Of a stretch of 64,000 nt of DNA, positions 1 through 64,000 are shown one piece after another; positions within the stretch are counted from its first letter, which is position 1; the number at the start of each line of letters is the position of its first letter. This DNA is from Stenotrophomonas maltophilia. GTDB taxonomy: Bacteria; Pseudomonadota; Gammaproteobacteria; Xanthomonadales; Xanthomonadaceae. The DNA is taken from NCBI RefSeq assembly GCF_006970445.1, contig NZ_CP033877.1, positions 1,496,750 through 1,560,749 on the forward strand, written 5' to 3'. The notes under the pieces are model-generated. The model ran no database searches. It had not been told where the DNA came from and worked only from the letters and a program-made list of their open reading frames with translations. A program made the translations under genes and the position numbers.

Positions 1-1008
1 CTGGCCGTTCTCGAAGGCCCACTTGAAGAAGGCCAGGGTGTCCTGGTTGCGCTTGGCGTCCTTCGGCTTCTTCTGCATCAGCATGAAGTTGGTGGCGGTG
101 ATCGGCCACGCCTGCTCGCCCGGTGCGTTGGTGATGACCAGGTTGAAGTCCTTGGCGCTGGCCCAGTCGGCGCTGGCGGCCGCGGCGGCGAAGGTTTCCG
201 CGCTCGGCTCGACCCAGTTGCCGGCCGCGTTCTGCATGGCGGTGTACGGCATGCCGTTCTGCAGCGCGTAGGCCAGTTCGACGTAGCCGATCGAGCCCTT
301 GATCTGCTTCACGTACGAAGCAACGCCTTCATTACCCTTGCCACCGACGCCGTCCGGCCACTGCACCGAGGTGCCTTCGCCGACCTTGGTCTTCCACTCC
401 GGGCTGACCTTGGACAGGTAGTTGGAGAAGTTGAAGGTGGTGCCCGAACCGTCCGAACGGTGGACCAGGGTGATCTTGCCGTCCGGCAGCTTCACGCCCG
501 GGTTGGCGGCGACGATGGCCGGGTCGTTCCAGGTCTTGACCTTGCCCAGGAAGATGTCGGCCAGCAGGGCGCCGCTCAGGCGCAGCTTGCCGCCTTCCAG
601 GCCTTCGATGTTGACCACCGGCACCACGCCGCCGATCGCGGACGGGAACTGCGCCAGGCCGGCCTGGGCCAGCTCTTCGCTGCTCAGCGGCTTGTCGGAG
701 GAACCGAAGTCGACGGTGCCGGCCTTGATCTGGGCAATGCCGCCACCAGAGCCGATCGACTGGTAGTTGATCTTGGCGCCGGTGCTGGCGTTGTAGTCAG
801 CCGACCACTTGGAGACCAGCGGGAAGATGAAGGACGCGCCCGCGCCGGACACTTCGGCGGTCACCTTGGCACCGGCACCGGCGGCGGCCGGGGCAGCGGC
901 ACCGTCGGCAGCCGGCTGCTGTGCGGCCTGCTTGTCGCCACCGCAGGCCGACAGGCCCAGGGCGATGGCCAGGGAAAGGGCGGCAAGGCCGGCCGAGTGC
1001 AGTTTCAT
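1..1008 (-). CDS. pstS: Phosphate ABC transporter substrate-binding lipoprotein PstS, C-terminus cut by window edge
   Basis: High-affinity phosphate-binding component of the Pst importer. The 336 residues inside the window start with a lipoprotein signal whose lipobox LSAC places the lipidated cysteine at residue 22, followed by an Ala/Pro/Gly linker. The mature part has the family hallmarks GAGASFIFP, SIGSGGGIAQIK, VDFGSSD and RSDGSGTTFNF, which form the phosphate pocket. Roughly 30 C-terminal residues are missing at the left edge, judging from the paralogue at 1600-2616. Pst permease and ATPase genes would be expected further left, outside the window. Sequence resembling a PHO box lies 64-90 bases upstream, so PhoB control is likely. 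The lipid anchor distinguishes this copy from its neighbour. Confidence 0.93.
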   Translation of the reverse strand, partial: MKLHSAGLAALSLAIALGLSACGGDKQAAQQPAADGAAAPAAAGAGAKVTAEVSGAGASFIFPLVSKWSADYNASTGAKINYQSIGSGGGIAQIKAGTVDFGSSDKPLSSEELAQAGLAQFPSAIGGVVPVVNIEGLEGGKLRLSGALLADIFLGKVKTWNDPAIVAANPGVKLPDGKITLVHRSDGSGTTFNFSNYLSKVSPEWKTKVGEGTSVQWPDGVGGKGNEGVASYVKQIKGSIGYVELAYALQNGMPYTAMQNAAGNWVEPSAETFAAAAASADWASAKDFNLVITNAPGEQAWPITATNFMLMQKKPKDAKRNQDTLAFFKWAFENGQ

Positions 1009-1071
1009 GGTCACTCCATAGCGGGGAAGAGCCGACGTTGTCGGCGGATGCGGCTATGAAATGATGTTTTT

Positions 1072-1098
1072 GTTACAGCCGTATTACGACCATGACAG
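1072..1098 (-). promoter_or_regulatory. Probable PHO box upstream of pstS (lipoprotein copy)
   Basis: Read on the minus strand, this stretch contains CTGTCAT-GGTC-GTAATAC and, overlapping it, TCGTAAT-ACGG-CTGTAAC. These resemble the PhoB-binding 7-4-7 direct repeat (CTGTCAT spaced by four bases). The match is imperfect and the exact register is ambiguous, but phosphate-regulated neighbours support it. Confidence 0.55.
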
Positions 1099-1267
1099 AG
1101 GTGTCCTGGATCACGTTCTGACAAGGGTTTCACGGGGTTGGCCTCCATCCCGCCGAGCCCGGGATGCCCCGGATCTGCGCACCGATATGACGGCCGGGGC
1201 TCTACAAACGCTCTTGCCTTTGCTTCTGCCTTCCATGACCCCACCGCGCCCCCGATGAACTGTCCAG

Positions 1268-1451
1268 AGTCGGCGCAGGGCCCAGCCCGGGACCGTTCGC
1301 GCCATGGATGGCGCGATCGAGCCCCCATGGGTGAGGGCGCTTTGCCTGCGAGGCACTGCCTCGCAAGCGCCCGAACGCACAGCCGCCAGCGGCTGGGCCG
1401 GACCGCGGAGCGGGGTTTACGGCGTGTCCCGGGCTGGGCCCTGCGCCGACT
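1268..1451. repeat. Inverted-repeat element with 26-base perfect arms
   Basis: Positions 1268-1293 and 1426-1451 are perfect reverse complements. The interior carries CCATGG-centred motifs (around 1302-1330) and GGGGTTTACGGCGT near 1412-1425. The element at 9180-9281 shares these interior motifs but has unrelated arm sequence. No coding capacity is evident. It looks like a small dispersed, possibly non-autonomous element. Confidence 0.7.
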
Positions 1452-1493
1452 CCGGGCAGTAGATTGGATGCGCAGCGCTCTTCACGACCAATC

Positions 1494-1535
1494 CCGAAAA
1501 AACAAGAAGAGCGCGAGATCTCGAGGATCTCGCGC
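1494..1535 (-). terminator. Rho-independent terminator of the secreted pstS
   Basis: On the minus strand the perfect stem formed by 1526-1535 and 1511-1520 is followed by a T-rich run (complement of the A-rich 1497-1509). It lies about 65 bases after the pstS stop codon. Confidence 0.8.
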
Positions 1536-1599
1536 CCGGGTGGGATCGGCGGGGGAGAGAGGACCCGCCGATCCCGTTCCTGCGGGGGAACGCGCTTGC

Positions 1600-2616
1600 T
1601 TACTTCAGGTTCTGCGACCAGTAGGTCTCGATCTGGCGGACCAGGCTGTCCGGCAGCGGCACGTAGTCCAGCTGGCGGGCCTGGGCGTCGCCGCTCTTGT
1701 AGACCCAGCGGAAGAACTCCTGGGTGGCCTTGCCGTTGGCAGCATTCTTCGGCTTCTTGTGCACCAGGATGAAGTTGGTGGCGGTGATCGGCCAGGACTC
1801 GGCGCCCGGGGCGTTGGTCATCACCAGGTAGAAGTCCTTGGCGCTGGCCCAGTCGGCGCTGGCGGCAGCAGCGGCGAACGAGGCGTCGCTCGGCTGCACG
1901 AACTTGCCGGCGGCGTTCTTCATCGCGGTGTACGACAGCTTGTTCTGCAGTGCGTAGGACAGTTCGACGTAGCCGATGCCGCCCTTGATCTGCTTCACGT
2001 AGGCAGCAACGCCTTCGTTGCCCTTGCCGCCGATGCCGGCCGGCCACTGGACCGAGGTGCCTTCACCGACCGAGGTCTTCCATTCCGGGCTGACCTTGGA
2101 CAGGTAGTTGACGAAGTTGAAGGTGGTGCCCGAACCATCCGAGCGGTGCACGACGGTGATCTTGGCGCTCGGCAGGGTCACGCCCGGGTTCAGCGCGGCG
2201 ATGGCCGGGTCGTTCCAGGTCTTGATCTTGCCCAGGAAGATGTTGGCCAGCACGGTGCCGTCCAGCTTCAGTGCGCCCGGGGCGATACCGGCCACGTTGA
2301 CCACCGGCACCACGCCGCCGATCACCGACGGGAACTGCGCCAGGCCCGAAGCCGCCAGTTCTTCCGGCTTCAGCGGGGCGTCGGAGGAGCCGAAATCAAC
2401 GGTCTTGGCCTTGATCTGCGCAATGCCGCCGCCGGAACCGATCGACTGGTAGTTGACCTTGTTGCTGGTGGCAGCGTTGTAGTCGGCCGACCACTTCGAC
2501 ATCACCGGGTAGATGAACGAGGCGCCCGCGCCGGTGATTTCAGCGGCGTTGGCGGCGAACACGGACGACGCTGCGAAGACGGCAACGGCAACGCGCGACT
2601 TGAAGGCGTGGATCAC
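1600..2616 (-). CDS. pstS: Phosphate ABC transporter substrate-binding protein PstS, secreted form
   Basis: Second PstS, 338 residues, paralogous over its whole length to the lipoprotein copy to the left (shared motifs SIGSGGGIAQIKAKTVDFGS and HRSDGSGTTFNF). It binds inorganic phosphate in the periplasm. I place the start at a GTG at 2616 because AGGAG sits seven bases before it and the encoded N-terminus is then a clean Sec signal ending in AANA before AEITGAG; an upstream in-frame start would add 32 residues of non-signal sequence. There is no lipobox cysteine. Two PHO-box-like repeats lie at 2671-2721, and a phosphate porin is divergent, so all three genes belong to the phosphate-starvation response. 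The two copies may serve different affinities or PstCAB complexes. Confidence 0.93.
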   Translation of the reverse strand: MIHAFKSRVAVAVFAASSVFAANAAEITGAGASFIYPVMSKWSADYNAATSNKVNYQSIGSGGGIAQIKAKTVDFGSSDAPLKPEELAASGLAQFPSVIGGVVPVVNVAGIAPGALKLDGTVLANIFLGKIKTWNDPAIAALNPGVTLPSAKITVVHRSDGSGTTFNFVNYLSKVSPEWKTSVGEGTSVQWPAGIGGKGNEGVAAYVKQIKGGIGYVELSYALQNKLSYTAMKNAAGKFVQPSDASFAAAAASADWASAKDFYLVMTNAPGAESWPITATNFILVHKKPKNAANGKATQEFFRWVYKSGDAQARQLDYVPLPDSLVRQIETYWSQNLK

Positions 2617-2670
2617 GGGGTGGCTCCTGGGTTGATTGGGATGCGGGGTTACCCGCCCGGCGCACATTCC

Positions 2671-2721
2671 ATAACGGTTCGATGACAGCGCAGGGACCGT
2701 TGTATGACGCAACCGTTACAG
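2671..2721 (-). promoter_or_regulatory. Tandem PHO boxes upstream of pstS (secreted copy)
   Basis: On the minus strand there are two 7-4-7 repeats: CTGTCAT-CGAA-CCGTTAT (2671-2688) and CTGTAAC-GGTT-GCGTCAT (2704-2721). The two are 33 bases apart, three helical turns, as expected for cooperative PhoB binding. Confidence 0.75.
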
Positions 2722-3063
2722 CGCCGCCCGGCGCCCGCGCAGCGCGGGCTGTGAAGGTTTCGCGCAGCGGCTGGGGCGGTCATGCGGGCACAAGGGAGCT
2801 GCGCCGGCATCGGTTGCGGTCACCTTCTATAGATGGCCGACGAGGTGACCGCTGCCTTCCTTCGCGCGGTCTGCGCCTGGCATCGCGCAGGGATGCCGCG
2901 TCATCCGTGCGAAACCAAAGGGCGCGGACGAGGACGGTGTGGTGGCCTGCCGGGGTGTCGGCGCCGATACGCCGCGCCATATGCCGCAAGGGATCGACAA
3001 GCATGTGGCTGCAAATGAGTCGTACGCATGACCGCACGAAGAAATCTGTGGTTGGTGCTCAAT

Positions 3064-3081
3064 CTGTCATTCGGCTGTCAT
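3064..3081 (+). promoter_or_regulatory. PHO box of the phosphate-selective porin gene
   Basis: CTGTCAT-TCGG-CTGTCAT: two exact seven-base half-sites with a four-base spacer, the best PHO box in the window. It lies 89 bases before the porin start codon. Confidence 0.9.
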
Positions 3082-3170
3082 GGTTTTAACGGAACGTTCG
3101 CAAAACGCTTGACCGGCCTGCCGGCGTGGCGTTCTGCCCAAGCCATTCCAACCCTCTGGAGAAATCCAAA

Positions 3171-4403
3171 ATGCGTTCCCATTTGCTCGCCGCCGCGGTC
3201 GTTGCAAGCCTCGGTCTGGTTTCCGCCGACGCCTTCGCAGCCCCCGCCAGCTCGGGCGTGTCCCAGGCACAGTTGCAGCAGCTGCAGGCACAGATCGCTG
3301 CGCTGCAGGCCCAGGTCCAGCAGTTGCAGAACGATTCGCAGGCGCTGCAGGCGCAGTCCGACGCGCAGTCCGAAGTGAACATCACCCAGGCCCAGGCCCT
3401 GGAAGGTGCGCAGAAGACCCAGACCAGCGTCGACAAGCTGGCCAAGCTGGTCAATGACAACAAGATTGGCGGTCGCATGTTCTTCGACCTGACCAACATC
3501 GACAAGACCAGCAACGGCAAGGACACCGCCGCCAGCGGCACCGGTCTGGACGTCAAGCGCTTCTACCTGACCGTCGACCACAAGTTCAACGACATCTGGT
3601 CGGCGAACCTGACCACCGACTTCCAGTACAGCTCGGCCATCGGCAACACCGAACTGTTCGTCAAGAAGGCCTACGTGCAGGGCAGCTTCGACCCGGCCTT
3701 CAACCTGCGCGTCGGTGCCGCCGACATGCCGTGGATCCCGTACGTCGAGAAGTTCTACGGCATGCGTTATGTCGAGAACACCCTGACCGACCGCCTGAAG
3801 TACGGCAACTCGTCCGACTGGGGCCTGCATGGCTTCGGCAACCTGGGCAACAACTTCAACTACGCCGTGTCGGTCGTGTCCGGCGCCGGCTACAAGAACC
3901 CGACCCGCAGCAAGGGCATGGACGTGGAAGGCCGCGTGGCCTACACCCCGAACGAAAACTTCGTGGTGGCCGTCGGCGGCTACAGCGGCAAGCTGGGCAA
4001 GGAAACCGACATCCAGAGCGCCGAGAACACCTACACCCGCGCCAACGCGATGGTCGCCTACGCCGACAGCAACTTCCGCGTCGGTGGCGAGTACTTCCAG
4101 GCCAAGAACCTCAACAACGTGCTGACTGTTGCCACCGACAAGACCAGCGGCTGGTCGGTGTGGGGCAGCGTGCGCGTCACCGACGGCGGCATCAATGTGT
4201 TCGGTCGTTACGATGACACCGACGTCAGCAAGACCCTGGACCCGACCCTGAGCGACAAGTACTGGAACGTCGGCGTCGAGTTCCCGGTCATGAAGAACCT
4301 CAAGCTGTCGACCGTGTACAAGTACACGCACCTGGCCAACGCCGGCGACAAGAAGAACGACAAGACCAAGGAATTCGGCGTCTGGGGCGATCTGTCGTTC
4401 TGA
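3171..4403 (+). CDS. oprP: Phosphate-selective porin (OprP/OprO family)
   Basis: Outer-membrane channel for phosphate or polyphosphate uptake. The 410-residue product begins with a Sec signal (MRSHLLAAAVVASLGL, cleavage near AFA). A Gln-rich coiled coil of about 50 residues follows (around residues 28-75, repeated LQAQ and LQQLQ), and then a barrel-like body with alternating aromatic strands ends in a terminal phenylalanine (DLSF), as in outer-membrane porins. An N-terminal coiled coil ahead of the barrel is typical of OprP-type porins in this family. The start at 3171 follows CTCTGGAGAAATCCAAA. A perfect PHO box upstream and the divergent pstS support phosphate-starvation control. The family call is firm; strict phosphate selectivity is inferred. 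Confidence 0.88.
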   Translation: MRSHLLAAAVVASLGLVSADAFAAPASSGVSQAQLQQLQAQIAALQAQVQQLQNDSQALQAQSDAQSEVNITQAQALEGAQKTQTSVDKLAKLVNDNKIGGRMFFDLTNIDKTSNGKDTAASGTGLDVKRFYLTVDHKFNDIWSANLTTDFQYSSAIGNTELFVKKAYVQGSFDPAFNLRVGAADMPWIPYVEKFYGMRYVENTLTDRLKYGNSSDWGLHGFGNLGNNFNYAVSVVSGAGYKNPTRSKGMDVEGRVAYTPNENFVVAVGGYSGKLGKETDIQSAENTYTRANAMVAYADSNFRVGGEYFQAKNLNNVLTVATDKTSGWSVWGSVRVTDGGINVFGRYDDTDVSKTLDPTLSDKYWNVGVEFPVMKNLKLSTVYKYTHLANAGDKKNDKTKEFGVWGDLSF

Positions 4404-4430
4404 TCACCTGAAGCACAGTGTCTTAAAGGG

Positions 4431-4463
4431 AGACGGCGGGCCTTGTGCCCGCCGTCTTCGTTT
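4431..4463. terminator. Terminator between the convergent porin and nth genes
   Basis: A ten-base perfect stem (4431-4440 with 4448-4457) is followed by a T-rich stretch on the plus strand. It lies 28 bases after the porin stop and could also stop transcripts of nth. Confidence 0.75.
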
Positions 4464-4482
4464 CGTCACAACACGTTCCGCG

Positions 4483-5175
4483 TCACGCCTCGGCCGTGGT
4501 CTTTTCCTTGAACCGGCACAGGTCGGCGATCACGCAGCCCGGGCAATCCGGCTTGCGCGCCTTGCACACGTAGCGGCCATGCAGGATCAGCCAATGGTGC
4601 GCGTCGAGCAGGAACTCGGCCGGAATCACCTTCACCAGCGTATCTTCCACCTCGCGCACGTTCTTGCCCGGGGCCAGGCCGGTACGGTTGGAGACGCGGA
4701 AGATGTGCGTGTCCACCGCCATCACCGGCTCGCCGAACGCGGTGTTGAGCACCACGTTGGCGGTCTTGCGGCCGACACCGGGCAGCGCTTCCAGCGCTTC
4801 GCGGTCGCGCGGCACTTCGCCGCCGTACTTCTGCAGCAGGATCGCGCAGGTGGCGATCACGTTCTTTGCCTTGGCGTTGAACAGCCCGATGGTGGCGATG
4901 TACTGCTTCAGGCCATCCTCGCCGAGCGCAAGGATCTTCGCCGGGGTGTTGGCGACCGGGAACAGGCGACGCGTGGCCTTGTTGACGCCGACGTCGGTGG
5001 CCTGCGCGGACAGCGCCACGGCCACCAGCAGCTCGAACGGCGAGCTGTACTCCAGTTCGGTCTTCGGATGCGGATTGAGTTCGCGCAGGCGGGTGAACAT
5101 CTCCACCACGTCGGCGCGCGGCATGCGGCCGCCGCGTCGCGCCGGTGCGCGGGTGGTCTTCCTTGCGGTGGCCAT
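4483..5175 (-). CDS. nth: Endonuclease III, DNA glycosylase/AP lyase
   Basis: Base-excision repair enzyme that removes oxidised pyrimidines and nicks abasic sites. In the 230-residue product the helix-hairpin-helix LPGVGRKTANVVL is at 131-143 with the Schiff-base lysine K137, the catalytic aspartate is D155 (AVDTHIFRV), and the 4Fe-4S ligands C204, C211, C214 and C220 keep the canonical C-x6-C-x2-C-x5-C spacing. A basic N-terminal extension of about 18 residues is present. Its ATG shares one base with the stop codon of the upstream unknown gene (TAATG), so the two are translationally coupled, probably behind the crotonase gene. Confidence 0.97.
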   Translation of the reverse strand: MATARKTTRAPARRGGRMPRADVVEMFTRLRELNPHPKTELEYSSPFELLVAVALSAQATDVGVNKATRRLFPVANTPAKILALGEDGLKQYIATIGLFNAKAKNVIATCAILLQKYGGEVPRDREALEALPGVGRKTANVVLNTAFGEPVMAVDTHIFRVSNRTGLAPGKNVREVEDTLVKVIPAEFLLDAHHWLILHGRYVCKARKPDCPGCVIADLCRFKEKTTAEA

Positions 5176-5528
5176 TACTGTTCCTTGCCGGTGGCGCGGG
5201 CCTTGGCCCGGGCGAGAATCGCGGCCGCCGCAGCGGGCAGGGCGGGCTTCACGTCCGGCGCCGGGGCCGGGGTGCGACGTGCATCGCGCTCGGCCTCGCG
5301 GCGGGCCAGGCGCACCGCGCGGGCGCGATAGCGTTCGCGTGCGGCCCAGGCCGCCTGCAGCTGCTGCTGGGCCTGGCACAGGCGTTGCGGAAGGTCCGGG
5401 TGGTCGGGCAGCAACCGGTCATCGCCGGCATGGACGACGTAGTCCATCAGGCCGGCCTGCAGTGCGCCATCGAGATCGTCTGCCTGGACCCGGGCGAACA
5501 GCTGCGCGGGGTTGGGTCGGGATGCCAT
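5175..5528 (-). CDS. Conserved-looking protein of unknown function between a crotonase and nth
   Basis: I do not recognise a family. The 117-residue product (starting MASRPNPAQLFARVQADD) is highly charged and Ala/Arg-rich, predicted mostly helical, with a basic central stretch (ARERYRARAVRLARREAERD) and no signal peptide or membrane segment. It starts four bases after the crotonase stop and its TAA overlaps the nth ATG, so it is very likely translated as the middle gene of a three-gene unit. The tight packing is the main evidence that it is real. A nucleic-acid-binding role would fit the charge and the neighbour but is speculation. Confidence 0.7.
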   Translation of the reverse strand: MASRPNPAQLFARVQADDLDGALQAGLMDYVVHAGDDRLLPDHPDLPQRLCQAQQQLQAAWAARERYRARAVRLARREAERDARRTPAPAPDVKPALPAAAAAILARAKARATGKEQ

Positions 5529-5532
5529 GGCG

Positions 5533-6315
5533 TCAGCGGTTCTGGAACGCCGGCGGGCGGCGCTGCAGGAACGCGCTGGTGCCTTCGCGCATGTCTTCGG
5601 TGGCGAACAGCAGGCCGAACTGCGCGCTTTCATACTCCAACCCGGCTTCCAGGCTGCATTCGCCGCCCACGTGCACCGCATCGAGCAGCCCACGCAGGGC
5701 CAGCGGAGCCGAGCGCGCCAGCTGGCGGGCGATGTCCTGCACGCGGTTGTCCAGCGCGTCGGCGGGCACGACTTCGTTGACGATGCCCAGTTCCAGCGCA
5801 CGCGCGGCATTGATCGGGGCGCCCAGCAGGCACAGCTCCAGGGTAGCGGCACGGCCGCACAGGCGCAGCAGGCGCTGGCTGCCGCCGAAGCCGGGAATCA
5901 GGCCGAGGTTGATTTCCGGCTGGCCAACCTTGGCGGTATCCGCGGCGATGCGCAGGTGGCACGCCATCGCCAGTTCCAGGCCGCCGCCCAGCGCAAATCC
6001 GTTCACACGCGCGATGACCGGCTTGGGCATGCGTTCGATCTGGCGCATCAGGGCCTGGCCCAGCAGCGAGAAATCACGTCCCTGAACGGCGCTGAGTGTG
6101 TTCATCTCGGCGATGTCTGCACCGGCCACGAAGGCCTTCGGGCCCGCCCCGGTCAGCACCACCACGCGCACCTCCGGATCGGCAGCGGCGTCCTTGAAGG
6201 CATCGGCCAGGGCCTGCAGGGTCGCGGCGTTGAGGGCGTTGAGCTTGTCCGGGCGCTGGACGGTCACGGTGCGGATGGCGCCGTCGTCGGCGACAGCGAT
6301 CAGGGCATCGGCCAC
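5533..6315 (-). CDS. Enoyl-CoA hydratase/isomerase (crotonase family)
   Basis: Predicted to hydrate 2-enoyl-CoA to 3-hydroxyacyl-CoA in fatty-acid or aromatic-acid breakdown. The 260-residue product has the crotonase fold from end to end: the oxyanion-hole regions AFVAGADI (61-68) and GFALGGGLE (107-115), and both catalytic glutamates, E114 (GGGLELAM) and E134 (GQPEINLG). Keeping both glutamates suggests a genuine hydratase rather than an isomerase. The start is GTG at 6315 with AGGAG seven bases upstream. It leads the unit with the unknown gene and nth. The exact substrate cannot be read from sequence. Confidence 0.9.
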   Translation of the reverse strand: MADALIAVADDGAIRTVTVQRPDKLNALNAATLQALADAFKDAAADPEVRVVVLTGAGPKAFVAGADIAEMNTLSAVQGRDFSLLGQALMRQIERMPKPVIARVNGFALGGGLELAMACHLRIAADTAKVGQPEINLGLIPGFGGSQRLLRLCGRAATLELCLLGAPINAARALELGIVNEVVPADALDNRVQDIARQLARSAPLALRGLLDAVHVGGECSLEAGLEYESAQFGLLFATEDMREGTSAFLQRRPPAFQNR

Positions 6316-6482
6316 GGGAAAACTCCTGGAACGTTAAAAAAAAGTGATATTGAACTCTGCAAACGCAGACGGGTCATAGCCTGCATCGTGAGTAGCGGTT
6401 ACACGTTGCGCCCGTTATCCTAACCCGTCGCCTCAGGGCGGCGCAGAACGTCCCTGAGTTACCACCCCTGGAGAACTGTTTG

Positions 6483-7184
6483 ATGAAGTTGCGTTCTATC
6501 GCGGTCGCCGTCGCGGCCCTGGCCCTGACGGGCAATGCCTTCGCCCAGGACATCGCGTCCGAGAAGGGCAAGCTGAGTTATTACTTCGGTTACGACTACG
6601 GCAACAACCTGGCGGAGCTGACCGGTCGCGGTGAGCAGCTGGACATCAACTCGGTGGTGAAGGGCCTGCAGGATGCCTACGCCAAGAAGCAGCCGGCGAT
6701 CACCGCCGAGCAGCTGAAGCCGGCCGTTGAAGCGTTCCAGAAGCGCGAGCAGGGCCGTGCCCAGGCTGCCAAGGCCGAGTACGAAAAGGCTGCTGCCGAA
6801 AACAAGACCAAGAGCGATCAGTTCATCGCGGCGAACAAGGCCAAGGCCGGCGTGCAGTCCCTGCCGAGCGGCGTCCAGTACCGCGTGATCGAAGCCGGCA
6901 AGGGTGCCAAGCCGACCCAGGCCAGCACCGTGGCGCTGGAAGTGGCCGGTCCGTTCCCGTACGGCCAGCGCCCGACCGAAGCCCGCCCGGCCCAGCAGAT
7001 CCCGTCGATCAAGGTCAGCGAAGTCGAAATGAAGGCCATGCGCGAGACCCTGCTGCAGATGCCGGCAGGCTCGAAGTGGGAAGTCACCCTGCCGCCGGAC
7101 CAGGCCTACGGTGCCGACCCGCGCACCCCGTTCCCGCCGAACGTGGCTGTGCAGTTCGAGATCAAGCTGGTCAGCGTCAAGTAA
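6483..7184 (+). CDS. FKBP-type peptidyl-prolyl isomerase-like periplasmic protein with an eroded active site
   Basis: A 233-residue secreted protein with a Sec signal ending near NAFAQD. A helical dimerisation domain like the N-terminus of FkpA/Mip follows (about residues 24-115, rich in AEQLKPAVEAFQKREQ), then an FKBP-like domain. The C-terminal part is recognisable (QMPAGSKWEVTLPPDQAYG, then FPPNVAVQFEIKLVSV). The segment that normally reads VxVHYTGxLxDGxxFDSS is replaced by ALEVAGPFPYGQRP, so key prolyl-isomerase residues are missing. A chaperone role without isomerase activity is the likely reading. A TTG at 6480 is an alternative start, but the ATG at 6483 is preferred. A strong terminator follows. 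Confidence 0.8.
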   Translation: MKLRSIAVAVAALALTGNAFAQDIASEKGKLSYYFGYDYGNNLAELTGRGEQLDINSVVKGLQDAYAKKQPAITAEQLKPAVEAFQKREQGRAQAAKAEYEKAAAENKTKSDQFIAANKAKAGVQSLPSGVQYRVIEAGKGAKPTQASTVALEVAGPFPYGQRPTEARPAQQIPSIKVSEVEMKAMRETLLQMPAGSKWEVTLPPDQAYGADPRTPFPPNVAVQFEIKLVSVK

Positions 7185-7200
7185 ATCAAAGCAGCAAACG

Positions 7201-7233
7201 AAACGCGCCGGTGATCCCACCGGCGCGTTTTTG
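7201..7233 (+). terminator. Rho-independent terminator after the FKBP-like gene
   Basis: A 13-base perfect stem (7201-7213 with 7218-7230), a four-base loop and a T run at its 3' edge. It begins 17 bases after the stop codon. Confidence 0.92.
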
Positions 7234-7327
7234 TTTGCGCAGCTGCGACCCCAGGCGCCACGCCATGCGCACCGCATCATCCCGCGCAAATTCAGCCCGA
7301 TCGCGCTACTGTTGCCGGGTGCAAACA

Positions 7328-8131
7328 ATGGAAGAATCGGCGCGTGTTGTCGCAAGTCCCTGCATCGGAGTGTGCACGCTGGATCCGGACCGGCAATGCA
7401 CCGGCTGCGGGCGGCATATCGATGAGATCGCGCGGTGGTCGTCGATGAGCAACGAGGAACGCAGCCGCATCCTGCATCGCGTGCAGCCACTGCGGCAACA
7501 ACTGCAGCACTCCCTGCGCGGCTCGCTGGCCGACCACGAACGACTGATGCGCGCGCTGCACCCCTTGGCCGAACCGCCGGCCGGCGATGGCTGGAACCGC
7601 AGCGAGCTGATCGACCTGCTGCCGCCCGGGCCTCCGGTGGAAGCGGCGGTGCTGGCGGGCATCGTGCCGCGCGCCAACGGTGCACAGGTGATCCTCACCC
7701 GTCGCACCGAAACCCTGCGCACCCATGGTGGCCAGGTCGGATTCCCCGGCGGCCGCACCGAACCCGACGACCGCGATGCGCTGGCGGCCGCACTGCGCGA
7801 GAGCCAGGAAGAAATCGCATTGGCGCCCGGCCAGGTGCAGGCGCTGGGGTATCTCGATCCCTTTGTCACCATTACCGGCTACCGGGTCACGCCGGTGGTG
7901 GCCGTGGTCGATCCGGATTTCGTGCCGGTGCCGCAGCCCAGTGAAGTGGCCGAGGTTTTCGAGGTGCCGCTGGAGTATCTGATGGCGCCCGACAGCCTGC
8001 GCCAGGTCGAAATCAATCATCGCGGCCGGGTCCGCCACGTCCTTGAGTATGGCTGGCCGGGCCAGCGCATCTGGGGCGCGACCGCCGCCATTCTCTACAA
8101 CCTGCGTCGCCGCCTGGAGCAAGTGCAATGA
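7328..8131 (+). CDS. DUF1289 domain fused to a CoA-pyrophosphatase-type Nudix hydrolase
   Basis: A 267-residue two-part protein. Residues 8-50 form a DUF1289 module with four cysteines, C12, C16, C24 and C27 (PCIGVC then CTGCGR), likely metal-binding. A helical linker leads to a Nudix domain (about 105-255) of the NudL/CoA diphosphatase type, with GGQVGFPGGR at 134-143 and the Nudix helix ALRESQEEI at 155-163. It would cleave CoA or acyl-CoA to 3',5'-ADP and phosphopantetheine. I start at ATG 7328, since upstream codons run into the terminator. Its last four bases overlap the sulfurtransferase start (ATGA), so the two are co-translated. The fusion itself may be common in this lineage. Confidence 0.88.
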   Translation: MEESARVVASPCIGVCTLDPDRQCTGCGRHIDEIARWSSMSNEERSRILHRVQPLRQQLQHSLRGSLADHERLMRALHPLAEPPAGDGWNRSELIDLLPPGPPVEAAVLAGIVPRANGAQVILTRRTETLRTHGGQVGFPGGRTEPDDRDALAAALRESQEEIALAPGQVQALGYLDPFVTITGYRVTPVVAVVDPDFVPVPQPSEVAEVFEVPLEYLMAPDSLRQVEINHRGRVRHVLEYGWPGQRIWGATAAILYNLRRRLEQVQ

Positions 8132-9030
8132 AGCCGATTGATCCGCCGTGGACCACCCTGGTCGATGTCGCCACGCTTGCTGCTTCGCTGGGCGAAAGCG
8201 TGCGCGTCGTTGATGCGCGTGCTACCGCCAGCACCGCCGTGCGCGTGGTCGATGCGCGTGCATCACTGGCCGACCCGCAGGCTGCGGACGGCCAGTACCT
8301 GGCAGGGCATATCCCGACTGCGGTGCACGCCGATCTCAACCGTGATCTGTCCGACCTGGGCCGTGCCGGCCATGGTCGTCATCCACTGCCGGACAGCGAT
8401 GCCTTTGCCGGGAAACTGGGCCAATGGGGCATCGGTCCCGACACCCAGGTGGTGGTCTACGACGGCAGCGACGGCAGCATGGCCGCCTCGCGACTGTGGT
8501 GGCTGCTGCGCCTGATCGGGCACACCCGGGTGGCCGTGCTCGACGGCGGCATCGCAGCCTGGCAGGCCGCCGGTCATCCCTTGGCGGCCGGGCAGGGCAT
8601 GGTCGCGTCGCTGCCGGCCTACCCGGGCCGTTTCGATACCACCCAGATCGCCAATGCCGAAGAGATCAGCGCGCGGCTGAAGCATGCGCCGGGTTGGCTG
8701 GTCGACGCGCGCGCGGGTGAACGCTTCCGCGGTGAGGTCGAACCGCTGGACCCGGTCGCCGGCCACGTGCCGGGCGCGGTCAACCGCCCGTTCGCATTGA
8801 ATGTACTCGACGGCCGCCTGCGCGACGCCCAGGCGCTGCGCGCCGAACTGCAGGGCGTGATCGGCAATCGCGATCCGCAGCAGGTGGTGCTGATGTGCGG
8901 CTCCGGCGTCACCGCCTGCCACCTGTTGCTGGCGATGGAAGCGGCCGGTCTGTCCGGCGCACGCATCTACGCCGATTCCTGGAGCGGCTGGGTGAGCGAC
9001 AACAGTCGTCCGGTCGCCACCGGCGCCTGA
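8128..9030 (+). CDS. sseA: Thiosulfate/3-mercaptopyruvate sulfurtransferase (two rhodanese domains)
   Basis: Transfers sulfane sulfur from mercaptopyruvate or thiosulfate to an acceptor such as cyanide or a thiol. The 300-residue cytosolic protein has two rhodanese modules: an inactive N-terminal one (about 24-155) and a C-terminal one (about 175-295) with the active-site loop CGSGVTA at 257-263, the cysteine being C257. That loop sequence is closer to mercaptopyruvate sulfurtransferases than to thiosulfate-specific rhodaneses. Near the N-terminus a 13-codon direct repeat (8200-8222 and 8239-8261) gives VRVVDARA twice, an apparent small tandem duplication. It overlaps the Nudix gene by four bases. 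Confidence 0.9.
   Translation: MKPIDPPWTTLVDVATLAASLGESVRVVDARATASTAVRVVDARASLADPQAADGQYLAGHIPTAVHADLNRDLSDLGRAGHGRHPLPDSDAFAGKLGQWGIGPDTQVVVYDGSDGSMAASRLWWLLRLIGHTRVAVLDGGIAAWQAAGHPLAAGQGMVASLPAYPGRFDTTQIANAEEISARLKHAPGWLVDARAGERFRGEVEPLDPVAGHVPGAVNRPFALNVLDGRLRDAQALRAELQGVIGNRDPQQVVLMCGSGVTACHLLLAMEAAGLSGARIYADSWSGWVSDNSRPVATGA
8200..8261 (+). repeat. In-frame direct repeat inside the sulfurtransferase gene
   Basis: Two 23-base copies (8200-8222 and 8239-8261) differ at two positions and are offset by 39 bases, exactly 13 codons. Both encode VRVVDARA. Confidence 0.85.
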
Positions 9031-9037
9031 GCAACGC

Positions 9038-9131
9038 GGGGTCGGATCCGTTTTCCAACGGAAAACGGCTCTGACCCCATCAACCGAAAATCGGGGTCAG
9101 AGCCCGTTGCGTAGCAACGGGATCCGACCCC
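9038..9131. repeat. Pair of GGGGTC(A/G)GA...TCxGACCCC palindromic repeats
   Basis: Two hairpin units, 9038-9078 and 9093-9131, each start with GGGGTC and end with GACCCC. A similar unit is at 60004-60043. A further hairpin built on GTGTCGACC lies at 9132-9151. They follow the sulfurtransferase stop and may act as transcription barriers. Confidence 0.8.
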
Positions 9132-9179
9132 GTGTCGACCAAGGTCGACACCCACCAACAGCAGCGGGAAACTGTCGAA

Positions 9180-9281
9180 GGCGGGGTGGGGCCGGTTGCG
9201 GGGGTGTCCGCGGCATGGATGCCGCGGCCAAGCCCCCATGGACGGGTTTACGGCGTCCCCCGCAACCGGACCCACCCCGCC
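9180..9281. repeat. Inverted-repeat element related to the one at 1268-1451
   Basis: Arms 9180-9204 and 9257-9281 are reverse complements with one mismatch. The core carries CATGGATGCCGCGG, AGCCCCCATGG and GGTTTACGGCGT, motifs shared with the element at 1268-1451, while the arms differ completely. No open frame of interest. Confidence 0.7.
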
Positions 9282-9352
9282 ATCCCACGCAATGCTGCTG
9301 TTGTTCTTGCTTCGGCTGTTGCCTCTGCGGGTACAGGGCGCAGCCCTGTCGA

Positions 9353-9919
9353 TCAATCCAGCCCCTGCAACGGCACCTTCGCCAGGATCCGTGCCCACGG
9401 GAACAGCGGCCCCGGATCGCGCTTGCGCGCCACCGTCAGCGTCGCATCGTCGCTGGCCGGGACCTGCTCCAGGTCCAGCTGGTCATGCCCGGCAATCCGC
9501 CGCAGCGACGGATAGTGCGCCACCAGCGCCAGCAGCAGCCGTTCCAGCGCCTGCAGCTGTGCTTCGGTGTACGCCTCGTCCATCGCCTGCTGGCGGCTGT
9601 CGAACCAGTGCGGGTAGCGCCCGGTGTTGACCAGTTCGATGCCCAGCGTATGCGCGTTCATGCCGCGCACGTGGTGGGCCACGCGTTCCGGTGCCACGTA
9701 CTGCACCACGCTGCCATCGCGGTCGATGTAGAAGTGGCCGCTGTTGCCGGCACCGCTGTCGTACAGCACGCGCTCACCGTACTCGCGGGCCATCGCCAGG
9801 TCGGGCAGCTCGGTGCAGTGGATCACCACCATCTCCAGCGTGGCCGGGTCGCGCAGTGGCAGACGGTCTTCGTAGGGCAGGGGCTGCAGTTGCAGGCCGG
9901 GCAGGAGCGGGTTGGGCAT
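9353..9919 (-). CDS. ampD: N-acetylmuramoyl-L-alanine amidase, AmpD type
   Basis: Zinc amidase that cleaves the peptide from anhydro-muropeptides during peptidoglycan recycling. The 188-residue protein has no signal peptide, as expected for a cytosolic AmpD. Zinc ligands appear to be H34 (VVIHCTE), H145 (AGHDQLD) and D168 (KRDPGP), matching the AmpD pattern, and NxxxxGIELVN (88-98) is the family core. In Stenotrophomonas, loss of AmpD-type activity derepresses the chromosomal beta-lactamases; which of the species' AmpD homologues this is cannot be settled here. The loop around residues 40-65 is short, so a related Amidase_2 enzyme is possible. Confidence 0.85.
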   Translation of the reverse strand: MPNPLLPGLQLQPLPYEDRLPLRDPATLEMVVIHCTELPDLAMAREYGERVLYDSGAGNSGHFYIDRDGSVVQYVAPERVAHHVRGMNAHTLGIELVNTGRYPHWFDSRQQAMDEAYTEAQLQALERLLLALVAHYPSLRRIAGHDQLDLEQVPASDDATLTVARKRDPGPLFPWARILAKVPLQGLD

Positions 9920-9991
9920 CCGGCGATGCTAGCATTGCGGCATGAACCTGCCTTCCCTTTCCTCGTTGGCCCGCGCCCACGGAGCACGCGC

Positions 9992-10519
9992 ATGAGCCGC
10001 GGCCACTGCATCCTGTCCCATGGCTTCGAGAGCGGCCCGGAGGCGACCAAGGTCACCGCGCTGGCCGACGTGGCGCAGCGCCTGGGCTGGACCCATGAGC
10101 GCCCGGACTATACAGACCTGGACGCGATGAGCGAGGTCAGCCGCGTAGGTGACGTGCCGACCCGGCTGCGCCGCCTGGTCGAGCGCACCGCCATCGCCGC
10201 CCGGCAGGGCCCGGTGGTGCTGGCCGGTTCCAGCCTGGGCGCCTACATCTCCGCCATCGCCTCGCTGCAGGTGCCGGTCGCCGGCCTGTTCCTGATGGTG
10301 CCGCCGACCACCATGGGCCCGATGCCGGCGCTGGACGCCGCCGCCGTGCCAACCACCGTGGTCCAGGCCTGGCATGACGACGTGGTTCCGGCCGCCGGGG
10401 TGATTGCCTGGGCGCAGGCGCGTTCGGCGCAGCTGCTGCTGGTCGACGACGGCCACCGCCTGGAGCACCACGTGGAGGCCTCCGCGCAGGCCTTCGAACG
10501 CCTGCTGCGGCAACTGTGA
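9992..10519 (+). CDS. YqiA/YcfP-like alpha/beta hydrolase (small esterase)
   Basis: A 175-residue cytosolic alpha/beta-hydrolase of the short UPF0227/YqiA type. SHGFESGP at 9-16 is the oxyanion strand loop, GSSLGAY at 79-85 carries the nucleophile S81, D129 or D130 (WHDDVVP) is the likely acid and H155 ([10 protein letters not shown]) the catalytic histidine. Such proteins hydrolyse short acyl or palmitoyl-CoA esters in vitro; the natural substrate is unknown. I start at ATG 9992 because the conserved N-terminal strand begins there. It is divergent from the amidase, with 72 bases between the two start codons. Confidence 0.8.
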
Positions 10520-10664
10520 AGCCCGGGCGCACGGCGCGCCCACCCGCTTTGACTACAATGGCAGCCCCGCCGCCCCCGGCGCGGGCCTGCCGGCCGTGCC
10601 TACGGCCCTCCTTTCCGACCGGCCCGGCCCCTGTGCCGCGCCCGACCACCTGCGAACCGATCCC

Positions 10665-12803
10665 GTGAAATTCTTCGTCTCCTGTGCCAAGGGCCTGGAA
10701 TACCTGCTTGCCGATGAACTGTCGGCCCTGGGCCTTGGCAAGGCCACTGCCACCATTGCCGGCGTCAACGCCGAGGGCGAACTGGAGCAGGCGCTGCGGA
10801 TCGTGATGTGGTCGCGCCTGGCCAGCCGCGTGCTGTGGCCGATCGACGAGTTCGAGTGCCCGGACGAGCAGGCCCTGTATGACGGCGTGCGTGCGCTGCC
10901 GTGGCACGAGCACATCAAGCCGGAGATGACCCTGGCGGTGGACGCACATGTGTCCGGCGACAAGATCACCCATGCCCGCTTCGCCGCGCAGCGGATCAAG
11001 GACGCCATCGTCGACCGCATGCGCGATGAAGGCCTGGAGCGTCCTTCGGTCAACACCGATCTGCCCGACGTGCGCGTCAACCTGTCGCTGCGCAAGGGCC
11101 GCGCCTCGTTGTCGATCGACCTCGGTGGTGGCCCGCTGCATCGCCGTGGCTGGCGTGGCGCCGCCCACGAGGCACCGCTGAAGGAAAACCTGGCCGCCGC
11201 GCTGCTGCTGCGCGCGCAGTGGCCGCGCCTGCATGCCGCCGGTGGCGGCCTGCTGGACCCGATGTGCGGCAGCGGCACGCTGCTGATCGAAGGCGCGCTG
11301 ATGGCCGCCGACGTTGCCCCTGGCCTGATGCGCCACGGCAGCCTGCCGCCGAGCCGCTGGCTGGGCTTCGACAAGGCGGCCTGGAAGACCATCCAGAGCG
11401 AAGCACGCGATCGCGAGGCCGCTGGCCTGGCCGCGCTGAAGCCGGTCATCCACGGCAGCGACATCGACCCGACCGCGATCCAGGCGGCACGCGAGAATGC
11501 CGAGGTCGCGGGCGTCGCCCACGCGATCCGCTTCACCCGTGCCGACGTTGCCGACCTGGCCGCGCCGGAGCAGGAGATCGGTGCGGTGGTCTGCAACCCG
11601 CCCTACGACGAGCGCCTGGCCGCGGATCCGGCGCTGTACCGCGCATTGGGCAATGCCCTGCAGAAGGCCGTGCCGCAGTGGCGCGCCAGCCTGCTGTGCG
11701 GCAACGACGAACTGGCCTTCGCCACCGGCCTGCGTGCAGGCAAGAAGTACCAGATGTTCAACGGTGCGCTGGAATGCGCGCTGATCGTCTGCGACCCGAT
11801 CGCCGTGCCGGGCCGCGACCCGGCGCAGCCGCGCGAACTGAGCGAAGGCGCGCAGATGGTGGCCAACCGCCTGCGCAAGAACCTGAAGAAGTTCAAGAGC
11901 TGGCGCGCCCGCGAGGACATCACCTGCTTCCGCGCCTACGACGCCGATCTGCCGGAGTACGCGGCGGCCATCGATGTCTACGAGGAAGACGGTGGCAAGC
12001 GCCGCACCTTCCTGCATGTGCAGGAATACGCTGCACCGGCGGCGATTCCGGAGAACGACGTGCGCCGCCGCCGCAACGAGCTGCTGGCGGCCGCGCGCGA
12101 AGTGTTCGGCGTGCCGCCGGAGCAGGTCTCGATGAAGTCGCGCGAGCGCGGCAAGGGCGGCAGCAAGTACGGCCGCTTCGAGCAGCGTGAAGAGTTCATC
12201 GTGGTGCGCGAGAACAACGCGCTGCTGCAGGTGAACCTGTTCGACTACCTGGACACCGGTCTGTTCCTCGACCACCGCCCGCTGCGCCGGATGATGGCCG
12301 AGCAGGCGCGTGGCAAGCGTTTCCTCAACCTGTTCTGCTACACCGGCGTGGCCAGTGTGCAGGCGGCGGTGGCCGGTGCCGCCAGCACCACCAGCGTCGA
12401 TCTGTCGGCCACTTACCTGCAGTGGTGCTACGACAACCTGGCGTTGAACGGGCAGGGTGGCAACCAGCACCTGCTGGTTCAGGCCGATGCGATGGCCTGG
12501 CTGGAAGGCGACCGTGGGCAGTACGACGTGATCTTCTGTGACCCGCCGACCTTCTCCAACTCCGCACGCGCCGATGACTTCGACGTACAGCGCGAACAGC
12601 TGAAGCTGCTGCGGGCAGCGGTGGCACGGCTGGCACCGGGTGGCGTGCTGTACTTCTCCAACAACTTCCGCCGCTTCAAGCTGGAAGAGAACGCCATCGC
12701 CGAATTCGCCCAGTGCCGCGAGATCACCGCGCGCACCATCGGCCCGGATTTCGAGCGCAACGCGCGCATCCACCGCGCGTGGGAACTGAAGCGGTTGGGG
12801 TAA
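10665..12803 (+). CDS. rlmL: Bifunctional 23S rRNA methyltransferase RlmKL
   Basis: Fusion enzyme making m2G2445 and m7G2069 in 23S rRNA. The 712-residue protein has an N-terminal THUMP domain (about 50-155), a first Rossmann methyltransferase with the guanine-N2 motif NPPY at 311-314, and a second methyltransferase with the DPPTFSNS motif beginning at residue 626 (m7G activity). It is the length of the E. coli enzyme. The start is GTG at 10665, giving the family's conserved opening ([18 protein letters not shown]); earlier in-frame codons add unrelated sequence. It stands alone, followed directly by SMAG palindromes. Confidence 0.95.
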
Positions 12804-12808
12804 GTCCG

Positions 12809-12885
12809 GTAGTGCCGGCCGCTGGCCGGCAATGGTGTCAGATCCGCAGAGGGTTCATGGGCGGCCGGCCAGCGGCCGGCACTAC
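12809..12885. repeat. SMAG repeat pair (inverted)
   Basis: GTAG followed by a TGCCGGCC/GGCCGGCA hairpin at 12809-12831, and its inverse ending CACTAC at 12862-12885. This facing-pair arrangement is typical of the family. It lies six bases after the rlmKL stop. Confidence 0.92.
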
Positions 12886-12930
12886 CCATATCTGGCCGGC
12901 ACATCCGCGCCATGCATGGATGGTTGTTCA

Positions 12931-12953
12931 GTAGATCCACGCCATGCGTGGAT
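12931..12953 (+). repeat. SMAG-like repeat, ATCCACGC subtype
   Basis: GTAG header followed by the palindrome ATCCACGCCATGCGTGGAT. A related degenerate copy without GTAG lies at 12902-12922. It is next to the end of the DUF3325 gene. Confidence 0.85.
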
Positions 12954-12958
12954 GGCGG

Positions 12959-13288
12959 TTACAGCACCGCCACCACCAGCCCCAACACCGGCAGCGCGAT
13001 CGCCAGCGGCGCGATCCACTTCGGGCGGTACGGGTACAGCCCGAACGACAGTGCCACGCCGCCCACGGTCATTGCGCCCAGCCACAGCACCGGGCCCATC
13101 GCCCAGCCGTGGTCGGCAACGCACAGTGCGAACGCCGCGGTCAGCAGCGCCCAGCCCAGCACCCGCCACTGCGTGCGCCGTGCGGGTGCGGCAGCGGCCT
13201 TGCCGTGCAGGTCGTGTTGGTGCTTTTCCATCGCCAGCGACAGCGCGGTGAACGCGGAGAACGACAAGGTCAGTGCCAGCAGCATCAT
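12959..13288 (-). CDS. DUF3325 small membrane protein of an iron-uptake operon
   Basis: A 109-residue integral membrane protein with three or four hydrophobic segments (about 1-19, 42-60, 65-84 and 90-109) and a short His-containing polar loop (MEKHQHDLHG, 20-29). It resembles the DUF3325 family, found with PepSY-type membrane proteins next to siderophore receptors. Its ATG overlaps the stop codon of the PepSY gene (ATGA), so it is the last cistron of that operon. Function is unknown; assistance to a ferric-siderophore reductase or permease in the inner membrane is an inference from context. Confidence 0.78.
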   Translation of the reverse strand: MMLLALTLSFSAFTALSLAMEKHQHDLHGKAAAAPARRTQWRVLGWALLTAAFALCVADHGWAMGPVLWLGAMTVGGVALSFGLYPYRPKWIAPLAIALPVLGLVVAVL

Positions 13289-14922
13289 GCGCTGGCCTCC
13301 GCTTCGGCCGCTTCCGCCGCTTCGACCGGTGCCTTGGGTGCAGCCGCGGCGGCCGCGCGCTTCTTCTTCTCGGCCGCAGACAGCGGTGGGGTCCAGCGCT
13401 GCATGCGCCAGCCGCACAGCGCCAGCATTGCACCGAACGCGATCATCGAAAGATCGAAGCCGGCCAGCACCCAGTCACCATTGCGCAGGGTGATGCCCAG
13501 ATGCGCGTGCGTGGTCAACGCATTGACCACCGGCACCAGTGCGAACGCGGCCGCACCCAGGTAGAGCTGCCACGCCCACATCATCCGCTTCGGCCAGATG
13601 AAGGCAGCCAGCAGCGCGCCGCCCCAGGCGTAGAAGAACACGTTGGCTTCCGCACTCGAGCGCTCGGCAATGTCCAGCGGCAGCAGGCGGTTGCCCCAGA
13701 AGTAGGCCGCGAAGGCGATCGGCAGGCCGGCCACGGTGCCGATGTTCAGCGCATCGACCAGGCGCAGGCCGAAGCCGGTGCGCCCACTCTTGGCATGCTT
13801 CGGCCGTTCCTTCACCGCCCACAGCACCACGCCGCTGGCGACCATCAGGCAGCCGACCAGGCCGGACAGGAAGAACAGTGCACGCAGGCCCCAATCGGCA
13901 AAGCGCGCCAGGTGCAGGCCATACAGCACGCCGCGGGTGGCAGTGGCGCCGCCGGACGGCGGCGTTTCCTCCAGCAACGTGCCATTGACCATGTCGTAGC
14001 GAACGGCGGGAGTGTCGGTGGACAGGCGTTTGCCGTCGCGTTGGCGTATGTCGATCACGGCATTGGCTGCGCCCGGATTGGACACGGTGAAGCCGGCCAC
14101 TTCCACGCCGTGCCAATGTGCACGCGCGCTGTCCAGCAGCTGCGCGATCGGCAGCGGGGTGGCGCGGCCTTCGGCCGGCGCAGTCACCTCCGGCATGCCA
14201 CCGAAGGCTTCGCTGAAGAATTTGTCCTCGTCCTGCGGGTAGGCCACCTTCACGCCCCACGGCAGGTACATGATCATCAGGGTGACGATGCCGGTGTAGG
14301 TGATCATCGCGTGGTACGGCAGCGCCATCACCGCGCTGACGTTGTGGAAATCGAGCCAGGACCGCAGGCCCTTGTCCTTGCGGAAGGTGAAGAAGTCCTT
14401 GAATATTTTCTTGTGGGTGATGACGCCGGTGATGATCGCCACCAGCATGAACATCGCGCAGAAGCCGACCAGGTAGCGCGCCCACAGCACCGGGATGTAG
14501 TGCAGGTCGAAATGCAGGCGGTAGAAGAAATCACCGCCACGCGTTTCGCGCGCTTTCAGTGCCTGGCCGGTGTTCGGGTCCAGCGTGGCGTCGCCGAAGC
14601 CACCACGACGGCCGCGGCTGGGGTCGGCCAGTTCCGGTGGCAGCCGCCAGAACATCTGCATGGCCGGGTTGCGCGGCTGCGGCAGGGTGACGAACCAGTT
14701 CTCGGCCTGCGCGGCGTTGGCCTGCAGGTAGTCCACGGCGCGCTGCGCGGCGACGTCGATGCTGACGTTGCTGGACGGCAGTTCCGGACGCATCCAGCGG
14801 CTGATTTCTTCGCGGTAGTAGCTGGCCGTGCCGGCCATGAAAATCAGCAGCAGCAACCAGCCGACCAGCAGGCCGGTCCAGGTGTGCAGCCACGCCATCG
14901 ACTGGCGGAATCCATTCTTCAT
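13285..14922 (-). CDS. PepSY-domain inner-membrane protein (PiuB/iron-regulated type)
   Basis: A 545-residue polytopic protein. It opens with WLHTWTGLLVGWLLLLIFM (about 12-30), the first membrane helix, followed by a periplasmic PepSY-containing loop. It continues through LHFDLHYIPV and HNVSAVMALPYHAMITYTG, histidine-rich helices that could bind haem, and ends with several helices and an Ala/Glu-rich tail. Family members are iron-regulated and proposed to act as inner-membrane ferric-siderophore reductases. The ATG at 14922 overlaps the DUF3649 stop (ATGA), and its own stop overlaps the DUF3325 start. The likely role is releasing iron delivered by the upstream receptor. Confidence 0.85.
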   Translation of the reverse strand: MKNGFRQSMAWLHTWTGLLVGWLLLLIFMAGTASYYREEISRWMRPELPSSNVSIDVAAQRAVDYLQANAAQAENWFVTLPQPRNPAMQMFWRLPPELADPSRGRRGGFGDATLDPNTGQALKARETRGGDFFYRLHFDLHYIPVLWARYLVGFCAMFMLVAIITGVITHKKIFKDFFTFRKDKGLRSWLDFHNVSAVMALPYHAMITYTGIVTLMIMYLPWGVKVAYPQDEDKFFSEAFGGMPEVTAPAEGRATPLPIAQLLDSARAHWHGVEVAGFTVSNPGAANAVIDIRQRDGKRLSTDTPAVRYDMVNGTLLEETPPSGGATATRGVLYGLHLARFADWGLRALFFLSGLVGCLMVASGVVLWAVKERPKHAKSGRTGFGLRLVDALNIGTVAGLPIAFAAYFWGNRLLPLDIAERSSAEANVFFYAWGGALLAAFIWPKRMMWAWQLYLGAAAFALVPVVNALTTHAHLGITLRNGDWVLAGFDLSMIAFGAMLALCGWRMQRWTPPLSAAEKKKRAAAAAAPKAPVEAAEAAEAEASA

Positions 14923-15233
14923 GCCCAGGCCCCCATCAGGCGCGAAATGGCTGCCATCAGCAGGGTGGGGGCGAGGATGCCGACCCAGGCGCGCAGCGCG
15001 CTGCGGGTGGCGAACGCCCACAACGCCGCGCAGGCGGCCACCAGAATGGCCAGCAGCATGCCGGTCAGCACGGTCTGGCCACGTGCGCCGGGCAGTGCCA
15101 CCGCGCAGAACACGCTGGTCACCGAGGCCAGCGCATAGCCGCCGAAGATTGCAGCCAACGAGCGTGACAGCACGCCCCAGCGCGGGTTGGAGAAGAAGGT
15201 GCGGGGGCTGGCGGTTGCGGGCGAGCGGTCCAC
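14919..15233 (-). CDS. DUF3649 membrane protein of an iron-uptake operon
   Basis: A 104-residue protein with three predicted membrane helices (about 27-45, 53-72, 80-98) after a hydrophilic N-terminus. It matches the DUF3649 type that commonly sits between a TonB-dependent receptor and a PepSY membrane protein. I choose a GTG start at 15233 with AGGA five bases upstream; there is no better ATG before the first helix. Its stop overlaps the start of the PepSY gene by four bases. It begins 107 bases after the receptor stop, so it should be read from the same transcript. Confidence 0.75.
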   Translation of the reverse strand: MDRSPATASPRTFFSNPRWGVLSRSLAAIFGGYALASVTSVFCAVALPGARGQTVLTGMLLAILVAACAALWAFATRSALRAWVGILAPTLLMAAISRLMGAWA

Positions 15234-15340
15234 GGCGTTCCTGCAGGTTTCAGTGAAAAGGAACCGGTGCACCGCAGTGCACCGGGGTTGGCCATCCCTG
15301 GCCGGGCAGCGGTCGCAGAACCGGTGCCATCCATCCAGGG

Positions 15341-17563
15341 TCAGAGCTTCCAGCGCAGCGTCATCGTCACGTTGCGCGGTTCGCCCCAATACACGCCGTT
15401 GTAGAAACCGACGTTGTTGAAGTACTTCTTGTCGAGCAGGTTGTTGATGTTCAGCTGCGCGCTGAAGTTCTCGCTGAAGCGGTAGCCGCCGGCGAGATTC
15501 ACCAGGTAGAACGCGTCCTGGGTGATCTGCGCGCGCTCGGTGCGGCCGCTGGTGAGATAGTCGGCGGCCGGCTTCGTGCTGTTGTTCCAGAGGCGGCTCT
15601 GCCAGGTCACACCACCGCCCAGCCAGAAGCGGCCATCGATGCCGCCCGGACGCCAGCTGGTGTTGAGGCGGAAGGTGTCCTGCGGGGTGGTGGTCCGCTG
15701 CAGCACGCCGGCGTTGTTGCGGATGACGGTGTGGGCGAAGCCCGCCGAGACATTCCATTGTTCGCCGATGCTGCCCTGGGTCTCGACTTCCCAGCCCTTG
15801 ACCTTGTTGCCCTTGCCGGTGGACCGATAGGCCTGGCCTCCGTCGGGCAGTGAATTCAGCGGCACCGAATCGTCGATTTCGGCCACGTTGTCCTGCTTGC
15901 CTTCGAACACGGCTGCCGAAGCATTCAGCAGGCCGCCGAAGAACTCGGCCTTGACGCCGGCTTCATACATGTCACCGACCACCGGTTCCAGGTAGTTGCC
16001 GTTGTGGTCAAGGTAGTTCTGCGGCTTGAAGATATCGGTGTAGCTGACGTAGGCGCTGAAGGTCGAGTTGAAGTCATAGACCAGGCCCGCGTATGGGGTG
16101 AGCATATCGTCGGGCTTGTAGCCGGTGCGCGTGGTGCGGTTGCGGTTGCCGGCGGCGTCGTAGCCATAGGCCCAGTTACGGGTTTCCCAGCTGCCATAAC
16201 GCGCGCCGACCACGGCCAGCAGCGGATCGGCCAGGCGCAGGCGCGCGGCGATGTAGGCGGCGCGCTGGCGCAGCTCGTTTTCAGAGGCCAGGCGGCCGAG
16301 GCGGGTGACCGGCAGTACCGGCACGTTGCCGGTCCAGTTCCGCCAGTCAGGCACCACGGCATAGGCCGTGCCGTAGTCGAAGTCCATGTCTTCGGACTCG
16401 CCCTTGCGCACCGACTGGCCCAGGCCGAACACGAGTTCGTGTTCGCGCCCGAACAGCTTGAACGGCCCACCCACGTTGATGTCGAACACATCCATTGTGC
16501 TGTGTTCATTGAAGTGGGAAATGTAGGCGGTCACGCCGGTGCCGTCGGTGCGCGGATAGCCGGCCGCGCCGTACCAGACGCTGCCGTCGGTATCGCGTAC
16601 CGCATGGCTGACGTTGCCCTTCACCGACCAGCCGTTGCCCAGTTGCTGTTCCAGGCGCGCGAAGGTGGTCTTTTCCACGATCGGCCAGGCGCTCCAGGTG
16701 GCCGACAGGTTGGTCGAGCGCGGCAGGTTGGCCGGCGCGCCGTTGGCGCCCCAGTACGGCACCACGCCCCAGGTCACGCCGGTGGTATGCGGCGACTGGT
16801 ACTCGTAGCCCACCTCGAACAGCGTGCTGTCGCTCAGGTCGGCCTGGACGATGCCGTAGAACACGTCCTTGTCCAGCGCATAGACATCACGGAACGAGTC
16901 GCTCTGCTGCTTGGCGGCGACCACGCGGGCGCGGATGCGCCCGTCCCAGGCGACGGGGCCGCCGAGGTCGGCTTCCAGGCGACGGTTGCCCCAGCGGCCG
17001 AGGGTCAGGTTGGCACCCATCTGGAAGGTATCGGTCGGGCGCTTGCGGATCATGCTGATGGTGCCGGATGGATCGCCCGCGCCGGTGGTCAGGCCGGTGG
17101 CGCCGCGGATCACCTCGATGCGCTCGTAGATCACGTTGTCGGTGTTGGTCTTGACCGAGCCACCGAAGGTGTTGAGCATGCCGTCGATCTGGAAGTTGTC
17201 GATGGTGTAGCCGCGCGAGACGTAGTTGATGCGTTCGCTGTCGGTGACCGACACGCTGACCCCGGTGACCTGGCCCATCACGTCCGACAACGAGAACAGG
17301 CCCATGTCATCCAGGCGCTGGCGGGTGATGACCGTCACCGACTGCGGCGTCTCGCGCAGCGACAGGTCGAGCTTGGTCGCACTGCGCGCGCTCTTCACCG
17401 TGTAGCTGTTGGGAATCTCGCCGTCGGCGGTCACCTTCACGGTGTCCAGCGTGCGCGCGGAGGATTCGGCAGTGCCGTCGGCATGGGCCAGCGGAGCGAT
17501 CATCAGTGCGGTCACGGCCAGGGCCAGCAGAGTAGGACGAGGGGGATTGAGCGGCATTGCCAT
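15341..17563 (-). CDS. TonB-dependent ferric-siderophore receptor
   Basis: Outer-membrane gated channel importing a ferric siderophore. The 740-residue product has a signal peptide (about 1-28, ending PLAHA), a TonB-box-like LDTVKVT region, a plug domain (about 50-165, including ETPQSVTVITRQ, GYTIDNFQIDG and IEVIRGATGLTTGAGDPSG), and a 22-strand barrel with a C-terminal aromatic-rich signature (NVTMTLRWKL). It lacks the extra N-terminal signalling domain of FecA/FpvA transducers, so it should not signal through an anti-sigma factor. The start at 17563 gives the best signal peptide; ATG 17557 is an alternative. A Fur-box-like palindrome lies about 205 bases upstream. The siderophore is not predictable. 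Confidence 0.93.
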   Translation of the reverse strand: MAMPLNPPRPTLLALAVTALMIAPLAHADGTAESSARTLDTVKVTADGEIPNSYTVKSARSATKLDLSLRETPQSVTVITRQRLDDMGLFSLSDVMGQVTGVSVSVTDSERINYVSRGYTIDNFQIDGMLNTFGGSVKTNTDNVIYERIEVIRGATGLTTGAGDPSGTISMIRKRPTDTFQMGANLTLGRWGNRRLEADLGGPVAWDGRIRARVVAAKQQSDSFRDVYALDKDVFYGIVQADLSDSTLFEVGYEYQSPHTTGVTWGVVPYWGANGAPANLPRSTNLSATWSAWPIVEKTTFARLEQQLGNGWSVKGNVSHAVRDTDGSVWYGAAGYPRTDGTGVTAYISHFNEHSTMDVFDINVGGPFKLFGREHELVFGLGQSVRKGESEDMDFDYGTAYAVVPDWRNWTGNVPVLPVTRLGRLASENELRQRAAYIAARLRLADPLLAVVGARYGSWETRNWAYGYDAAGNRNRTTRTGYKPDDMLTPYAGLVYDFNSTFSAYVSYTDIFKPQNYLDHNGNYLEPVVGDMYEAGVKAEFFGGLLNASAAVFEGKQDNVAEIDDSVPLNSLPDGGQAYRSTGKGNKVKGWEVETQGSIGEQWNVSAGFAHTVIRNNAGVLQRTTTPQDTFRLNTSWRPGGIDGRFWLGGGVTWQSRLWNNSTKPAADYLTSGRTERAQITQDAFYLVNLAGGYRFSENFSAQLNINNLLDKKYFNNVGFYNGVYWGEPRNVTMTLRWKL

Positions 17564-17768
17564 CGGTGCGATTCCATGCAGGACGAAACAGGCGATGGAA
17601 TGCGCAGGCACGGCAGCCATGCGCTCCGCGCACGTCGCCCAGCGAGTCCCATCGACGATGCGCCGCCCGCGCAGTGCGGGCGACCCGGTAGTCGGGGGAT
17701 GTACACGGGCGAAGGGGCGGGCGGGTACGTGCTTCCGTGCCCCGCTTGGCTAAGCGTACAACCGATTA

Positions 17769-17787
17769 GCAAATGATAGGCATTCGC
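17769..17787 (-). promoter_or_regulatory. Probable Fur box for the siderophore-receptor operon
   Basis: GCAAATGATAGGCATTCGC matches the 19-base Fur consensus (GATAATGATAATCATTATC) at 13 positions, including the central ATGAT-x-x-x-CATT core. It lies between the divergently read receptor operon and the end of the DUF445 gene, the only locally AT-rich stretch. The long leader to the receptor start is the main caveat. Confidence 0.65.
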
Positions 17788-17855
17788 ATTTCGTTAATCA
17801 AGCGTGACGGCTTGCCGCGTTCCGGCGGTCGCGAATCGGATGGCCGGGCGCGCGT

Positions 17856-19142
17856 CTAGAACCTGAACACCACGGTTGCCGCATGCAGCAGCAGGCCGAT
17901 CAGCCCGCCCACCAGCGTACCGTTGAAGCGGATGAACTGCAGGTCGCGACCGACGCTCAGTTCCAGTTGCTCGACCAGGTGCCGTTCGTCCCAGCCCTTC
18001 ACGGTCTGCGCGATATGCGTGGTTACGCCCTCGCGCAGGCGGCCGGTCAGGCGCTGCGCACCTTCCAGCAGATGCTGGTTGAGGGCCTCGCGCAGCGCCG
18101 GGTCGGCCTGCAGGCTGCTGCCCAGTGACGCGAGGCTGCGCTGCAGGTGGCCGACCAGCGCCGAGTCCTCGCGCTGCAGGTCGGCGCGCAGGCTGGCATG
18201 GATGCGCGCCCACAGCCCCTGCACGTACTCCTGCAGGGCGGGGTGGTCGATCATTTCCTGCTTGAGCTGTTCGATGCGCTCGGCCAGGGCCGGATCCTCG
18301 CGCAGGCGCTGCACGTAGTTCTGCAGCCAGGTCTCGTAGTCCTGGCGCAGCGGATGCTGCGGCTCGGCCAGCACCTGCTGCAGTTCTTCCAGCACCGCCC
18401 GTGCCAGGCGCTCGGCCAGGCTGTCGCCGATCTCGTCTATCGGCTTGACCCAGTTCACCGTGCTCGACAACGTCGGCCATTCGCGCTGGATATAGCGCAC
18501 GATCAACTGCGAGGCGCGTTCCTTCACCTCCGGTTGTTCCAGCCAGCGCCCCAGCCGTTGCAGGCCCTCGTCCAGCACGCGCTGGTGGCGCCCATCGGCG
18601 GTCAGCAGGGCCAGCAGTTCACCGGCGGTGGCGGCGGCATTCCACTGCCGCAGCTGCTGCACCACGAAGGCATGCAGCTGCCGGCGCACCGCGGTTTCGT
18701 CGAAGAAGTCCAGTGCCTGCAGGGCCCAGCCGCGGGCCATGTCGGCCAGCATCCGCGAGCGTGCCGGGTCGGCCAACCAGCTGCCGAGGCGGCTGGCCGG
18801 ATCGAACACCTGCAGCTTGGCCAGCAGCACACCCGGTTCCAGGAACTGGTCGCGCACGAACAGGGCGAGGCTGTCGCCGATGCGCTCCTTGCTGCGCGGA
18901 ATGATCGCGGTGTGCGGAATCGGCAGGCCCATCGGGCGCCGGAACAGGGCGACGACCGCGAACCAGTCGGCCAGTGCACCGACCGCAGCCGCCTCGCAGA
19001 ACGCCGAGACCCAGGCCCAGATGCCGCGCTCGCCCTGCCAGTGGCTGACCGCGAATCCGGCCAGCATCAACAGCAGCAGGCCGAGCGCGAGGGCTTTCAG
19101 GCGCCGCAGTTGTGCGCGGCGCGGATCGTGGGCAGGCGTCAT
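17856..19142 (-). CDS. DUF445 (YjiN-type) membrane-anchored protein
   Basis: A 428-residue protein anchored by an N-terminal helix (about 18-33). The conserved DUF445 opening follows, with a second hydrophobic stretch (WAWVSAFCEAAAVGALADWFA, about 42-62) and LFRRPMGLPIPHTAIIP, and then a long, mostly helical, charged region. A C-terminal membrane helix (GTLVGGLIGLLLHAATVV) closes it. Family members are widespread in bacteria with no established biochemical role; the topology suggests a large loop between terminal membrane helices. It stands alone between the Fur-regulated operon's promoter and a SMAG pair. Confidence 0.85.
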   Translation of the reverse strand: MTPAHDPRRAQLRRLKALALGLLLLMLAGFAVSHWQGERGIWAWVSAFCEAAAVGALADWFAVVALFRRPMGLPIPHTAIIPRSKERIGDSLALFVRDQFLEPGVLLAKLQVFDPASRLGSWLADPARSRMLADMARGWALQALDFFDETAVRRQLHAFVVQQLRQWNAAATAGELLALLTADGRHQRVLDEGLQRLGRWLEQPEVKERASQLIVRYIQREWPTLSSTVNWVKPIDEIGDSLAERLARAVLEELQQVLAEPQHPLRQDYETWLQNYVQRLREDPALAERIEQLKQEMIDHPALQEYVQGLWARIHASLRADLQREDSALVGHLQRSLASLGSSLQADPALREALNQHLLEGAQRLTGRLREGVTTHIAQTVKGWDERHLVEQLELSVGRDLQFIRFNGTLVGGLIGLLLHAATVVFRF

Positions 19143-19176
19143 GCCGGAAGTCTACCTGCCACTGGATGAGCACCGG

Positions 19177-19252
19177 GTAGTGCCGGCCGCTGGCCGGCAC
19201 CTGCAGTTCACCCGATACGTTCATGGCGTTGCCGGCCAGCGGCCGGCACTAC
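19177..19252. repeat. SMAG repeat pair (inverted)
   Basis: GTAGTGCCGGCC hairpin at 19177-19200 faces its reverse complement at 19230-19252, ending CACTAC. It lies between the DUF445 gene and the end of the ParB-like gene. Confidence 0.92.
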
Positions 19253-19255
19253 CGG

Positions 19256-20134
19256 TTACTGGATTTCGAGCTGCTTGCGCAGCGCGGCCAGCTGCGCGCG
19301 CAGGGTGTCGTTCTCGCGGGTCAACGCGACCACGCGACGGCGCAACGCCGGTGCATCCTCGCCCAGCTGCTCCAGCGCCGACAGCACTTCGGCATCGCGG
19401 CTGGCGATCTGCTCCTCGTCCGCGTCCTCGAAGTCCATTTCGGCCGCTTCCGGCTTTGCTGCGCGAGGCTTGCGCTTGGACTCGCGCACGCGCTTGGCGG
19501 CCTGCTTCAGCTCGTCCTTGCCACCGGCGGCGGCGGCGCGCTGCTCGTCTTCCGGCAGGTCGGCCACGGCCGCGGCGGCGCTGATCGAGATCATGCCGGC
19601 CTTCACCGCTTCCACCACTTCGGCCGCAGCCTGGGCGTGAATGCGTTCGATCATGCCGACCTGGCTGGTGCTCAGCTTGGCTTCGCGGGCCAGCTCGGCG
19701 CGGCTGATCTTCGGTGCCGGTTCCCACGGCGGGCTGTCTTCCCCGGCCTCTTCGACGACGTCGGCGGTGCCATCGCTCTCGCGCTGCAGCTGCGCCTGCT
19801 CCACCTGCTTGCGGGCGGCCAGGATGTCGCGCTTGCGCAGTGCCAGCACGCCGCGCTGGAAGTCGGACACGCTGCGGCGGCCCAGGTGCTGCTCGATCAT
19901 CCACAGATGCACGTCTTCCATGCTCTGGAAGCGGGTGTTCTGCACGGTGTTGAAGGGCAGGCCATGCTTCTGGCAGATGCCGAAGCGGTTGTGGCCGTCG
20001 ACCAGCACATCGCCCCACAGCACCAGCGCATCGCGGCAGCCTTCGGCCAGGATGCTGCGCTCCAGCGCGTCATGTTCGTCCGCGGTCAGCGGGTCGATGT
20101 AGGCCTTGAGTTCTTCTTTGACGACGATATCCAT
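19256..20134 (-). CDS. Orphan ParB-like (sulfiredoxin/ParB N-terminal domain) protein
   Basis: A 292-residue protein whose first 120 residues form a ParB/Srx-like domain with the ligand motif VDGHNR at 45-50 and the following helix that resembles the CTP/ATP-binding site region. A helix-turn-helix-like segment (AREAKLSTSQVGMIERI, about 135-151) and a basic region (RVRESKRKPRAAKP) come next, and a C-terminal leucine-heptad coiled coil (about 255-290) could dimerise. No ParA partner or parS site is adjacent, so chromosome segregation is unlikely to be its job; a regulatory or nucleotide-sensing role is possible. A GTG at 20140 is an alternative start. I see no clear ribosome-binding site for either. 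Confidence 0.75.
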   Translation of the reverse strand: MDIVVKEELKAYIDPLTADEHDALERSILAEGCRDALVLWGDVLVDGHNRFGICQKHGLPFNTVQNTRFQSMEDVHLWMIEQHLGRRSVSDFQRGVLALRKRDILAARKQVEQAQLQRESDGTADVVEEAGEDSPPWEPAPKISRAELAREAKLSTSQVGMIERIHAQAAAEVVEAVKAGMISISAAAAVADLPEDEQRAAAAGGKDELKQAAKRVRESKRKPRAAKPEAAEMDFEDADEEQIASRDAEVLSALEQLGEDAPALRRRVVALTRENDTLRAQLAALRKQLEIQ

Positions 20135-20197
20135 GGGCACGGCAGCGAGCAGGAGCGGAACCGCCCATTGTACCCGCTCGCCACCCCCGGCCCGGGC

Positions 20198-21550
20198 TCA
20201 GGCGGTGGCCCGGATCATCTCGCCCAGGGTGCCGGTGATCTGGTCGATCTGCGCCTTGTCCACGATCAGCGGCGGCGACAGCGCGATGATGTCGCCGGTG
20301 CAGCGCACCAGCAGCCGGCCGTCGTGGAAGCAGCGCCGGAACACCTCATAGCCACGGCTGCCGGGGGTATCGCGGCGCGGCGCCAGTTCGACCGCGCCGA
20401 CCAGCCCGAAGTTGCGGATGTCGATCACGTTGGGCAGGCCCTGCAGCGCATGCAGTCGTTCCTGCCAGTACTCACCCAGTTCGATGGCACGTTCGAACAG
20501 GCGTTCCTCGACATAGACCTCCAGCGTCGCCAGCGCCGCTGCGCAGGCCAGCGGGTGCCCCGAATAGGTATAGCCATGGAACAGTTCGATGGCCTGTGGC
20601 GGTGCCTGCATCAGGGTTGCATGCACGGCGTCGCTGGCCAGCACGCCACCCAGTGGTACCGCGCCGTTGCTGACCGCCTTGGCGAAGGTCAGCAGGTCCG
20701 GAGTGACCCCGAAGCGCTGCGCGGCGAACGGCATGCCGACCCGGCCGAAGCCGGTGATGACCTCGTCGAACACCAGCAGGATGCCGTGGTGGTCGCACAG
20801 CTCGCGCAGGCGCTGCAGATAGCCGGGCGCGGGCAGGATGACCCCAGCGGAACCGGCAATGGGCTCGACGAACACCGCCGCGATGGTGGAGGCATCATGC
20901 AGTGCGATCAGCCGCTCCAGGTCGTCGGCCAGCTCCGCACCCTGGCGTGGCAGGCCCTTGCTGAACGCGTTGCGCTGCAGGTCCAGGGTGTGCCGCAGGT
21001 AATCGATGCCACCCAGCTGCAGGCCGAACGGCTTGCGGTTGTTGGGCAGCCCGCCCAGCGCCATGCCGCCGAAGCCGACCCCGTGGTAGGCCTTCTCGCG
21101 GCTGATGAAGCGGGTGCGCTGGCCCTCGCCACGCTGGCGATGGTAGGCCAGCACGATCTTCATCGCGGTATCCACCGCCTCGGAGCCGGAACTGGTGAAG
21201 AACACATGGTTGAGCGGGGCCGGGGCCAGTGCCGCCAGCCGTTGCGCCAGCGCGAAGGCCGGCGGCGAGCCCATCTGGAACGCCGGCGAGTAGTCGAGCG
21301 TGCGTGCCTGTTCGACGATGGCCTCGACGATGCGTGGGCGGGCGTGGCCGGCGTTGCAGCACCACAGGCCGGCAGTGCCATCGAGGATCTGGCGGCCGTC
21401 GACATCCTCATAGTGCATGCCTTCGGCGCGCACCAGCATGCGTGGTGCCGCCTTGTACTGGCGGTTGGCGGGGGACGGCATCCAGTACGCGTCCAGTGAC
21501 TCGGGGCGCTGGGTGGCCAGGTCGTGCAGGTCGCTCGCGGGATGCTTCAT
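20198..21550 (-). CDS. Class III aminotransferase, omega-amino acid:pyruvate type
   Basis: PLP enzyme predicted to move the terminal amino group of beta-alanine, GABA-like acids or diamines to pyruvate. In 450 residues it has the phosphate-binding loop SSGSEAVDTAMK (120-131), the cofactor-stabilising D262 (FDEVITGFGR) and the Schiff-base lysine K291 (TFAKAVSNG). Long runs such as GLWCCNAGHARPRIVEA and LFHGYTYSGHP are hallmarks of beta-alanine--pyruvate transaminases. SpuC-type putrescine transaminases are related, so that is an alternative. The start has GGAG five bases upstream. It is divergent from an aldehyde dehydrogenase gene 105 bases away, suggesting shared control in amine catabolism. 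Confidence 0.88.
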   Translation of the reverse strand: MKHPASDLHDLATQRPESLDAYWMPSPANRQYKAAPRMLVRAEGMHYEDVDGRQILDGTAGLWCCNAGHARPRIVEAIVEQARTLDYSPAFQMGSPPAFALAQRLAALAPAPLNHVFFTSSGSEAVDTAMKIVLAYHRQRGEGQRTRFISREKAYHGVGFGGMALGGLPNNRKPFGLQLGGIDYLRHTLDLQRNAFSKGLPRQGAELADDLERLIALHDASTIAAVFVEPIAGSAGVILPAPGYLQRLRELCDHHGILLVFDEVITGFGRVGMPFAAQRFGVTPDLLTFAKAVSNGAVPLGGVLASDAVHATLMQAPPQAIELFHGYTYSGHPLACAAALATLEVYVEERLFERAIELGEYWQERLHALQGLPNVIDIRNFGLVGAVELAPRRDTPGSRGYEVFRRCFHDGRLLVRCTGDIIALSPPLIVDKAQIDQITGTLGEMIRATA

Positions 21551-21654
21551 GCCAGCTCCGTCGGGTCCGATGCAACGAATGTAACGCAGCCGCGTCACGG
21601 CGGAGTCGCGGCGGCCCCGGTATAACCAAGGCTTGTTGAATGTTGGAGCTTCCC

Positions 21655-23151
21655 ATGGCCGATTCCCCCGACCGCAGTCATTGGCAGGCGCTGGCCCTCC
21701 AGCTGTCGATACCCGGCCAGGCCTTCATCGATGGCCGCTATGTCGATGCCGCCAGCGGCGCCCGCTTCGACTGCATCAGTCCGATCGATGGCCGCGTGCT
21801 GGGCGCGGTCGCCGACTGCGACGCGCAGGATGTCGAGCGCGCGGTACGGGCTGCGCGACGCAGCTTCGAGGCGGGCCACTGGTCGCAGGCCACTCCGGCC
21901 CATCGCAAGCGCGTGCTGCTGGCACTGGCGGCATTGGTGGAAGCGCACGCCGACGAACTGGCCCTGCTGGAAACCCTGGACATGGGCAAGCCGGTGCGCG
22001 ATGCGCGCCGCATCGATCTGCCTGGCGTGGTGCGCTGCCTGCGCTGGACCGCCGAAGCGGTGGACAAGCTGTACGGCGAGGTCGCGCCGACCGGCCCACA
22101 TGAGCTGGGGCTGGTCACGCGCGAGGCCGCGGGTGTGGTGGCGGCCATCGTGCCGTGGAATTTCCCGCTGCTGATGGCCTGCTGGAAGATTGCGCCGGCC
22201 TTGGCCATGGGCAACTCGGTGGTGCTCAAGCCATCCGAGCGGTCGCCGCTGAGTGCGCTGCGGTTGGCGGCGCTGGCCGCCGAGGCTGGGCTGCCGGAGG
22301 GTGTGCTGAACGTGCTGCCGGGCCACGGTGCGCGCGTCGGTGAACCGCTGGCCCTGCACATGGATGTGGACGTGCTGGCCTTCACCGGCTCCACGGCCAC
22401 CGGGGCGAAGCTGCTGCAGTATTCAGGGCGCTCCAACCTCAAGCGGGTATGGCTGGAGTGCGGTGGCAAGAGTCCGCATGTGGTGTTTGCCGACGCCCCT
22501 GATCTGGATGCCGCCGCCAAGGCGGTGGCACAGGGCATCTTCTTCAACCAGGGCGAAGTCTGCACCGCCGGTTCGCGGTTGCTGGTGCAGCGTTCGATCC
22601 GTGAGGATTTCGTGCACCAGGTGGTTGCCTACGGCCAGCACATGCAGCCGCAGCATCCGCTGCAGGCCGATGCGCCGATGGGCGCGCTGGTGGATGCCGC
22701 CCACCTGGCCAAGGTGATGGACGATATCGCACGCGCCGAACGCGAGGGCGCCCGGTTGCTGCTGGGTGGGCGGCGTGCCGAGGTGGAAGCCGGCGGCAGC
22801 TACGTGCAGCCCACCGTGTTCGACCAGGTGCGGCCGGAGCAGGCATTGGCACGCGAGGAAGTGTTCGGGCCGGTGTTGGCTGTGCTTGGTTTCGAGGACG
22901 AGGCCGAAGCGGTGCGCGTGGCCAACGACAGCCGCTATGGCCTGGCCGCCGGCCTGTGGACGCGCGATCTCGGTCGCGCCCATCGCGTCGCCCGCCAGCT
23001 GCGCGCCGGCAGCGTCTGGGTGAATGGCTGGGATGGCGGCGACATGACCGCCCCGTTCGGTGGCTACAAGCAGTCCGGCAACGGCCGCGACAAATCGCTG
23101 CATGCGTTCGACAAGTACAGCGAGATCAAGGCGACCTGGATCCAGCTGTAA
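21655..23151 (+). CDS. puuC: Aldehyde dehydrogenase, PuuC/gamma-glutamyl-gamma-aminobutyraldehyde type
   Basis: NAD(P)-dependent enzyme of 498 residues that likely oxidises an aminoaldehyde from polyamine breakdown. The general base E268 (LECGGKSP) and the nucleophile C303 (NQGEVCTAGSR) are in place, along with the VPWNFPLLM and KPSERSPLS cofactor motifs. The length, NxGxxCxAGSR form and YSEIKATWI C-terminus match PuuC-type enzymes. The start at 21655 has GGAG six bases upstream; an ATG at 21640 would lie before that site. Divergent from the aminotransferase. With puuA, puuB and puuD about 8 kb away it would complete the gamma-glutamylputrescine route. Confidence 0.82.
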   Translation: MADSPDRSHWQALALQLSIPGQAFIDGRYVDAASGARFDCISPIDGRVLGAVADCDAQDVERAVRAARRSFEAGHWSQATPAHRKRVLLALAALVEAHADELALLETLDMGKPVRDARRIDLPGVVRCLRWTAEAVDKLYGEVAPTGPHELGLVTREAAGVVAAIVPWNFPLLMACWKIAPALAMGNSVVLKPSERSPLSALRLAALAAEAGLPEGVLNVLPGHGARVGEPLALHMDVDVLAFTGSTATGAKLLQYSGRSNLKRVWLECGGKSPHVVFADAPDLDAAAKAVAQGIFFNQGEVCTAGSRLLVQRSIREDFVHQVVAYGQHMQPQHPLQADAPMGALVDAAHLAKVMDDIARAEREGARLLLGGRRAEVEAGGSYVQPTVFDQVRPEQALAREEVFGPVLAVLGFEDEAEAVRVANDSRYGLAAGLWTRDLGRAHRVARQLRAGSVWVNGWDGGDMTAPFGGYKQSGNGRDKSLHAFDKYSEIKATWIQL

Positions 23152-23313
23152 CGACACCTGGCTTTGCGCTCGCCTGCAGGGCCGAGCCCTGCTCGACGCT
23201 AAAGGAGAATGGCGCCTGCCCCCTCGTTGGCATCGGTGTCGGCTGAAACCATCGTCCCGTGCGGCCGCCAGCCCGTGGCAGAATCGGGCGATCCGCCGTT
23301 ACCCGTGTTGCCG

Positions 23314-24616
23314 ATGTCGACGATCACCGCTGCCGCGCCGCCCGTGAATTCCCCCAGTCGAGTCCTGCTGGCCAGCCTGATCGGCACCACCATCGAGTTC
23401 TTCGATTTCTATATCTACGCCACGGCTGCAGTGCTGGTGTTTCCGCACCTGTTCTTCCCGGACAGCAGCGAACAGGCAGCCCTGCTGCAGTCCTTGGCAA
23501 CGTTCGCGGTGGCGTTCATCGCGCGTCCGGTCGGCTCGGCGGTGTTCGGCCACTTCGGTGACCGCATCGGACGCAAGGCCACCCTGGTAGCGGCGTTGCT
23601 GACCATGGGCGTGTCCACGGTGCTGATCGGCCTGTTGCCGACCCATGCGCAGATCGGGCTGTGGGCACCGGCGCTGCTGGCGCTGTGCCGTTTCGGCCAG
23701 GGCCTGGGGCTGGGGGGGCGAGTGGGGCGGGGCGGTGCTGCTGGCCACCGAGAACGCGCCGCCTGGCAAGCGCGCCTGGTACGGCATGTTCCCGCAGCTG
23801 GGTGCACCGCTGGGCTTCCTGCTGTCGGCCGGTATCTTCCTGGTGCTGGGCCGCTGCCTGAGCCAGGACGATTTCCTGCAGTGGGGCTGGCGCATTCCGT
23901 TCGTGGCCAGCGCGCTGCTGGTCGGCCTCGGCCTGTGGGTGCGGCTGAACATCCACGAGACCCCCGACTTCAAGAAGGCGCTGGAACAGAAGGCGCCGGT
24001 GCGGCTGCCGATGCTGACGGTGCTGCGCGACCACCCGGTGCCGATGCTGCTGGGTACGCTGGGCGCCTTTGCCACCTTCGTGCTGTTCTACCTGATGACG
24101 GTGTTCAGCCTCGGCCACGGCACGGCGGTGCTGGGCTACAGCCGCGAGCAGTTCCTGCTGATGCAGATGGCCGGCATGCTGTTCTTCGCGCTGGGCATCC
24201 CGCTGTCGGCGCGCTACGGCGACCGCTGGGGCACGCGCCGCACGATGATCGTGGCCAGCGTGCTGATCATCGGTTTCGGCGTGCTGTTCGCGCCGCTGTT
24301 CCAGCCGCACAGCCCGTGGCTGGTCACCGCCTTCCTGTGCCTGGGCCTGTTCCTGATGGGCCTGACCTACGGCCCCTGCGGCACCTTCCTGGCCGAGATC
24401 TATCCGGTGGAGGTGCGCTACACCGGCGCCTCGCTGTCATTCAACCTGGCCGGCATCCTTGGCGCCGCCCCCGCGCCCTACCTGGCCACCTGGCTGGCCG
24501 AGCGCTTCGGGTTGGTCGCGGTGGGCTACTACCTGTGCCTGACCGCGGTGGCGACGCTGTGCGCGCTGGTGGCACTGCACCGGCGCGCGCTGCGGTTCAG
24601 CCAAAGAAGCGCTTGA
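23314..24616 (+). pseudogene. MFS transporter (metabolite:H+ symporter type) interrupted by a frameshift in a G7 run
   Basis: The coding sequence of a 12-helix major-facilitator transporter is split between two frames. The first part has the family start (LLASLIGTTIEFFDFYIYAT) and the loop motif GHFGDRIGRKATLV; the second continues in another frame with GGEWGGAVLLATENAP and goes on to the normal C-terminus. The break falls at seven consecutive G (23712-23718); six would restore the conserved GLGLGGEWGGA. So either one G was inserted in a real mutation, the tract varies in length, or the run was misread. Intact, it would be a KgtP/ProP-like importer of an organic acid or osmolyte. Its 3' end overlaps the hemerythrin gene tail to tail by 20 bases. 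Confidence 0.85.
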
Positions 24617-25058
24617 GCGTGCGGCCCAGCCAACCACCGCCCTGGTGCTCGCGGGTGAACTGGTTCAGGTGCGCCTTGACCTGTTCGGCGTAGGCCTGGT
24701 CGTCGCCGCGGATGTGGTTGAACAGCCAGCGCGAGAGCATGGTGCGCAGTTCGTCGCTGATGTCCTCGCCGGCCTGGAAGCGCAGCCGGTACTCGGCCAC
24801 GCGCTTGATGAAGATTTCATGCACGCGCTTGTGCGCGGCACAGAACGGGTAGCCCGCTTCCTCCATCAGCTCTTCCTCGAATGCGAAGTGCGACATGGTG
24901 TAGTCGACCACCTCGTCGATCACTTCACCCACCGCTGCACGCTGCAGGCTGGTCTGCGCCACGTGCAGGTGGTTGAGCATCTCGATGATGCGGCGGTGTT
25001 GTTGGTCGATCACATCGATGCCGATGTTCAGATCGTCCTGCCAGACCAGTAGTGCCAT
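24597..25058 (-). CDS. Bacteriohemerythrin (single-domain O2-binding di-iron protein)
   Basis: A 153-residue cytosolic four-helix protein with all seven di-iron ligands of the family in order: H21 (DQQHRR), H57 and E61 (HFAFEE), H76 and H80 (HKRVH), H115 and D120 (HIRGDD). It likely binds oxygen, or senses or detoxifies oxygen, NO or iron. A C-terminal tail of about 20 residues ([14 protein letters not shown]) adds a basic amphipathic end. The start at 25058 follows GGGAG. It is next to a diguanylate-cyclase response regulator on the same strand, though no shared transcript is evident. Confidence 0.92.
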
Positions 25059-25143
25059 CCCCGGCTCCCCTTCATGCGTATGTCGGGGCCGACTGTAGAT
25101 CCGCCGCGCATGGGCGGCGTTGATCTGGATCAAAGCGCGCCGC

Positions 25144-26487
25144 TCAGGGCAGGGCGGGCTCGCGTGGGCGCAGCGGGCTGGCCACCGTGGTGCAGCTGAC
25201 CCGGTTGCGGCCGCCGGCCTTGGCCAGGTACAGCTGGCGGTCGGCCTCGGAGATCAGCCGGTGCAGTGCGTCGCGTTGCGGACGCAGGCAGCACAGGCCG
25301 ATGCTGACCGTCATGCGCAGGGTGGCAGTGCCGATGTCCACTTCCAGCGCGGCGATGCGCTGGCGCAGTTCCTCGAAGTACAGCACCGCCTCGTCCTGTT
25401 CCATGTCCGGCACCAGCAGGCAGAATTCCTCGCCGCCGAACCGCGCGATCAGGTCGTGGCTGCGTGCATGCGCGGCCACCGCGCCGGCCACCGCGCGCAG
25501 CGCATCATCGCCGGCTTCGTGGCCGTGGGTGTCGTTGATGTGCTTGAAGTGGTCGATGTCGATCATCGCCACCGCCACGCACTGGCCGTGCAGCTGGAGC
25601 TGCGGCAGTTGGCGCTGGCTCTGCTCCAGGAAGAAGCGCCGGTTGGGCAGGCCGGTAAGGAAGTCGCGGGTGGCCAGATCCTGCAGGGTGCCGATCAGTT
25701 CCAGCTGATCCACGTTCTGCGAGACACGGCAGAAGAATTCCTCGCGCGAGAATGGCTTGCGCAGGAAATCGTTGGCGCCGTTCTTCAGGAAGCGCGGGAT
25801 CAGTGAGGCGTCGGTATTGCCGGAGATGCCGATCACCGCCACCTTGTCGCGCGAGCGCAGGGTGCGCAGGCGGCGGGTGAACTCCACGCCCTGCATGCCC
25901 GGCATTTCCTGGTCGACCACGGCCAGGCGGATCGCAGGGTGCGCTTCGATCGCAGCCAGTCCTTCGTTGCCGTCGGCCGCTTCGTGGACCTCATGGCCAT
26001 ACATGCGCAGCAGGGCCGCGGCATAGCCGCGTGCGGAAGGCGAATCGTCCACCACCAGTGCGGCGATGCGACGGTTGCGTTCCAGGCGCTGCACCAACCA
26101 CACCAGGTAGTCGATGCTGCCCGGCGTGTTCTTCAGCACGTAGTCGATGATCTGCTGCTGCAGCACGCGCTTGCGCAGGTCCTCATCGTAAACGCCGCTG
26201 ACCACCACCGTCGGCAGGTCGCGCTTGAGGAAGAATTCGACCACCGCATCGCGGTCGCCGTCGGCCAGGACCAGTCCGGTCAGCACCAGGAACCAGCCCC
26301 CACCTTCGCTGAGCAGGCGGTCGGCCTCGGCCAGGGTGGACGCGATCACCACCGGCAGTTCCAGGCGCTGCTCGATGGCTTCGCGCAGCATGCCGGTGAA
26401 CGCACGGGAGTTTTCGACCAGCAGGATCCGCTGTGGCAGCGGATCGGCCAGGTCGCCATCGACGGCGGCCTGCGGCAGGACGGGCAT
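25144..26487 (-). CDS. Two-receiver diguanylate cyclase (REC-REC-GGDEF)
   Basis: A 447-residue response regulator that should make cyclic di-GMP. REC1 (about 20-135) is degenerate: the phospho-accepting aspartate is replaced by T70 ([12 protein letters not shown]). REC2 (about 142-258) is complete, with D147/D148, acceptor D192 (VVDQEMPG) and K244 (LRKPF). The GGDEF domain (about 275-430) has [10 protein letters not shown], an active signature GGEEF at 351-355 and an RxxD product-inhibition site RSHD at 342-345, five residues before it. The start at 26487 precedes the first receiver strand closely. It lies 95 bases downstream of a MASE1 membrane protein on the same strand, its probable partner. 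A decayed copy of its REC1-REC2 junction is at 28250-28495. Confidence 0.92.
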
Positions 26488-26582
26488 GATGCGGTGGCTC
26501 ACGAGGGAGGGGCTCGGCACGGATAGCGGCGGTTTCGGGCGCAACTTTAGCGGAGCGGCGTGCCCTGCGCGTCGTTCGCCGA

Positions 26583-28145
26583 TCAGGCAGGCGATGCGAA
26601 TGCCGCCGCTGTACCCGCAATCGATTCGTGCAGGACAAGCCGGAGCCGGTTGCCACGGCAATGCACCGTGCCGCCGTAGGCCATTAAACGGCCGGCCAGA
26701 CGCTCGGTGGCCTGCTGAACGGTCCGGTTCGACAGCGTGCAACCGCGGTCAAGCAGGCCCACGACCACCACGATGCCGCGGCGGTCGCCAGCCTGGCCGC
26801 TCCGGGCGCGCACGCTGACCTGCCCCGACTCCAGCTCCAGCAGCAGCGACACCGCCTCGATCAGCGAGCGGTAGATGGCGAGCTGCAGGTCCACAGTCAG
26901 CAGGCAGGGGTTGCCCTCCAGCCGGGGCGGAATCACGCGATGGGAGTTGTCCCAGTTCTCGCACGCGCCGCCAACCCGCAGCGCGATATACAGCCCAACC
27001 TGCTCCAGCCCCGTGGGGTAGACCAGACTGGCCTGTTCACGGAACAGCCGCGAGTGCACGGATGAGGCATGCTGCAGGCTGTTGGCCACCGCATGATGCC
27101 CCTGCGCCTTCAGCCAGCTGACCATCTCGCCGAGCGAGCTGTCCATGCCTTCGCCGAGTTGCTTGAGATGGGAAGCGCGCTCGCGAAGCTCACGCTCACG
27201 GGTCTGGTCCGAACTACGTGCCAAGCGCAACGTGGTTTCCTCTGCCAGTCCACGGGCCCGTGCACGCTCATGGTGATAGCTGATGCTGGACCCCAGGGCG
27301 AGCAGTGCGACACTCATCACGGCCATGTTCTGCTGGGTGGCGAAGGTGCCCAGGTCGAACGAGGACGGTAGGCCGGTGCTGGGTGTGGCGAAATGGAGTG
27401 GAAGGTTCAACAGCGGAATCGCGATGGCGGCGCCACGCCACCCATGCATGAAGGTCAGGGCGATCGCTGGGAGGGAGGACAGCAGAACCAGATGGGTGCG
27501 TGTGGTGTGGCCGCTGATGGCCGTAAGTTGCATGCACAGGCCCAGGGCCAGCATCACCAGGATGGCCGTGACCGTAGGCGCAGCAAAGCGGCGCATCCAA
27601 TTGGGGGCCGCGTGTCGTCGCGACCAGAGGAATGCCAACGGCACGAGGGTGATGATGGCGGCGAAGTGGCCAAAGATCGTGCGATCAACTGCGCTAAGCA
27701 GGTTGCTCGGCGGCGGGTTCGACCACAGAGCAAATGAAATGCCCATATTGAGTGCCGGGACGAACAGCGCCATGCAGAAGGTCAGCGACAGCAGCCAGAG
27801 GCCGGTGGCGGACTCCGATGGCATTCTCATGCGATGCAGGTAGACCACCAGCATCGCCACCGGCATCAGCAGCGTCGAGGCCAGGATGACCCAGGCCAGG
27901 CCGTAGCTGTCGATCATGGGGATGCGCAGGGTTGCGAAGTACGCGTACTCGCCAAGCAGCAGGTAGGGCCACAGGCGGGTCGGGGCGATCAGCAGTGCCG
28001 CTGCCCGGATGCCCGCAGGCAGGAAGAACTGATCCAGCGAGAACTGACGCGAGGCAAGGCAGCCCAGGGCGTAGACGGCCGCGAGTGCGATTCCGACGGG
28101 TCGGATCCGGAAGCTCAGTTCAATTGCTTCTTTGAATCGGTCCAA
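26583..28145 (-). CDS. MASE1 membrane protein with a degenerate histidine-kinase-like C-terminus (copy A)
   Basis: A 520-residue protein. The first ~290 residues are a MASE1-type sensor region with about eight membrane helices and the signature SLDQFFLPAGIRAAALL (36-52) plus WPYLLLGEYAYFA. The remainder looks like a NarL-family kinase core that has lost its chemistry. Where the family has L-H-D-G-L it reads L-G-E-G-M (330-334), so the phospho-accepting histidine is a glycine. In the N-box-like YRSLIEAVSLLL the ATP-binding asparagine is L434. The start is a TTG at 28145 with AGAGG upstream, aligned with the paralogue at 29253-30845. It probably signals to the adjacent diguanylate cyclase by contact rather than phosphotransfer. 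Domain names rest on pattern recognition only. Confidence 0.78.
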   Translation of the reverse strand: MDRFKEAIELSFRIRPVGIALAAVYALGCLASRQFSLDQFFLPAGIRAAALLIAPTRLWPYLLLGEYAYFATLRIPMIDSYGLAWVILASTLLMPVAMLVVYLHRMRMPSESATGLWLLSLTFCMALFVPALNMGISFALWSNPPPSNLLSAVDRTIFGHFAAIITLVPLAFLWSRRHAAPNWMRRFAAPTVTAILVMLALGLCMQLTAISGHTTRTHLVLLSSLPAIALTFMHGWRGAAIAIPLLNLPLHFATPSTGLPSSFDLGTFATQQNMAVMSVALLALGSSISYHHERARARGLAEETTLRLARSSDQTRERELRERASHLKQLGEGMDSSLGEMVSWLKAQGHHAVANSLQHASSVHSRLFREQASLVYPTGLEQVGLYIALRVGGACENWDNSHRVIPPRLEGNPCLLTVDLQLAIYRSLIEAVSLLLELESGQVSVRARSGQAGDRRGIVVVVGLLDRGCTLSNRTVQQATERLAGRLMAYGGTVHCRGNRLRLVLHESIAGTAAAFASPA

Positions 28146-28249
28146 GCCCGCGCCTCTTGTCTCCCGGCCAATGATGACTGGCCGCTTCCGCAGACATTAT
28201 CGACAGTTGGAGATGGGCGCAATCGAGGTGTCAGGCCTCTCTTTGCGCT

Positions 28250-28495
28250 GCAATCGGCGGCCTCCCATGCTTCGTGGCCCTGCACGCCCGGCAGTGCGGC
28301 GGCATAGCCACCCGCGGACGGTGAATCATCCACAATCAGCGCGCCCGCAGGGCGATCGCGTTTCAGTCGTTGCACCAGCCACATTCGGCGGTTGATGCTG
28401 TCCGCTGTGTTCTCCATCACACAATCGACGATATCCTGCTGTTGCACGCGCTTGTGCGGGTCCTTGTCGCAAATGCCGCTGACCCGCGCCGTCGG
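28250..28495 (-). pseudogene. Remnant of a second response regulator (REC1-REC2 junction)
   Basis: The minus-strand frame encodes about 82 residues clearly homologous to residues 92-172 of the intact response regulator at 25144-26487. Shared features include the SGI/VxD...KRVQQQ segment, the [16 protein letters not shown] stretch, WLVQRL, and VDDSPSAxGYAAAL. It lacks a start, the acceptor aspartate region, and the whole GGDEF domain. It runs directly into the upstream edge of MASE1 copy A. It marks a partly deleted duplicate of the [MASE1 - response regulator] pair. Confidence 0.82.
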
Positions 28496-28667
28496 CGGAT
28501 TTCACTGCGGGTATTGGCGATTTCGGACGCAGCTTCGGCGTGGCATGGGTTTGCATCGATCCAGTGGATTATGTCCGATAGGCACTGCGGAGTCTGCCCG
28601 GTATATGCTGATGTGATTGGCGGTAGCATCCTTCTTGATCCGTATTGCATCCAACCTGGAGGTTAGT

Positions 28668-29093
28668 GTGAGAAGTTTCCGAATTCATGCATTTGCTGGT
28701 GCATTGATGTTGGTGCCGGTATCCGTTTTTGCTTTTGCCCCGAGTGACGACCATGGAATCAAGATGGCCGGGCAAGGACTCGGCCAGTCGATTCCGCAGG
28801 CGCAAGACCTGAGCGTGGATCCCGGCTGGTTGGTCTATGGGTTCGAGCGCGATGGCATGGATTATTTCCAGGTAAATGATCTCGCGGGCCGCGTGCACAT
28901 CGTGATCGGCAATGCTGCCGGCACGTTCTGGGTGCTGCCGGCAGGTGACCCATCTGCGAAGGTGTCGTTGCCGGAGCAGCGCCTGCCTGTTCCCGCCAAA
29001 GCCATCAGAACGGTTGTCTATCGGACCCCCGCATTCACTCTGGTCAGATATGCAAGCGGAGCGGATGTGTTGTGGGCGGTAGAGGCACCCTGA
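28668..29093 (+). CDS. Secreted protein of unknown function in a less GC-rich stretch
   Basis: I do not recognise a family. The 141-residue product starts at a GTG at 28668 with GGAGG five bases upstream. It has a Sec signal (RSFRIHAFAGALMLVPVSVFA, cleavage near residue 23), then a mature part of about 118 residues without cysteines or membrane helices and with several beta-like stretches (HIVIGNAAGTFWVLP, IRTVVYRT). It lies on the opposite strand from all signalling genes around it, in a locally lower-GC segment between the response-regulator remnant and MASE1 copy B, where it may have arrived when the duplicate was broken. A strong hairpin follows at 29139-29168. Confidence 0.7.
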   Translation: MRSFRIHAFAGALMLVPVSVFAFAPSDDHGIKMAGQGLGQSIPQAQDLSVDPGWLVYGFERDGMDYFQVNDLAGRVHIVIGNAAGTFWVLPAGDPSAKVSLPEQRLPVPAKAIRTVVYRTPAFTLVRYASGADVLWAVEAP

Positions 29094-29138
29094 TACTGCC
29101 TGTTGCCGGGATATCGGCGAGCTTCAGTATCAGACTGC

Positions 29139-29168
29139 ATGGGCACCCGGTGTTCGCCGGGTGCCCAT
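29139..29168 (+). terminator. Strong hairpin after the unknown secreted-protein gene
   Basis: A 12-base perfect stem (29139-29150 with 29157-29168) with a six-base loop, 45 bases after the stop codon. No T run follows, so intrinsic termination is likely but not certain. Confidence 0.55.
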
Positions 29169-29252
29169 GACGCCCTGGGCCAGGGGGATGAGCGGGACGC
29201 TTATGCGATTCCGCTGCGTTGGTCCGATCCGGTCGCTTGACTGTGAAATGCA

Positions 29253-30845
29253 CTACTGCAGCGCAGAGGGTGCGGGGCAGCTGTACCGCGATGGAGTGCT
29301 GGGCACTGTTTCAAGTTTGGTTTCGCGGTCGAGGAACAGAATCCTGACCCGGTTGCCATAGCAGTCAACAGTCCCGTCATAGGCGAGGGTTCGCCCGGTC
29401 AGTCGCTCGAACGCGGCCATGGTTGTCTGCTGGGAAAGGCGCCGACGCGACTCCAGCAGCGACACGACCATGAGGATTCCGCGCCTGGAGCCCATTCCGC
29501 CGCACCTTGCACGAATGCGAATCTGGCCACCTTCATGCTTGAGAAGAATGGAGACCGCATCAATGAGTGTCCGGTAAGCGGCCAACTGCAGTTCCACGCT
29601 CAGGTTGCAGGGGTCGCCTTTCAGATCCGGGCGGAGAACGCGCTCCGTCAGCTTCCATGACTCACGGATGCCACCCGCCTGCAAGGCCACGTAAAGCCCA
29701 AGATGCTCCAGGCCCGAGGGATAGACCATGCTTGTCTGTTCGCGGAAGAGCCGCGAATGTACATTCGAGGTATGCAGTAGGCTGCTGGCCACTGCGTGAT
29801 GTCCCTGGGCCTTGAGCCAGTCGGCCAGCTCAACCAGCGACGTATCAATGCCGTCGCCGAGCTTGCGAAGGTGCAGGGCACGCTCGCGCAGCTCCATCTC
29901 GCTGGCCAATTGCGAGCTCCTCGCAAGATGGATGGCGTCCCTTTCCCCCATCTCGCGCAGCCTGTAACGGTGGTAGAAGTGGGTGATGCGTGATCCGAGC
30001 AGCAGCAATACGATGCCGCTGATCGCCATGATCTGCTGGGTGATGAAGGCCGCGGGATCGAATGCGGTTGGATGGGTGTTGGGCGTGGTCAGGCCGATGA
30101 CCATGTTGAGCACCGGTACTGCAAGGGCAGCACCCTTCCAGCCATACAGGCAGGTAAGTGCGGCCGCGGGGAGTGCCAACAGCAGCAGGAACGTTGCCTT
30201 CAATGCAATCCAGTCTGCGGGCAGTTGAGTCGCTGCTATCCCGATCAGCAGCATCGATGAAAGTGCTGCCAGCATCGGGGTCTTTCGTCGAGCGTTCCAC
30301 TCCTGCCCCACGTCCTGTCGCGCCCACAGCATGGCGATGGGGGCCACCGTCAGAATGCCGATGAAATCACCCACGCTGAAGCGCGCGGCATTGGTCAGGA
30401 AGGGCGTGGAAGGAGGTGTTGGCCAGAGCAGATGGGAAAAGCTGAGGTTGAGCAGAGTAACAACGACGCTGGAAGCGGCGGCAATCAACAAGAGGCCGAT
30501 CGTCTGCGACTCCGCCATCAGTCGTCGTTGCAGCTTCACAATCAGCATCACTGCTGGCATGAGGAATGCGGAGGCAACAATGACCCATGTCAGGCCGTAC
30601 TTCTCGATCATCGGCACGCGGGACTGTGCAAAGTACGCATATTCGCCCAACAGCAGGTAGGGCCACAGGCGCGGCGGGCACAACAGCACGGCTGCCACCC
30701 GGATGCCGGCTGGCAAATAGAACTGATCCAGCGACAGTTGTCGGGTTGCCCAATAGGCCACTGCATAAAGCAAGGCCAGCATCAGGCCAGCCGGACGAAT
30801 GCGCACCTTCAGCAACAATCCTTCTTTCCACCAGTCCAATCGCAC
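29253..30845 (-). CDS. MASE1 membrane protein with a degenerate histidine-kinase-like C-terminus (copy B)
   Basis: A 530-residue paralogue of the protein at 26583-28145, similar along its full length (for example SLDQFYLPAGIRVAAVLL, WPYLLLGEYAYFA and LKAQGHHAVASSLLHTSNVH). As in copy A, the kinase-like half reads L-G-D-G-I where a phospho-accepting histidine is expected, and its N-box-like YRTLIDAVSILLKH has no asparagine. The His/Arg-rich GHHAVA...VHSRLFREQ block and the cysteine-containing GDPCNL/GNPCLL segment are kept in both copies, so selection appears to act on them. I start at a GTG at 30845 with GGAG eight bases upstream; an ATG at 30881 is possible. Its own response regulator survives only as the remnant at 28250-28495. 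Confidence 0.76.
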   Translation of the reverse strand: MRLDWWKEGLLLKVRIRPAGLMLALLYAVAYWATRQLSLDQFYLPAGIRVAAVLLCPPRLWPYLLLGEYAYFAQSRVPMIEKYGLTWVIVASAFLMPAVMLIVKLQRRLMAESQTIGLLLIAAASSVVVTLLNLSFSHLLWPTPPSTPFLTNAARFSVGDFIGILTVAPIAMLWARQDVGQEWNARRKTPMLAALSSMLLIGIAATQLPADWIALKATFLLLLALPAAALTCLYGWKGAALAVPVLNMVIGLTTPNTHPTAFDPAAFITQQIMAISGIVLLLLGSRITHFYHRYRLREMGERDAIHLARSSQLASEMELRERALHLRKLGDGIDTSLVELADWLKAQGHHAVASSLLHTSNVHSRLFREQTSMVYPSGLEHLGLYVALQAGGIRESWKLTERVLRPDLKGDPCNLSVELQLAAYRTLIDAVSILLKHEGGQIRIRARCGGMGSRRGILMVVSLLESRRRLSQQTTMAAFERLTGRTLAYDGTVDCYGNRVRILFLDRETKLETVPSTPSRYSCPAPSALQ

Positions 30846-31070
30846 GTCCCCCTCTCCTACGCGTCCCCTGTCAGCATCCATTCGCCGCGGGGCCCGGTTT
30901 CTCAGGACGGTATCGGTCTGCGAACGATTATGCAATTGCACAGCTGCGCATTTAGGGAATTGACCAACCATCCATCACAGATATTGTGTGAAAATCTGTG
31001 ACGTGTGCAGCATGATCGGCGCTGCGGTGCGCTTGTCAGAACGTTCAATACAGGTGGAGATGCAGAATCT

Positions 31071-32348
31071 TCACCATAACGCATCCCGCAGCTTGTACCA
31101 GGACATCGCCGCCACCAGCAGCGGCGTGCGCAGCAGCCGGCCGCCGGGGAAGGGCGCATGCCGCAGGCGCTGGAACACGTCCAGGCGTTCGCTCTGGCCG
31201 GCAATGGCGGCGGCGATCACCTCGCCGGCCAGCCCGGCGGCGGCCACCCCATGGCCGGAGAAGCCCTGCGCGAAGTACACGTTGCCGTCCAGCCGGCCCC
31301 AATGCGGGGCCCGGTTGCGGGTAATGTCGACGTAGCCGCCCCAGACCTGGTCCAGTGCCACGTCGGCCAGCTGCGGGAACACCTGGTGCATGCGCCGCTG
31401 CATCACCCCACGCAGGCCGGGTGGGGGCAACGCCGAGTAGCTGGCGCGCCCGCCAAACAGCAGCCGATGGTCATGGCTGAGGCGGAAATAGTCCAATGCC
31501 CAGGCGGTGTCGGCCACGGCCATGTCGTTGCCGATCAGGGCGCGGGCGCGCTCGGCCCCCAGCGGCGCGCTGGCGCCGATATAGGTGCCGACCGGCATGA
31601 TCCGGCGTTCCAGCTCGGGCAGCAGGCCCTGCAGCCAGGCATTTCCGGCCACCACCAGATGCGCGGCGCGTACGCTGCCCTGCGCGGTGTGCAAGGTGGG
31701 CTGCGGTCCGCGCTGCACGCGGGTTACCGCCGAATCCTCGTGGATCACCACGCCGGCCGCGCGCGCCGCATCGGCCAGGCCGCGCGCATAGGCCAGCGGG
31801 TGCAGGTGCGCGCTGAGCGGATCGAACATCGCGGCGCGATAGCGCGGGCTGTCCAGCTGCGCGCGCAGGACGTCACGCTCCCACCATTGCATGGGGTAGT
31901 CGTAATGGCGTTGCAGGTGCTCGCAGTTGGCCCGCAGCTCGCGCTCATGGCGTTCGCGGATGGCGACGCTGGCGTGGCCTTCCACCCAATGGCAGTCAAT
32001 GCCGTGGCGATTGATGCGTGTGCGCATCGCCTGCACGGCGTCGCGCGACCAGTCGAACAGGTGGCGCGCATCATCACGACCGAGCTGACGCTCCAGCTCA
32101 TCCACCTCGCAGCCGTAGCCGACCAGCGCCTGGCCACCATTGCGGCCGGACGCGCCCCAGCCGATCCGCTGCGCGTCCAGCACTACCACGCGCCGGCCAC
32201 GTGCGGCCAGTTCCAGGGCTGCGGTCAGGCCGGTATAGCCAGCGCCCAGCACCGCGACATCGGCCTGCACATCCCCTTGCAACGAGGGCAGGGCGGGCGG
32301 TTCGGGCAGGCTGGAGGCATACCAGCTGGGCGGGAAGGCGGCGCTCAC
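31071..32348 (-). CDS. puuB: FAD-dependent amine oxidoreductase, gamma-glutamylputrescine oxidase type
   Basis: A 425-residue DAO-family flavoenzyme predicted to oxidise gamma-glutamylputrescine to the aminoaldehyde. The N-terminal dinucleotide fold AVLGAGYTGLTAALELA (about 32-48) and GWGASGRNGGQ (63-73) match PuuB/glycine-oxidase relatives, as does the FAD-closing QGFSGHGVAAAGLAGEVIA near the C-terminus. The start is a GTG at 32348 with GAGG six bases upstream. It is divergent from puuD-puuA with 160 bases between, which must hold the promoters. Tryptophan-rich PSWYASSLPEPP at the N-terminus is also typical of PuuB. Confidence in the substrate comes mainly from the neighbours. Confidence 0.88.
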   Translation of the reverse strand: MSAAFPPSWYASSLPEPPALPSLQGDVQADVAVLGAGYTGLTAALELAARGRRVVVLDAQRIGWGASGRNGGQALVGYGCEVDELERQLGRDDARHLFDWSRDAVQAMRTRINRHGIDCHWVEGHASVAIRERHERELRANCEHLQRHYDYPMQWWERDVLRAQLDSPRYRAAMFDPLSAHLHPLAYARGLADAARAAGVVIHEDSAVTRVQRGPQPTLHTAQGSVRAAHLVVAGNAWLQGLLPELERRIMPVGTYIGASAPLGAERARALIGNDMAVADTAWALDYFRLSHDHRLLFGGRASYSALPPPGLRGVMQRRMHQVFPQLADVALDQVWGGYVDITRNRAPHWGRLDGNVYFAQGFSGHGVAAAGLAGEVIAAAIAGQSERLDVFQRLRHAPFPGGRLLRTPLLVAAMSWYKLRDALW

Positions 32349-32508
32349 TGCAGGCCTCGCGGGTGCAGGGCGGGAGGGCGGAGCGGGGCAGGTCGATCAG
32401 CGTTCACCCCGGTAGTTTCGCCGATGCGTGACGGCCGTGGTGTGACGGCACCGACTTGCCGCCGTCGCCGGGCGACGGGTAACGTGTCGGCACGCCAAGG
32501 AGTTTTCC

Positions 32509-33270
32509 ATGCGCCGCCTGCCCTGGGTGGGCCTGCCCACCGACAGCACCGTGCTCGGCCATCACCGTTTCGCGGTGGCCGGCGAGAAGTACGTGCGCGC
32601 GCTGGCCGAGGCGGCCGAGGTGACTCCGGTAGTGTTGCCAAGCCTGCAGCCACCGCTGCCGGCCGGCGACTGGCTGCAGGGGCTCGATGGCCTGCTGTTG
32701 ACCGGTGCAGTCAGCAATATCGAACCGCAGCACTATGAAGGTGGTCGCAGCTGGCCAGGCAATCCGCACGACCCGGCCCGTGATGCCAACGCGTTCGCGC
32801 TGCTGCAGGAAGCGCTGGCGTTGGACCTGCCGGTGCTGGCGATCTGCCGCGGCTTCCAGGAATTGAATGTGGCACTGGGCGGCAGCCTGCATCCGCAGGT
32901 GCATGCGGTGCCCGGCCTGGCGGATCATCGTGAAGATCCGCGGGCGCCGGTGGACGTGCAGTACGGGCCGGCGCATGCGGTGACGCTGGCCGCCGATGGC
33001 TGGCTGTCGCAGTGGCAGGGGGGCGATCGCGTGCAGGTCAATTCGGTGCACGGGCAGGGCATCGCCCGCCTCGCGCAGGGCCTGCAGGTCGAGGCCCGGG
33101 CCGATGACGGGTTGGTCGAGGCGGCACGCAGCCTGCACCATGGTTTCGTGCTCGGCGTACAGTGGCACCCGGAGTGGCGTGTCATGCAGGCGCCGTTCTA
33201 TCACGCTATTTTCCGTGCGTTCGGCCAAGCTTGCCGGCAGCACCAACAGAACCGACTGGATTCCCGATGA
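32509..33270 (+). CDS. puuD: Gamma-glutamyl-gamma-aminobutyrate hydrolase
   Basis: Class I glutamine-amidotransferase-like hydrolase (peptidase C26) that releases GABA and glutamate from gamma-glutamyl-GABA. In 253 residues the nucleophile is C113 (LAICRGFQELN), with H220 and E222 in GVQWHPEW. GDWLQGLDGLLLTGAVSNIEP is the family's oxyanion region. AAGGAG-like sequence precedes the ATG. Its final four bases overlap the puuA start (ATGA), so the two enzymes that close and open the gamma-glutamyl cycle are translated together. Confidence 0.93.
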   Translation: MRRLPWVGLPTDSTVLGHHRFAVAGEKYVRALAEAAEVTPVVLPSLQPPLPAGDWLQGLDGLLLTGAVSNIEPQHYEGGRSWPGNPHDPARDANAFALLQEALALDLPVLAICRGFQELNVALGGSLHPQVHAVPGLADHREDPRAPVDVQYGPAHAVTLAADGWLSQWQGGDRVQVNSVHGQGIARLAQGLQVEARADDGLVEAARSLHHGFVLGVQWHPEWRVMQAPFYHAIFRAFGQACRQHQQNRLDSR

Positions 33271-34664
33271 GTTCCCGAACGCGCCCGCGCAAGACGGCCA
33301 CGCCCCCCGCACCGCAGGAAAGCAGCCTGCTGCGCTGGTTGAAGGAGCGGCGTATCACCGAGGTCGAATGCCTGGTGCCGGACATCACCGGCAACGCGCG
33401 CGGCAAGATCATTCCCGCCGACAAGTTCTCGCATGACTACGGTACGCGCCTGCCCGAAGGCATTTTCGCGACCACCGTCACCGGTGAGTTCCCTGACGAC
33501 TACTACGAGCTGACCTCGCCGTCGGACTCGGACATGATGCTGCGCCCCGATCCGGACACGGTGCGCATGGTGCCGTGGGCGGCCGACGCCACCGCGCAGG
33601 TCATCCACGATTGCTATACCAAGAATGGCGAGCCGCACGAGCTGGCGCCACGCAACGTGTTGCGCCGCGTGCTCGCGGCCTATGCCGAACTGGGCCTGCG
33701 CCCGGTGGTGGCGCCGGAGCTGGAGTTCTTCCTGGTGCAGAAGAACACCGACCCGGACTTCCCGCTGCTGCCACCGGCCGGCCGCTCCGGGCGCCCGGAA
33801 ACCGCGCGGCAGTCGTACTCGATCGACGCGGTCAACGAATTCGACCCGATCCTCGACCTGATGTACGACTACGCCGATGCGATGAAGCTGGACGTGGACA
33901 CCCTGATCCATGAATCCGGCGCAGCGCAGCTGGAAGTCAACTTCACCCATGCCGATGCGATGGACCTGGCCGACCAGGTGTTCCTGTTCAAGCGCACCAT
34001 GCGTGAGGCGGCGATGCGCCACGGTGTCTATGCCACGTTCCTGGCCAAGCCGATGGAGAACGAACCGGGCAGTGCCATGCACATCCACCAGAGCCTGGTG
34101 CGGGTGAGCGATGGCAGCAACGTGTTCGCCGGTGAGACCGATGCCGAGGGCGAGTTCAGCCCGGTGTTCGGCCACTACCTGGGCGGCCTGCAGAAGTACG
34201 TGCCGCAGGCGATGGCGTTCTTCGCGCCGAACGTGAACTCCTATCGGCGGCTGGTGTTCGGTGAGGTCTCGCCGAGCAACGTGCACTGGGGCTATGACAA
34301 CCGCACCTGTGGGCTGCGCGTGCCGCTGGACACGCCGGAGAACATGCGCGTGGAAAGCCGTTTCGCCGGGTCCGATGCCAATCCCTACCTGGCGATGGCC
34401 GCGACCCTGGCCTGCGGCCTGCTCGGCATCCGCGAGCGGCTGGCGCCGGATGCGCCGGTGACCGGCAGCGCCAAGGAACTGGGCTACAACCTGCCGCGCT
34501 CGCTGGGCGAGGCGCTGGACGGGCTGGAGCAGTGCAGCGAGCTGCAGGCGCTGCTGGGCGAGCGTTTCTGCCGGGCCTACATCTCGGTCAAGCGCAAGGA
34601 ATACGAGACCTTTTTCCGTGTCATCAGCTCGTGGGAACGCGAGTTCCTGCTGCTGAACGTCTGA
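33267..34664 (+). CDS. puuA: Gamma-glutamylputrescine synthetase (glutamine synthetase family)
   Basis: ATP-dependent ligase joining glutamate to putrescine, the first step of the Puu route. The 465-residue protein has the glutamine-synthetase fold: a short beta-grasp part (about 20-110), then the catalytic barrel with APELEFFLV (metal and ATP site), NFTHADAMDLAD, GSAMHIHQSL and SRFAGSDANPYLAMAA. The opening EVECLVPDITGNARGK is typical of PuuA/GlnA-like ligases that use amines rather than ammonia, and the adenylylation loop of true GlnA is missing. It overlaps puuD by four bases. potF follows after 91 bases. Confidence 0.92.
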   Translation: MSSRTRPRKTATPPAPQESSLLRWLKERRITEVECLVPDITGNARGKIIPADKFSHDYGTRLPEGIFATTVTGEFPDDYYELTSPSDSDMMLRPDPDTVRMVPWAADATAQVIHDCYTKNGEPHELAPRNVLRRVLAAYAELGLRPVVAPELEFFLVQKNTDPDFPLLPPAGRSGRPETARQSYSIDAVNEFDPILDLMYDYADAMKLDVDTLIHESGAAQLEVNFTHADAMDLADQVFLFKRTMREAAMRHGVYATFLAKPMENEPGSAMHIHQSLVRVSDGSNVFAGETDAEGEFSPVFGHYLGGLQKYVPQAMAFFAPNVNSYRRLVFGEVSPSNVHWGYDNRTCGLRVPLDTPENMRVESRFAGSDANPYLAMAATLACGLLGIRERLAPDAPVTGSAKELGYNLPRSLGEALDGLEQCSELQALLGERFCRAYISVKRKEYETFFRVISSWEREFLLLNV

Positions 34665-34755
34665 GCATCCGGAATAGAAAAATCCGCCGCCGGGGGGTAG
34701 GCTGGCACCCGTCGCCGGCCCCGCCGGCCCCCCTTCCCGCATTCTGGAGCACCCG

Positions 34756-35865
34756 ATGACGCTGCGTATCCTCACGCTCGGCCTGGCCTCCGCCATGCTT
34801 GCCGCCTGCAGCGGTGGCAACGGCGGCGCGCAGGACAGCCAGGTCCTGAACGTCTACAACTACAGCGATTACATCGCCGAGGACACCATTCCGACCTTCG
34901 AGAGGGAGAGCGGGATCAAGGTGACCTACGATGTGTTCGACAGCGATGAGATGGTCGAGACCAAGCTGCTGGCCGGCAACAGCGGCTACGACGTGGTGGT
35001 GCCGACCCTGAACTTCTTCGGTCGCCAGATCCAGGCCGGCGTGTTCCTGCCGCTGGACAAGAGCAAGATCCCGAACCTGGCCAATCTGGATCCGGCGGTG
35101 ATGAAGCGCATCGCCACCCAGGACCCGGGTAACCAGTACGGCGTGCCGTACATGATCGGCACCACCGGCATCGGCTACAACGTCGACATGCTGAAGCAGC
35201 GCTTCGGCGGCAGCGCCGACATCGCCAACAGCTGGGACCTGGTGTTCAAGCCGGAGAACATCAGCAAGATGAAGGACTGCGGCGTGACCATCCTGGACAC
35301 GCCGGCCGACATGATCCCGATCGCGCTGCATTACCTGGGCCTGGACCCGCACAGCGGCGACCCGGCCGAGCTGCAGAAGGCCGCCGACCTGCTGAAGTCG
35401 ATCCGCCCGTACGTGCAGAACTTCCACTCCTCGCAGTATGTGGGCTCGCTGGCCAATGGCGGCACCTGCCTGGTGGTCGGCTGGTCGGGTGACATCATCC
35501 AGGCCCGCGACCGTGCCGAGGAAGCCAGCAATGGCGTGCACGTGGCCTATTCGATCCCGAAGGAAGGCGCCCCGCAGTGGTTCGATATGCTGGCGATCCC
35601 GAAGGATGCCAAGCACCCGGAAGCGGCCTACGCGTTCATCAACTACCTGCTGCAACCGAAGGTCGCCGCGGCCAACACCAATTTCATCCACTACGCCAAT
35701 CCGGTGCCGACCGCGACCCCGCTGGTGGACGAGGCGATCCGTACCGACCCGACCATCTACCCGCCGGCCGACGTGGCCGAGAAGATGTTCACCTATTCGA
35801 TCAACACGCCGGAGACCGACAAGCTCTACACCCGGCTGTGGACCGAGGTGAAGACCGGGCGCTGA
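34756..35865 (+). CDS. potF: Putrescine-binding protein of the PotFGHI importer, lipoprotein form
   Basis: Substrate-binding protein for putrescine uptake. The 369-residue product has the family opening LNVYNYSDYIAEDTIPTFE, the binding-site strings YDVVVPTLNFFGRQ and GTTGIGYNVD, and VGWSGDIIQARDRA. The N-terminus ends in the lipobox LAAC at about residues 15-18, so the protein should be lipid-anchored; E. coli PotF is a free periplasmic protein. ATP-binding and permease genes follow after a SMAG-containing gap of 155 bases, so potF may be expressed above the rest. Confidence 0.93.
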   Translation: MTLRILTLGLASAMLAACSGGNGGAQDSQVLNVYNYSDYIAEDTIPTFERESGIKVTYDVFDSDEMVETKLLAGNSGYDVVVPTLNFFGRQIQAGVFLPLDKSKIPNLANLDPAVMKRIATQDPGNQYGVPYMIGTTGIGYNVDMLKQRFGGSADIANSWDLVFKPENISKMKDCGVTILDTPADMIPIALHYLGLDPHSGDPAELQKAADLLKSIRPYVQNFHSSQYVGSLANGGTCLVVGWSGDIIQARDRAEEASNGVHVAYSIPKEGAPQWFDMLAIPKDAKHPEAAYAFINYLLQPKVAAANTNFIHYANPVPTATPLVDEAIRTDPTIYPPADVAEKMFTYSINTPETDKLYTRLWTEVKTGR

Positions 35866-35874
35866 GCCGGTCTG

Positions 35875-35930
35875 GCGCCGCCGGGCCCTGCCCGGCGGAG
35901 GGCGGTGGTAGCGCCGGGCCCTGCCCGGCG
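35875..35930 (+). repeat. SMAG repeats, GCGCCGGGCCC subtype
   Basis: GTAGCGCCGGGCCCTGCCCGGCG at 35908-35930, preceded at about 35875-35897 by a similar palindrome without a clear GTAG header. They lie just after the potF stop and could protect or attenuate the transcript between potF and potGHI. Confidence 0.85.
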
Positions 35931-36020
35931 GGGGCCCGGTCGCCCGTTGCCGTCATATCCCCATCGGCCCCCGGCCGTTAGAATGGCGGCCGCTGTCCAC
36001 CGCCCGCTCCCGGAGCCCCC

Positions 36021-37157
36021 ATGCCCGTTGAAGCCCAGCCGGTAGCCGCCGTCGTCGACACGACCGGTGCGCCCGGCTATCTCTCCATTCGTGACCTGCG
36101 CAAGGAATTCGACGGTTTTGTCGCCGTCGACGACGTCAACCTGGACGTGCGCAAGGGCGAAATCTTTGCCCTGCTCGGTGGCTCCGGCAGTGGCAAATCG
36201 ACCCTGCTGCGCTGCCTGGGCGGCTTCGAGACGCCCACCAAGGGCAGCATCACCCTCGATGGCCAACGCCTGGACGCGCTGCCGCCGTACCAGCGGCCGG
36301 TCAACATGATGTTCCAGTCGTATGCCCTGTTCCCGCACATGACGGTCGAGCAGAACATCGCCTTTGGGCTGAAGCAGGACGGCCTGGGCAAGGACGCGAT
36401 CAGCAAGCGCGTCGGCGAAATGCTGGACCTGGTGCAGATGGGCCATTTGGGCAAGCGCAAGCCGCACCAGCTGTCCGGTGGCCAGCAGCAGCGCGTGGCG
36501 CTGGCGCGATCGCTGGCCAAGGGGCCGAAGCTGTTGCTGCTGGATGAGCCGATGGGCGCGCTGGACAAGAAGCTGCGCTCGCAGATGCAGCTGGAACTGG
36601 TCAGCATCATCGAATCGTCGGGCGTGACCTGCGTGATGGTCACCCACGACCAGGAAGAAGCGATGACCATGGCCACCCGCATCGCGGTGATGGATGCCGG
36701 CTGGATCCAGCAGGTCGGCAAGCCGGACGAGGTCTACGAGCAGCCGGCCAACCGCTTCGTCGCCGAGTTCATCGGTTCGGTCAACCTGTTCGACGGGGTG
36801 ATCGACGAGGACCTGCCCGAGTACGTGACCGTGCGCTCGCCGCTGTTCCCGGCGCCGATCTACATCGCCCATGGCATCACCGGGTATGAAGGGCAGCCGG
36901 TCGCGTTCGCGCTGCGCCCGGAGAAGGTGATGATCGGCAAGGACGAGCCGGAAGGGCACACCAACAAGGCGCAGGGCGTGATCGAGGACATCGCCTATTT
37001 CGGCAGCCATTCGGTCTACCACGTGCGCCTGCCCAGCGGCGCCAAGGTGCTGGCCAATTTCGCCAATTCGCAGCGCTGGGCCAGCGATGGCCTGACCTGG
37101 GGCGACAGCGTGTGGGTGCACTGGCGCGACAACGACGGCGTGGTGCTGACCTCATGA
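36021..37157 (+). CDS. potG: ATP-binding subunit of the putrescine importer
   Basis: ATPase of the PotFGHI transporter, 378 residues. Walker A is GGSGSGKST (53-61), the ABC signature LSGGQQQRVALARS starts at 151, and Walker B LLLLDEPMGALD at 171-182. The C-terminal TOBE-type beta domain (about 265-375) is that of the spermidine/putrescine/maltose importer ATPases. GGAG lies just upstream of the ATG at 36021. Its stop overlaps the potH start (ATGA). A Q-loop (MFQSYALFPHMT) is intact, so the ATPase should be functional. Confidence 0.95.
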   Translation: MPVEAQPVAAVVDTTGAPGYLSIRDLRKEFDGFVAVDDVNLDVRKGEIFALLGGSGSGKSTLLRCLGGFETPTKGSITLDGQRLDALPPYQRPVNMMFQSYALFPHMTVEQNIAFGLKQDGLGKDAISKRVGEMLDLVQMGHLGKRKPHQLSGGQQQRVALARSLAKGPKLLLLDEPMGALDKKLRSQMQLELVSIIESSGVTCVMVTHDQEEAMTMATRIAVMDAGWIQQVGKPDEVYEQPANRFVAEFIGSVNLFDGVIDEDLPEYVTVRSPLFPAPIYIAHGITGYEGQPVAFALRPEKVMIGKDEPEGHTNKAQGVIEDIAYFGSHSVYHVRLPSGAKVLANFANSQRWASDGLTWGDSVWVHWRDNDGVVLTS

Positions 37158-38086
37158 GCGTCGCCGGCCTGAAGCGCTGGCTGCCGGGGCTGCGTGCCAC
37201 GGTGATCGGCATTCCGTACCTGTGGCTGCTGCTGTTCTTCGCAGTGCCGTTCCTGATCGTGCTGATGATCAGCTTCTCGCTCAGCCGGGTCGGCTCGCCA
37301 CCGTACACCTGGCTGCTGCAGTACGCCGACGGCGGTTTCTCGCTGAAGCTGAACCTGGAAAACTACCTGGCGCTGTTCCGTGATTCGATCTATGCGCAGG
37401 CGTTCCTGAGCTCGATCAGGATCGCGGCCATCTCCACCTTCCTGACCCTGCTGATCGGCTACCCGATGGCCTATGCCATCGCGCGCCTGTCGCCGGCCGC
37501 ACGCAACGTGGCGATGATGCTGGTGGTGCTGCCGTCGTGGACCTCGTTCCTGATCCGCGTGTACGCGTGGAAGGCGATCCTGGACCGCAACGGCCTGCTC
37601 GACCAGTTCCTGCAGTTCACCGGCCTGCAGGCGCTGATGACCAGCATGGGCCTGCCCAAGCTGCAGCTGATCGATACGCCAACTGCCGCCTACATCGGCA
37701 TCGTCTACTGCTACCTGCCGTTCATGGTGCTGCCGCTGTACGCCAACCTCGTCAAGCATGACCATCGCCTGCTGGAAGCGGCCTACGACCTCGGTGCCAA
37801 GCCGTGGCAGGCGTTCCTGCGCATCACCCTGCCGCTGTCGAAAGCCGGCATCATCGCCGGCTGCATGCTGGTGATGATTCCGGCCATCGGTGAATTCGTG
37901 ATCCCCGAGATGCTCGGTGGCTCGGAGACCCTGATGGTCGGCCGCCAGCTGTGGAACGAGTTCTTCAACAACCGCAACTGGCCCGGCGCTTCGGCGATGG
38001 CGGTGGCGATGATCCTGTTGCTGCTGGTGCCGATCCTGCTGTTCAACCGTTCCCAGCAGCGCCTGCTGGAAGGGAAGCAGGCATGA
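37154..38086 (+). CDS. potH: Putrescine importer permease PotH
   Basis: One of the two permeases of the putrescine importer, 310 residues, with six predicted membrane helices (first at about 18-40). The cytoplasmic coupling motif EAAYDLGAKPWQAFLRITLPL is the EAA loop that contacts PotG, and IGEFVIPEMLGG is typical of PotB/PotH. The start at 37154 overlaps the potG stop, and the end overlaps potI, both as ATGA. The second half of the translocation channel is the next gene. Confidence 0.95.
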   Translation: MSVAGLKRWLPGLRATVIGIPYLWLLLFFAVPFLIVLMISFSLSRVGSPPYTWLLQYADGGFSLKLNLENYLALFRDSIYAQAFLSSIRIAAISTFLTLLIGYPMAYAIARLSPAARNVAMMLVVLPSWTSFLIRVYAWKAILDRNGLLDQFLQFTGLQALMTSMGLPKLQLIDTPTAAYIGIVYCYLPFMVLPLYANLVKHDHRLLEAAYDLGAKPWQAFLRITLPLSKAGIIAGCMLVMIPAIGEFVIPEMLGGSETLMVGRQLWNEFFNNRNWPGASAMAVAMILLLLVPILLFNRSQQRLLEGKQA

Positions 38087-38925
38087 GCCCGCGTACCGCC
38101 AAGGGCCTGGGGCTGGGCGTGCTGCTGCTCGGCTTCGCCTTCCTGTACCTGCCGATCCTGCTGTTGATGTTCTATTCGTTCAACAGCTCGCGGCTGGCGA
38201 TGGTCTGGGCCGGGTTCTCCACCCGCGCCTACAGTGACCTGTTCGCCGACCGCGCGCTGATGGATGCGATGTGGACCAGCCTGGTGGTGGCGTTCTGGAC
38301 CGCCTGTACCGCCACCGTGCTGGGCACGCTGGCGGCGATGGTGATGACCCGCTTCAAGCGATTCCGTGGCAAGCCGATGTTCGGTGCGCTGGTCACCGCG
38401 CCGCTGGTGATGCCGGATGTGATCCTGGGCTTCTCGCTGATGGCGCTGTTGGCCTCGATGGGCGCGATTCCCGGCTTCCCGGCGCGCGGCCTGACCACCA
38501 TCTGGATCGCGCACGTCACCTTCACCCTGTGCTTCGTCACCGTAGTGGTGTCCTCGCGCCTGCAGGAAATGGACCTGTCGCTGGAAGAAGCCGCGATGGA
38601 CCTGGGCGCCAGCCGGCTGACCGTGTTCGGCCGGATCACCCTGCCGATCATCGCGCCGGCGCTGGTGGCGGGCTGGTTGCTGGCGTTCACCCTGTCGCTG
38701 GATGACGTGGTGGTGGCCAGCTTCGTGGCCACGCCGGGCTCGACCACGTTGCCGATGAAGGTGTTTGCCTCGGTGCGCATGGGTATCAGCCCGAAGATCA
38801 ACGCACTGGCCACCCTGCTGGTATCGGCGGTATCGATCGCCGCGGTGATCGGCTGGTACATCAATGCCCGCGCCGAGAAGCGGCGCCAGCGCGACCTGCA
38901 GCTGGCGCGGCAGGACAACGGCTGA
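38083..38925 (+). CDS. potI: Putrescine importer permease PotI
   Basis: Second permease of the putrescine importer, 280 residues and about six membrane helices. The EAA loop EEAAMDLGASRLTVFGRITLP (slightly divergent from PotH's) and SLDDVVVASFVATPGSTTLP are hallmarks of PotC/PotI. It ends in a basic tail (RAEKRRQRDLQLARQ), probably cytoplasmic. It overlaps potH by four bases. The dehydrogenase gene follows after 83 bases, with its own ribosome-binding region. Confidence 0.95.
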   Translation: MSPRTAKGLGLGVLLLGFAFLYLPILLLMFYSFNSSRLAMVWAGFSTRAYSDLFADRALMDAMWTSLVVAFWTACTATVLGTLAAMVMTRFKRFRGKPMFGALVTAPLVMPDVILGFSLMALLASMGAIPGFPARGLTTIWIAHVTFTLCFVTVVVSSRLQEMDLSLEEAAMDLGASRLTVFGRITLPIIAPALVAGWLLAFTLSLDDVVVASFVATPGSTTLPMKVFASVRMGISPKINALATLLVSAVSIAAVIGWYINARAEKRRQRDLQLARQDNG

Positions 38926-39008
38926 GCACACGACCTGTCGACAGCGCCGGCAACACCCGGCTCACGGACAGCGGCGCACAATGGGGGTCTTCCAGATGGA
39001 GATCCCCC

Positions 39009-40373
39009 ATGACCGTCGAGATCATCGACCCGGCCACCGGCCAGGTGACCTACCGCCATGAACTGATGGGCGCTGCTGACATCGAGCAGCGCCTGCAGGC
39101 TGCCGCCGATGCCTTCCCCGGCTGGGCCGATCACTCGCTGCAGGATCGCGGTGCCATCCTGCGCCGGATCGCCGCCCAGCTGCGCGCGCGCCGCGATGAT
39201 CTGCAGCGGGCGATGACCCACGAGATGGGCAAGCTCAAGGCCGAGGCGCTGGCCGAGGTCGACAAATGCGCTGCCGCCTGCGAGTACTACGCTGACCACG
39301 CGGCCGACTATCTCAAGCCGCAGCTGATCGACACCGAAGCCCAGCGCAGCTATGTGCGCTACGAGCCGATCGGCTGCGTGTTCGCGGTGATGCCGTGGAA
39401 TTTCCCGATCTGGCAGGTGTTCCGCTTCCTGGCACCGGCGTTCATGGCCGGCAACGTGGCCCTGCTCAAGCACGCCAGCAATGTGCCGCAATGCGCCGAC
39501 CTGATCCTGGCGGTGTGCCGTGACGGAGGCCTTCCGGATGGCGTGTTCGATGTACTGCACATCGACAACGACCAGGCCGCCGAGGTGCTGCGCGACGCAC
39601 GGGTGAAGGCGGTGACGCTGACCGGCAGCGAGCGGGCAGGGCGTTCGATCGCCTCCAACGCCGGCAGCCAGCTGAAGAAGTCGGTGATGGAGCTGGGCGG
39701 CAGCGATGCCTTCGTGGTGCTGGACGATGCCGACCTCGACAAGACCGTGGCTGCGGCGGTGAAGTCGCGCTTCGACAACAGCGGGCAGACCTGCATCGCG
39801 GCCAAGCGCTTCATCGTGGTCGATGCGGTGGCCGACGAGTTCACCCGACGCTTCGTTGAAGCGGCGGGCCAGCGCCAGTATGGCGATCCCAACGAGCGCG
39901 GCACCACGCTGGCGCCGATGGCCCGTGCCGACCTGCGCGACGAACTGCACAAGCAGGTGCAGGCCAGCGTGGCCAAGGGCGCGCGCGTTCTGGTCGGCGG
40001 CGAGCCCGTTGCGGGTACGCATGCCGGCTATCCCGCCACCGTGCTCGACCAGGTCGGCCCGGGCATGCCGGCGTATGACGAGGAGCTGTTCGGTCCCGTG
40101 GCCGCAGTGATCCGGGTCAGCGACGAGGCCGAGGCACTGCGCGTGGCCAATGACACCCGCTTCGGCCTGGGCGGCAGCGTGTGGACCGGCGATCCGGTAC
40201 GTGGCGAGCGCTTCGCACAGCGCATGGAATGTGGCGCTGCGTTCGTCAACGCCATCGTCAAGAGCGATGCGCGGTTGCCGTTCGGTGGCAGCAAGCAGTC
40301 CGGCTTCGGTCGGGAGCTGGCTGACCACGGCATCCATGAGTTCATGAACATCAAGACCGTCTACGTGGCTTGA
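39009..40373 (+). CDS. NAD(P)-dependent succinate-semialdehyde dehydrogenase (Sad/GabD-type)
   Basis: A 454-residue aldehyde dehydrogenase predicted to oxidise succinate semialdehyde from GABA to succinate. It has the shorter Sad/YneI length, PWNFPIWQVFRFLAP (129-143), general base E228 (MELGGSDAF) and nucleophile C262 (NSGQTCIAAKRF). The IAAKRF context after the cysteine is the usual distinguishing form of SSADH enzymes. It follows potI on the same strand, and it would drain the end product of the Puu pathway into the TCA cycle. A GABA transaminase would still be needed; I see none in the window except possibly the omega-aminotransferase at 20198-21550. Confidence 0.87.
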   Translation: MTVEIIDPATGQVTYRHELMGAADIEQRLQAAADAFPGWADHSLQDRGAILRRIAAQLRARRDDLQRAMTHEMGKLKAEALAEVDKCAAACEYYADHAADYLKPQLIDTEAQRSYVRYEPIGCVFAVMPWNFPIWQVFRFLAPAFMAGNVALLKHASNVPQCADLILAVCRDGGLPDGVFDVLHIDNDQAAEVLRDARVKAVTLTGSERAGRSIASNAGSQLKKSVMELGGSDAFVVLDDADLDKTVAAAVKSRFDNSGQTCIAAKRFIVVDAVADEFTRRFVEAAGQRQYGDPNERGTTLAPMARADLRDELHKQVQASVAKGARVLVGGEPVAGTHAGYPATVLDQVGPGMPAYDEELFGPVAAVIRVSDEAEALRVANDTRFGLGGSVWTGDPVRGERFAQRMECGAAFVNAIVKSDARLPFGGSKQSGFGRELADHGIHEFMNIKTVYVA

Positions 40374-40382
40374 TGCCGAACG

Positions 40383-40437
40383 GTAGTGCCGGCCGCTGGC
40401 CGGCATTGCCTGGTTGCCGGCCAGCGGCCGGCACTAC
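40383..40437. repeat. SMAG repeat pair (inverted)
   Basis: GTAGTGCCGGCC hairpin at 40383-40405 facing its reverse complement at 40415-40437. It separates two convergent genes, starting ten bases after the dehydrogenase stop. Confidence 0.92.
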
Positions 40438-40498
40438 CAAAGGCGGGTCATGTGCCACGATACAGGTATGGTGGGTATCGACCGTTGGGCGATACGCG

Positions 40499-41521
40499 CT
40501 ACAACCACTTCGCGCGCTTGAATAGCCGGTACAGCCCCACGCACACGCCACCCACACCGACAATCATCAGCGGGTACGACCACGGTTCGCTCAGCTCCGG
40601 CATGTGGCTGAAGTTCATGCCGTACCAGCTGGTGATCAGCGTCGGTGCCGCCAGCAACGCGGCCCACGCGCCGAGGCGCTTGACCGTCTCGCCCTGCGCC
40701 AGCGTCACCAGCGACAGGTTCACGCTGAGCGCGGTGCCCAGCATTTCGCGCAGGGTATCGATCACATCACTGATGCGTACCGCGTGGTCATGCACGTCAC
40801 GGATGTACAGCTTCACTTCGTCCGGAATCAGCTCGCCCTGGTAGCGGCGCAGCTGCGCCAGCACGTCCTGCAGCGGCGCCACCGCCATCCGCATCTTGTT
40901 CAGTTCGCGCTTGAGCTCGTACAGCCGCACCACGGTGCTGCGCTTGTAGTTCTCGGCGAAGATGTCCTTTTCCAGCAGGTCCAGCGTGTCGCGGAAGCGG
41001 TGCACGATCGGCAGGTAGTTGTCGACCACGAAGTCGGTCACCGCGTACAGGCAGTACGACGGGCCCATCTTCAGCAGCTGCGGCTCGCGCTCGACCCGTG
41101 CACGTACCGGTGCGTAGGACAGCGAGGCGCCGTGGCGCACCGTCACCAGGAAGCGCGGGCCGAGGAAGGCATGGGTTTCGCCATACTGGATGCGCTCGTC
41201 GACCATCTGCGCGGTGGTCACCACCACGAACATCGAATTACCGTAGGTCTCGACCTTGGGCCGCTGGTGCGCGTTGCGCGCATCCTCGATCGCCAGGTCG
41301 TGCAGGCAGAATTCCTCCTGCAGTTTCAGCAGCACATCGTCGTTGGGATCGTACAGGCCGACCCAGACGAAGCCATTGCCACTGGCAATGACATCGCTGA
41401 TGGCGTCCAGGCTGATGTCGTGGCGTTTGCCCTCGTCATCGTAGTGGACGCAGTTGATGACGCAGGCGGGGTTGGCCGAAGCAGGGGCGGAAGCGGAGGC
41501 GGGCAATGACATGCCCGCCAT
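40499..41521 (-). CDS. corA: CorA-family magnesium/cobalt transporter
   Basis: Inner-membrane divalent-cation channel, 340 residues. A soluble N-terminal funnel domain (about 20-270) with a long helix (RELNKMRMAVAPLQDVLAQLRR) leads to two C-terminal membrane helices, with the selectivity motif YGMN (about residues 301-304) in the loop at the end of the first. The terminal KRAKWL basic sphincter matches CorA. ATG 41521 and ATG 41512 are both possible starts; neither has a strong ribosome-binding site. It starts six bases after the stop of the DUF4105 gene, so corA, DUF4105 and corC form one same-strand unit. Confidence 0.93.
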   Translation of the reverse strand: MAGMSLPASASAPASANPACVINCVHYDDEGKRHDISLDAISDVIASGNGFVWVGLYDPNDDVLLKLQEEFCLHDLAIEDARNAHQRPKVETYGNSMFVVVTTAQMVDERIQYGETHAFLGPRFLVTVRHGASLSYAPVRARVEREPQLLKMGPSYCLYAVTDFVVDNYLPIVHRFRDTLDLLEKDIFAENYKRSTVVRLYELKRELNKMRMAVAPLQDVLAQLRRYQGELIPDEVKLYIRDVHDHAVRISDVIDTLREMLGTALSVNLSLVTLAQGETVKRLGAWAALLAAPTLITSWYGMNFSHMPELSEPWSYPLMIVGVGGVCVGLYRLFKRAKWL

Positions 41522-41527
41522 CGTGCG

Positions 41528-42786
41528 TCAGTGCCGTGTTTCGGACAAGTGAGGACGGCGCCCCAGCACCCAGGCCAGTGCCACGTGCACGGGCAGCAGC
41601 AGCACGATCCACTGCACGTTGTACTGGGCCTGCAGGCTCAGCCAGTGCAACACCAGCGCGGCCACAGCCTGTACCGCCAGCAGCCACAGTACGACCCTGA
41701 ACATGCGGCCCGGCACGCGCCGGCGCAGCAGTGCGATCGCGCCCGGCAGCAGCAGCACGGCCAGCGGCGAAAGCAGCAGCAGGTTGCGGTTGGCCCAGGC
41801 AGCGTAGTGGGTGCTGAAGCCCCACAGGAACACCAGCAGGCTGCCGGCGATGGCACACAGCAGCCAGAACGGCAGGGCCAAACCGGCCAGCAGGCGCGGG
41901 CGACGGCGCAGCGCAACGATGCCGCCGGCCACGACCAGCCCGAGCAGCAGCCACGGCCACCAGCGGCGCGCGAATTCCTTCGGCTCCGGGTCGATGCGGT
42001 GCGGCAGCAGTTCCTGTTCGGACTGCACCAGCGGCCGCCCATCGCTGTTGCGCGCCTGGCGCAGTGCATCGGCCAGGCGCATCGGCACGAAGGCTTCCTG
42101 CCAGCGCGACAGTGGCTGGTCGGCGAACGGACCGAGGCCGACATCGAAGCCCAGCCACATCCACGGTGCCGGCGAGGCCAGGCGTACCGACTCGCTGCGA
42201 TAGGTGTTGCCACGCGAGCGCCCCGACAGCTGTGACTGCAGGCCGCCATCCAGCGCCTTGTTCACCGTGTCGCGCACCATGGTGGCGCAGTTGGCGGTGT
42301 AGTAGTCGTAGTGGTAGCGCGCGTTTTCCGGCTTGGCCCGTTCGGCCAGGTCGGCGGCCAGCGCACGCGCCTGCTCGGGGCGCAGGTCCAGCCACTGCAC
42401 GCTGGCGCCACGGCCGGTCTCGTCGTAGTACGACAGGTCCTGCTGCAGCGGCAGCGCGACCAGGTAATACATCATGTCGCCGCGCACGAAGCGGCTGATG
42501 AAGTCGTCCTCGGACGGATCGAAATAGCCGAAGTTGTACGAGGTTGCTTCGCCACTGACCGGATCGATCACGACGATGGCGTCATGGCCGAAGCGTTCGA
42601 AGAACACGGTGCCCGGCTGCATGGTCACCACACCGATGCGCGGGGCCGGAGCCTCGGCGCTGGCAGTGGCAGGGACAGGCGTGGCTGCCGCCGGCTGCGC
42701 GAAGGCGGCCAGCGGCAGGGCCGTGGCCAGCACGCACAGTGCCAGCCATGCCGTCAGGCGCAGTGCCTGGAGGGGGCCACCGCGCT

Positions 42787-42790
<4 letters not shown>
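41528..42790 (-). CDS. DUF4105 membrane protein with a papain-like periplasmic domain
   Basis: A 420-residue protein with a signal peptide (about 1-31). The periplasmic DUF4105 domain (about 45-240) contains FERFGHDAIVV (candidate catalytic His) and NCATMVRDTVNKAL (candidate catalytic Cys), a pattern of NlpC/P60-like cysteine hydrolases. At least five membrane helices fill the C-terminal 150 residues. The enzymatic role is unproven; membrane lipid or peptidoglycan processing would fit. Its start is a TTG at 42790 (AGGA six bases upstream), which overlaps the corC stop codon (TTGA); no ATG lies near the signal peptide, so the rare start is well supported. Confidence 0.82.
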
Positions 42791-43668
<878 letters not shown>

Positions 43669-43732
43669 CTCTGGAAAAAGGGCACCCGGCAAGCCGGGCG
43701 TTGGCCCAAGTCTAGCAGGATGTGGCGGCCTG

Positions 43733-44299
43733 TCAGTGACCGTCGCTGCCCGGTCCGGTGATTGGGGGTGGGGCCAGTTCAGGCCGGGCGGGGGCTTCTT
43801 CTTCGGGCAGGTCCAGGCTGTAGGTGCAGCCGGCCAGGGTTTTGCCGGGATGAGAGGCCACGGTGGAGACGCTGAGGATGATCGACTCGATCTGGGCCTC
43901 GCCGGTCTTCGGGTCGGTCACGTCGCGGCTGACCAGCTCGCGCCCGGCCATGAACTTGCCATCCTGGTCGTAGCCGGTCTCCAGCCCCAGCTGCCTGGCC
44001 AGCGGCCGTGGATCAGCCTGGTCGAGGATCGCCATGACGCTGGACCCGGCCACGGCGACCCGTTCGGTGCGGGCGCCGAACACGCTGATCGGCTGGGCCA
44101 GCCGGTACTCGCTCATGAACTGGTTGCCCTGCGGCAGCGGCTGCAGGCCGTGGGCGACGGCTTTCAGTGGATCAGCCAGCAGGGGCGCCAACGCGGCCTG
44201 CTCAGCCACGCCCTGGCGGCATTCGATCAGCGCCGGCAGGTCCAGGGCGGCGGCCGGGGCGGACACGGCGAGCAGCAGGGGCAGGGCAATACGCAGCAC
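43733..44299 (-). CDS. Secreted protein of unknown function between ybeY and corC (I)
   Basis: No family recognised. The 188-residue product starts with a signal peptide (VLRIALPLLLAVSAPAAA), then a mature domain of about 170 residues with one to two cysteines (IECRQG near the start, AGCTYSLDL near the end), which could form a disulfide, and a Pro-rich tail. I choose a GTG at 44299, giving the shortest clean signal; the ribosome-binding site is weak. It shares strand and close spacing with ybeY, phoH and corC and probably rides on the same transcript. It may be a lineage-specific insertion into this conserved operon. Confidence 0.6.
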   Translation of the reverse strand: MLRIALPLLLAVSAPAAALDLPALIECRQGVAEQAALAPLLADPLKAVAHGLQPLPQGNQFMSEYRLAQPISVFGARTERVAVAGSSVMAILDQADPRPLARQLGLETGYDQDGKFMAGRELVSRDVTDPKTGEAQIESIILSVSTVASHPGKTLAGCTYSLDLPEEEAPARPELAPPPITGPGSDGH

Positions 44300-44376
44300 G
44301 GGCACAGGATCCGCAACGGAAGGCAGGCCGGTGATCGTACCGGTCCCGCTCAGCCATCGCGAGCGCCCCAAGGCAA

Positions 44377-44988
44377 TCAGGGCGGATACCGGCGCGTGGT
44401 CGCAGGGTACCAGCGCAGCCTGACCGGGTAGCCCAGTCGCACCTGCAGGTGGTCGCGCACAACCGCCGCCGTCGCGCGGTTGGCTGGGGTATCCCGCAGC
44501 TCCACCTCCAGCTCCCCGGTCGTGACATCCAGGCTATAGCCGAACAGGTCGGGCAGCTGGGCCAGGAGCCAGTCCCGCTGTGCGTGCAGGCGGCGCTGCA
44601 TCTCGGCCTGGGTCATCGCTGCGCCGGTGATGTAGCGCACGCGTTGCGGGCCGTCCGCGCCTGGATGTGTCTCATCGGCCTCGGGTGAGCCGCCGGTCAG
44701 TCGCACCACGACGTTCCAGCCCGTTGCGTTGTTCACCCAGATGCCGGCCAGGCGTGCCGCGTGTCGCGCTTCCAGGCGTTCCCTCAATGCGTACTGCTGC
44801 GCTTCGGCGACAGTGTGGCGGGCATCAGTTTCGCTGCTGCCGAAGAAGGCCTGCACCTCGGCGACCTTGGTGGCGATGTCGGCGGCACTGTCGCTGACCG
44901 GGAATGGCGACGGTCGCTCCCGGTCGGGGTCGATGCCCGGGGCGGCCGCCACCTGCAGCAGGGCAGCGAAGAGTGCTGGCAGCAGCAT
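44377..44988 (-). CDS. Secreted protein of unknown function between ybeY and corC (II)
   Basis: No family recognised. The 203-residue product has a short signal (MLLPALFAALLQVAAAPG). A mature region of mixed helix and sheet follows, including GIWVNNATGWNVVVRLTGG (about 82-100), and an Arg/Tyr-rich end (LGYPVRLRWYPATTRRYPP). There are no cysteines in the mature part, so no disulfides. It lies 38 bases after ybeY's stop and 77 bases before the next secreted protein's start, on the same strand. With its neighbour it separates ybeY from corC, which are adjacent in E. coli. Confidence 0.65.
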   Translation of the reverse strand: MLLPALFAALLQVAAAPGIDPDRERPSPFPVSDSAADIATKVAEVQAFFGSSETDARHTVAEAQQYALRERLEARHAARLAGIWVNNATGWNVVVRLTGGSPEADETHPGADGPQRVRYITGAAMTQAEMQRRLHAQRDWLLAQLPDLFGYSLDVTTGELEVELRDTPANRATAAVVRDHLQVRLGYPVRLRWYPATTRRYPP

Positions 44989-45026
44989 GGGGTCGTCCTC
45001 CGTGATGAACCCGTTGTGCGTGGGCG

Positions 45027-45512
45027 TCAGCGCTCGCCGGCGTAGGGATCGGCGATGCCGAGCTCGGCCAGGATCTCGCGCTCAAGCTGTTCCATCGCGT
45101 CGGCTTCCTTGTCGTCCTCGTGGTCCCAGCCGAGCAGGTGCAGCACGCCGTGCACGGTCAGGTGCGCGTAGTGGGCGTTGAGCGCCTTGCCCTGTTCGTC
45201 GGCTTCGCGGGCCACCACCGGTGCGCAGATCACCAGGTCGCCCAGCAGCGGGAACTTGACGCCCTTGGGCAGGCCTTCGGGCACTTCGGCCGGGAAGCTG
45301 AGCACATTGGTGGCGTAGTCCTTGCCGCGGTAATGGCGGTTCAGCGACTGCCCTTCCTTGGCATCGACCACGCGGATGGCCAGGTCGGCCTCGCGGATGC
45401 GGCTTTTCAGCGCAGCGGCCACCCACTTGCGGAAACTCACCGCCGCCGGCAGGCCGGTGCGCGGCAGGGCATAACTGACGGCGACGTCCAGTCGCACGGG
45501 ACCACGGGTCAT
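45027..45512 (-). CDS. ybeY: Endoribonuclease YbeY
   Basis: Metal-dependent RNase needed for 16S rRNA 3'-end maturation and ribosome quality control. In 161 residues the zinc-binding motif is H121-x3-H125-x5-H131 ([11 protein letters not shown]). The conserved [13 protein letters not shown] (61-73) is the substrate-cleft motif. The start ATG overlaps the phoH stop (ATGA), keeping the classic ybeZ-ybeY linkage. Length and motifs are entirely standard for the family. Confidence 0.96.
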
Positions 45513-46495
45513 GGAGTTGCTCCAGGTTGGATCTGATGCAGGTCGCGGCGGTCGTAGGCGCTGACGATGCGCGCCACCAGCGGATGACGCACCACGTCGC
45601 GGGATTCGAAGAAGGTGAAGCTGACGCCCTCGACCTCGCGCAGCACGTCGATCGCGTCGCGCAGGCCGGACTTCACATGCTTGGGCAGGTCGGTCTGGGT
45701 CAGGTCACCGGTGACCACCGCAGTGGAGCCGTAGCCCAAGCGGGTCAGGAACATCTTCATCTGCTCGATGGTGGTGTTCTGCGCCTCGTCCAGGATCACG
45801 AACGCATCGTTGAGCGTGCGGCCGCGCATGTAGGCCAGCGGCGCGATCTCGATGACGTTCTTCTCCAGCAGCTTGACCACCTTCTCCACGCCCATCATCT
45901 CGTACAGGGCGTCGTACAGCGGTCGCAGGTAGGGGTCGACCTTCTGGCTCAGGTCACCGGGCAGGAAGCCCAGCTTCTCGCCGGCTTCCACCGCCGGGCG
46001 CACCAGGATCAGGCGCTGCACCCGCGATTCGTTCAGTGCTTCGACTGCGCTGGCCACGGCCAGGAAGGTCTTGCCGGTACCGGCCGGACCGATGCCGAAG
46101 TTGATGTCATGCGTGGCGATCTGGTGCAGGTAGCGGCCCTGGTTGGCGCCACGGCCACGCACGGTACCGCGCTTGACCTTGATCGCCACCTCCTGCGCTT
46201 CGTAGGAGCGTTCGGCGATCTGCTCGACGTTGGCCTGCGCCAGGCGCAGGTGGATGGCGTGGTTGTCGAAAGTGGTTTCGCCGGCTTCGGCGTACAGCGC
46301 TTCAACCAGCTTCTGCGCCTCGATGATGGCTTCGTTGGGCCCGCTGACGCGGAACACGAAGCCACGATTGGCGATCTCCACGCCGAGCTTCAGCTCGATC
46401 TGGCGCAGGTGCCCGTCGAAGGGGCCGCACAGGTTGGCCAGTCGCTCGTTGTCTTCCGGCGACAGGGTGAAGTCTCGATGCTCGATGCTTTTCAT
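45509..46495 (-). CDS. ybeZ: PhoH-like ATPase YbeZ
   Basis: ATP-binding protein of the PhoH family, partner of YbeY in ribosome-linked RNA metabolism. In 328 residues an N-terminal KH-like part (about 25-75, including [14 protein letters not shown]) precedes the P-loop GPAGTGKT (136-143) and the Walker B-type [11 protein letters not shown]. The start at 46495 gives the family's usual N-terminus. Its stop overlaps the ybeY start. In E. coli miaB precedes this gene directly; here a 3-kb opposite-strand cassette separates them. Confidence 0.95.
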
Positions 46496-46977
46496 TGCTC
46501 GGGGTGGGGCGGAAGCCTTCCACCGCAGTGTATTCAGGGAGGATAAGGGTAGCGCGCGCGTGGGGCACACGGCCAGCAGACGGTCGATACAGCGTTTTCC
46601 ACACCCGATGTGGACGGGGTGCGCGGAAACCTGTGGATAGACCTTGGCAATGCTTGTGCCACAAGGCTCATGAGGTCCTGGTGAAAAAAGCGTCATGGTT
46701 GCCTGTCGCCGCAGCTGCACTGTCACGGGCGGCCTGCAGGGGGACGTTCATCGTGATGGCAGTGCAGGTTTCATTGCCGTGCGAGCAACAGCGCCACGTC
46801 CTGCCGGATTTCCACAGCGGTTGTGGAATGATGCCGAACCAACCTGTGGATAGGTGGTGCAGAGCCTTGCAGCAAAAGGCTTGCCAACGGATGGTGAAAA
46901 AACCGTCAGGGCTGATCGGAATCATTGAGGGTGCACGGGGCGCATGGCACCGTGGCGCCGTGGCAGGAGGGGATGGC
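46496..46977. other. Divergent intergenic region with a repeated block containing DnaA-box-like sites
   Basis: No gene supported. Two imperfect copies of an ~110-base block, offset by exactly 213 bases (about 46590-46700 and 46803-46913), each contain xTTTCCACA, then TGTGGATAG 37 bases later, then GTGAAAAAA 49 bases after that. The region separates ybeZ from the divergently read exporter cassette and must hold both promoters. Confidence 0.6.
46590..46913. repeat. 213-base-period direct repeat with DnaA-box-like 9-mers
   Basis: Matching positions in the two copies are TTTTCCACA 46595-46603 and ATTTCCACA 46808-46816; TGTGGATAG 46632-46640 and 46845-46853; GTGAAAAAA at 46681 and 46894. The 9-mers differ from the DnaA consensus TTATCCACA by one or two bases. 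The sequence between these anchors is only loosely conserved. Confidence 0.6.
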
Positions 46978-47934
46978 ATGGGCATCGGCAACGGGATGCG
47001 TGGAATCGGACTGGCGGGCATCGGCTTGCTGGCAGGGTGTGGGCAGGCACCGCCTGCAGCGCTCGGCACGCTGGAGTGGGACCGGATCACGGTGCCGGCA
47101 CCGGCGGCCGAAGTGATCGCTACGGTGGAGGTGCGCGAAGGCCAGCCGGTCAAGGCCGGCGCGGTGCTGATGCAGCTCGACCCGGCCCGCGGTGACGCGC
47201 AGTTTGCTGCCGCGCAGGCCGATACGATGCGCGCGCAGGCACAACTGGAAGAGCTGAAGATCGGCCCGCGCCAGGAACAGATCGCGCAGGCCCGGGCCCA
47301 ACTGGCGGCGCTTCGCGCGCAGGCCGTCGAAGCCAGCGCCTACTACCGACGGGTACAGCCGTTGGCACGCCAGCGCCTGGTGGCCGCCGCCGAGCTGGAC
47401 CGTGCGCGGGCGGCCGCCGGCAACGCGGAGTCCAGCGCACGTGCGGCCGAGCAGGCCTTGCTGGAGCTGGAGCACGGCAGCCGCGCACAGGACATCGCGC
47501 AGGGCCAGGCGGCCGCCGACGCCGCACAGGCGCAGCAGGTGGTACAGGGCGTCAACCTGCAGAAGCTACAGCTGCGCGCGCCGCGCGATGGCGTGGTCGA
47601 TGCCCTGCCTTACCGGCAGGGTGACCAGGCGCCGATCGGGGCGCCACTGGCGGTGATGCTGGTCGGCGAGCGCCCCTATGCACGCGTCTACCTGCCGCAG
47701 CCGCTGCGCCTGCAGGTCAAGGTCGGGCAGGCTGCGCAGATACAGCTGGAGGGGGGAAGCACCGTACTGAAGGGGCATGTACGCGCGATCCGCAGCGAGC
47801 CTTCATTCACCCCGTACTACGCACTGACCGGCGATGACGTCGCGCGCCTGAGCTACCTCGCCGAGATCGAAGTGGACACGGCCACCGACATGCAGAAGCT
47901 TCCGGCCGGGCTGCCGGTGCAGGTGCGCTTCTGA
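46978..47934 (+). CDS. Membrane-fusion lipoprotein of an ABC-2 exporter (HlyD/YbhG type)
   Basis: Periplasmic adaptor linking an inner-membrane exporter to the outer membrane. The 318-residue product has a lipoprotein signal (lipobox LLAGC, cysteine 21). A biotinyl-lipoyl-like half (PAAEVIATVEVREGQPVKAG) and a long Ala/Gln-rich coiled-coil hairpin (about 68-180, LARQRLVAAAELDRARAAAG) follow, and the second half returns to beta structure (LRAPRDGVVDALPYRQGDQ). GGAGGGG precedes the ATG. The ATPase gene follows at once. Together they resemble ybhG-ybhF-ybhS/R of E. coli, although only one permease gene is present here. Confidence 0.88.
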   Translation: MGIGNGMRGIGLAGIGLLAGCGQAPPAALGTLEWDRITVPAPAAEVIATVEVREGQPVKAGAVLMQLDPARGDAQFAAAQADTMRAQAQLEELKIGPRQEQIAQARAQLAALRAQAVEASAYYRRVQPLARQRLVAAAELDRARAAAGNAESSARAAEQALLELEHGSRAQDIAQGQAAADAAQAQQVVQGVNLQKLQLRAPRDGVVDALPYRQGDQAPIGAPLAVMLVGERPYARVYLPQPLRLQVKVGQAAQIQLEGGSTVLKGHVRAIRSEPSFTPYYALTGDDVARLSYLAEIEVDTATDMQKLPAGLPVQVRF

Positions 47935-47954
47935 ACACCGGCGACGACATCGCG

Positions 47955-48878
47955 GTGCATGCGCAGGGCCTGACCCGCCGCTTCTGCGAACTGCTGGCCG
48001 TCGACAACGTCGACCTGACCGTGCCGCGTGGGCAGGTGTACGGCTTCCTGGGGCCGAATGGATCCGGAAAGTCGACCACCATCCGCATGCTGTGCGGCCT
48101 GCTGGAGCCGAGCGCTGGGCAGATCGAGGTGCTGGGGTTGGCGGTTCCCGAGCAGGCCGAAGCACTGCGCCGGCGCATCGGCTACATGACCCAGCGCTTC
48201 TCGTTATATGAAGACCTGTCGGTGCGCGAGAACCTGGAATTCCTCGCCGCCATCCAGGATCTGCCACGCGCGCAGGCCCGGCAGCGGGTCGACGAACTGC
48301 TGCAGCAGTACCGGTTGCAGGACCGGCAGCCACAACTGGCCGGAACCCTCAGTGGTGGACAGAAGCAGCGCCTGGCCCTGGCTGGCGCCGTCGTGCACGC
48401 GCCCGAGCTGCTGTTCCTGGATGAGCCGACCAGCGCGGTCGATCCGGAATCGCGCCGCGATTTCTGGGAAGCCCTGTTCGAACTGGCCGACGCGGGAACC
48501 ACGGTGCTGGTGTCGACCCACTACATGGACGAAGCCGAGCGCTGCCATCGGTTGGCGATCCTCGATCGCGGCGCGTTGGTGGCCGATGGCACGCCGGCTG
48601 AGCTGTGCGCACGGTTGGAAGGGCGCACGCTGCAGGTCACCGCATCGCAGCCGCGCCTGGCCAGCCGCGCACTGGCCGATCTGCCCGGCGTGCTCAGCGT
48701 GGCGCAGATCGGCACCCATCTGCGCGTGCTGTGCAATGAGGGCGCAGCGGACGTCGCAGTGCTGGCCCGTGCGCTGGCCAACGCTGACCCGCAGGCCCGC
48801 ATCGAGACGGTGGCGCCGAACCTGGAAGACGTGTTCGTGGCCGCCACCCGTGGCCGCGGCAGGGAGCCGGCGGCATGA
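47955..48878 (+). CDS. ATP-binding protein of an ABC-2 exporter
   Basis: ABC ATPase of about 307 residues energising the next permease. Walker A GPNGSGKST (33-41), signature LSGGQKQRLALAGA and Walker B LLFLDEPTSAVDPES are intact, and the C-terminal extension (about 220-300) is the DrrA/YbhF-type tail. Its start is uncertain: GTG 47955 falls inside the first beta strand, while a longer form from CTG 47931, overlapping the adaptor stop (CTGA), would include the whole strand. The end overlaps the permease start (ATGA). Substrate unknown; drugs, metals or lipids are all plausible. Confidence 0.88.
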   Translation: MHAQGLTRRFCELLAVDNVDLTVPRGQVYGFLGPNGSGKSTTIRMLCGLLEPSAGQIEVLGLAVPEQAEALRRRIGYMTQRFSLYEDLSVRENLEFLAAIQDLPRAQARQRVDELLQQYRLQDRQPQLAGTLSGGQKQRLALAGAVVHAPELLFLDEPTSAVDPESRRDFWEALFELADAGTTVLVSTHYMDEAERCHRLAILDRGALVADGTPAELCARLEGRTLQVTASQPRLASRALADLPGVLSVAQIGTHLRVLCNEGAADVAVLARALANADPQARIETVAPNLEDVFVAATRGRGREPAA

Positions 48879-49987
48879 ACCTGCGCCGGCTCTGGGCGAT
48901 CATGCTCAAGGAACTGCGGCAGCTGCGCCGCGACCGCATCACGCTGGCGATGATCGTTGGCATTCCGGTGATGCAGCTGTTGCTGTTCGGCTATGCGATC
49001 AACCTCAACCTGCGTCATCTCGATGCGGGTGTCGCCGACCAGGCCAACAGCGCCGCTTCGCGCGCACTGGTGCAGGACATGGTGGCCACCGGCGTGATCA
49101 CGCCGCGCAGCGAGGCCTACACGCCGGACCAGCTGATGCAGGCGCTGCGCCGTGGCGAGATCAGCGTCGGCATCGTGGTGCCGGCCGACTTCGAGCGTCG
49201 CCGCTTCGACGGTCGCGAAGCGGTGCAGGTGCTGGTCGATGGCAGCGACACCGTGGTGCAGAGCGCGGCGATCCAGCTGGCACAGGTGCCGTTGGACACG
49301 CGCCCGACCAGTAACACGCGGCCACTGCGCGACGGCAGCATCGCCAGTGGTCCGGTCAGCGTGACCAGCTTCTACAACCCGCAGCGGCGCTCGGCGGTGA
49401 ACATCGTGCCGGGCCTGATCGGGGTGATCCTGACCATGACCCTGGTGATGTTCACAGCGGTGGCGGTGGTGCGCGAACGCGAGCGCGGCAACATGGAACT
49501 GCTGATCGCCACGCCGGTGTCGCGCAGCGAACTGATGGTCGGCAAGGTGCTGCCCTATGCAGCCATCGGCCTGTTGCAGACCACGCTGGTGCTGGTGCTG
49601 GGCACCTGGCTGTTCCAGGTGCCCATTCGCGGCAGCCTGCTGGACATCTACCTGGCCGCGGTACTGCTGGTGCTGGCCAACCTGGCGCTGGGTCTGTTGA
49701 TCTCCACGCGCGCGCGCTCGCAGTTCCAGGCGATGCAGATGACGTTGTTCCTGTTCCTGCCGTCGATCCTGTTGTCGGGCTTCATGTTCCCGTTCGCCGG
49801 CATGCCGCGGCCGGTGCAGTGGCTGGCCGAAGTGCTGCCACTGACCCATTTCCTGCGCCTGGTGCGCGGCATCATGCTGCGCGGGGCCTCGCTGTGGGAG
49901 CTATGGCACGACGCGCTGGCGCTGCTGGCCTTCATCGTGGTGATGATGACCCTGGCGATCCTGCGCTTCCGCAAGCGGCTGGATTGA
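48875..49987 (+). CDS. ABC-2-type permease
   Basis: A 370-residue exporter permease: one N-terminal helix (about 24-42), a large periplasmic domain (about 45-170), then five membrane helices (about 178-365) with the ABC-2 signature around RERERGNMELLIATPVSRSELMVGKVLPY (cytoplasmic loop) and SGFMFPFAGMP. This YhhJ/YbhR architecture normally pairs as a homodimer or with a second permease; only one is encoded, so a homodimer is likely. It overlaps the ATPase gene by four bases and is followed by a SMAG element, then miaB convergently. Confidence 0.9.
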   Translation: MNLRRLWAIMLKELRQLRRDRITLAMIVGIPVMQLLLFGYAINLNLRHLDAGVADQANSAASRALVQDMVATGVITPRSEAYTPDQLMQALRRGEISVGIVVPADFERRRFDGREAVQVLVDGSDTVVQSAAIQLAQVPLDTRPTSNTRPLRDGSIASGPVSVTSFYNPQRRSAVNIVPGLIGVILTMTLVMFTAVAVVRERERGNMELLIATPVSRSELMVGKVLPYAAIGLLQTTLVLVLGTWLFQVPIRGSLLDIYLAAVLLVLANLALGLLISTRARSQFQAMQMTLFLFLPSILLSGFMFPFAGMPRPVQWLAEVLPLTHFLRLVRGIMLRGASLWELWHDALALLAFIVVMMTLAILRFRKRLD

Positions 49988-50019
49988 GGCATGCCGACCA
50001 ACGGGCGGCATCCACCCCG

Positions 50020-50044
50020 GTAGGGGCCGACCGTTGGTCGGCAC
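50020..50044 (+). repeat. SMAG repeat, GGGGCCGACC subtype
   Basis: GTAG followed by the palindrome GGGCCGACCGTTGGTCGGCAC. It sits between the convergent permease and miaB genes, ten bases from the miaB stop. A half-copy in the inverse sense lies at about 49991-50010. Confidence 0.85.
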
Positions 50045-50053
50045 ACCCAAACC

Positions 50054-51472
50054 TTATTCCGCCACCACCCGTGCGCGCAGCGAATTGGTCAGCGCTTCGG
50101 TGATCACCACGTCCACGAACTGGCCGATCAACCGCGCCGGCGCGGGGAAGTTCACCGACCGCATGTTCTCGGTCTTGCCGGTCAGCTCGTTCGGGTTCTT
50201 GCGCGAGGGCCCTTCCACCAGCACGGTCTGCACGGTGCCGACCATCTTTTCGGAGATGCCGGCGGCATGCGCATTGATGCGCTCCTGCAGGCGCGACAGG
50301 CGCGCGTGCTTCTCGGCATCGCTGATCGTGTCCTCCAGGTCCGCAGCTGGCGTACCCGGGCGTCGCGAATAGATGAAGGAGAAGCTGTGGTCGAAGCCGA
50401 TGTCCTCGATCAGCTTCATGGTCTTCTCGAAATCGGCATCGGTCTCGCCGGGGAAGCCGACGATGAAGTCCGAGCTGATCGAGATGTCCGGGCGCACCGC
50501 ACGCAGCTTGCGGATCTTCGACTTGAATTCCAGCGCGGTGTAGCCGCGCTTCATCGCCGACAGCACGCGGTCGCTGCCTGCCTGTACCGGCAGGTGCAGG
50601 AAGTTGGCCAGCTGCGGCACGTCGCGGAACGCATCGATCAGCGAATCGCTGAACTCCAGCGGGTGCGAGGTGGTGAAGCGGATGCGGCCGACGCCATCGA
50701 TCTCGGCGATGGTGCGGATCAGCAGGCCGAGGTCGGCAAATTCGCCCTCACCATACGGCCCGCGATAGGCGTTGACGTTCTGGCCGAGCAGGTTGATCTC
50801 GCGCACGCCCTGCGCGGCCAGCTGCGCCACTTCCACCACCACGTCCTCGAACGGACGGCTGACTTCGGTGCCACGGGTGTAGGGCACCACGCAGAACGAG
50901 CAGTACTTGGAGCAGCCTTCCATGATCGACACGAACGCCGAGGCGCCTTCGGCGCGCGGCTCGGGCAGGCGGTCGAACTTCTCGATCTCGGGGAAGCTGA
51001 TGTCCACCTGCGGGCGCTTCTGCTCGCGGCGTGCGCGGATCAGTTCCGGCAGGCGATGCAGGGTCTGCGGGCCGAACACCAGGTCCACGAACGGGGCGCG
51101 CTTGATGATCGCTTCGCCTTCCTGCGAGGCAACGCAGCCGCCCACGCCGATGATGACCTCGCGGCCCTTGTTCTTCAGGCCCTTCCACACGCCCAGCTGG
51201 CTGAACACCTTCTCCTGCGCCTTCTCGCGGATGGAGCAGGTATTGACCAGGATGACGTCGGCGTCGTCCGGGCTGTCGGTCAGTTCCAGGCCATCGCTGG
51301 CGGCAAGCACGTCGGCCATCTTGGCCGAGTCGTACTCGTTCATCTGGCAACCGTGGGTCTTGATGTACAGCTTGCCTTTCACCTGGTCGGGCTTGCGCGG
51401 ACCGGCGGGCAGGGCAACGAGCGGGGTACCGCCCGGCGTGGCGGGCGGAAAGACGTCTGGCGTCCCGGTCAT
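50054..51472 (-). CDS. miaB: tRNA-2-methylthio-N6-dimethylallyladenosine synthase MiaB
   Basis: Radical-SAM methylthiotransferase that modifies A37 of tRNAs reading UNN codons. In 472 residues the N-terminal domain holds the auxiliary-cluster cysteines C42 (HGCQMN), C79 (NTCSIRE) and C113 (GGCVAS). The radical-SAM motif CSKYCSFC gives C187, C191 and C194. A TRAM domain closes the protein (about 400-470). An unusual Pro-rich leader of about 32 residues precedes the conserved start; a later start is possible. It is the far end of the ybeZ-ybeY-ybeX neighbourhood, here interrupted by the exporter cassette. Confidence 0.96.
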
Positions 51473-51561
51473 GGCGCTTAATCCATTCGGGTGGCGGGAA
51501 AGCGGGCAATTCTACCCGCATCCCGCGCCAGCCGCCGCGATCATGCAGCGCCGGGCCTTCA

Positions 51562-51640
51562 GTAGAGCCAGGCCAGGCCTGGCTGCCTTCCCTCCCGCAG
51601 GCGCCGCGAACGGGCTCATCCACGCATGGCGTGGATCTAC
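51562..51640. repeat. SMAG-like repeats upstream of miaB
   Basis: GTAGAGCCAGGCC palindrome at 51562-51584, and at 51618-51640 the reverse complement of the GTAGATCCACGC subtype also found at 12931-12953. They fill the space between miaB and the GST gene. Confidence 0.8.
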
Positions 51641-51651
51641 TGCAACCGCGC

Positions 51652-52272
51652 TTACGCCGCCGCCAGCTCCGCATCGATCTGCCGCGAACGGTCGAAGGCG
51701 GTCATCGCGCTCATCCGTGCAATGTAGTCAGCCGTGGCCGGCGCAGGCTGCACCAGGCCGAAGGCCGTGGTCCAGGCCAGCGCATTGCCCCACAGCACGT
51801 CGGCGGCGCTCATCGTCTCGCCGAGCAGGTAGGGGCCCTGTGCCAGCTGGGCCTCGATCACCTGCAGCACGGTCTCGGCGTCGTTGTACGGCGACATCAA
51901 GCGCGGCGGCGGCTCGCGATGCATCGCCTTGTCGATCATCGCCGGCTCGAAACAGGCGCCATAGAAGGCCATCCAGCGCAGGTAGGGCCCGCGCAGGGCG
52001 TCGCCGATCGGCGGCGCCAGCCCGGCTTCCGGATACAGGTCGGCCAGGTACAGATAAATGGCTACCTGCTCGGTCACCAGCGCGCCGTTGTGGACGATGG
52101 CCGGCACCTTGCCCATCGGGTTGATGGCCAGGTAGGCCGGGGCCAGGTTGGCGCCGGCCTTCAGGTCCAGCACCTGCATGCGGTAGTCCGCACCCAGCGC
52201 TTCGAGCAGGGCCACGGCGCCGCTCGAGCGCGAACGGGCGGCGTGGTACAGGGTGATCTGGCGTGAGGTCAT
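51652..52272 (-). CDS. Glutathione S-transferase
   Basis: A 206-residue GST: an N-terminal thioredoxin-like domain (about 1-80) with QITLYHAARSRSSGAVALLEALG and the cis-proline motif GKVPAIV (about 54-60), then an all-helical domain (about 90-200) with the family's LGETMSAADVLWGNAL N-capping motif. The serine pair (RSRSSG) near residues 12-15 is the likely glutathione-activating site. AAGGAG lies seven bases before the ATG. It is divergent from a YafY-type regulator 80 bases away, which probably controls it. Confidence 0.9.
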   Translation of the reverse strand: MTSRQITLYHAARSRSSGAVALLEALGADYRMQVLDLKAGANLAPAYLAINPMGKVPAIVHNGALVTEQVAIYLYLADLYPEAGLAPPIGDALRGPYLRWMAFYGACFEPAMIDKAMHREPPPRLMSPYNDAETVLQVIEAQLAQGPYLLGETMSAADVLWGNALAWTTAFGLVQPAPATADYIARMSAMTAFDRSRQIDAELAAA

Positions 52273-52352
52273 GGCATTGCTCCTTGCGGTGGGTGGTGAA
52301 CTGGAGGCCATCCTGAGGCACTATTGCGGACGACTTCTGTCCTCGATCCTTC

Positions 52353-53321
52353 ATGCGCCATACCGCCCATCGACTGCTGCGCCTGATCGCCCTGCTGCAG
52401 GCCCGACGCCAGTGGTCGGGGGCTGAGCTTGCCGAGCGCATGGGCGTGGACCGGCGCAGCATCCGCCGTGACATCGAGCGCCTGCGCGAACTGGGCTATC
52501 CGGTCCAGGCCTCGTCGGGGGTCGGTGGCGGCTACCAGCTCGGGGCAGGGGCACCGGTACTGCCGATGCTGCTGGACGAGGAGGAGGCGACCACCCTGGC
52601 GATCGCCCTGCGTGCCGCGTCCGCGACCGTCGCCGGCATCGACGACACCGCCCGTGGCCTGTTGTCCAAGCTCGACCCGCTTGTGCCGACCCGTCGCCGC
52701 CAACAGGCCGGCGAGGTGCATGCCGCCACCGCCACCCTGTCCGACCTTCCGTCCACCGACGCACGCCTGCTCGGGCGGCTGGCCCAGCACTGCCGGCAGG
52801 CGTCACGGCTGGCCTTCGAATACCGCAGCGCGCAGGAGGCGGTGACCCAGCGCGAGGTCGAGGCGCAGCACCTGGTCAACTACGGGCGGCGCTGGTACCT
52901 GCTGGCCTGGGACCTGGGCCGGCAGGACTGGCGCACCCTGCGCGTGGACCGGATGGGCGCGGTGCGCGAATGCTCCGAGCCGGGCATGCATCGCCGCACG
53001 CCCGCACCACCGGATGTGATGGTGCGGCAGGCGGTCAGCCAGGCCCCGTTCGCGCTGCAGGCCATCGTCCGCCTGGCCGGCAGCCGCGCCGAGCTGGAAG
53101 GCCGCATCCCGCCCTGGTGTGGCGTACTGGAGGCTGATGGCGCCGACCATTGCCTGCTGCGCATGGGCGCCGAGAGCCGCGGCATGATGCTGGCGCAGAT
53201 CCTCAGCCTGGACCGGGTGCCGGTGGCGTTGTGGACCACGCCGCCGGGCCTGCGCGATGAACTGGCACAGCGCCTGGCCGGATTGGGGCAGGTGCTGGCT
53301 GTGCCGCCGGTCACAGCCTGA
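52353..53321 (+). CDS. YafY-family transcriptional regulator (HTH_11 + WYL)
   Basis: A 322-residue DNA-binding protein. The N-terminal winged helix-turn-helix (about 8-62, with RLLRLIALLQARRQWSGAELAERMGVDRRSIRRDIERLRELG) is the HTH_11 type. The WYL domain follows (about 140-225, YGRRWYLLAWDLGRQDWRTLRVDRM), a ligand-sensing SH3-like fold, and a C-terminal WCX extension (about 240-320) completes it. Such proteins often regulate a divergent neighbour, here the GST gene. The ligand is unknown; nucleic-acid or small-molecule ligands have been reported for WYL domains. Confidence 0.9.
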   Translation: MRHTAHRLLRLIALLQARRQWSGAELAERMGVDRRSIRRDIERLRELGYPVQASSGVGGGYQLGAGAPVLPMLLDEEEATTLAIALRAASATVAGIDDTARGLLSKLDPLVPTRRRQQAGEVHAATATLSDLPSTDARLLGRLAQHCRQASRLAFEYRSAQEAVTQREVEAQHLVNYGRRWYLLAWDLGRQDWRTLRVDRMGAVRECSEPGMHRRTPAPPDVMVRQAVSQAPFALQAIVRLAGSRAELEGRIPPWCGVLEADGADHCLLRMGAESRGMMLAQILSLDRVPVALWTTPPGLRDELAQRLAGLGQVLAVPPVTA

Positions 53322-53367
53322 GCCGCGTCGCTTGGCAAGCCCCGGCGAAGCTGGGACACTCGCCGGC

Positions 53368-54267
53368 ATGAAGGGGATACTGGGGACAACGGCGATCATC
53401 ATCGCTGCGCTGACCGCTGCGCCGGCCAGTGCGGGCACCCTGTTCAAGTGCCAGGGCGCCGACGGGGTCACCAGCTATGTCAGCAAGCGCGTGGCCGGGG
53501 CCCGTTGCAGCCCCATCAGCTACAGCCGCGACATCCGCCCGGCACCGCGCCCGGTCGTGGCCGCGCCGAAGCCGGCGCCGACCACCGTGGCCAGCATCGA
53601 GCGCAACCCGGTGGCGGTGGCAGCCAGCGCTGCGGCACCGGCGCCAGCCGCCGTACCCGCGCCCCCGGTCGCCTCGCGCAGCGGGCGGATGGTCAGCGGC
53701 CAGGTCTATTCCTTCATGAAGGATGGCGTGCGCCACTACACCAGTGCGCGACCGACCCAGGTGGCCAACCTCGGCCCGGTGCGCACCATCCGCTACAGTT
53801 TCATGGAGCGCTGCTACGCCTGCGGCGTCAATCCGCGCGTGGACTTCGGTTCGGTGCGCTTGAACACCACCGCGTTCCAGACCGAGATCACCTCGGCCGC
53901 ACGCGAGTTCGGTGTCGACGAAGCCGTGGTGCGCGCCATCATCCATGCCGAGTCGGCCTACAACCCGACCGCGCTCAGCCGCGCCGGCGCGCAGGGCCTG
54001 ATGCAGCTGATGCCGCCAACCGCAGCCCGCTTCGGGGTCAGCGATTCCTACGACGCCGGGCAGAACATCCGTGGTGGCGTGCAGTATCTTGCGTGGTTGC
54101 TGAAACGTTTCAATGGCGACCTGACCCTGGCCGCGGCCGGCTACAACGCCGGCGAAGGCGCGGTCGACCGCCACGGTGGCGTGCCGCCCTACAGCGAGAC
54201 CCAGTACTACGTACGCCGGGTCGGGCAGCTGGCCGAGCGTTACCGCACCGCCCTGAGTCACCAGTAG
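53368..54267 (+). CDS. Secreted lytic transglycosylase with an N-terminal DUF4124-like region
   Basis: A 299-residue periplasmic or outer-membrane-facing peptidoglycan enzyme. The signal peptide ends near ASAG (residue 23). A DUF4124-like region (about 24-52) carries cysteines C28 and C47, and a long Pro/Ala linker (55-105) follows. The SLT domain (about 172-290) has the catalytic E195 (IIHAESAYNP), GAQGLMQLMPPTAARFGV (208-224) and LAAAGYNAGEGAVDR. CYACG near 149-153 adds two cysteines that may pair. The start at 53368 is the first that yields the signal. Its TAG stop is part of a SMAG header (GTAG, 54264-54267). Confidence 0.9.
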   Translation: MKGILGTTAIIIAALTAAPASAGTLFKCQGADGVTSYVSKRVAGARCSPISYSRDIRPAPRPVVAAPKPAPTTVASIERNPVAVAASAAAPAPAAVPAPPVASRSGRMVSGQVYSFMKDGVRHYTSARPTQVANLGPVRTIRYSFMERCYACGVNPRVDFGSVRLNTTAFQTEITSAAREFGVDEAVVRAIIHAESAYNPTALSRAGAQGLMQLMPPTAARFGVSDSYDAGQNIRGGVQYLAWLLKRFNGDLTLAAAGYNAGEGAVDRHGGVPPYSETQYYVRRVGQLAERYRTALSHQ

Positions 54268-54362
54268 GTGCCGCCGACCGTTGGTCGGCACTCCCCTTTG
54301 AACAGGTGGGTGCCGACTGTCAGTCGGCACTCCTTTGAAAGGTAGAGCCGGCCGCTGGCCGA
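54264..54362. repeat. SMAG repeat cluster overlapping the transglycosylase stop codon
   Basis: GTAG with a GCCGACCGTTGGTCGGCA hairpin at 54264-54291, a GTGGGTGCCGACTG variant at 54306-54330 and a GTAGAGCCGGCCGCTGGCCG copy at 54342-54362. The TAG of the first header is the stop codon of the preceding gene. Confidence 0.85.
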
Positions 54363-54503
54363 CAACCCCGCAATCAATGTTGTTGCAGTGCGTTGTGTGG
54401 CGCGCGACGGTTCCGCTACACTCGCCCATGATTCAAAGCGGCTCTGGCCCCCACCGGATCCGCTGGCAGCCTTAAAGCTACCTAATCAATATCGGAGTGC
54501 CGG

Positions 54504-55124
54504 ATGGCCAACGATGGGGTACACGATCCAGTCAACACCGGACGTCGGCGTTTTCTTTCTGCCACCACTGCTGTGGTGGGCGCCGTCGGCGTCGGATTCA
54601 CCGCCGTTCCTTTCATCAAATCCTGGAACCCCAGTGCCCGCGCCAAGCTTGCCGGCGCACCGGTGGTGGCCGACATCAGCGCCCTGCAGGAAGGCCAACG
54701 CCTGATCGTGGAATGGCGTGGCCAGCCGATCTGGATCGTCAAACGGTCCAAGGCAATCCTGGATGCGCTGCACGGGCTGGATGGCCGCCTCAAGGACCCC
54801 GAGTCCGGCGAGAAGGACCAGCAGCCGGACTACGTGCTGAAGCAGAACCCCGAGCTGCGCTCGATCAAGCCGGACATCTCCGTGCTGGTCGGCCTGTGCA
54901 CGCACCTGGGCTGCTCGCCGGAAATGGTCGCCGAGATCCGGCCCGAGCCCTACGACCCGCAGTGGAAGGGTGGCTACTTCTGCCCCTGCCACAAGTCGCG
55001 CTTCGACATGTCCGGCCGCGTCTTCAAGGACGTGCCGGCGCCGATCAACCTGAAGGTGCCCGCGCACCACTACCAGGACGACAACACCATCATCATCGGT
55101 GTCGATCCGCAGGGGGCTGCCTGA
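54504..55124 (+). CDS. petA: Ubiquinol-cytochrome c reductase, Rieske iron-sulfur subunit
   Basis: Passes electrons from ubiquinol to cytochrome c1 in the bc1 complex. In 206 residues the twin-arginine-type opening RRRFLSATTA leads into an uncleaved membrane anchor (about 17-37). The 2Fe-2S ligands are C132/H134 (CTHLGC, with C137 forming the disulfide) and C160/H163 (CPCH, with C162). GGAG precedes the ATG. Its stop overlaps the petB start (TGATG). It is the first gene of petABC. Confidence 0.97.
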   Translation: MANDGVHDPVNTGRRRFLSATTAVVGAVGVGFTAVPFIKSWNPSARAKLAGAPVVADISALQEGQRLIVEWRGQPIWIVKRSKAILDALHGLDGRLKDPESGEKDQQPDYVLKQNPELRSIKPDISVLVGLCTHLGCSPEMVAEIRPEPYDPQWKGGYFCPCHKSRFDMSGRVFKDVPAPINLKVPAHHYQDDNTIIIGVDPQGAA

Positions 55125-56383
55125 TGGCCAATATCCTCAGCCGTACCGCCAGCGGCGTCGCCGACTGGGTCAATGCCCGCGCGCCGGGCCTGATGCCGGT
55201 CTATCGCAAGCACGTCAGCGAGTACTACGCGCCGAAGAACTTCAACATCTGGTACTACTTCGGCTCGCTGGCACTGCTGGTGCTGGTCAACCAGATCGTC
55301 ACCGGCATCTTCCTGACGATGCACTACAAGACCAACGCCGCCGAGGCGTTCGGCTCCATCGAATACATCATGCGTGATGTGGAGTGGGGCTGGCTGATCC
55401 GCTACATGCACTCCACCGGTGCCTCGCTGTTCTTCATCGTGGTCTACCTGCACATGTTCCGCGGCCTGCTGTACGGCAGTTACCAGAAGCCGCGCGAGCT
55501 GGTGTGGATCCTGGGCATGCTGATCTACCTGGTGCTGATGGCCGAAGCCTTCATGGGCTACGTGCTGCCGTGGGGCCAGATGTCGTTCTGGGGCGCCAAG
55601 GTGATCATCTCGCTGTTCGGCGCGATACCGGTGATCGGCAACGGCCTGACCGAATGGATCATGGGCGACTACCTGCCCAGCGACGCCACGCTCAACCGCT
55701 TCTTCGCGCTGCACGTCATCGCCCTGCCGTTGGTGCTGCTGTTGCTGGTGGTGCTGCACCTGGGCGCGCTGCATGAAGTGGGGTCGAACAACCCGGATGG
55801 CGTGGAGATCAAGAAGGGGCCGAAGGGCAACCGCTGGTCGCCGAACGCTCCGGCCGACGGCATACCATTCCACCCGTACTACACGCTCAAGGACGGCGTC
55901 GGCGCCGGCTTCCTGCTGATCATCGCCGCCTTCATCATCTTCTTCGCACCGGGCTTCGGCGGCCTGTTCCTGGAGCACGACAACTTCACCGAGGCCAACC
56001 GCCTGGTGACTCCGGAGCACATCAAGCCGGTCTGGTACTACACGCCCTACTACGCGATGTTGCGTGTGGTACCGAACAAGCTGGGCGGCGTGCTCGTGAT
56101 GTTCTCGGCCATCGCCATCCTGTTCCTGGTGCCGTGGCTGGACAAGGCCAGGGTGAAGTCGGTGCGCTACCGCGGCTGGATCTCGAAGGTGATGCTGGGC
56201 GTGCTGGCGGTGTGCTTCGTGTGGCTGGGCGTGATTGGTTCCGGCCCGGGCACCGACGTGCATGAGACCTATATCGGGCGGGTGCTGACCTTCCTGTACT
56301 TCGCGTTCTTCATCACCATGCCGCTATGGACAAGGTTGGACAAGACCAAGCCGGTACCGGAGAGGGTGACCACGCATGACTGA
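55124..56383 (+). CDS. petB: Ubiquinol-cytochrome c reductase, cytochrome b subunit
   Basis: Membrane core of the bc1 complex, carrying haems bL and bH. The 419-residue protein has eight membrane helices. Haem ligands lie in HSTGASLFFIVVYLHMFRG (two histidines 14 apart, about 97 and 111) and in HVIALPLVLLLLVVLHLGALH. The Qo-site motif PEW typical of the family appears as PEH (about 298-300), a substitution seen in some lineages. The start at 55124 is one base into petA's stop. It overlaps petC by eight bases. Confidence 0.96.
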   Translation: MANILSRTASGVADWVNARAPGLMPVYRKHVSEYYAPKNFNIWYYFGSLALLVLVNQIVTGIFLTMHYKTNAAEAFGSIEYIMRDVEWGWLIRYMHSTGASLFFIVVYLHMFRGLLYGSYQKPRELVWILGMLIYLVLMAEAFMGYVLPWGQMSFWGAKVIISLFGAIPVIGNGLTEWIMGDYLPSDATLNRFFALHVIALPLVLLLLVVLHLGALHEVGSNNPDGVEIKKGPKGNRWSPNAPADGIPFHPYYTLKDGVGAGFLLIIAAFIIFFAPGFGGLFLEHDNFTEANRLVTPEHIKPVWYYTPYYAMLRVVPNKLGGVLVMFSAIAILFLVPWLDKARVKSVRYRGWISKVMLGVLAVCFVWLGVIGSGPGTDVHETYIGRVLTFLYFAFFITMPLWTRLDKTKPVPERVTTHD

Positions 56384-57125
56384 GCGCTGGATGGTCCGGC
56401 TGGCCCTGACGGCCACCCTGATGCTGGGCAGTTTCCTGGCCTCCGCCGCCGAGGGCGGCACCAAGCTGCTGCAGGCCGGCAACGACCTCGGTGACCGCGC
56501 ATCGCTGCAGCGCGGCGCGCAGCTGTACATGAACTACTGCTCCGGCTGCCACGCGCTGAAGTACCTGCGCTATTCGCGGATGGCGCAGGACCTGGGCCTG
56601 ACCGAAGAAGAGGTGATGAACAACCTCAACTTCACCGGCTCGGCGATCGGTGACCCGATCCCGGTGGCGATGCCCAAGGAGAACGCCGAGAAGTGGTTCG
56701 GCAAGATGCCGCCGGACCTCAGCCTGATCGCGCGGGTACGCGGCAGCGACTGGGTCTACACCTATCTGAAGTCGTTCTACCTCGACAGCAGCCGGCCACT
56801 GGGCTGGAACAACGCCTTGTTTGCCAATGCTTCCATGCCCAACCCGTTGTGGGAGATGCAGGGCCTGCAGCATGCCGTGCATGGCAAGCCCGAAGCGCCG
56901 GGCATGGACCCGCCGGTGACCGGCCTGCGCCTGGAAACGCCAGGCAACGTCGATGCAGGACAGTACGACCAGGCGGTGCGGGACATCACCAACTTCCTCG
57001 AGTACGCCGGCGAACCGGCCGCACTCAAGCGCCAGCAGCTGGGCGTGTGGGTGATCCTGTTCCTGGCCCTGCTGACCTTCCTGCTGTACCTGTTGAAGAA
57101 GGAATACTGGAAGGACGTTCACTGA
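56376..57125 (+). CDS. petC: Ubiquinol-cytochrome c reductase, cytochrome c1 subunit
   Basis: Haem-c electron acceptor of the bc1 complex that reduces soluble cytochrome c. The 249-residue product has a signal (cleavage near ASA, residue 25) and the haem-binding CSGCH at 55-59. The axial methionine is probably M154 (FANASMPNP), and a C-terminal membrane anchor (about 223-242) followed by KKEYWKDVH completes it. It begins inside the petB 3' end (eight-base overlap), so the three subunits are co-translated. sspA follows 134 bases later. Confidence 0.96.
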   Translation: MTERWMVRLALTATLMLGSFLASAAEGGTKLLQAGNDLGDRASLQRGAQLYMNYCSGCHALKYLRYSRMAQDLGLTEEEVMNNLNFTGSAIGDPIPVAMPKENAEKWFGKMPPDLSLIARVRGSDWVYTYLKSFYLDSSRPLGWNNALFANASMPNPLWEMQGLQHAVHGKPEAPGMDPPVTGLRLETPGNVDAGQYDQAVRDITNFLEYAGEPAALKRQQLGVWVILFLALLTFLLYLLKKEYWKDVH

Positions 57126-57259
57126 TTCTGCCGCCGGCCATCGCACGGGCCTATTGGCTTTTGTGATGGTCGGTTGCACACTCGGGGAGGAGTCGATCGC
57201 TGGCACGGTGCCGGCGGCGCCGATGCGGCAGGCGGTCTCCTGTCGTGGGAGAGCCTTTG

Positions 57260-57895
57260 ATGGCGGCGAGCGTACGCATGCGCAATACACTGACGCTGTT
57301 TTCCTCGAACGACGACGTACTGTGCCACCGTGTACGCCTGGTCCTGGCGGCCAAGGGCGTCACCTTCGACTTCGTTCCGGTCGATCCGCAGAACCCGCCT
57401 GAAGACCTGATCGATCTCAATCCGTACCACTCGGTACCGACCCTGGTCGAGCGCGAGCTGGTGCTGTACGCCGCTTCGGTGGTCAGCGAATACCTGGATG
57501 AGCGCTATCCGCACCCGCCGCTGATGCCGGTCGATCCGCTGTCGCGTGCACGCATCCGCCTGGCGATGCTGCGCATCGAGCACGACTGGGTGCCGCAGGT
57601 GCAGGCCATCCAGCTGGGCAACAAGACCCAGGCCGAGGCGGGGCGCAAGCGGCTGAAGGAACTGCTGACCGCCTCGCTGCCGCTGTTCAAGGCCAGCAAG
57701 TTCTTCCTCAACCCGGAAATGAGCCTGGCCGACTGCGCGATGGCGCCGATCATCTGGCGCCTGCAGTCGCTGGATGTGGCGCTGCCGAAGGACGGCAAGG
57801 CGATCGAGGACTACGGCAACCGCATCTTCCGCCACCCGGGTTTTGTCCGCAGCCTGACCGACCAGGAAAGGAAACTGCGCGACCTGCCGGTCTGA
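57260..57895 (+). CDS. sspA: Stringent starvation protein A
   Basis: GST-fold protein that binds RNA polymerase and alters promoter choice in starvation and acid stress; it does not act as a GST. In 211 residues the thioredoxin-like domain (about 9-85) has LFSSNDDVLCHRVRLVLAAKG, and PYHSVPTLV holds the cis-proline. The C-terminal helical domain contains PHPPLMP, the conserved surface loop typical of SspA. GGAG is eight bases before the ATG at 57260. petABC-sspA-sspB is a common arrangement in gammaproteobacteria and betaproteobacteria. Confidence 0.95.
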   Translation: MAASVRMRNTLTLFSSNDDVLCHRVRLVLAAKGVTFDFVPVDPQNPPEDLIDLNPYHSVPTLVERELVLYAASVVSEYLDERYPHPPLMPVDPLSRARIRLAMLRIEHDWVPQVQAIQLGNKTQAEAGRKRLKELLTASLPLFKASKFFLNPEMSLADCAMAPIIWRLQSLDVALPKDGKAIEDYGNRIFRHPGFVRSLTDQERKLRDLPV

Positions 57896-57979
57896 TCCGG
57901 CCCCGGCTTACCCGTCTGCACGCCTACCCGCGTGCAGGCGATCCGCCCCGGCAGGGCGCCGGGCGCGTACACTTCACGC

Positions 57980-58432
57980 ATGACCGAAGACTTCTTCCAC
58001 ATGACCAGCCACCGCCCGTACCTGCTGCGGGCGCTGGTGGAATGGATCAACGACAACCAGCTGACCCCGCACATCCTGGTCGACGCCGGCGTCCCCGGCG
58101 TGCAGGTCCCGCCTTCGGCGGTCAAGGATGGCCGGGTCGTGCTCAACATCGCCGAACGTGCCGTCGTGCGGCTGATGATCGACAACGAGATGGTGAGCTT
58201 CTCGGCCCGCTTCTCCGGAACCAGCTACCCGGTGCAGGTACCGATCAGTGCCGTTCTGGCTGTCTACGCCCGCGAGACCGGGCAGGGCATGGCGCTGCCG
58301 GATGACATCCCGGGCAGCGAAACCGCACCGACCAGCGACGAACTGCTGCACGAGGACGGCACGCCGCCGGAAGATACGCCGCCGGCCAGTCCGCCGCCCA
58401 AGGGCCGCCCGAACCTGCGCGTGGTCAAGTAA
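57980..58432 (+). CDS. sspB: ClpXP adaptor SspB
   Basis: Delivers ssrA-tagged and other substrates to ClpXP. The 150-residue protein has the compact SspB fold (about 8-112, with SHRPYLLRALVEWINDN and a central hydrophobic tag-binding cleft). A flexible acidic/Pro-rich tail (about 115-140) links to the C-terminal ClpX-binding peptide RPNLRVVK (143-150), which is a near-perfect match to the family's terminal motif. The start at 57980 is the conserved one; an upstream in-frame codon would add 16 non-conserved residues. A strong terminator follows. Confidence 0.95.
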   Translation: MTEDFFHMTSHRPYLLRALVEWINDNQLTPHILVDAGVPGVQVPPSAVKDGRVVLNIAERAVVRLMIDNEMVSFSARFSGTSYPVQVPISAVLAVYARETGQGMALPDDIPGSETAPTSDELLHEDGTPPEDTPPASPPPKGRPNLRVVK

Positions 58433-58441
58433 TGTTTCCGA

Positions 58442-58470
58442 CGCCGCCCCGATGGGCGGCGTTTTCCTTT
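58442..58470 (+). terminator. Rho-independent terminator of sspA-sspB
   Basis: An eight-base GC-rich stem (58442-58449 with 58454-58461), four-base loop and a T-rich tail. It starts ten bases after the sspB stop. Confidence 0.9.
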
Positions 58471-58483
58471 GCAGGATCTACCG

Positions 58484-58508
58484 GTGGGTGCCGACCGTTG
58501 GTCGGCAC
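58484..58508 (+). repeat. SMAG-like palindrome, GTGCCGACC subtype
   Basis: GTGGGTGCCGACCGTTGGTCGGCAC, the same hairpin as at 50020 and 54264 but with GTGG in place of the GTAG header. It lies between convergent genes. Confidence 0.75.
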
Positions 58509-58519
58509 ACCTTCAGCCC

Positions 58520-58870
58520 TTACACATCCTCGGCATCCTCCACGTCCGGCCGGATCTGGCTGATCCGCGCCGCACCAGGGCCGGTGAACGAGATCAGCTG
58601 GTCGCCACGCAGCACCATGCGACCGACATGGCGATCGATGCCATCGTAGGAATACTCGAACTTGAAGGTGCGCTCGAAACCGAGCCGGCCATCCTCGCCG
58701 CGCGACAGGCGCAGGCCGGTGGCGTGCACCGCCTGGTCGAGCCACTGCACATCGGCGGCGCGGCAGGCGTTGCGGCCCAGCTCAACGGCGCGCTCGGCGG
58801 CCGAGCGTGCGGCGTTCCAGAAGAAATAGATGATTCCGCCGGCAATCAGCAACAGCAGCAGGGTAGGCAT
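58520..58870 (-). CDS. DUF3301 single-pass membrane protein
   Basis: A 116-residue protein with one N-terminal membrane helix (about 3-20, LLLLLIAGGIIYFFW), then a cytosolic domain containing the family's conserved start (NACRAADVQWLDQAVHATGLRL) and FEYSYDGIDRHVGRMVLRGDQ. It matches the DUF3301 family, which has no known function. It is a monocistronic minus-strand gene convergent to sspB, or the second gene after the DUF2272 gene 67 bases upstream. Confidence 0.8.
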   Translation of the reverse strand: MPTLLLLLIAGGIIYFFWNAARSAAERAVELGRNACRAADVQWLDQAVHATGLRLSRGEDGRLGFERTFKFEYSYDGIDRHVGRMVLRGDQLISFTGPGAARISQIRPDVEDAEDV

Positions 58871-58937
58871 GGCGTCAGCCGTCAGAGGTCGATCCCGCAA
58901 AGATGGCGGCGAACGCGCGCTGGATCAAGCGTCCGTA

Positions 58938-59939
58938 TCACCGCCTCGGCAGCGGTTCGTCCGTCATCGGTGATGCGGGCGCGGTAGACGGCGCGGTCGC
59001 CGGCACCGTCTGCATCGGCGCGGCGGAGGGCGAAGGCATCACCAATGGCGCGGTCGCGGTCAGTTGCAGCAGGGCCGCCCAGTCCTGGCGGTTGAAGCTG
59101 CATTCGTCCTCGCGGCCCGGCGTGCAGCTGGGGTCGATGCCGGTGCTGTTGCGTTCGCGCGCCGGCGGCAGCTTGATCAATCCGGTGCGGTCCAGCGGCA
59201 GCAGTCGCATCGCCACCGTGTTCATCACATTGCCGCCCACCAGGTACAGGGTCTGGTCGCCGCCGAGGTTGGCGGCCACCACCACTTCGCAATGCGATTT
59301 CCAGTGGCCCACCGAACCATTGCCAAGCGCCTGCACCAGTCCGCTGTAGCTGAGCGTGCTGCTGCGGTCGCGCAGGAAGCACAGCAGATCGCCTGGCGCG
59401 GGTTTGGCCGTGGCCGGGTCGACCAGCCGGTACGGCACGCCCGAGGGGCCGCCCTGGTACGCGGCACGGATGTAGTCGATGTGGCGCGGCGACGTGTTGA
59501 AGCCGGGAACGCCGGACTGCACCATCACCCAGGAAATGAACGCGGCCGACCACGGGTTGTCGATCAGGAAGGCGCGGCAGTCGCTGTCGGTGTAGCGCGT
59601 GCCCAGCGGTGCCAGGCAGCTGCTGGCGCCGGCGATGCTGCCCATCGCGTTGAGCGTGCCGCTGTTGCGCCAGTAGCCGGCCACGCGCTGCCAGGCGATC
59701 AGCCCGTTGTCGGCGAGGTGATCGCTTTCGGCTTCGGTGACGCTGAGGCTGGCGGCGCGGCCATCGCGATCGATGAAGGGGCGGAACCACAACCGGTGCT
59801 CGTTGCAGGCGGTATTGCGGATGGCTACCGCCAAGGGACTCAGGCCGAAGCGGGGTGGTACATCGCAGGCTTCAGCGGCTGCGGCGGACAGCGGGGCTGC
59901 CGCGAGCAGCAGGCAGGCAGGCAAGAGCATCCGGCGCAT
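58938..59939 (-). CDS. Secreted DUF2272 protein, probable cell-wall-related domain
   Basis: A 333-residue exported protein with signal peptide (about 1-22) and at least seven cysteines in the mature part, several likely paired. The central region, about 70-260, with NPWSAAFISWVMVQSGVPGF, AKPAPGDLLCFLR and WKSHCEVVVAAN, matches the DUF2272 type, which resembles NlpC/P60 and CHAP amidases (a Cys-His pattern). A low-complexity Pro/Ala/Thr tail ends it. ATG 59930 is an alternative start. The function is not known; a hydrolase or inhibitor role in the envelope is an inference. Confidence 0.75.
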   Translation of the reverse strand: MRRMLLPACLLLAAAPLSAAAAEACDVPPRFGLSPLAVAIRNTACNEHRLWFRPFIDRDGRAASLSVTEAESDHLADNGLIAWQRVAGYWRNSGTLNAMGSIAGASSCLAPLGTRYTDSDCRAFLIDNPWSAAFISWVMVQSGVPGFNTSPRHIDYIRAAYQGGPSGVPYRLVDPATAKPAPGDLLCFLRDRSSTLSYSGLVQALGNGSVGHWKSHCEVVVAANLGGDQTLYLVGGNVMNTVAMRLLPLDRTGLIKLPPARERNSTGIDPSCTPGREDECSFNRQDWAALLQLTATAPLVMPSPSAAPMQTVPATAPSTAPASPMTDEPLPRR

Positions 59940-60003
59940 GCGCGGCTCCTGTGGGGGATGCCGGCAGCGTCGCAGCGCTGTCGTGAACGCCGGGTGTGAG
60001 AAC

Positions 60004-60043
60004 GGGGTCAGATCCTTTTCCCATGGAAAAGGGAGCTGACCCC
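60004..60043. repeat. GGGGTCAGATCC...GACCCC palindromic repeat
   Basis: A 40-base hairpin with the same GGGGTC/GACCCC ends as those at 9038-9131. It lies just after the nadC stop and probably acts in 3'-end formation. Confidence 0.8.
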
Positions 60044-60053
60044 GGGTCAGGCC

Positions 60054-60905
60054 TCAGCCCGGCGGCGGGCCCAGCTTCAGCGACAGATCGATCGCCTGCA
60101 CGTGCTTGGTCAGGCCGCCGATGGAGATGCAGTCGACGCCATCCTCGGCGATCGAGCGCAGGCCACCCAGGCCGACGCTGCCGGAGACTTCCAGGGGAAT
60201 GCGGCCGGCGGTGATGCGCACCGCCTCGCGCCGCAGGTCGGGACTGAAGTCGTCCAGCAGGATGCGCTCGCAACCGGCTTCAAGCGCCTGGCGCAGCTGT
60301 GCCAGGTCCTCCACCTCGACCACCAGCGGCAGCGCGGGCCACTGCCGGCGTGCGGCGGCTACCGCCGCGGCCAGCGAACCGGCGGCGCGGATGTGGTTCT
60401 CCTTCAGCATCACCGTGTCGTACAGGCCGAAGCGGTGGTTCTCGCCACCGCCGCAGCGCACCGCGTACTTCTGCGCCAGGCGCAGGCCGGGCAGGGTCTT
60501 GCGGGTGTCGAGGATGCGCGTGCCGGTACCGGCCACCGCCGCCACGTAGCGGGCCGTGGTGGTCGCCGTACCGGACAGCGTCTGCAGGAAATTGAGCGAG
60601 GTGCGCTCGGCACTGACCAGGCTGCGGCTGTGCCCATGCAGCAGGGCCAGCACGGTGCCGGCGGTGACGGCATCGCCTTCGGAGATACGCCATTCAATGC
60701 GTACTTCGGGGTCGAGCGCGCGATGTGTAGCGTCAAACCAGGGGCGCCCGGCGATCACCGCATCCTGCTTGCACAGCAGGTAGGCGCTGTCGGCCTGGTC
60801 GGGGAGCAGGGCGGCGGTAACGTCGCCGCTGCCCAGGTCCTCGGCCAGCGCGCGCGCGACATCGGCGGCGACCAGGGCCGCATCCGGCGTCGGCAGCGTG
60901 CTCAT
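60054..60905 (-). CDS. nadC: Quinolinate phosphoribosyltransferase (decarboxylating)
   Basis: Converts quinolinate and PRPP to nicotinate mononucleotide in de novo NAD synthesis. In 283 residues ALAEDLGSGDVTAALL is the usual opening, RTSLNFLQTLSGTATTT holds substrate contacts, and TRKTLPGLRLAQKYAVRCGGGENHRFGLYD is the signature with catalytic lysines and arginines. SGSVGLGGLRSIAEDGVD is the phosphate loop. The stop overlaps nothing, while the start overlaps the stop of the Trm112-like gene upstream (ATGA), so the two are co-translated. Confidence 0.96.
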   Translation of the reverse strand: MSTLPTPDAALVAADVARALAEDLGSGDVTAALLPDQADSAYLLCKQDAVIAGRPWFDATHRALDPEVRIEWRISEGDAVTAGTVLALLHGHSRSLVSAERTSLNFLQTLSGTATTTARYVAAVAGTGTRILDTRKTLPGLRLAQKYAVRCGGGENHRFGLYDTVMLKENHIRAAGSLAAAVAAARRQWPALPLVVEVEDLAQLRQALEAGCERILLDDFSPDLRREAVRITAGRIPLEVSGSVGLGGLRSIAEDGVDCISIGGLTKHVQAIDLSLKLGPPPG

Positions 60906-61171
60906 GCGGCCGGGAAGTCCGCGATCTGGGCGGTCGGGATGGCTTCCTCGGCCAACAGCACCGGGATGCCGTCGTCGACGCGGAACACCTGCTTGCGGTC
61001 ACGGGTGACCAGCGCTTCGCGCAGCGGCTGCGCCAGCGGATTGCCATCGGCCTTGTTCACCGCGCCGGCGGAAATGGCCTTGTTGAGGGCTTCCAGGCCC
61101 TTGCCATCCAGCAGGGACAGGGGCTGGCGGGTGTCCGGCGACACCAGCAGGTCGAGCAGCTTGCGATCCAT
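60902..61171 (-). CDS. Trm112-family (YcaR-like) small protein
   Basis: An 89-residue cytosolic protein of the UPF0434/Trm112 family. The opening MDRKLLDLLVSPDTRQPLSL resembles E. coli YcaR, but the metal-binding cysteine is replaced (D-T-R in place of C-P-x-C), so this is likely a metal-free form. It ends with FRVDDGIPVLLAEEAI, the conserved IPVLL segment. Members often act as small partners or stabilisers of enzymes. It overlaps nadC by four bases and is divergent from purE, 58 bases away. Confidence 0.85.
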   Translation of the reverse strand: MDRKLLDLLVSPDTRQPLSLLDGKGLEALNKAISAGAVNKADGNPLAQPLREALVTRDRKQVFRVDDGIPVLLAEEAIPTAQIADFPAA

Positions 61172-61229
61172 GGTTCTTCGTCTTGCGTGGAAGACGGCTA
61201 GAATACGTCTTTAAGGCAGGTGACGGCCA

Positions 61230-61733
61230 ATGACCCCCAACCCGATCGCGCCGCTTGTCGGCATCGTCATGGGTTCCCGTTCCGACTGGGAAACCATGCA
61301 GCACGCCGCCCAGAAGCTTGAAGCCCTGGGTGTTCCGTTCGAAGTGAAGGTGGTGTCCGCGCATCGGACGCCGGATGTGTTGTTCAGTTACGCCGAGCAG
61401 GCGGGCCCGCGTGGCCTGCGCGCGATCATCGCCGGTGCCGGCGGGGCCGCGCACCTGCCGGGCATGATCGCCGCCAAGACCGCCGTGCCGGTGTTGGGTG
61501 TACCGGTGCAGTCCAAGGCCCTCAACGGCATGGATTCGCTGCTGTCGATCGTGCAGATGCCGGCTGGCATCCCGGTCGCCACCTTCGCCATCGGCAATGC
61601 GGGTGCGTCCAATGCGGCGCTGTTCGCTGCCGCGATGCTGGCCAGCGACCAGCCGGCGATCGGCCAGGCGCTCGACGCCTTCCGTGCACGCCAGACCGAA
61701 GACGTGATGGCCCACGACGATCCGCGCCAATGA
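61230..61733 (+). CDS. purE: N5-carboxyaminoimidazole ribonucleotide mutase
   Basis: Purine-biosynthesis mutase converting N5-CAIR to CAIR, octameric and cytosolic. In 167 residues [14 protein letters not shown] (10-23) is the phosphate-binding loop, SAHRTPD (43-49) carries the catalytic histidine, and [13 protein letters not shown] (67-79) is conserved. This is the small class I form that needs PurK, encoded next. It is the first gene of purEK, overlapping purK by four bases, and divergent from the Trm112-like gene. Confidence 0.97.
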
Positions 61734-62878
61734 GCCTGACCGTCGGCATCCTGGGCGGAGGTCAGCTCGCCCGCATGATGGTCCTGGCCGGTGCACCGCT
61801 GGGACTCCGCTTCGAGCTGTATGACCCGGCCGCCGACGCCTGCAGCGGCCCGCTGGCGCCGCTCACCGTCGGTGCCTTCGATGACCGCCAGGCCCTGGCG
61901 GACTTCGCTGCCAAGGTCGATGTGGTCACCTTTGATTTCGAGAACGTGCCTGCAGACAGTGCACAGTTCCTGGCCGACCGCGTGCCGGTCTACCCGCCGC
62001 CGGCCGCACTGGCCGTGGCCCAGGACCGGTTGAGCGAGAAGACCCTGTTCCAGCAATTGGGCATTCCGTTGCCGGCCTTCGCCGACATTCGCAGCCGTGA
62101 CGAGCTGGCGGCGAAGGCCGCCGAGTTCGGCCTGCCGTGCATCCTCAAGACCCGCCGCCTCGGCTACGACGGCAAGGGCCAGTTCCGCCTGCGCAGCGAG
62201 GCCGACATCGATGCCGCCTGGGATGCGCTGGGCGCGCAGGTCGAGCGCACCGGATTGATCCTGGAAGGCTTCGTCGCCTTCCAGCGCGAGGTCAGCGTGG
62301 TTGCCGTGCGTGGCCGCGATGGCAGCTTCGAAGCCTGGCCGATCACCGGCAACTGGCATGTCGACGGCGTGCTGTCGGCCAGCGTCGCACCGGCGGTGCT
62401 GTCCGACGCCGAGCAGCAGGCGGCGATCGGCTATGCGCGCCGTGTCGCCGAGCACCTGCAGTACGTCGGCGTGTTCGCACTGGAGCTGTTCTGCCGCGAT
62501 GGCGATCTGTTGGCCAACGAGATGGCGCCGCGCGTGCACAACTCCGGCCACTGGACCATCGAAGGCAGCGAGACCTCGCAGTTCGAGAACCACCTGCGCG
62601 CCGTGCTGGGACTGCCTCTGGGCAGCACCCGCATGCTCGGCCATGCCTGCATGCTGAACTGGCTGGGCGAGATGCCCAACCCGTTGCCGGTGCTGGCCCA
62701 GGCCAGCGGCCATTGGCACGACTACGGCAAGTTGCCGCGTGAGGGCCGCAAGGTCGGCCATGCCACCCTGCGCGATGATGAGGCCGCTGCGCTGGCCGAT
62801 GCGCTGGACCAGGTTGGCCTGGAGCTGGATCGCCAGGCCCAGGTGGCGCCGGCGGTACACGCGCTGCGCAACCGCTGA
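61730..62878 (+). CDS. purK: 5-(carboxyamino)imidazole ribonucleotide synthase
   Basis: ATP-grasp enzyme making N5-CAIR from AIR, bicarbonate and ATP, the substrate of PurE. The 382-residue protein opens with the family motif [19 protein letters not shown]. The ATP-grasp core includes [16 protein letters not shown] and [19 protein letters not shown], and the metal-binding [16 protein letters not shown]. It overlaps purE by four bases (ATGA). A SMAG-like palindrome follows at 62887-62907. Confidence 0.97.
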
Positions 62879-62886
62879 GCCGGGGC

Positions 62887-62907
62887 GTGCCGGCCAATGG
62901 TCGGCAC
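62887..62907 (+). repeat. Degenerate SMAG-like palindrome after purK
   Basis: GTGCCGGCCAATGGTCGGCAC, a mismatch-containing version of the SMAG stem without a GTAG header. It could work as a 3' stabiliser for purEK. Confidence 0.6.
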
Positions 62908-63003
62908 AACCCCGTGTGCCTGCAACGGTGTGGCGCGCCGGTGCAGGCATCGGCGCAACATTCCCGGTGGTAGCGTGAAGCTCCTTTCACAGGAGTCACG
63001 ACC

Positions 63004-63345
63004 ATGCTCGACTGGAATGCCTACCGCAAGGAACTGAAGGGCCGCATCGGCGAGATCGGCAAGCTTTCGCCTGACACGGTCAAGGGCTACGCCACACTGT
63101 CCAGTGCCGGCGCCCAGACCAACCACCTGGATGCCAAGACCCGCGAGCTGATCGCGTTGGCGGTGGCGGTCACGACCCGCTGTGACGGCTGCATCACCGT
63201 GCACGTGGACGCGGCGCTGAAGCATGGCGCCAGCCGCGAGGAAATCGCCGAGGCGCTGGGCGTGGCGGTGTCGCTCAACGCGGGCGCCGCGCTGGTGTAT
63301 TCGGCACGGGTGATGGACGCGGTGGCCGCACACGAGAGCGCGTGA
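63004..63345 (+). CDS. Carboxymuconolactone decarboxylase/AhpD-family protein
   Basis: A 113-residue all-helical protein of the CMD/AhpD superfamily. The redox-type motif C60-D-G-C63-I-T-V-H67 is the CxxC...H arrangement of AhpD-like peroxidase partners; plain CMD decarboxylases lack it. So an alkylhydroperoxidase-type thiol role is more likely than a decarboxylase. The conserved ALGVAVSLNAGAALVYS helix follows. The start at 63004 is preceded by CAGGAG-type sequence. It is flanked by a SMAG pair that separates it from the superoxide dismutase. Confidence 0.88.
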   Translation: MLDWNAYRKELKGRIGEIGKLSPDTVKGYATLSSAGAQTNHLDAKTRELIALAVAVTTRCDGCITVHVDAALKHGASREEIAEALGVAVSLNAGAALVYSARVMDAVAAHESA

Positions 63346-63364
63346 AGCCACGCTCTGCTTCCAG

Positions 63365-63439
63365 GTAGTGCCGGTCGCTGACCGGCAATTCCGGCATCCT
63401 TGTACGCCCACTGGGTTGCCGGCCAGCGGCCGGCATTAC
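63365..63439. repeat. SMAG repeat pair (inverted)
   Basis: GTAGTGCCGGTCGCTGACCGGCA at 63365-63387 (a compensated variant of the stem) faces TGCCGGCCAGCGGCCGGCATTAC at 63417-63439. Paired base changes in the first copy keep the hairpin. Confidence 0.9.
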
Positions 63440-63458
63440 CCGCGGCCGGGTCCCTGCC

Positions 63459-64000
63459 TCAGCGCAGCTGGTTCTCGGCGAATTCCCAGTTGACCATCTG
63501 CCAGAACGCGTCCAGGTAACGTGCGCGGTCATTCTGGTAGTCGGTGTAGTAGGCGTGCTCCCACACGTCGCAGCACAGCAGTGGGGTGCTTTCGCCGGTC
63601 AGTGGCGTGCCGGCGTTGCGGGTGGCCTGCAGGCCCAGCTGGCCGCCGGGATGCTGCACCAGCCACACCCAGCCCGAGCCGAACAGGCCCAGCGCAGTGC
63701 GGTTGAACTCCTCACGCAGGCGCTGCGCGTCACCGAACTGGCGCTTGACCAGCTCGCCCAGCCGGCCCTGCGGTTCGCCGCCGCCGCGCGGGCGCAGGCA
63801 CTGCCAGTAGAAACCGTGGTTCCAGGCCTGGGCGGCCGCATCGAACAGCGAGCCCTGGGCATGGCGCACGATCTCTTCCAGTGACGCTTCCTCCCACTCG
63901 GTACCGAGGGTGCCGGCGTTGACCGCGTCGATATAGGCGCGGTGGTGGCGACCGTGATGCAGCTCCACGGTCTGCGCGGACAGGTGGGGCTGCAGGGAGC
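63459..64000 (-). CDS. sodB: Iron-type superoxide dismutase, N-terminus beyond the window edge
   Basis: Dismutes superoxide; the 180 C-terminal residues lie in the window and the frame stays open to the right edge. Metal ligands fit the Fe/Mn family: a histidine in VELHHGRHH, H in WNHGFYW, and D and H in DVWEHAYY. AAAQAWNHGFYW has the glutamine that marks iron-type enzymes, and no Mn-type Gln appears near GSGWVWLV. A substitution from the usual DYRNAR to DYQNDR lies after the last ligand, where iron enzymes usually keep arginine for substrate attraction. So confidence is high for Fe/Mn-SOD and moderate for iron specificity. Confidence 0.88.
   Translation of the reverse strand, partial: SLQPHLSAQTVELHHGRHHRAYIDAVNAGTLGTEWEEASLEEIVRHAQGSLFDAAAQAWNHGFYWQCLRPRGGGEPQGRLGELVKRQFGDAQRLREEFNRTALGLFGSGWVWLVQHPGGQLGLQATRNAGTPLTGESTPLLCCDVWEHAYYTDYQNDRARYLDAFWQMVNWEFAENQLR

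Follow-up and report, generated by a model that had tools for sequence, protein, structure and literature searches.

What can a membrane protein built like a sensor kinase do once the residues for phosphotransfer are gone? The question is raised by a locus of Stenotrophomonas maltophilia that we analysed in a window, the whole stretch of 64,000 nucleotides, which is part of a single-contig genome of 4.55 Mb. Read along the minus strand, the locus begins with a gene for an FAD-dependent amine/amino-acid oxidoreductase (31071-32348, minus), the edge of an apparent insertion site, followed by MASEb (29253-30845, minus; 530 aa, with a longer frame from an ATG at 30971), a small gene on the plus strand, a decayed fragment of a second cyclase copy, MASEa (26583-28145, minus; 520 aa), a diguanylate cyclase gene and a hemerythrin gene (24597-25133). 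MASEa and MASEb are 51% identical. The oxidoreductase/cyclase pair sits in a cluster (21640-34664) resembling those for degradation of gamma-glutamylated amines (putrescine), with PuuC-like, PuuD-like and glutamylpolyamine-synthetase-like genes that all score under the model cut-offs. A transporter gene of the MFS metabolite/H+ symporter type is split over two plus-strand frames (23209-24693 and 23645-24616); the frame change, placed by eye near 23720, is a frameshift or a sequencing error.

A first-pass annotation of this DNA described two MASE1 proteins with a NarL-kinase-like C-terminal half lacking the phospho-accepting His and the N-box Asn, and both fold matching and alignments bear this out. 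Pfam MASE1 matches the two window proteins at 42 and 62.7 bits (cut-off 29.8; E 4e-17 for MASEb, which has no kinase Pfam match) and all 24 members tested of the family to which they belong, here called MASE1-X (E <= 1). Models of the C-terminal half are predicted by fold matching to contain a DHp/CA kinase fold of the NarL/DesK type. The profile check that the annotation had proposed for these halves found HisKA_3 or HATPase_c in none of the 24; in six MASE1-HisKA_3 proteins taken from that family sample for comparison, HisKA_3 was above cut-off in five, HATPase_c in three and the H-box His kept in four, the reference "kinase" set being itself mixed, with an H-box His in 4 of 7 proteins. Gln or Glu replaces that His in three MASE1-HisKA_3 proteins (L068:3936-5612, L069:7930-9672 and L072:5653-7422), which are possible intermediates between true kinases and pseudokinases.

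Across 124 MASE1-X sequences there is no conserved phospho-His in the H-box, and the N-box Asn occurs in 0 of 121; in a sister family all 20 proteins carry E, K or D at the H-box position, never His (0/20), and the N-box Asn is likewise missing (0/18). Catalytic residues elsewhere in the fold would have counted against the claim of the first-pass annotation. On this point, a nearby His confined to Stenotrophomonas (39 of 56 sequences there, 0 of 68 others) could be a modified site. The core motifs are conserved across all 124 sequences and dN/dS between close alleles is 0.08-0.19, indicating purifying selection. MASE1-X proteins combine, in other words, a kinase fold, the loss of key catalytic residues and retention by selection, the features that delimit pseudo-histidine kinases. 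The alignments support reading these C-terminal halves as degenerate kinases of the NarL/DesK type that purifying selection maintains, which makes signalling by contact without phosphotransfer plausible. No cognate response regulator was apparent, in that a receiver protein was never a constant neighbour in the loci surveyed; the exceptions are the Stenotrophomonas cyclase, which carries receivers, and an OmpR-type regulator about 3 kb away in one locus (L045). A MASE1-X fragment 63% identical to a window protein lies on a contig labelled Bacillus subtilis SK7B5 (L140), possibly through contamination.

Judged from gene neighbourhoods, the usual companion of MASE1-X is a small, apparently exported protein and not the cyclase. 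Its gene in the window (28668-29093, plus strand; 141 aa, family A2, in an ORF open from a TTG at 28617), overlooked in the first-pass annotation, lies tail to tail with the upstream MASE1 gene, MASEb, an orientation in which no operon is possible. The protein begins with what looks by eye like a Sec-type signal peptide, hence its apparent export, and is confidently modelled as an all-beta domain (pLDDT 84.9) with strands between residues 55 and 139. Searches by sequence and by fold gave no convincing relative in Pfam, NCBIfam or the PDB, where the sequence matches were at chance level. Clustering of neighbours in 40 loci and the window, based on crude gene calls, found this partner beside MASE1-X in 29 of the 35 pseudokinase loci; a profile search added it in L038, L051, L052, L054 and L060, leaving L041 as the locus without it.

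The pairing holds in larger samples. Among 149 genomes of the family, 22 carry MASE1-X (best E below 1e-37), and the partner is found in 21 of these 22 and in none of the other 127; a further 24 genomes had weaker MASE1-X matches (E 5.7e-20 or worse), and six of their loci, when opened, proved to encode MASE1-HisKA_3 proteins, partly degenerate. In Stenotrophomonas the partner occurs in 60 of 91 genomes, all among the 66 with MASE1-X and none among those without, and 79 of its 86 matches are within 1.5 kb of a MASE1-X match, the other seven being six weak ones (E 2e-18 or worse) and one on a different contig. For 118 full-length Stenotrophomonas MASE1-X genes, the partner is convergent and directly downstream in 66 and farther away in 10, on the upstream side in 22 (mostly of the MASEa type), on the same strand in 3, and missing within 2.5 kb in 17. 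An order-wide sample of 299 genomes gave MASE1-X (E <= 1e-50) in 61 and the partner (E <= 1e-8) in 76, including 59 of the 61 (all except G169 and G326) and 17 genomes of the sister family that have no MASE1-X at this strict cut-off. All 20 sister-family loci opened, which were picked from MASE1-X matches and not at random (G326 is not one of them), contain the convergent pair. The partner was absent from all of the roughly 364 genomes sampled from the class outside the order.

The two genes are also closely packed, with a median gap of 1.5 nt over 98 convergent pairs (82 distinct) from loci that yielded 131 frames for MASE1-X and 103 for the partner. MASE1-X without the partner is found in 6 of the 66 Stenotrophomonas genomes, in G099 and in G326, and MASEa copies beside the cyclase, as in the window, have no partner gene of their own. 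Weak partner-like genes also occur away from MASE1-X. In four Stenotrophomonas loci (L199-L202) they have no signal peptide by eye and lie beside PhzF-like genes, three of the four also with cysteine-dioxygenase-like genes (names by eye); the neighbours of these paralogues gave no functional lead.

We suggest, with a probability of about one half, that these genes form a mobile module of two genes with diverse alleles, whose exported protein and MASE1 pseudokinase signal without phosphotransfer. The suggestion draws on sequences and models for the anatomy, the loss of catalytic residues, the kinase fold, pairing, orientation, plasmid carriage, divergence, purifying selection and module-free sites. 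Set between the oxidoreductase and cyclase genes, the module would work as follows. The beta-protein, if exported as its signal peptide by eye suggests, would act in the periplasm or outside the cell; the MASE1 membrane domain would sense it or be controlled by it, presumably through physical interaction, with the signal presumed to run inwards; the change would travel via a long helix (residues 264-346) into the DHp/CA-like body of a presumably dimeric protein, a body that would act without ATP-binding or phosphate-carrying residues; and a protein in the cytoplasm, perhaps a true kinase or a regulator, would read its state by contact. Should the module prove to signal, it would be a widespread system that works without phosphorelay, has an exported partner and is unusually diverse in its alleles; the small size of the gene pair allows direct testing.

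No conserved cytoplasmic output gene was found. Lysobacter-type loci have an upstream gene for a helix-turn-helix/S24-like regulator (weak Pfam match, below cut-off) and CsrA-like genes nearby, which may be local outputs. CsrA-like proteins occur near the module in L040, L042-L045, L057, L059, L060, L063, L066 and L067, two per locus in 8 of the 11; the one tested by Pfam scored 65.9 bits, and some of these loci also contain Rhs-type genes, recognised by eye.

MASE1-X might instead, in the style of RetS and GacS, inhibit or activate as a subunit a genuine kinase whose gene lies elsewhere; the exported protein would then be its ligand, and the output would pass through the phosphorelay of that kinase. 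The DHp-like hairpin that MASE1-X is predicted to keep is consistent with such a role, as are the RetS and DivL kinase regions among its fold matches, and loci L056, L062 and L065, and by clustering also L061, have a hybrid kinase close to the module. Against this, clustering of the 40 loci revealed no kinase as a constant neighbour, and we regard the arrangement as possible, if unlikely.

The history of the two-gene module bears on a different kind of alternative. A plasmid collection yielded 19 Xanthomonas records with a MASE1-X match and 19 with a partner match; among the matches listed, all 10 partner plasmids are within the 15 MASE1-X plasmids, and both plasmids that were opened have traN on one side of the pair and an integrase gene on the other. 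On chromosomes the pair diverges far beyond its surroundings. Of 28 Stenotrophomonas loci with the pair, 24 have both flank genes and 18 belong to the S. maltophilia complex (oxidoreductase at least 90% identical to that of the window); in these 18, protein distances average 0.34 (MASE1-X) and 0.46 (partner), compared with 0.055 for the oxidoreductase and 0.027 for the cyclase. Distances of MASE1-X and partner are correlated with each other (r = 0.66, partial 0.67, 0/2000 permutations, n = 18), a correlation of which physical linkage alone would explain part, and those of the pair are uncorrelated with those of the flanks (r = -0.04 to 0.09, n = 18). For the distant alleles L034 and L088, dS is 1.6-1.9 in MASEb and partner, the L088 partner being saturated, and 0.26-0.34 in the flanks. 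Since close alleles have low dN/dS and distant ones high dS, the divergence probably reflects the exchange and retention of old alleles, not rapid evolution in place.

Such old, strongly divergent alleles in a conserved locus are what one might expect of recognition or immunity between strains, with the exported protein a polymorphic effector or signal and MASE1-X a strain-specific receptor or immunity protein. Several MASE1-X copies per genome, carriage on plasmids and Rhs-type genes (by eye) nearby in six Lysobacter-group loci fit this too. The partner, however, has no toxin-like family or fold match, the defence library gave only chance-level matches, and MASE1-X varies alike in both halves (mean identity 0.66 in MASE1 and 0.69 in the C-terminal half), a comparison that revealed no obvious recognition patch; we consider this reading distinctly unlikely. 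A broader version, in which beta-protein and MASE1-X form an order-wide, mobile, multi-allelic ligand-receptor system, co-diversify as specificity types by which neighbouring cells or strains recognise each other, and are read out by contact, is speculative, and we hold it at low confidence. An anti-phage system was also considered and rejected: matches in the defence library reached only E 0.03, and a phage collection searched with one family member gave no match.

The cyclase (25144-26487, minus; 447 aa) is as the first-pass annotation had it, with a receiver 1 lacking its Asp, an intact receiver 2 and a GGEEF motif, and with its REC-REC-GGDEF order, single phosphorylatable receiver and I-site it is of the PleD type. 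The annotation further proposed that the MASE1 pseudokinases and this pseudo-receiver cyclase could be a dedicated pair signalling by contact. Proximity favours that view: in 57 of the 66 Stenotrophomonas genomes with MASE1-X, no more than 3 kb separates it from the cyclase, and MASEa ends 95 nt ahead of the cyclase start. The remaining 9 of the 66 genomes do not have the two adjacent, however, and the cyclase belongs to the core genome, being present in 86 of the 91 Stenotrophomonas genomes, 20 of them without MASE1-X. Its receiver 1 has the sequence LTGLVL in the window, as do 9 of 9 other cyclases aligned, including four whose genomes have no MASE1-X, so that it is equally Asp-less without the supposed partner. 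The annotation had itself named lack of co-occurrence as grounds for giving up the pair, and outside Stenotrophomonas a motif scan of 32 loci (432 kb), 31 with MASE1-X and L055 with a true kinase instead, revealed no GGDEF gene in any of them. An intact receiver 2 would moreover need a true phosphodonor. We find a dedicated pair very unlikely.

Sites free of the module point to another origin for the proximity. The oxidoreductase gene directly precedes the cyclase gene in 9 of 11 distinct module-free loci: in L079 and in all eight fetched, where 71-152 nt separate the aligned ends and the stretch between oxidoreductase and cyclase contains neither MASE1-X nor partner. These eight come from five Stenotrophomonas genomes without MASE1-X and three Xanthomonas genomes (two GTDB genera) with the module elsewhere; the other two loci, L081 and L082, have no oxidoreductase within 1.5 kb upstream of the cyclase. 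The adjacency in 57 of 66 genomes looks like the legacy of one ancestral insertion, and given the module-free sites, the unchanged receiver 1 and the lack of GGDEF genes in loci elsewhere, the module was most likely inserted once between the oxidoreductase and cyclase genes in Stenotrophomonas. The closeness of MASEa leaves a local link to the cyclase possible, and the recurrent oxidoreductase-cyclase order hints at a link between polyamines and c-di-GMP at this site. The decayed cyclase fragment (28246-28496, minus; from the receiver 1/receiver 2 region, 73% nucleotide identity to 25965-26215) recurs in L083, L084 and L111, of which L111 has no MASEa, and was not found in nine other loci tested.

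That MASE1-X genes are simply decaying, functionless kinases, as stops or fragments in some copies might suggest, is extremely unlikely given dN/dS of 0.08-0.19, core motifs conserved in 124 sequences and retention with the partner across the order.

In Xanthomonas, all 30 MASE1 loci examined (of 57 MASE1 matches in 20 genomes) match the MASE1-X C-terminal profile and none matches the kinase-end profile; in a longer class of 13 loci, the four opened all carry GGDEF in the same frame. The passages available of one study call a Xanthomonas "MASE1 sensor kinase" UhpB-like and report that a transposon mutant of X. citri XAC1778, so named, has lowered EPS and motility and altered LPS (PMC3130047). 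Because all 30 loci belong to MASE1-X, XAC1778 is probably a member as well, by elimination. Expression of the MASE1 protein XC_2013 of X. campestris shifts in a mutant of a YajQ-family effector, according to the passages available (PMC4199771). The titles, abstract openings and passages that we surveyed contain no description of MASE1-X paired with an exported partner.

Among known systems, UhpB and the MASE1-HisKA_3 sensor kinases are close in architecture, with MASE1 followed by NarL/DesK-type DHp and CA domains; MASE1-X differs in having no conserved phospho-His or N-box Asn, and in that its constant neighbour is an apparently exported protein and not a response regulator. DivL, RetS and RcsD are HisKA-type or phosphotransfer proteins, and to our knowledge none is tied to an exported partner; MASE1-X, in contrast, is a HisKA_3-type family, multi-copy and found on plasmids as well as chromosomes. 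All three resemble MASE1-X in retaining the fold without the full kinase chemistry. Passages of one account treat pseudo-histidine kinases as a recognised class (PMC12632262). The neighbouring cyclase shares its REC-REC-GGDEF domain order with PleD and CbrR (the CbrR model scores 225.7 bits, below its cut-off of 600), but in PleD, as given in passages of the same account, the receiver precedes the pseudo-receiver (PMC12632262); the order is reversed here, with a pseudo-receiver first and the intact receiver second. A MASE1 domain that takes direct protein input is described for E. coli DgcE with RdcA and RdcB (PMC6510439); the partner in that case is a GTPase, and DgcE itself carries the GGDEF domain that gives the output, whereas MASE1-X would listen to an exported beta-protein and speak through a kinase-like body.
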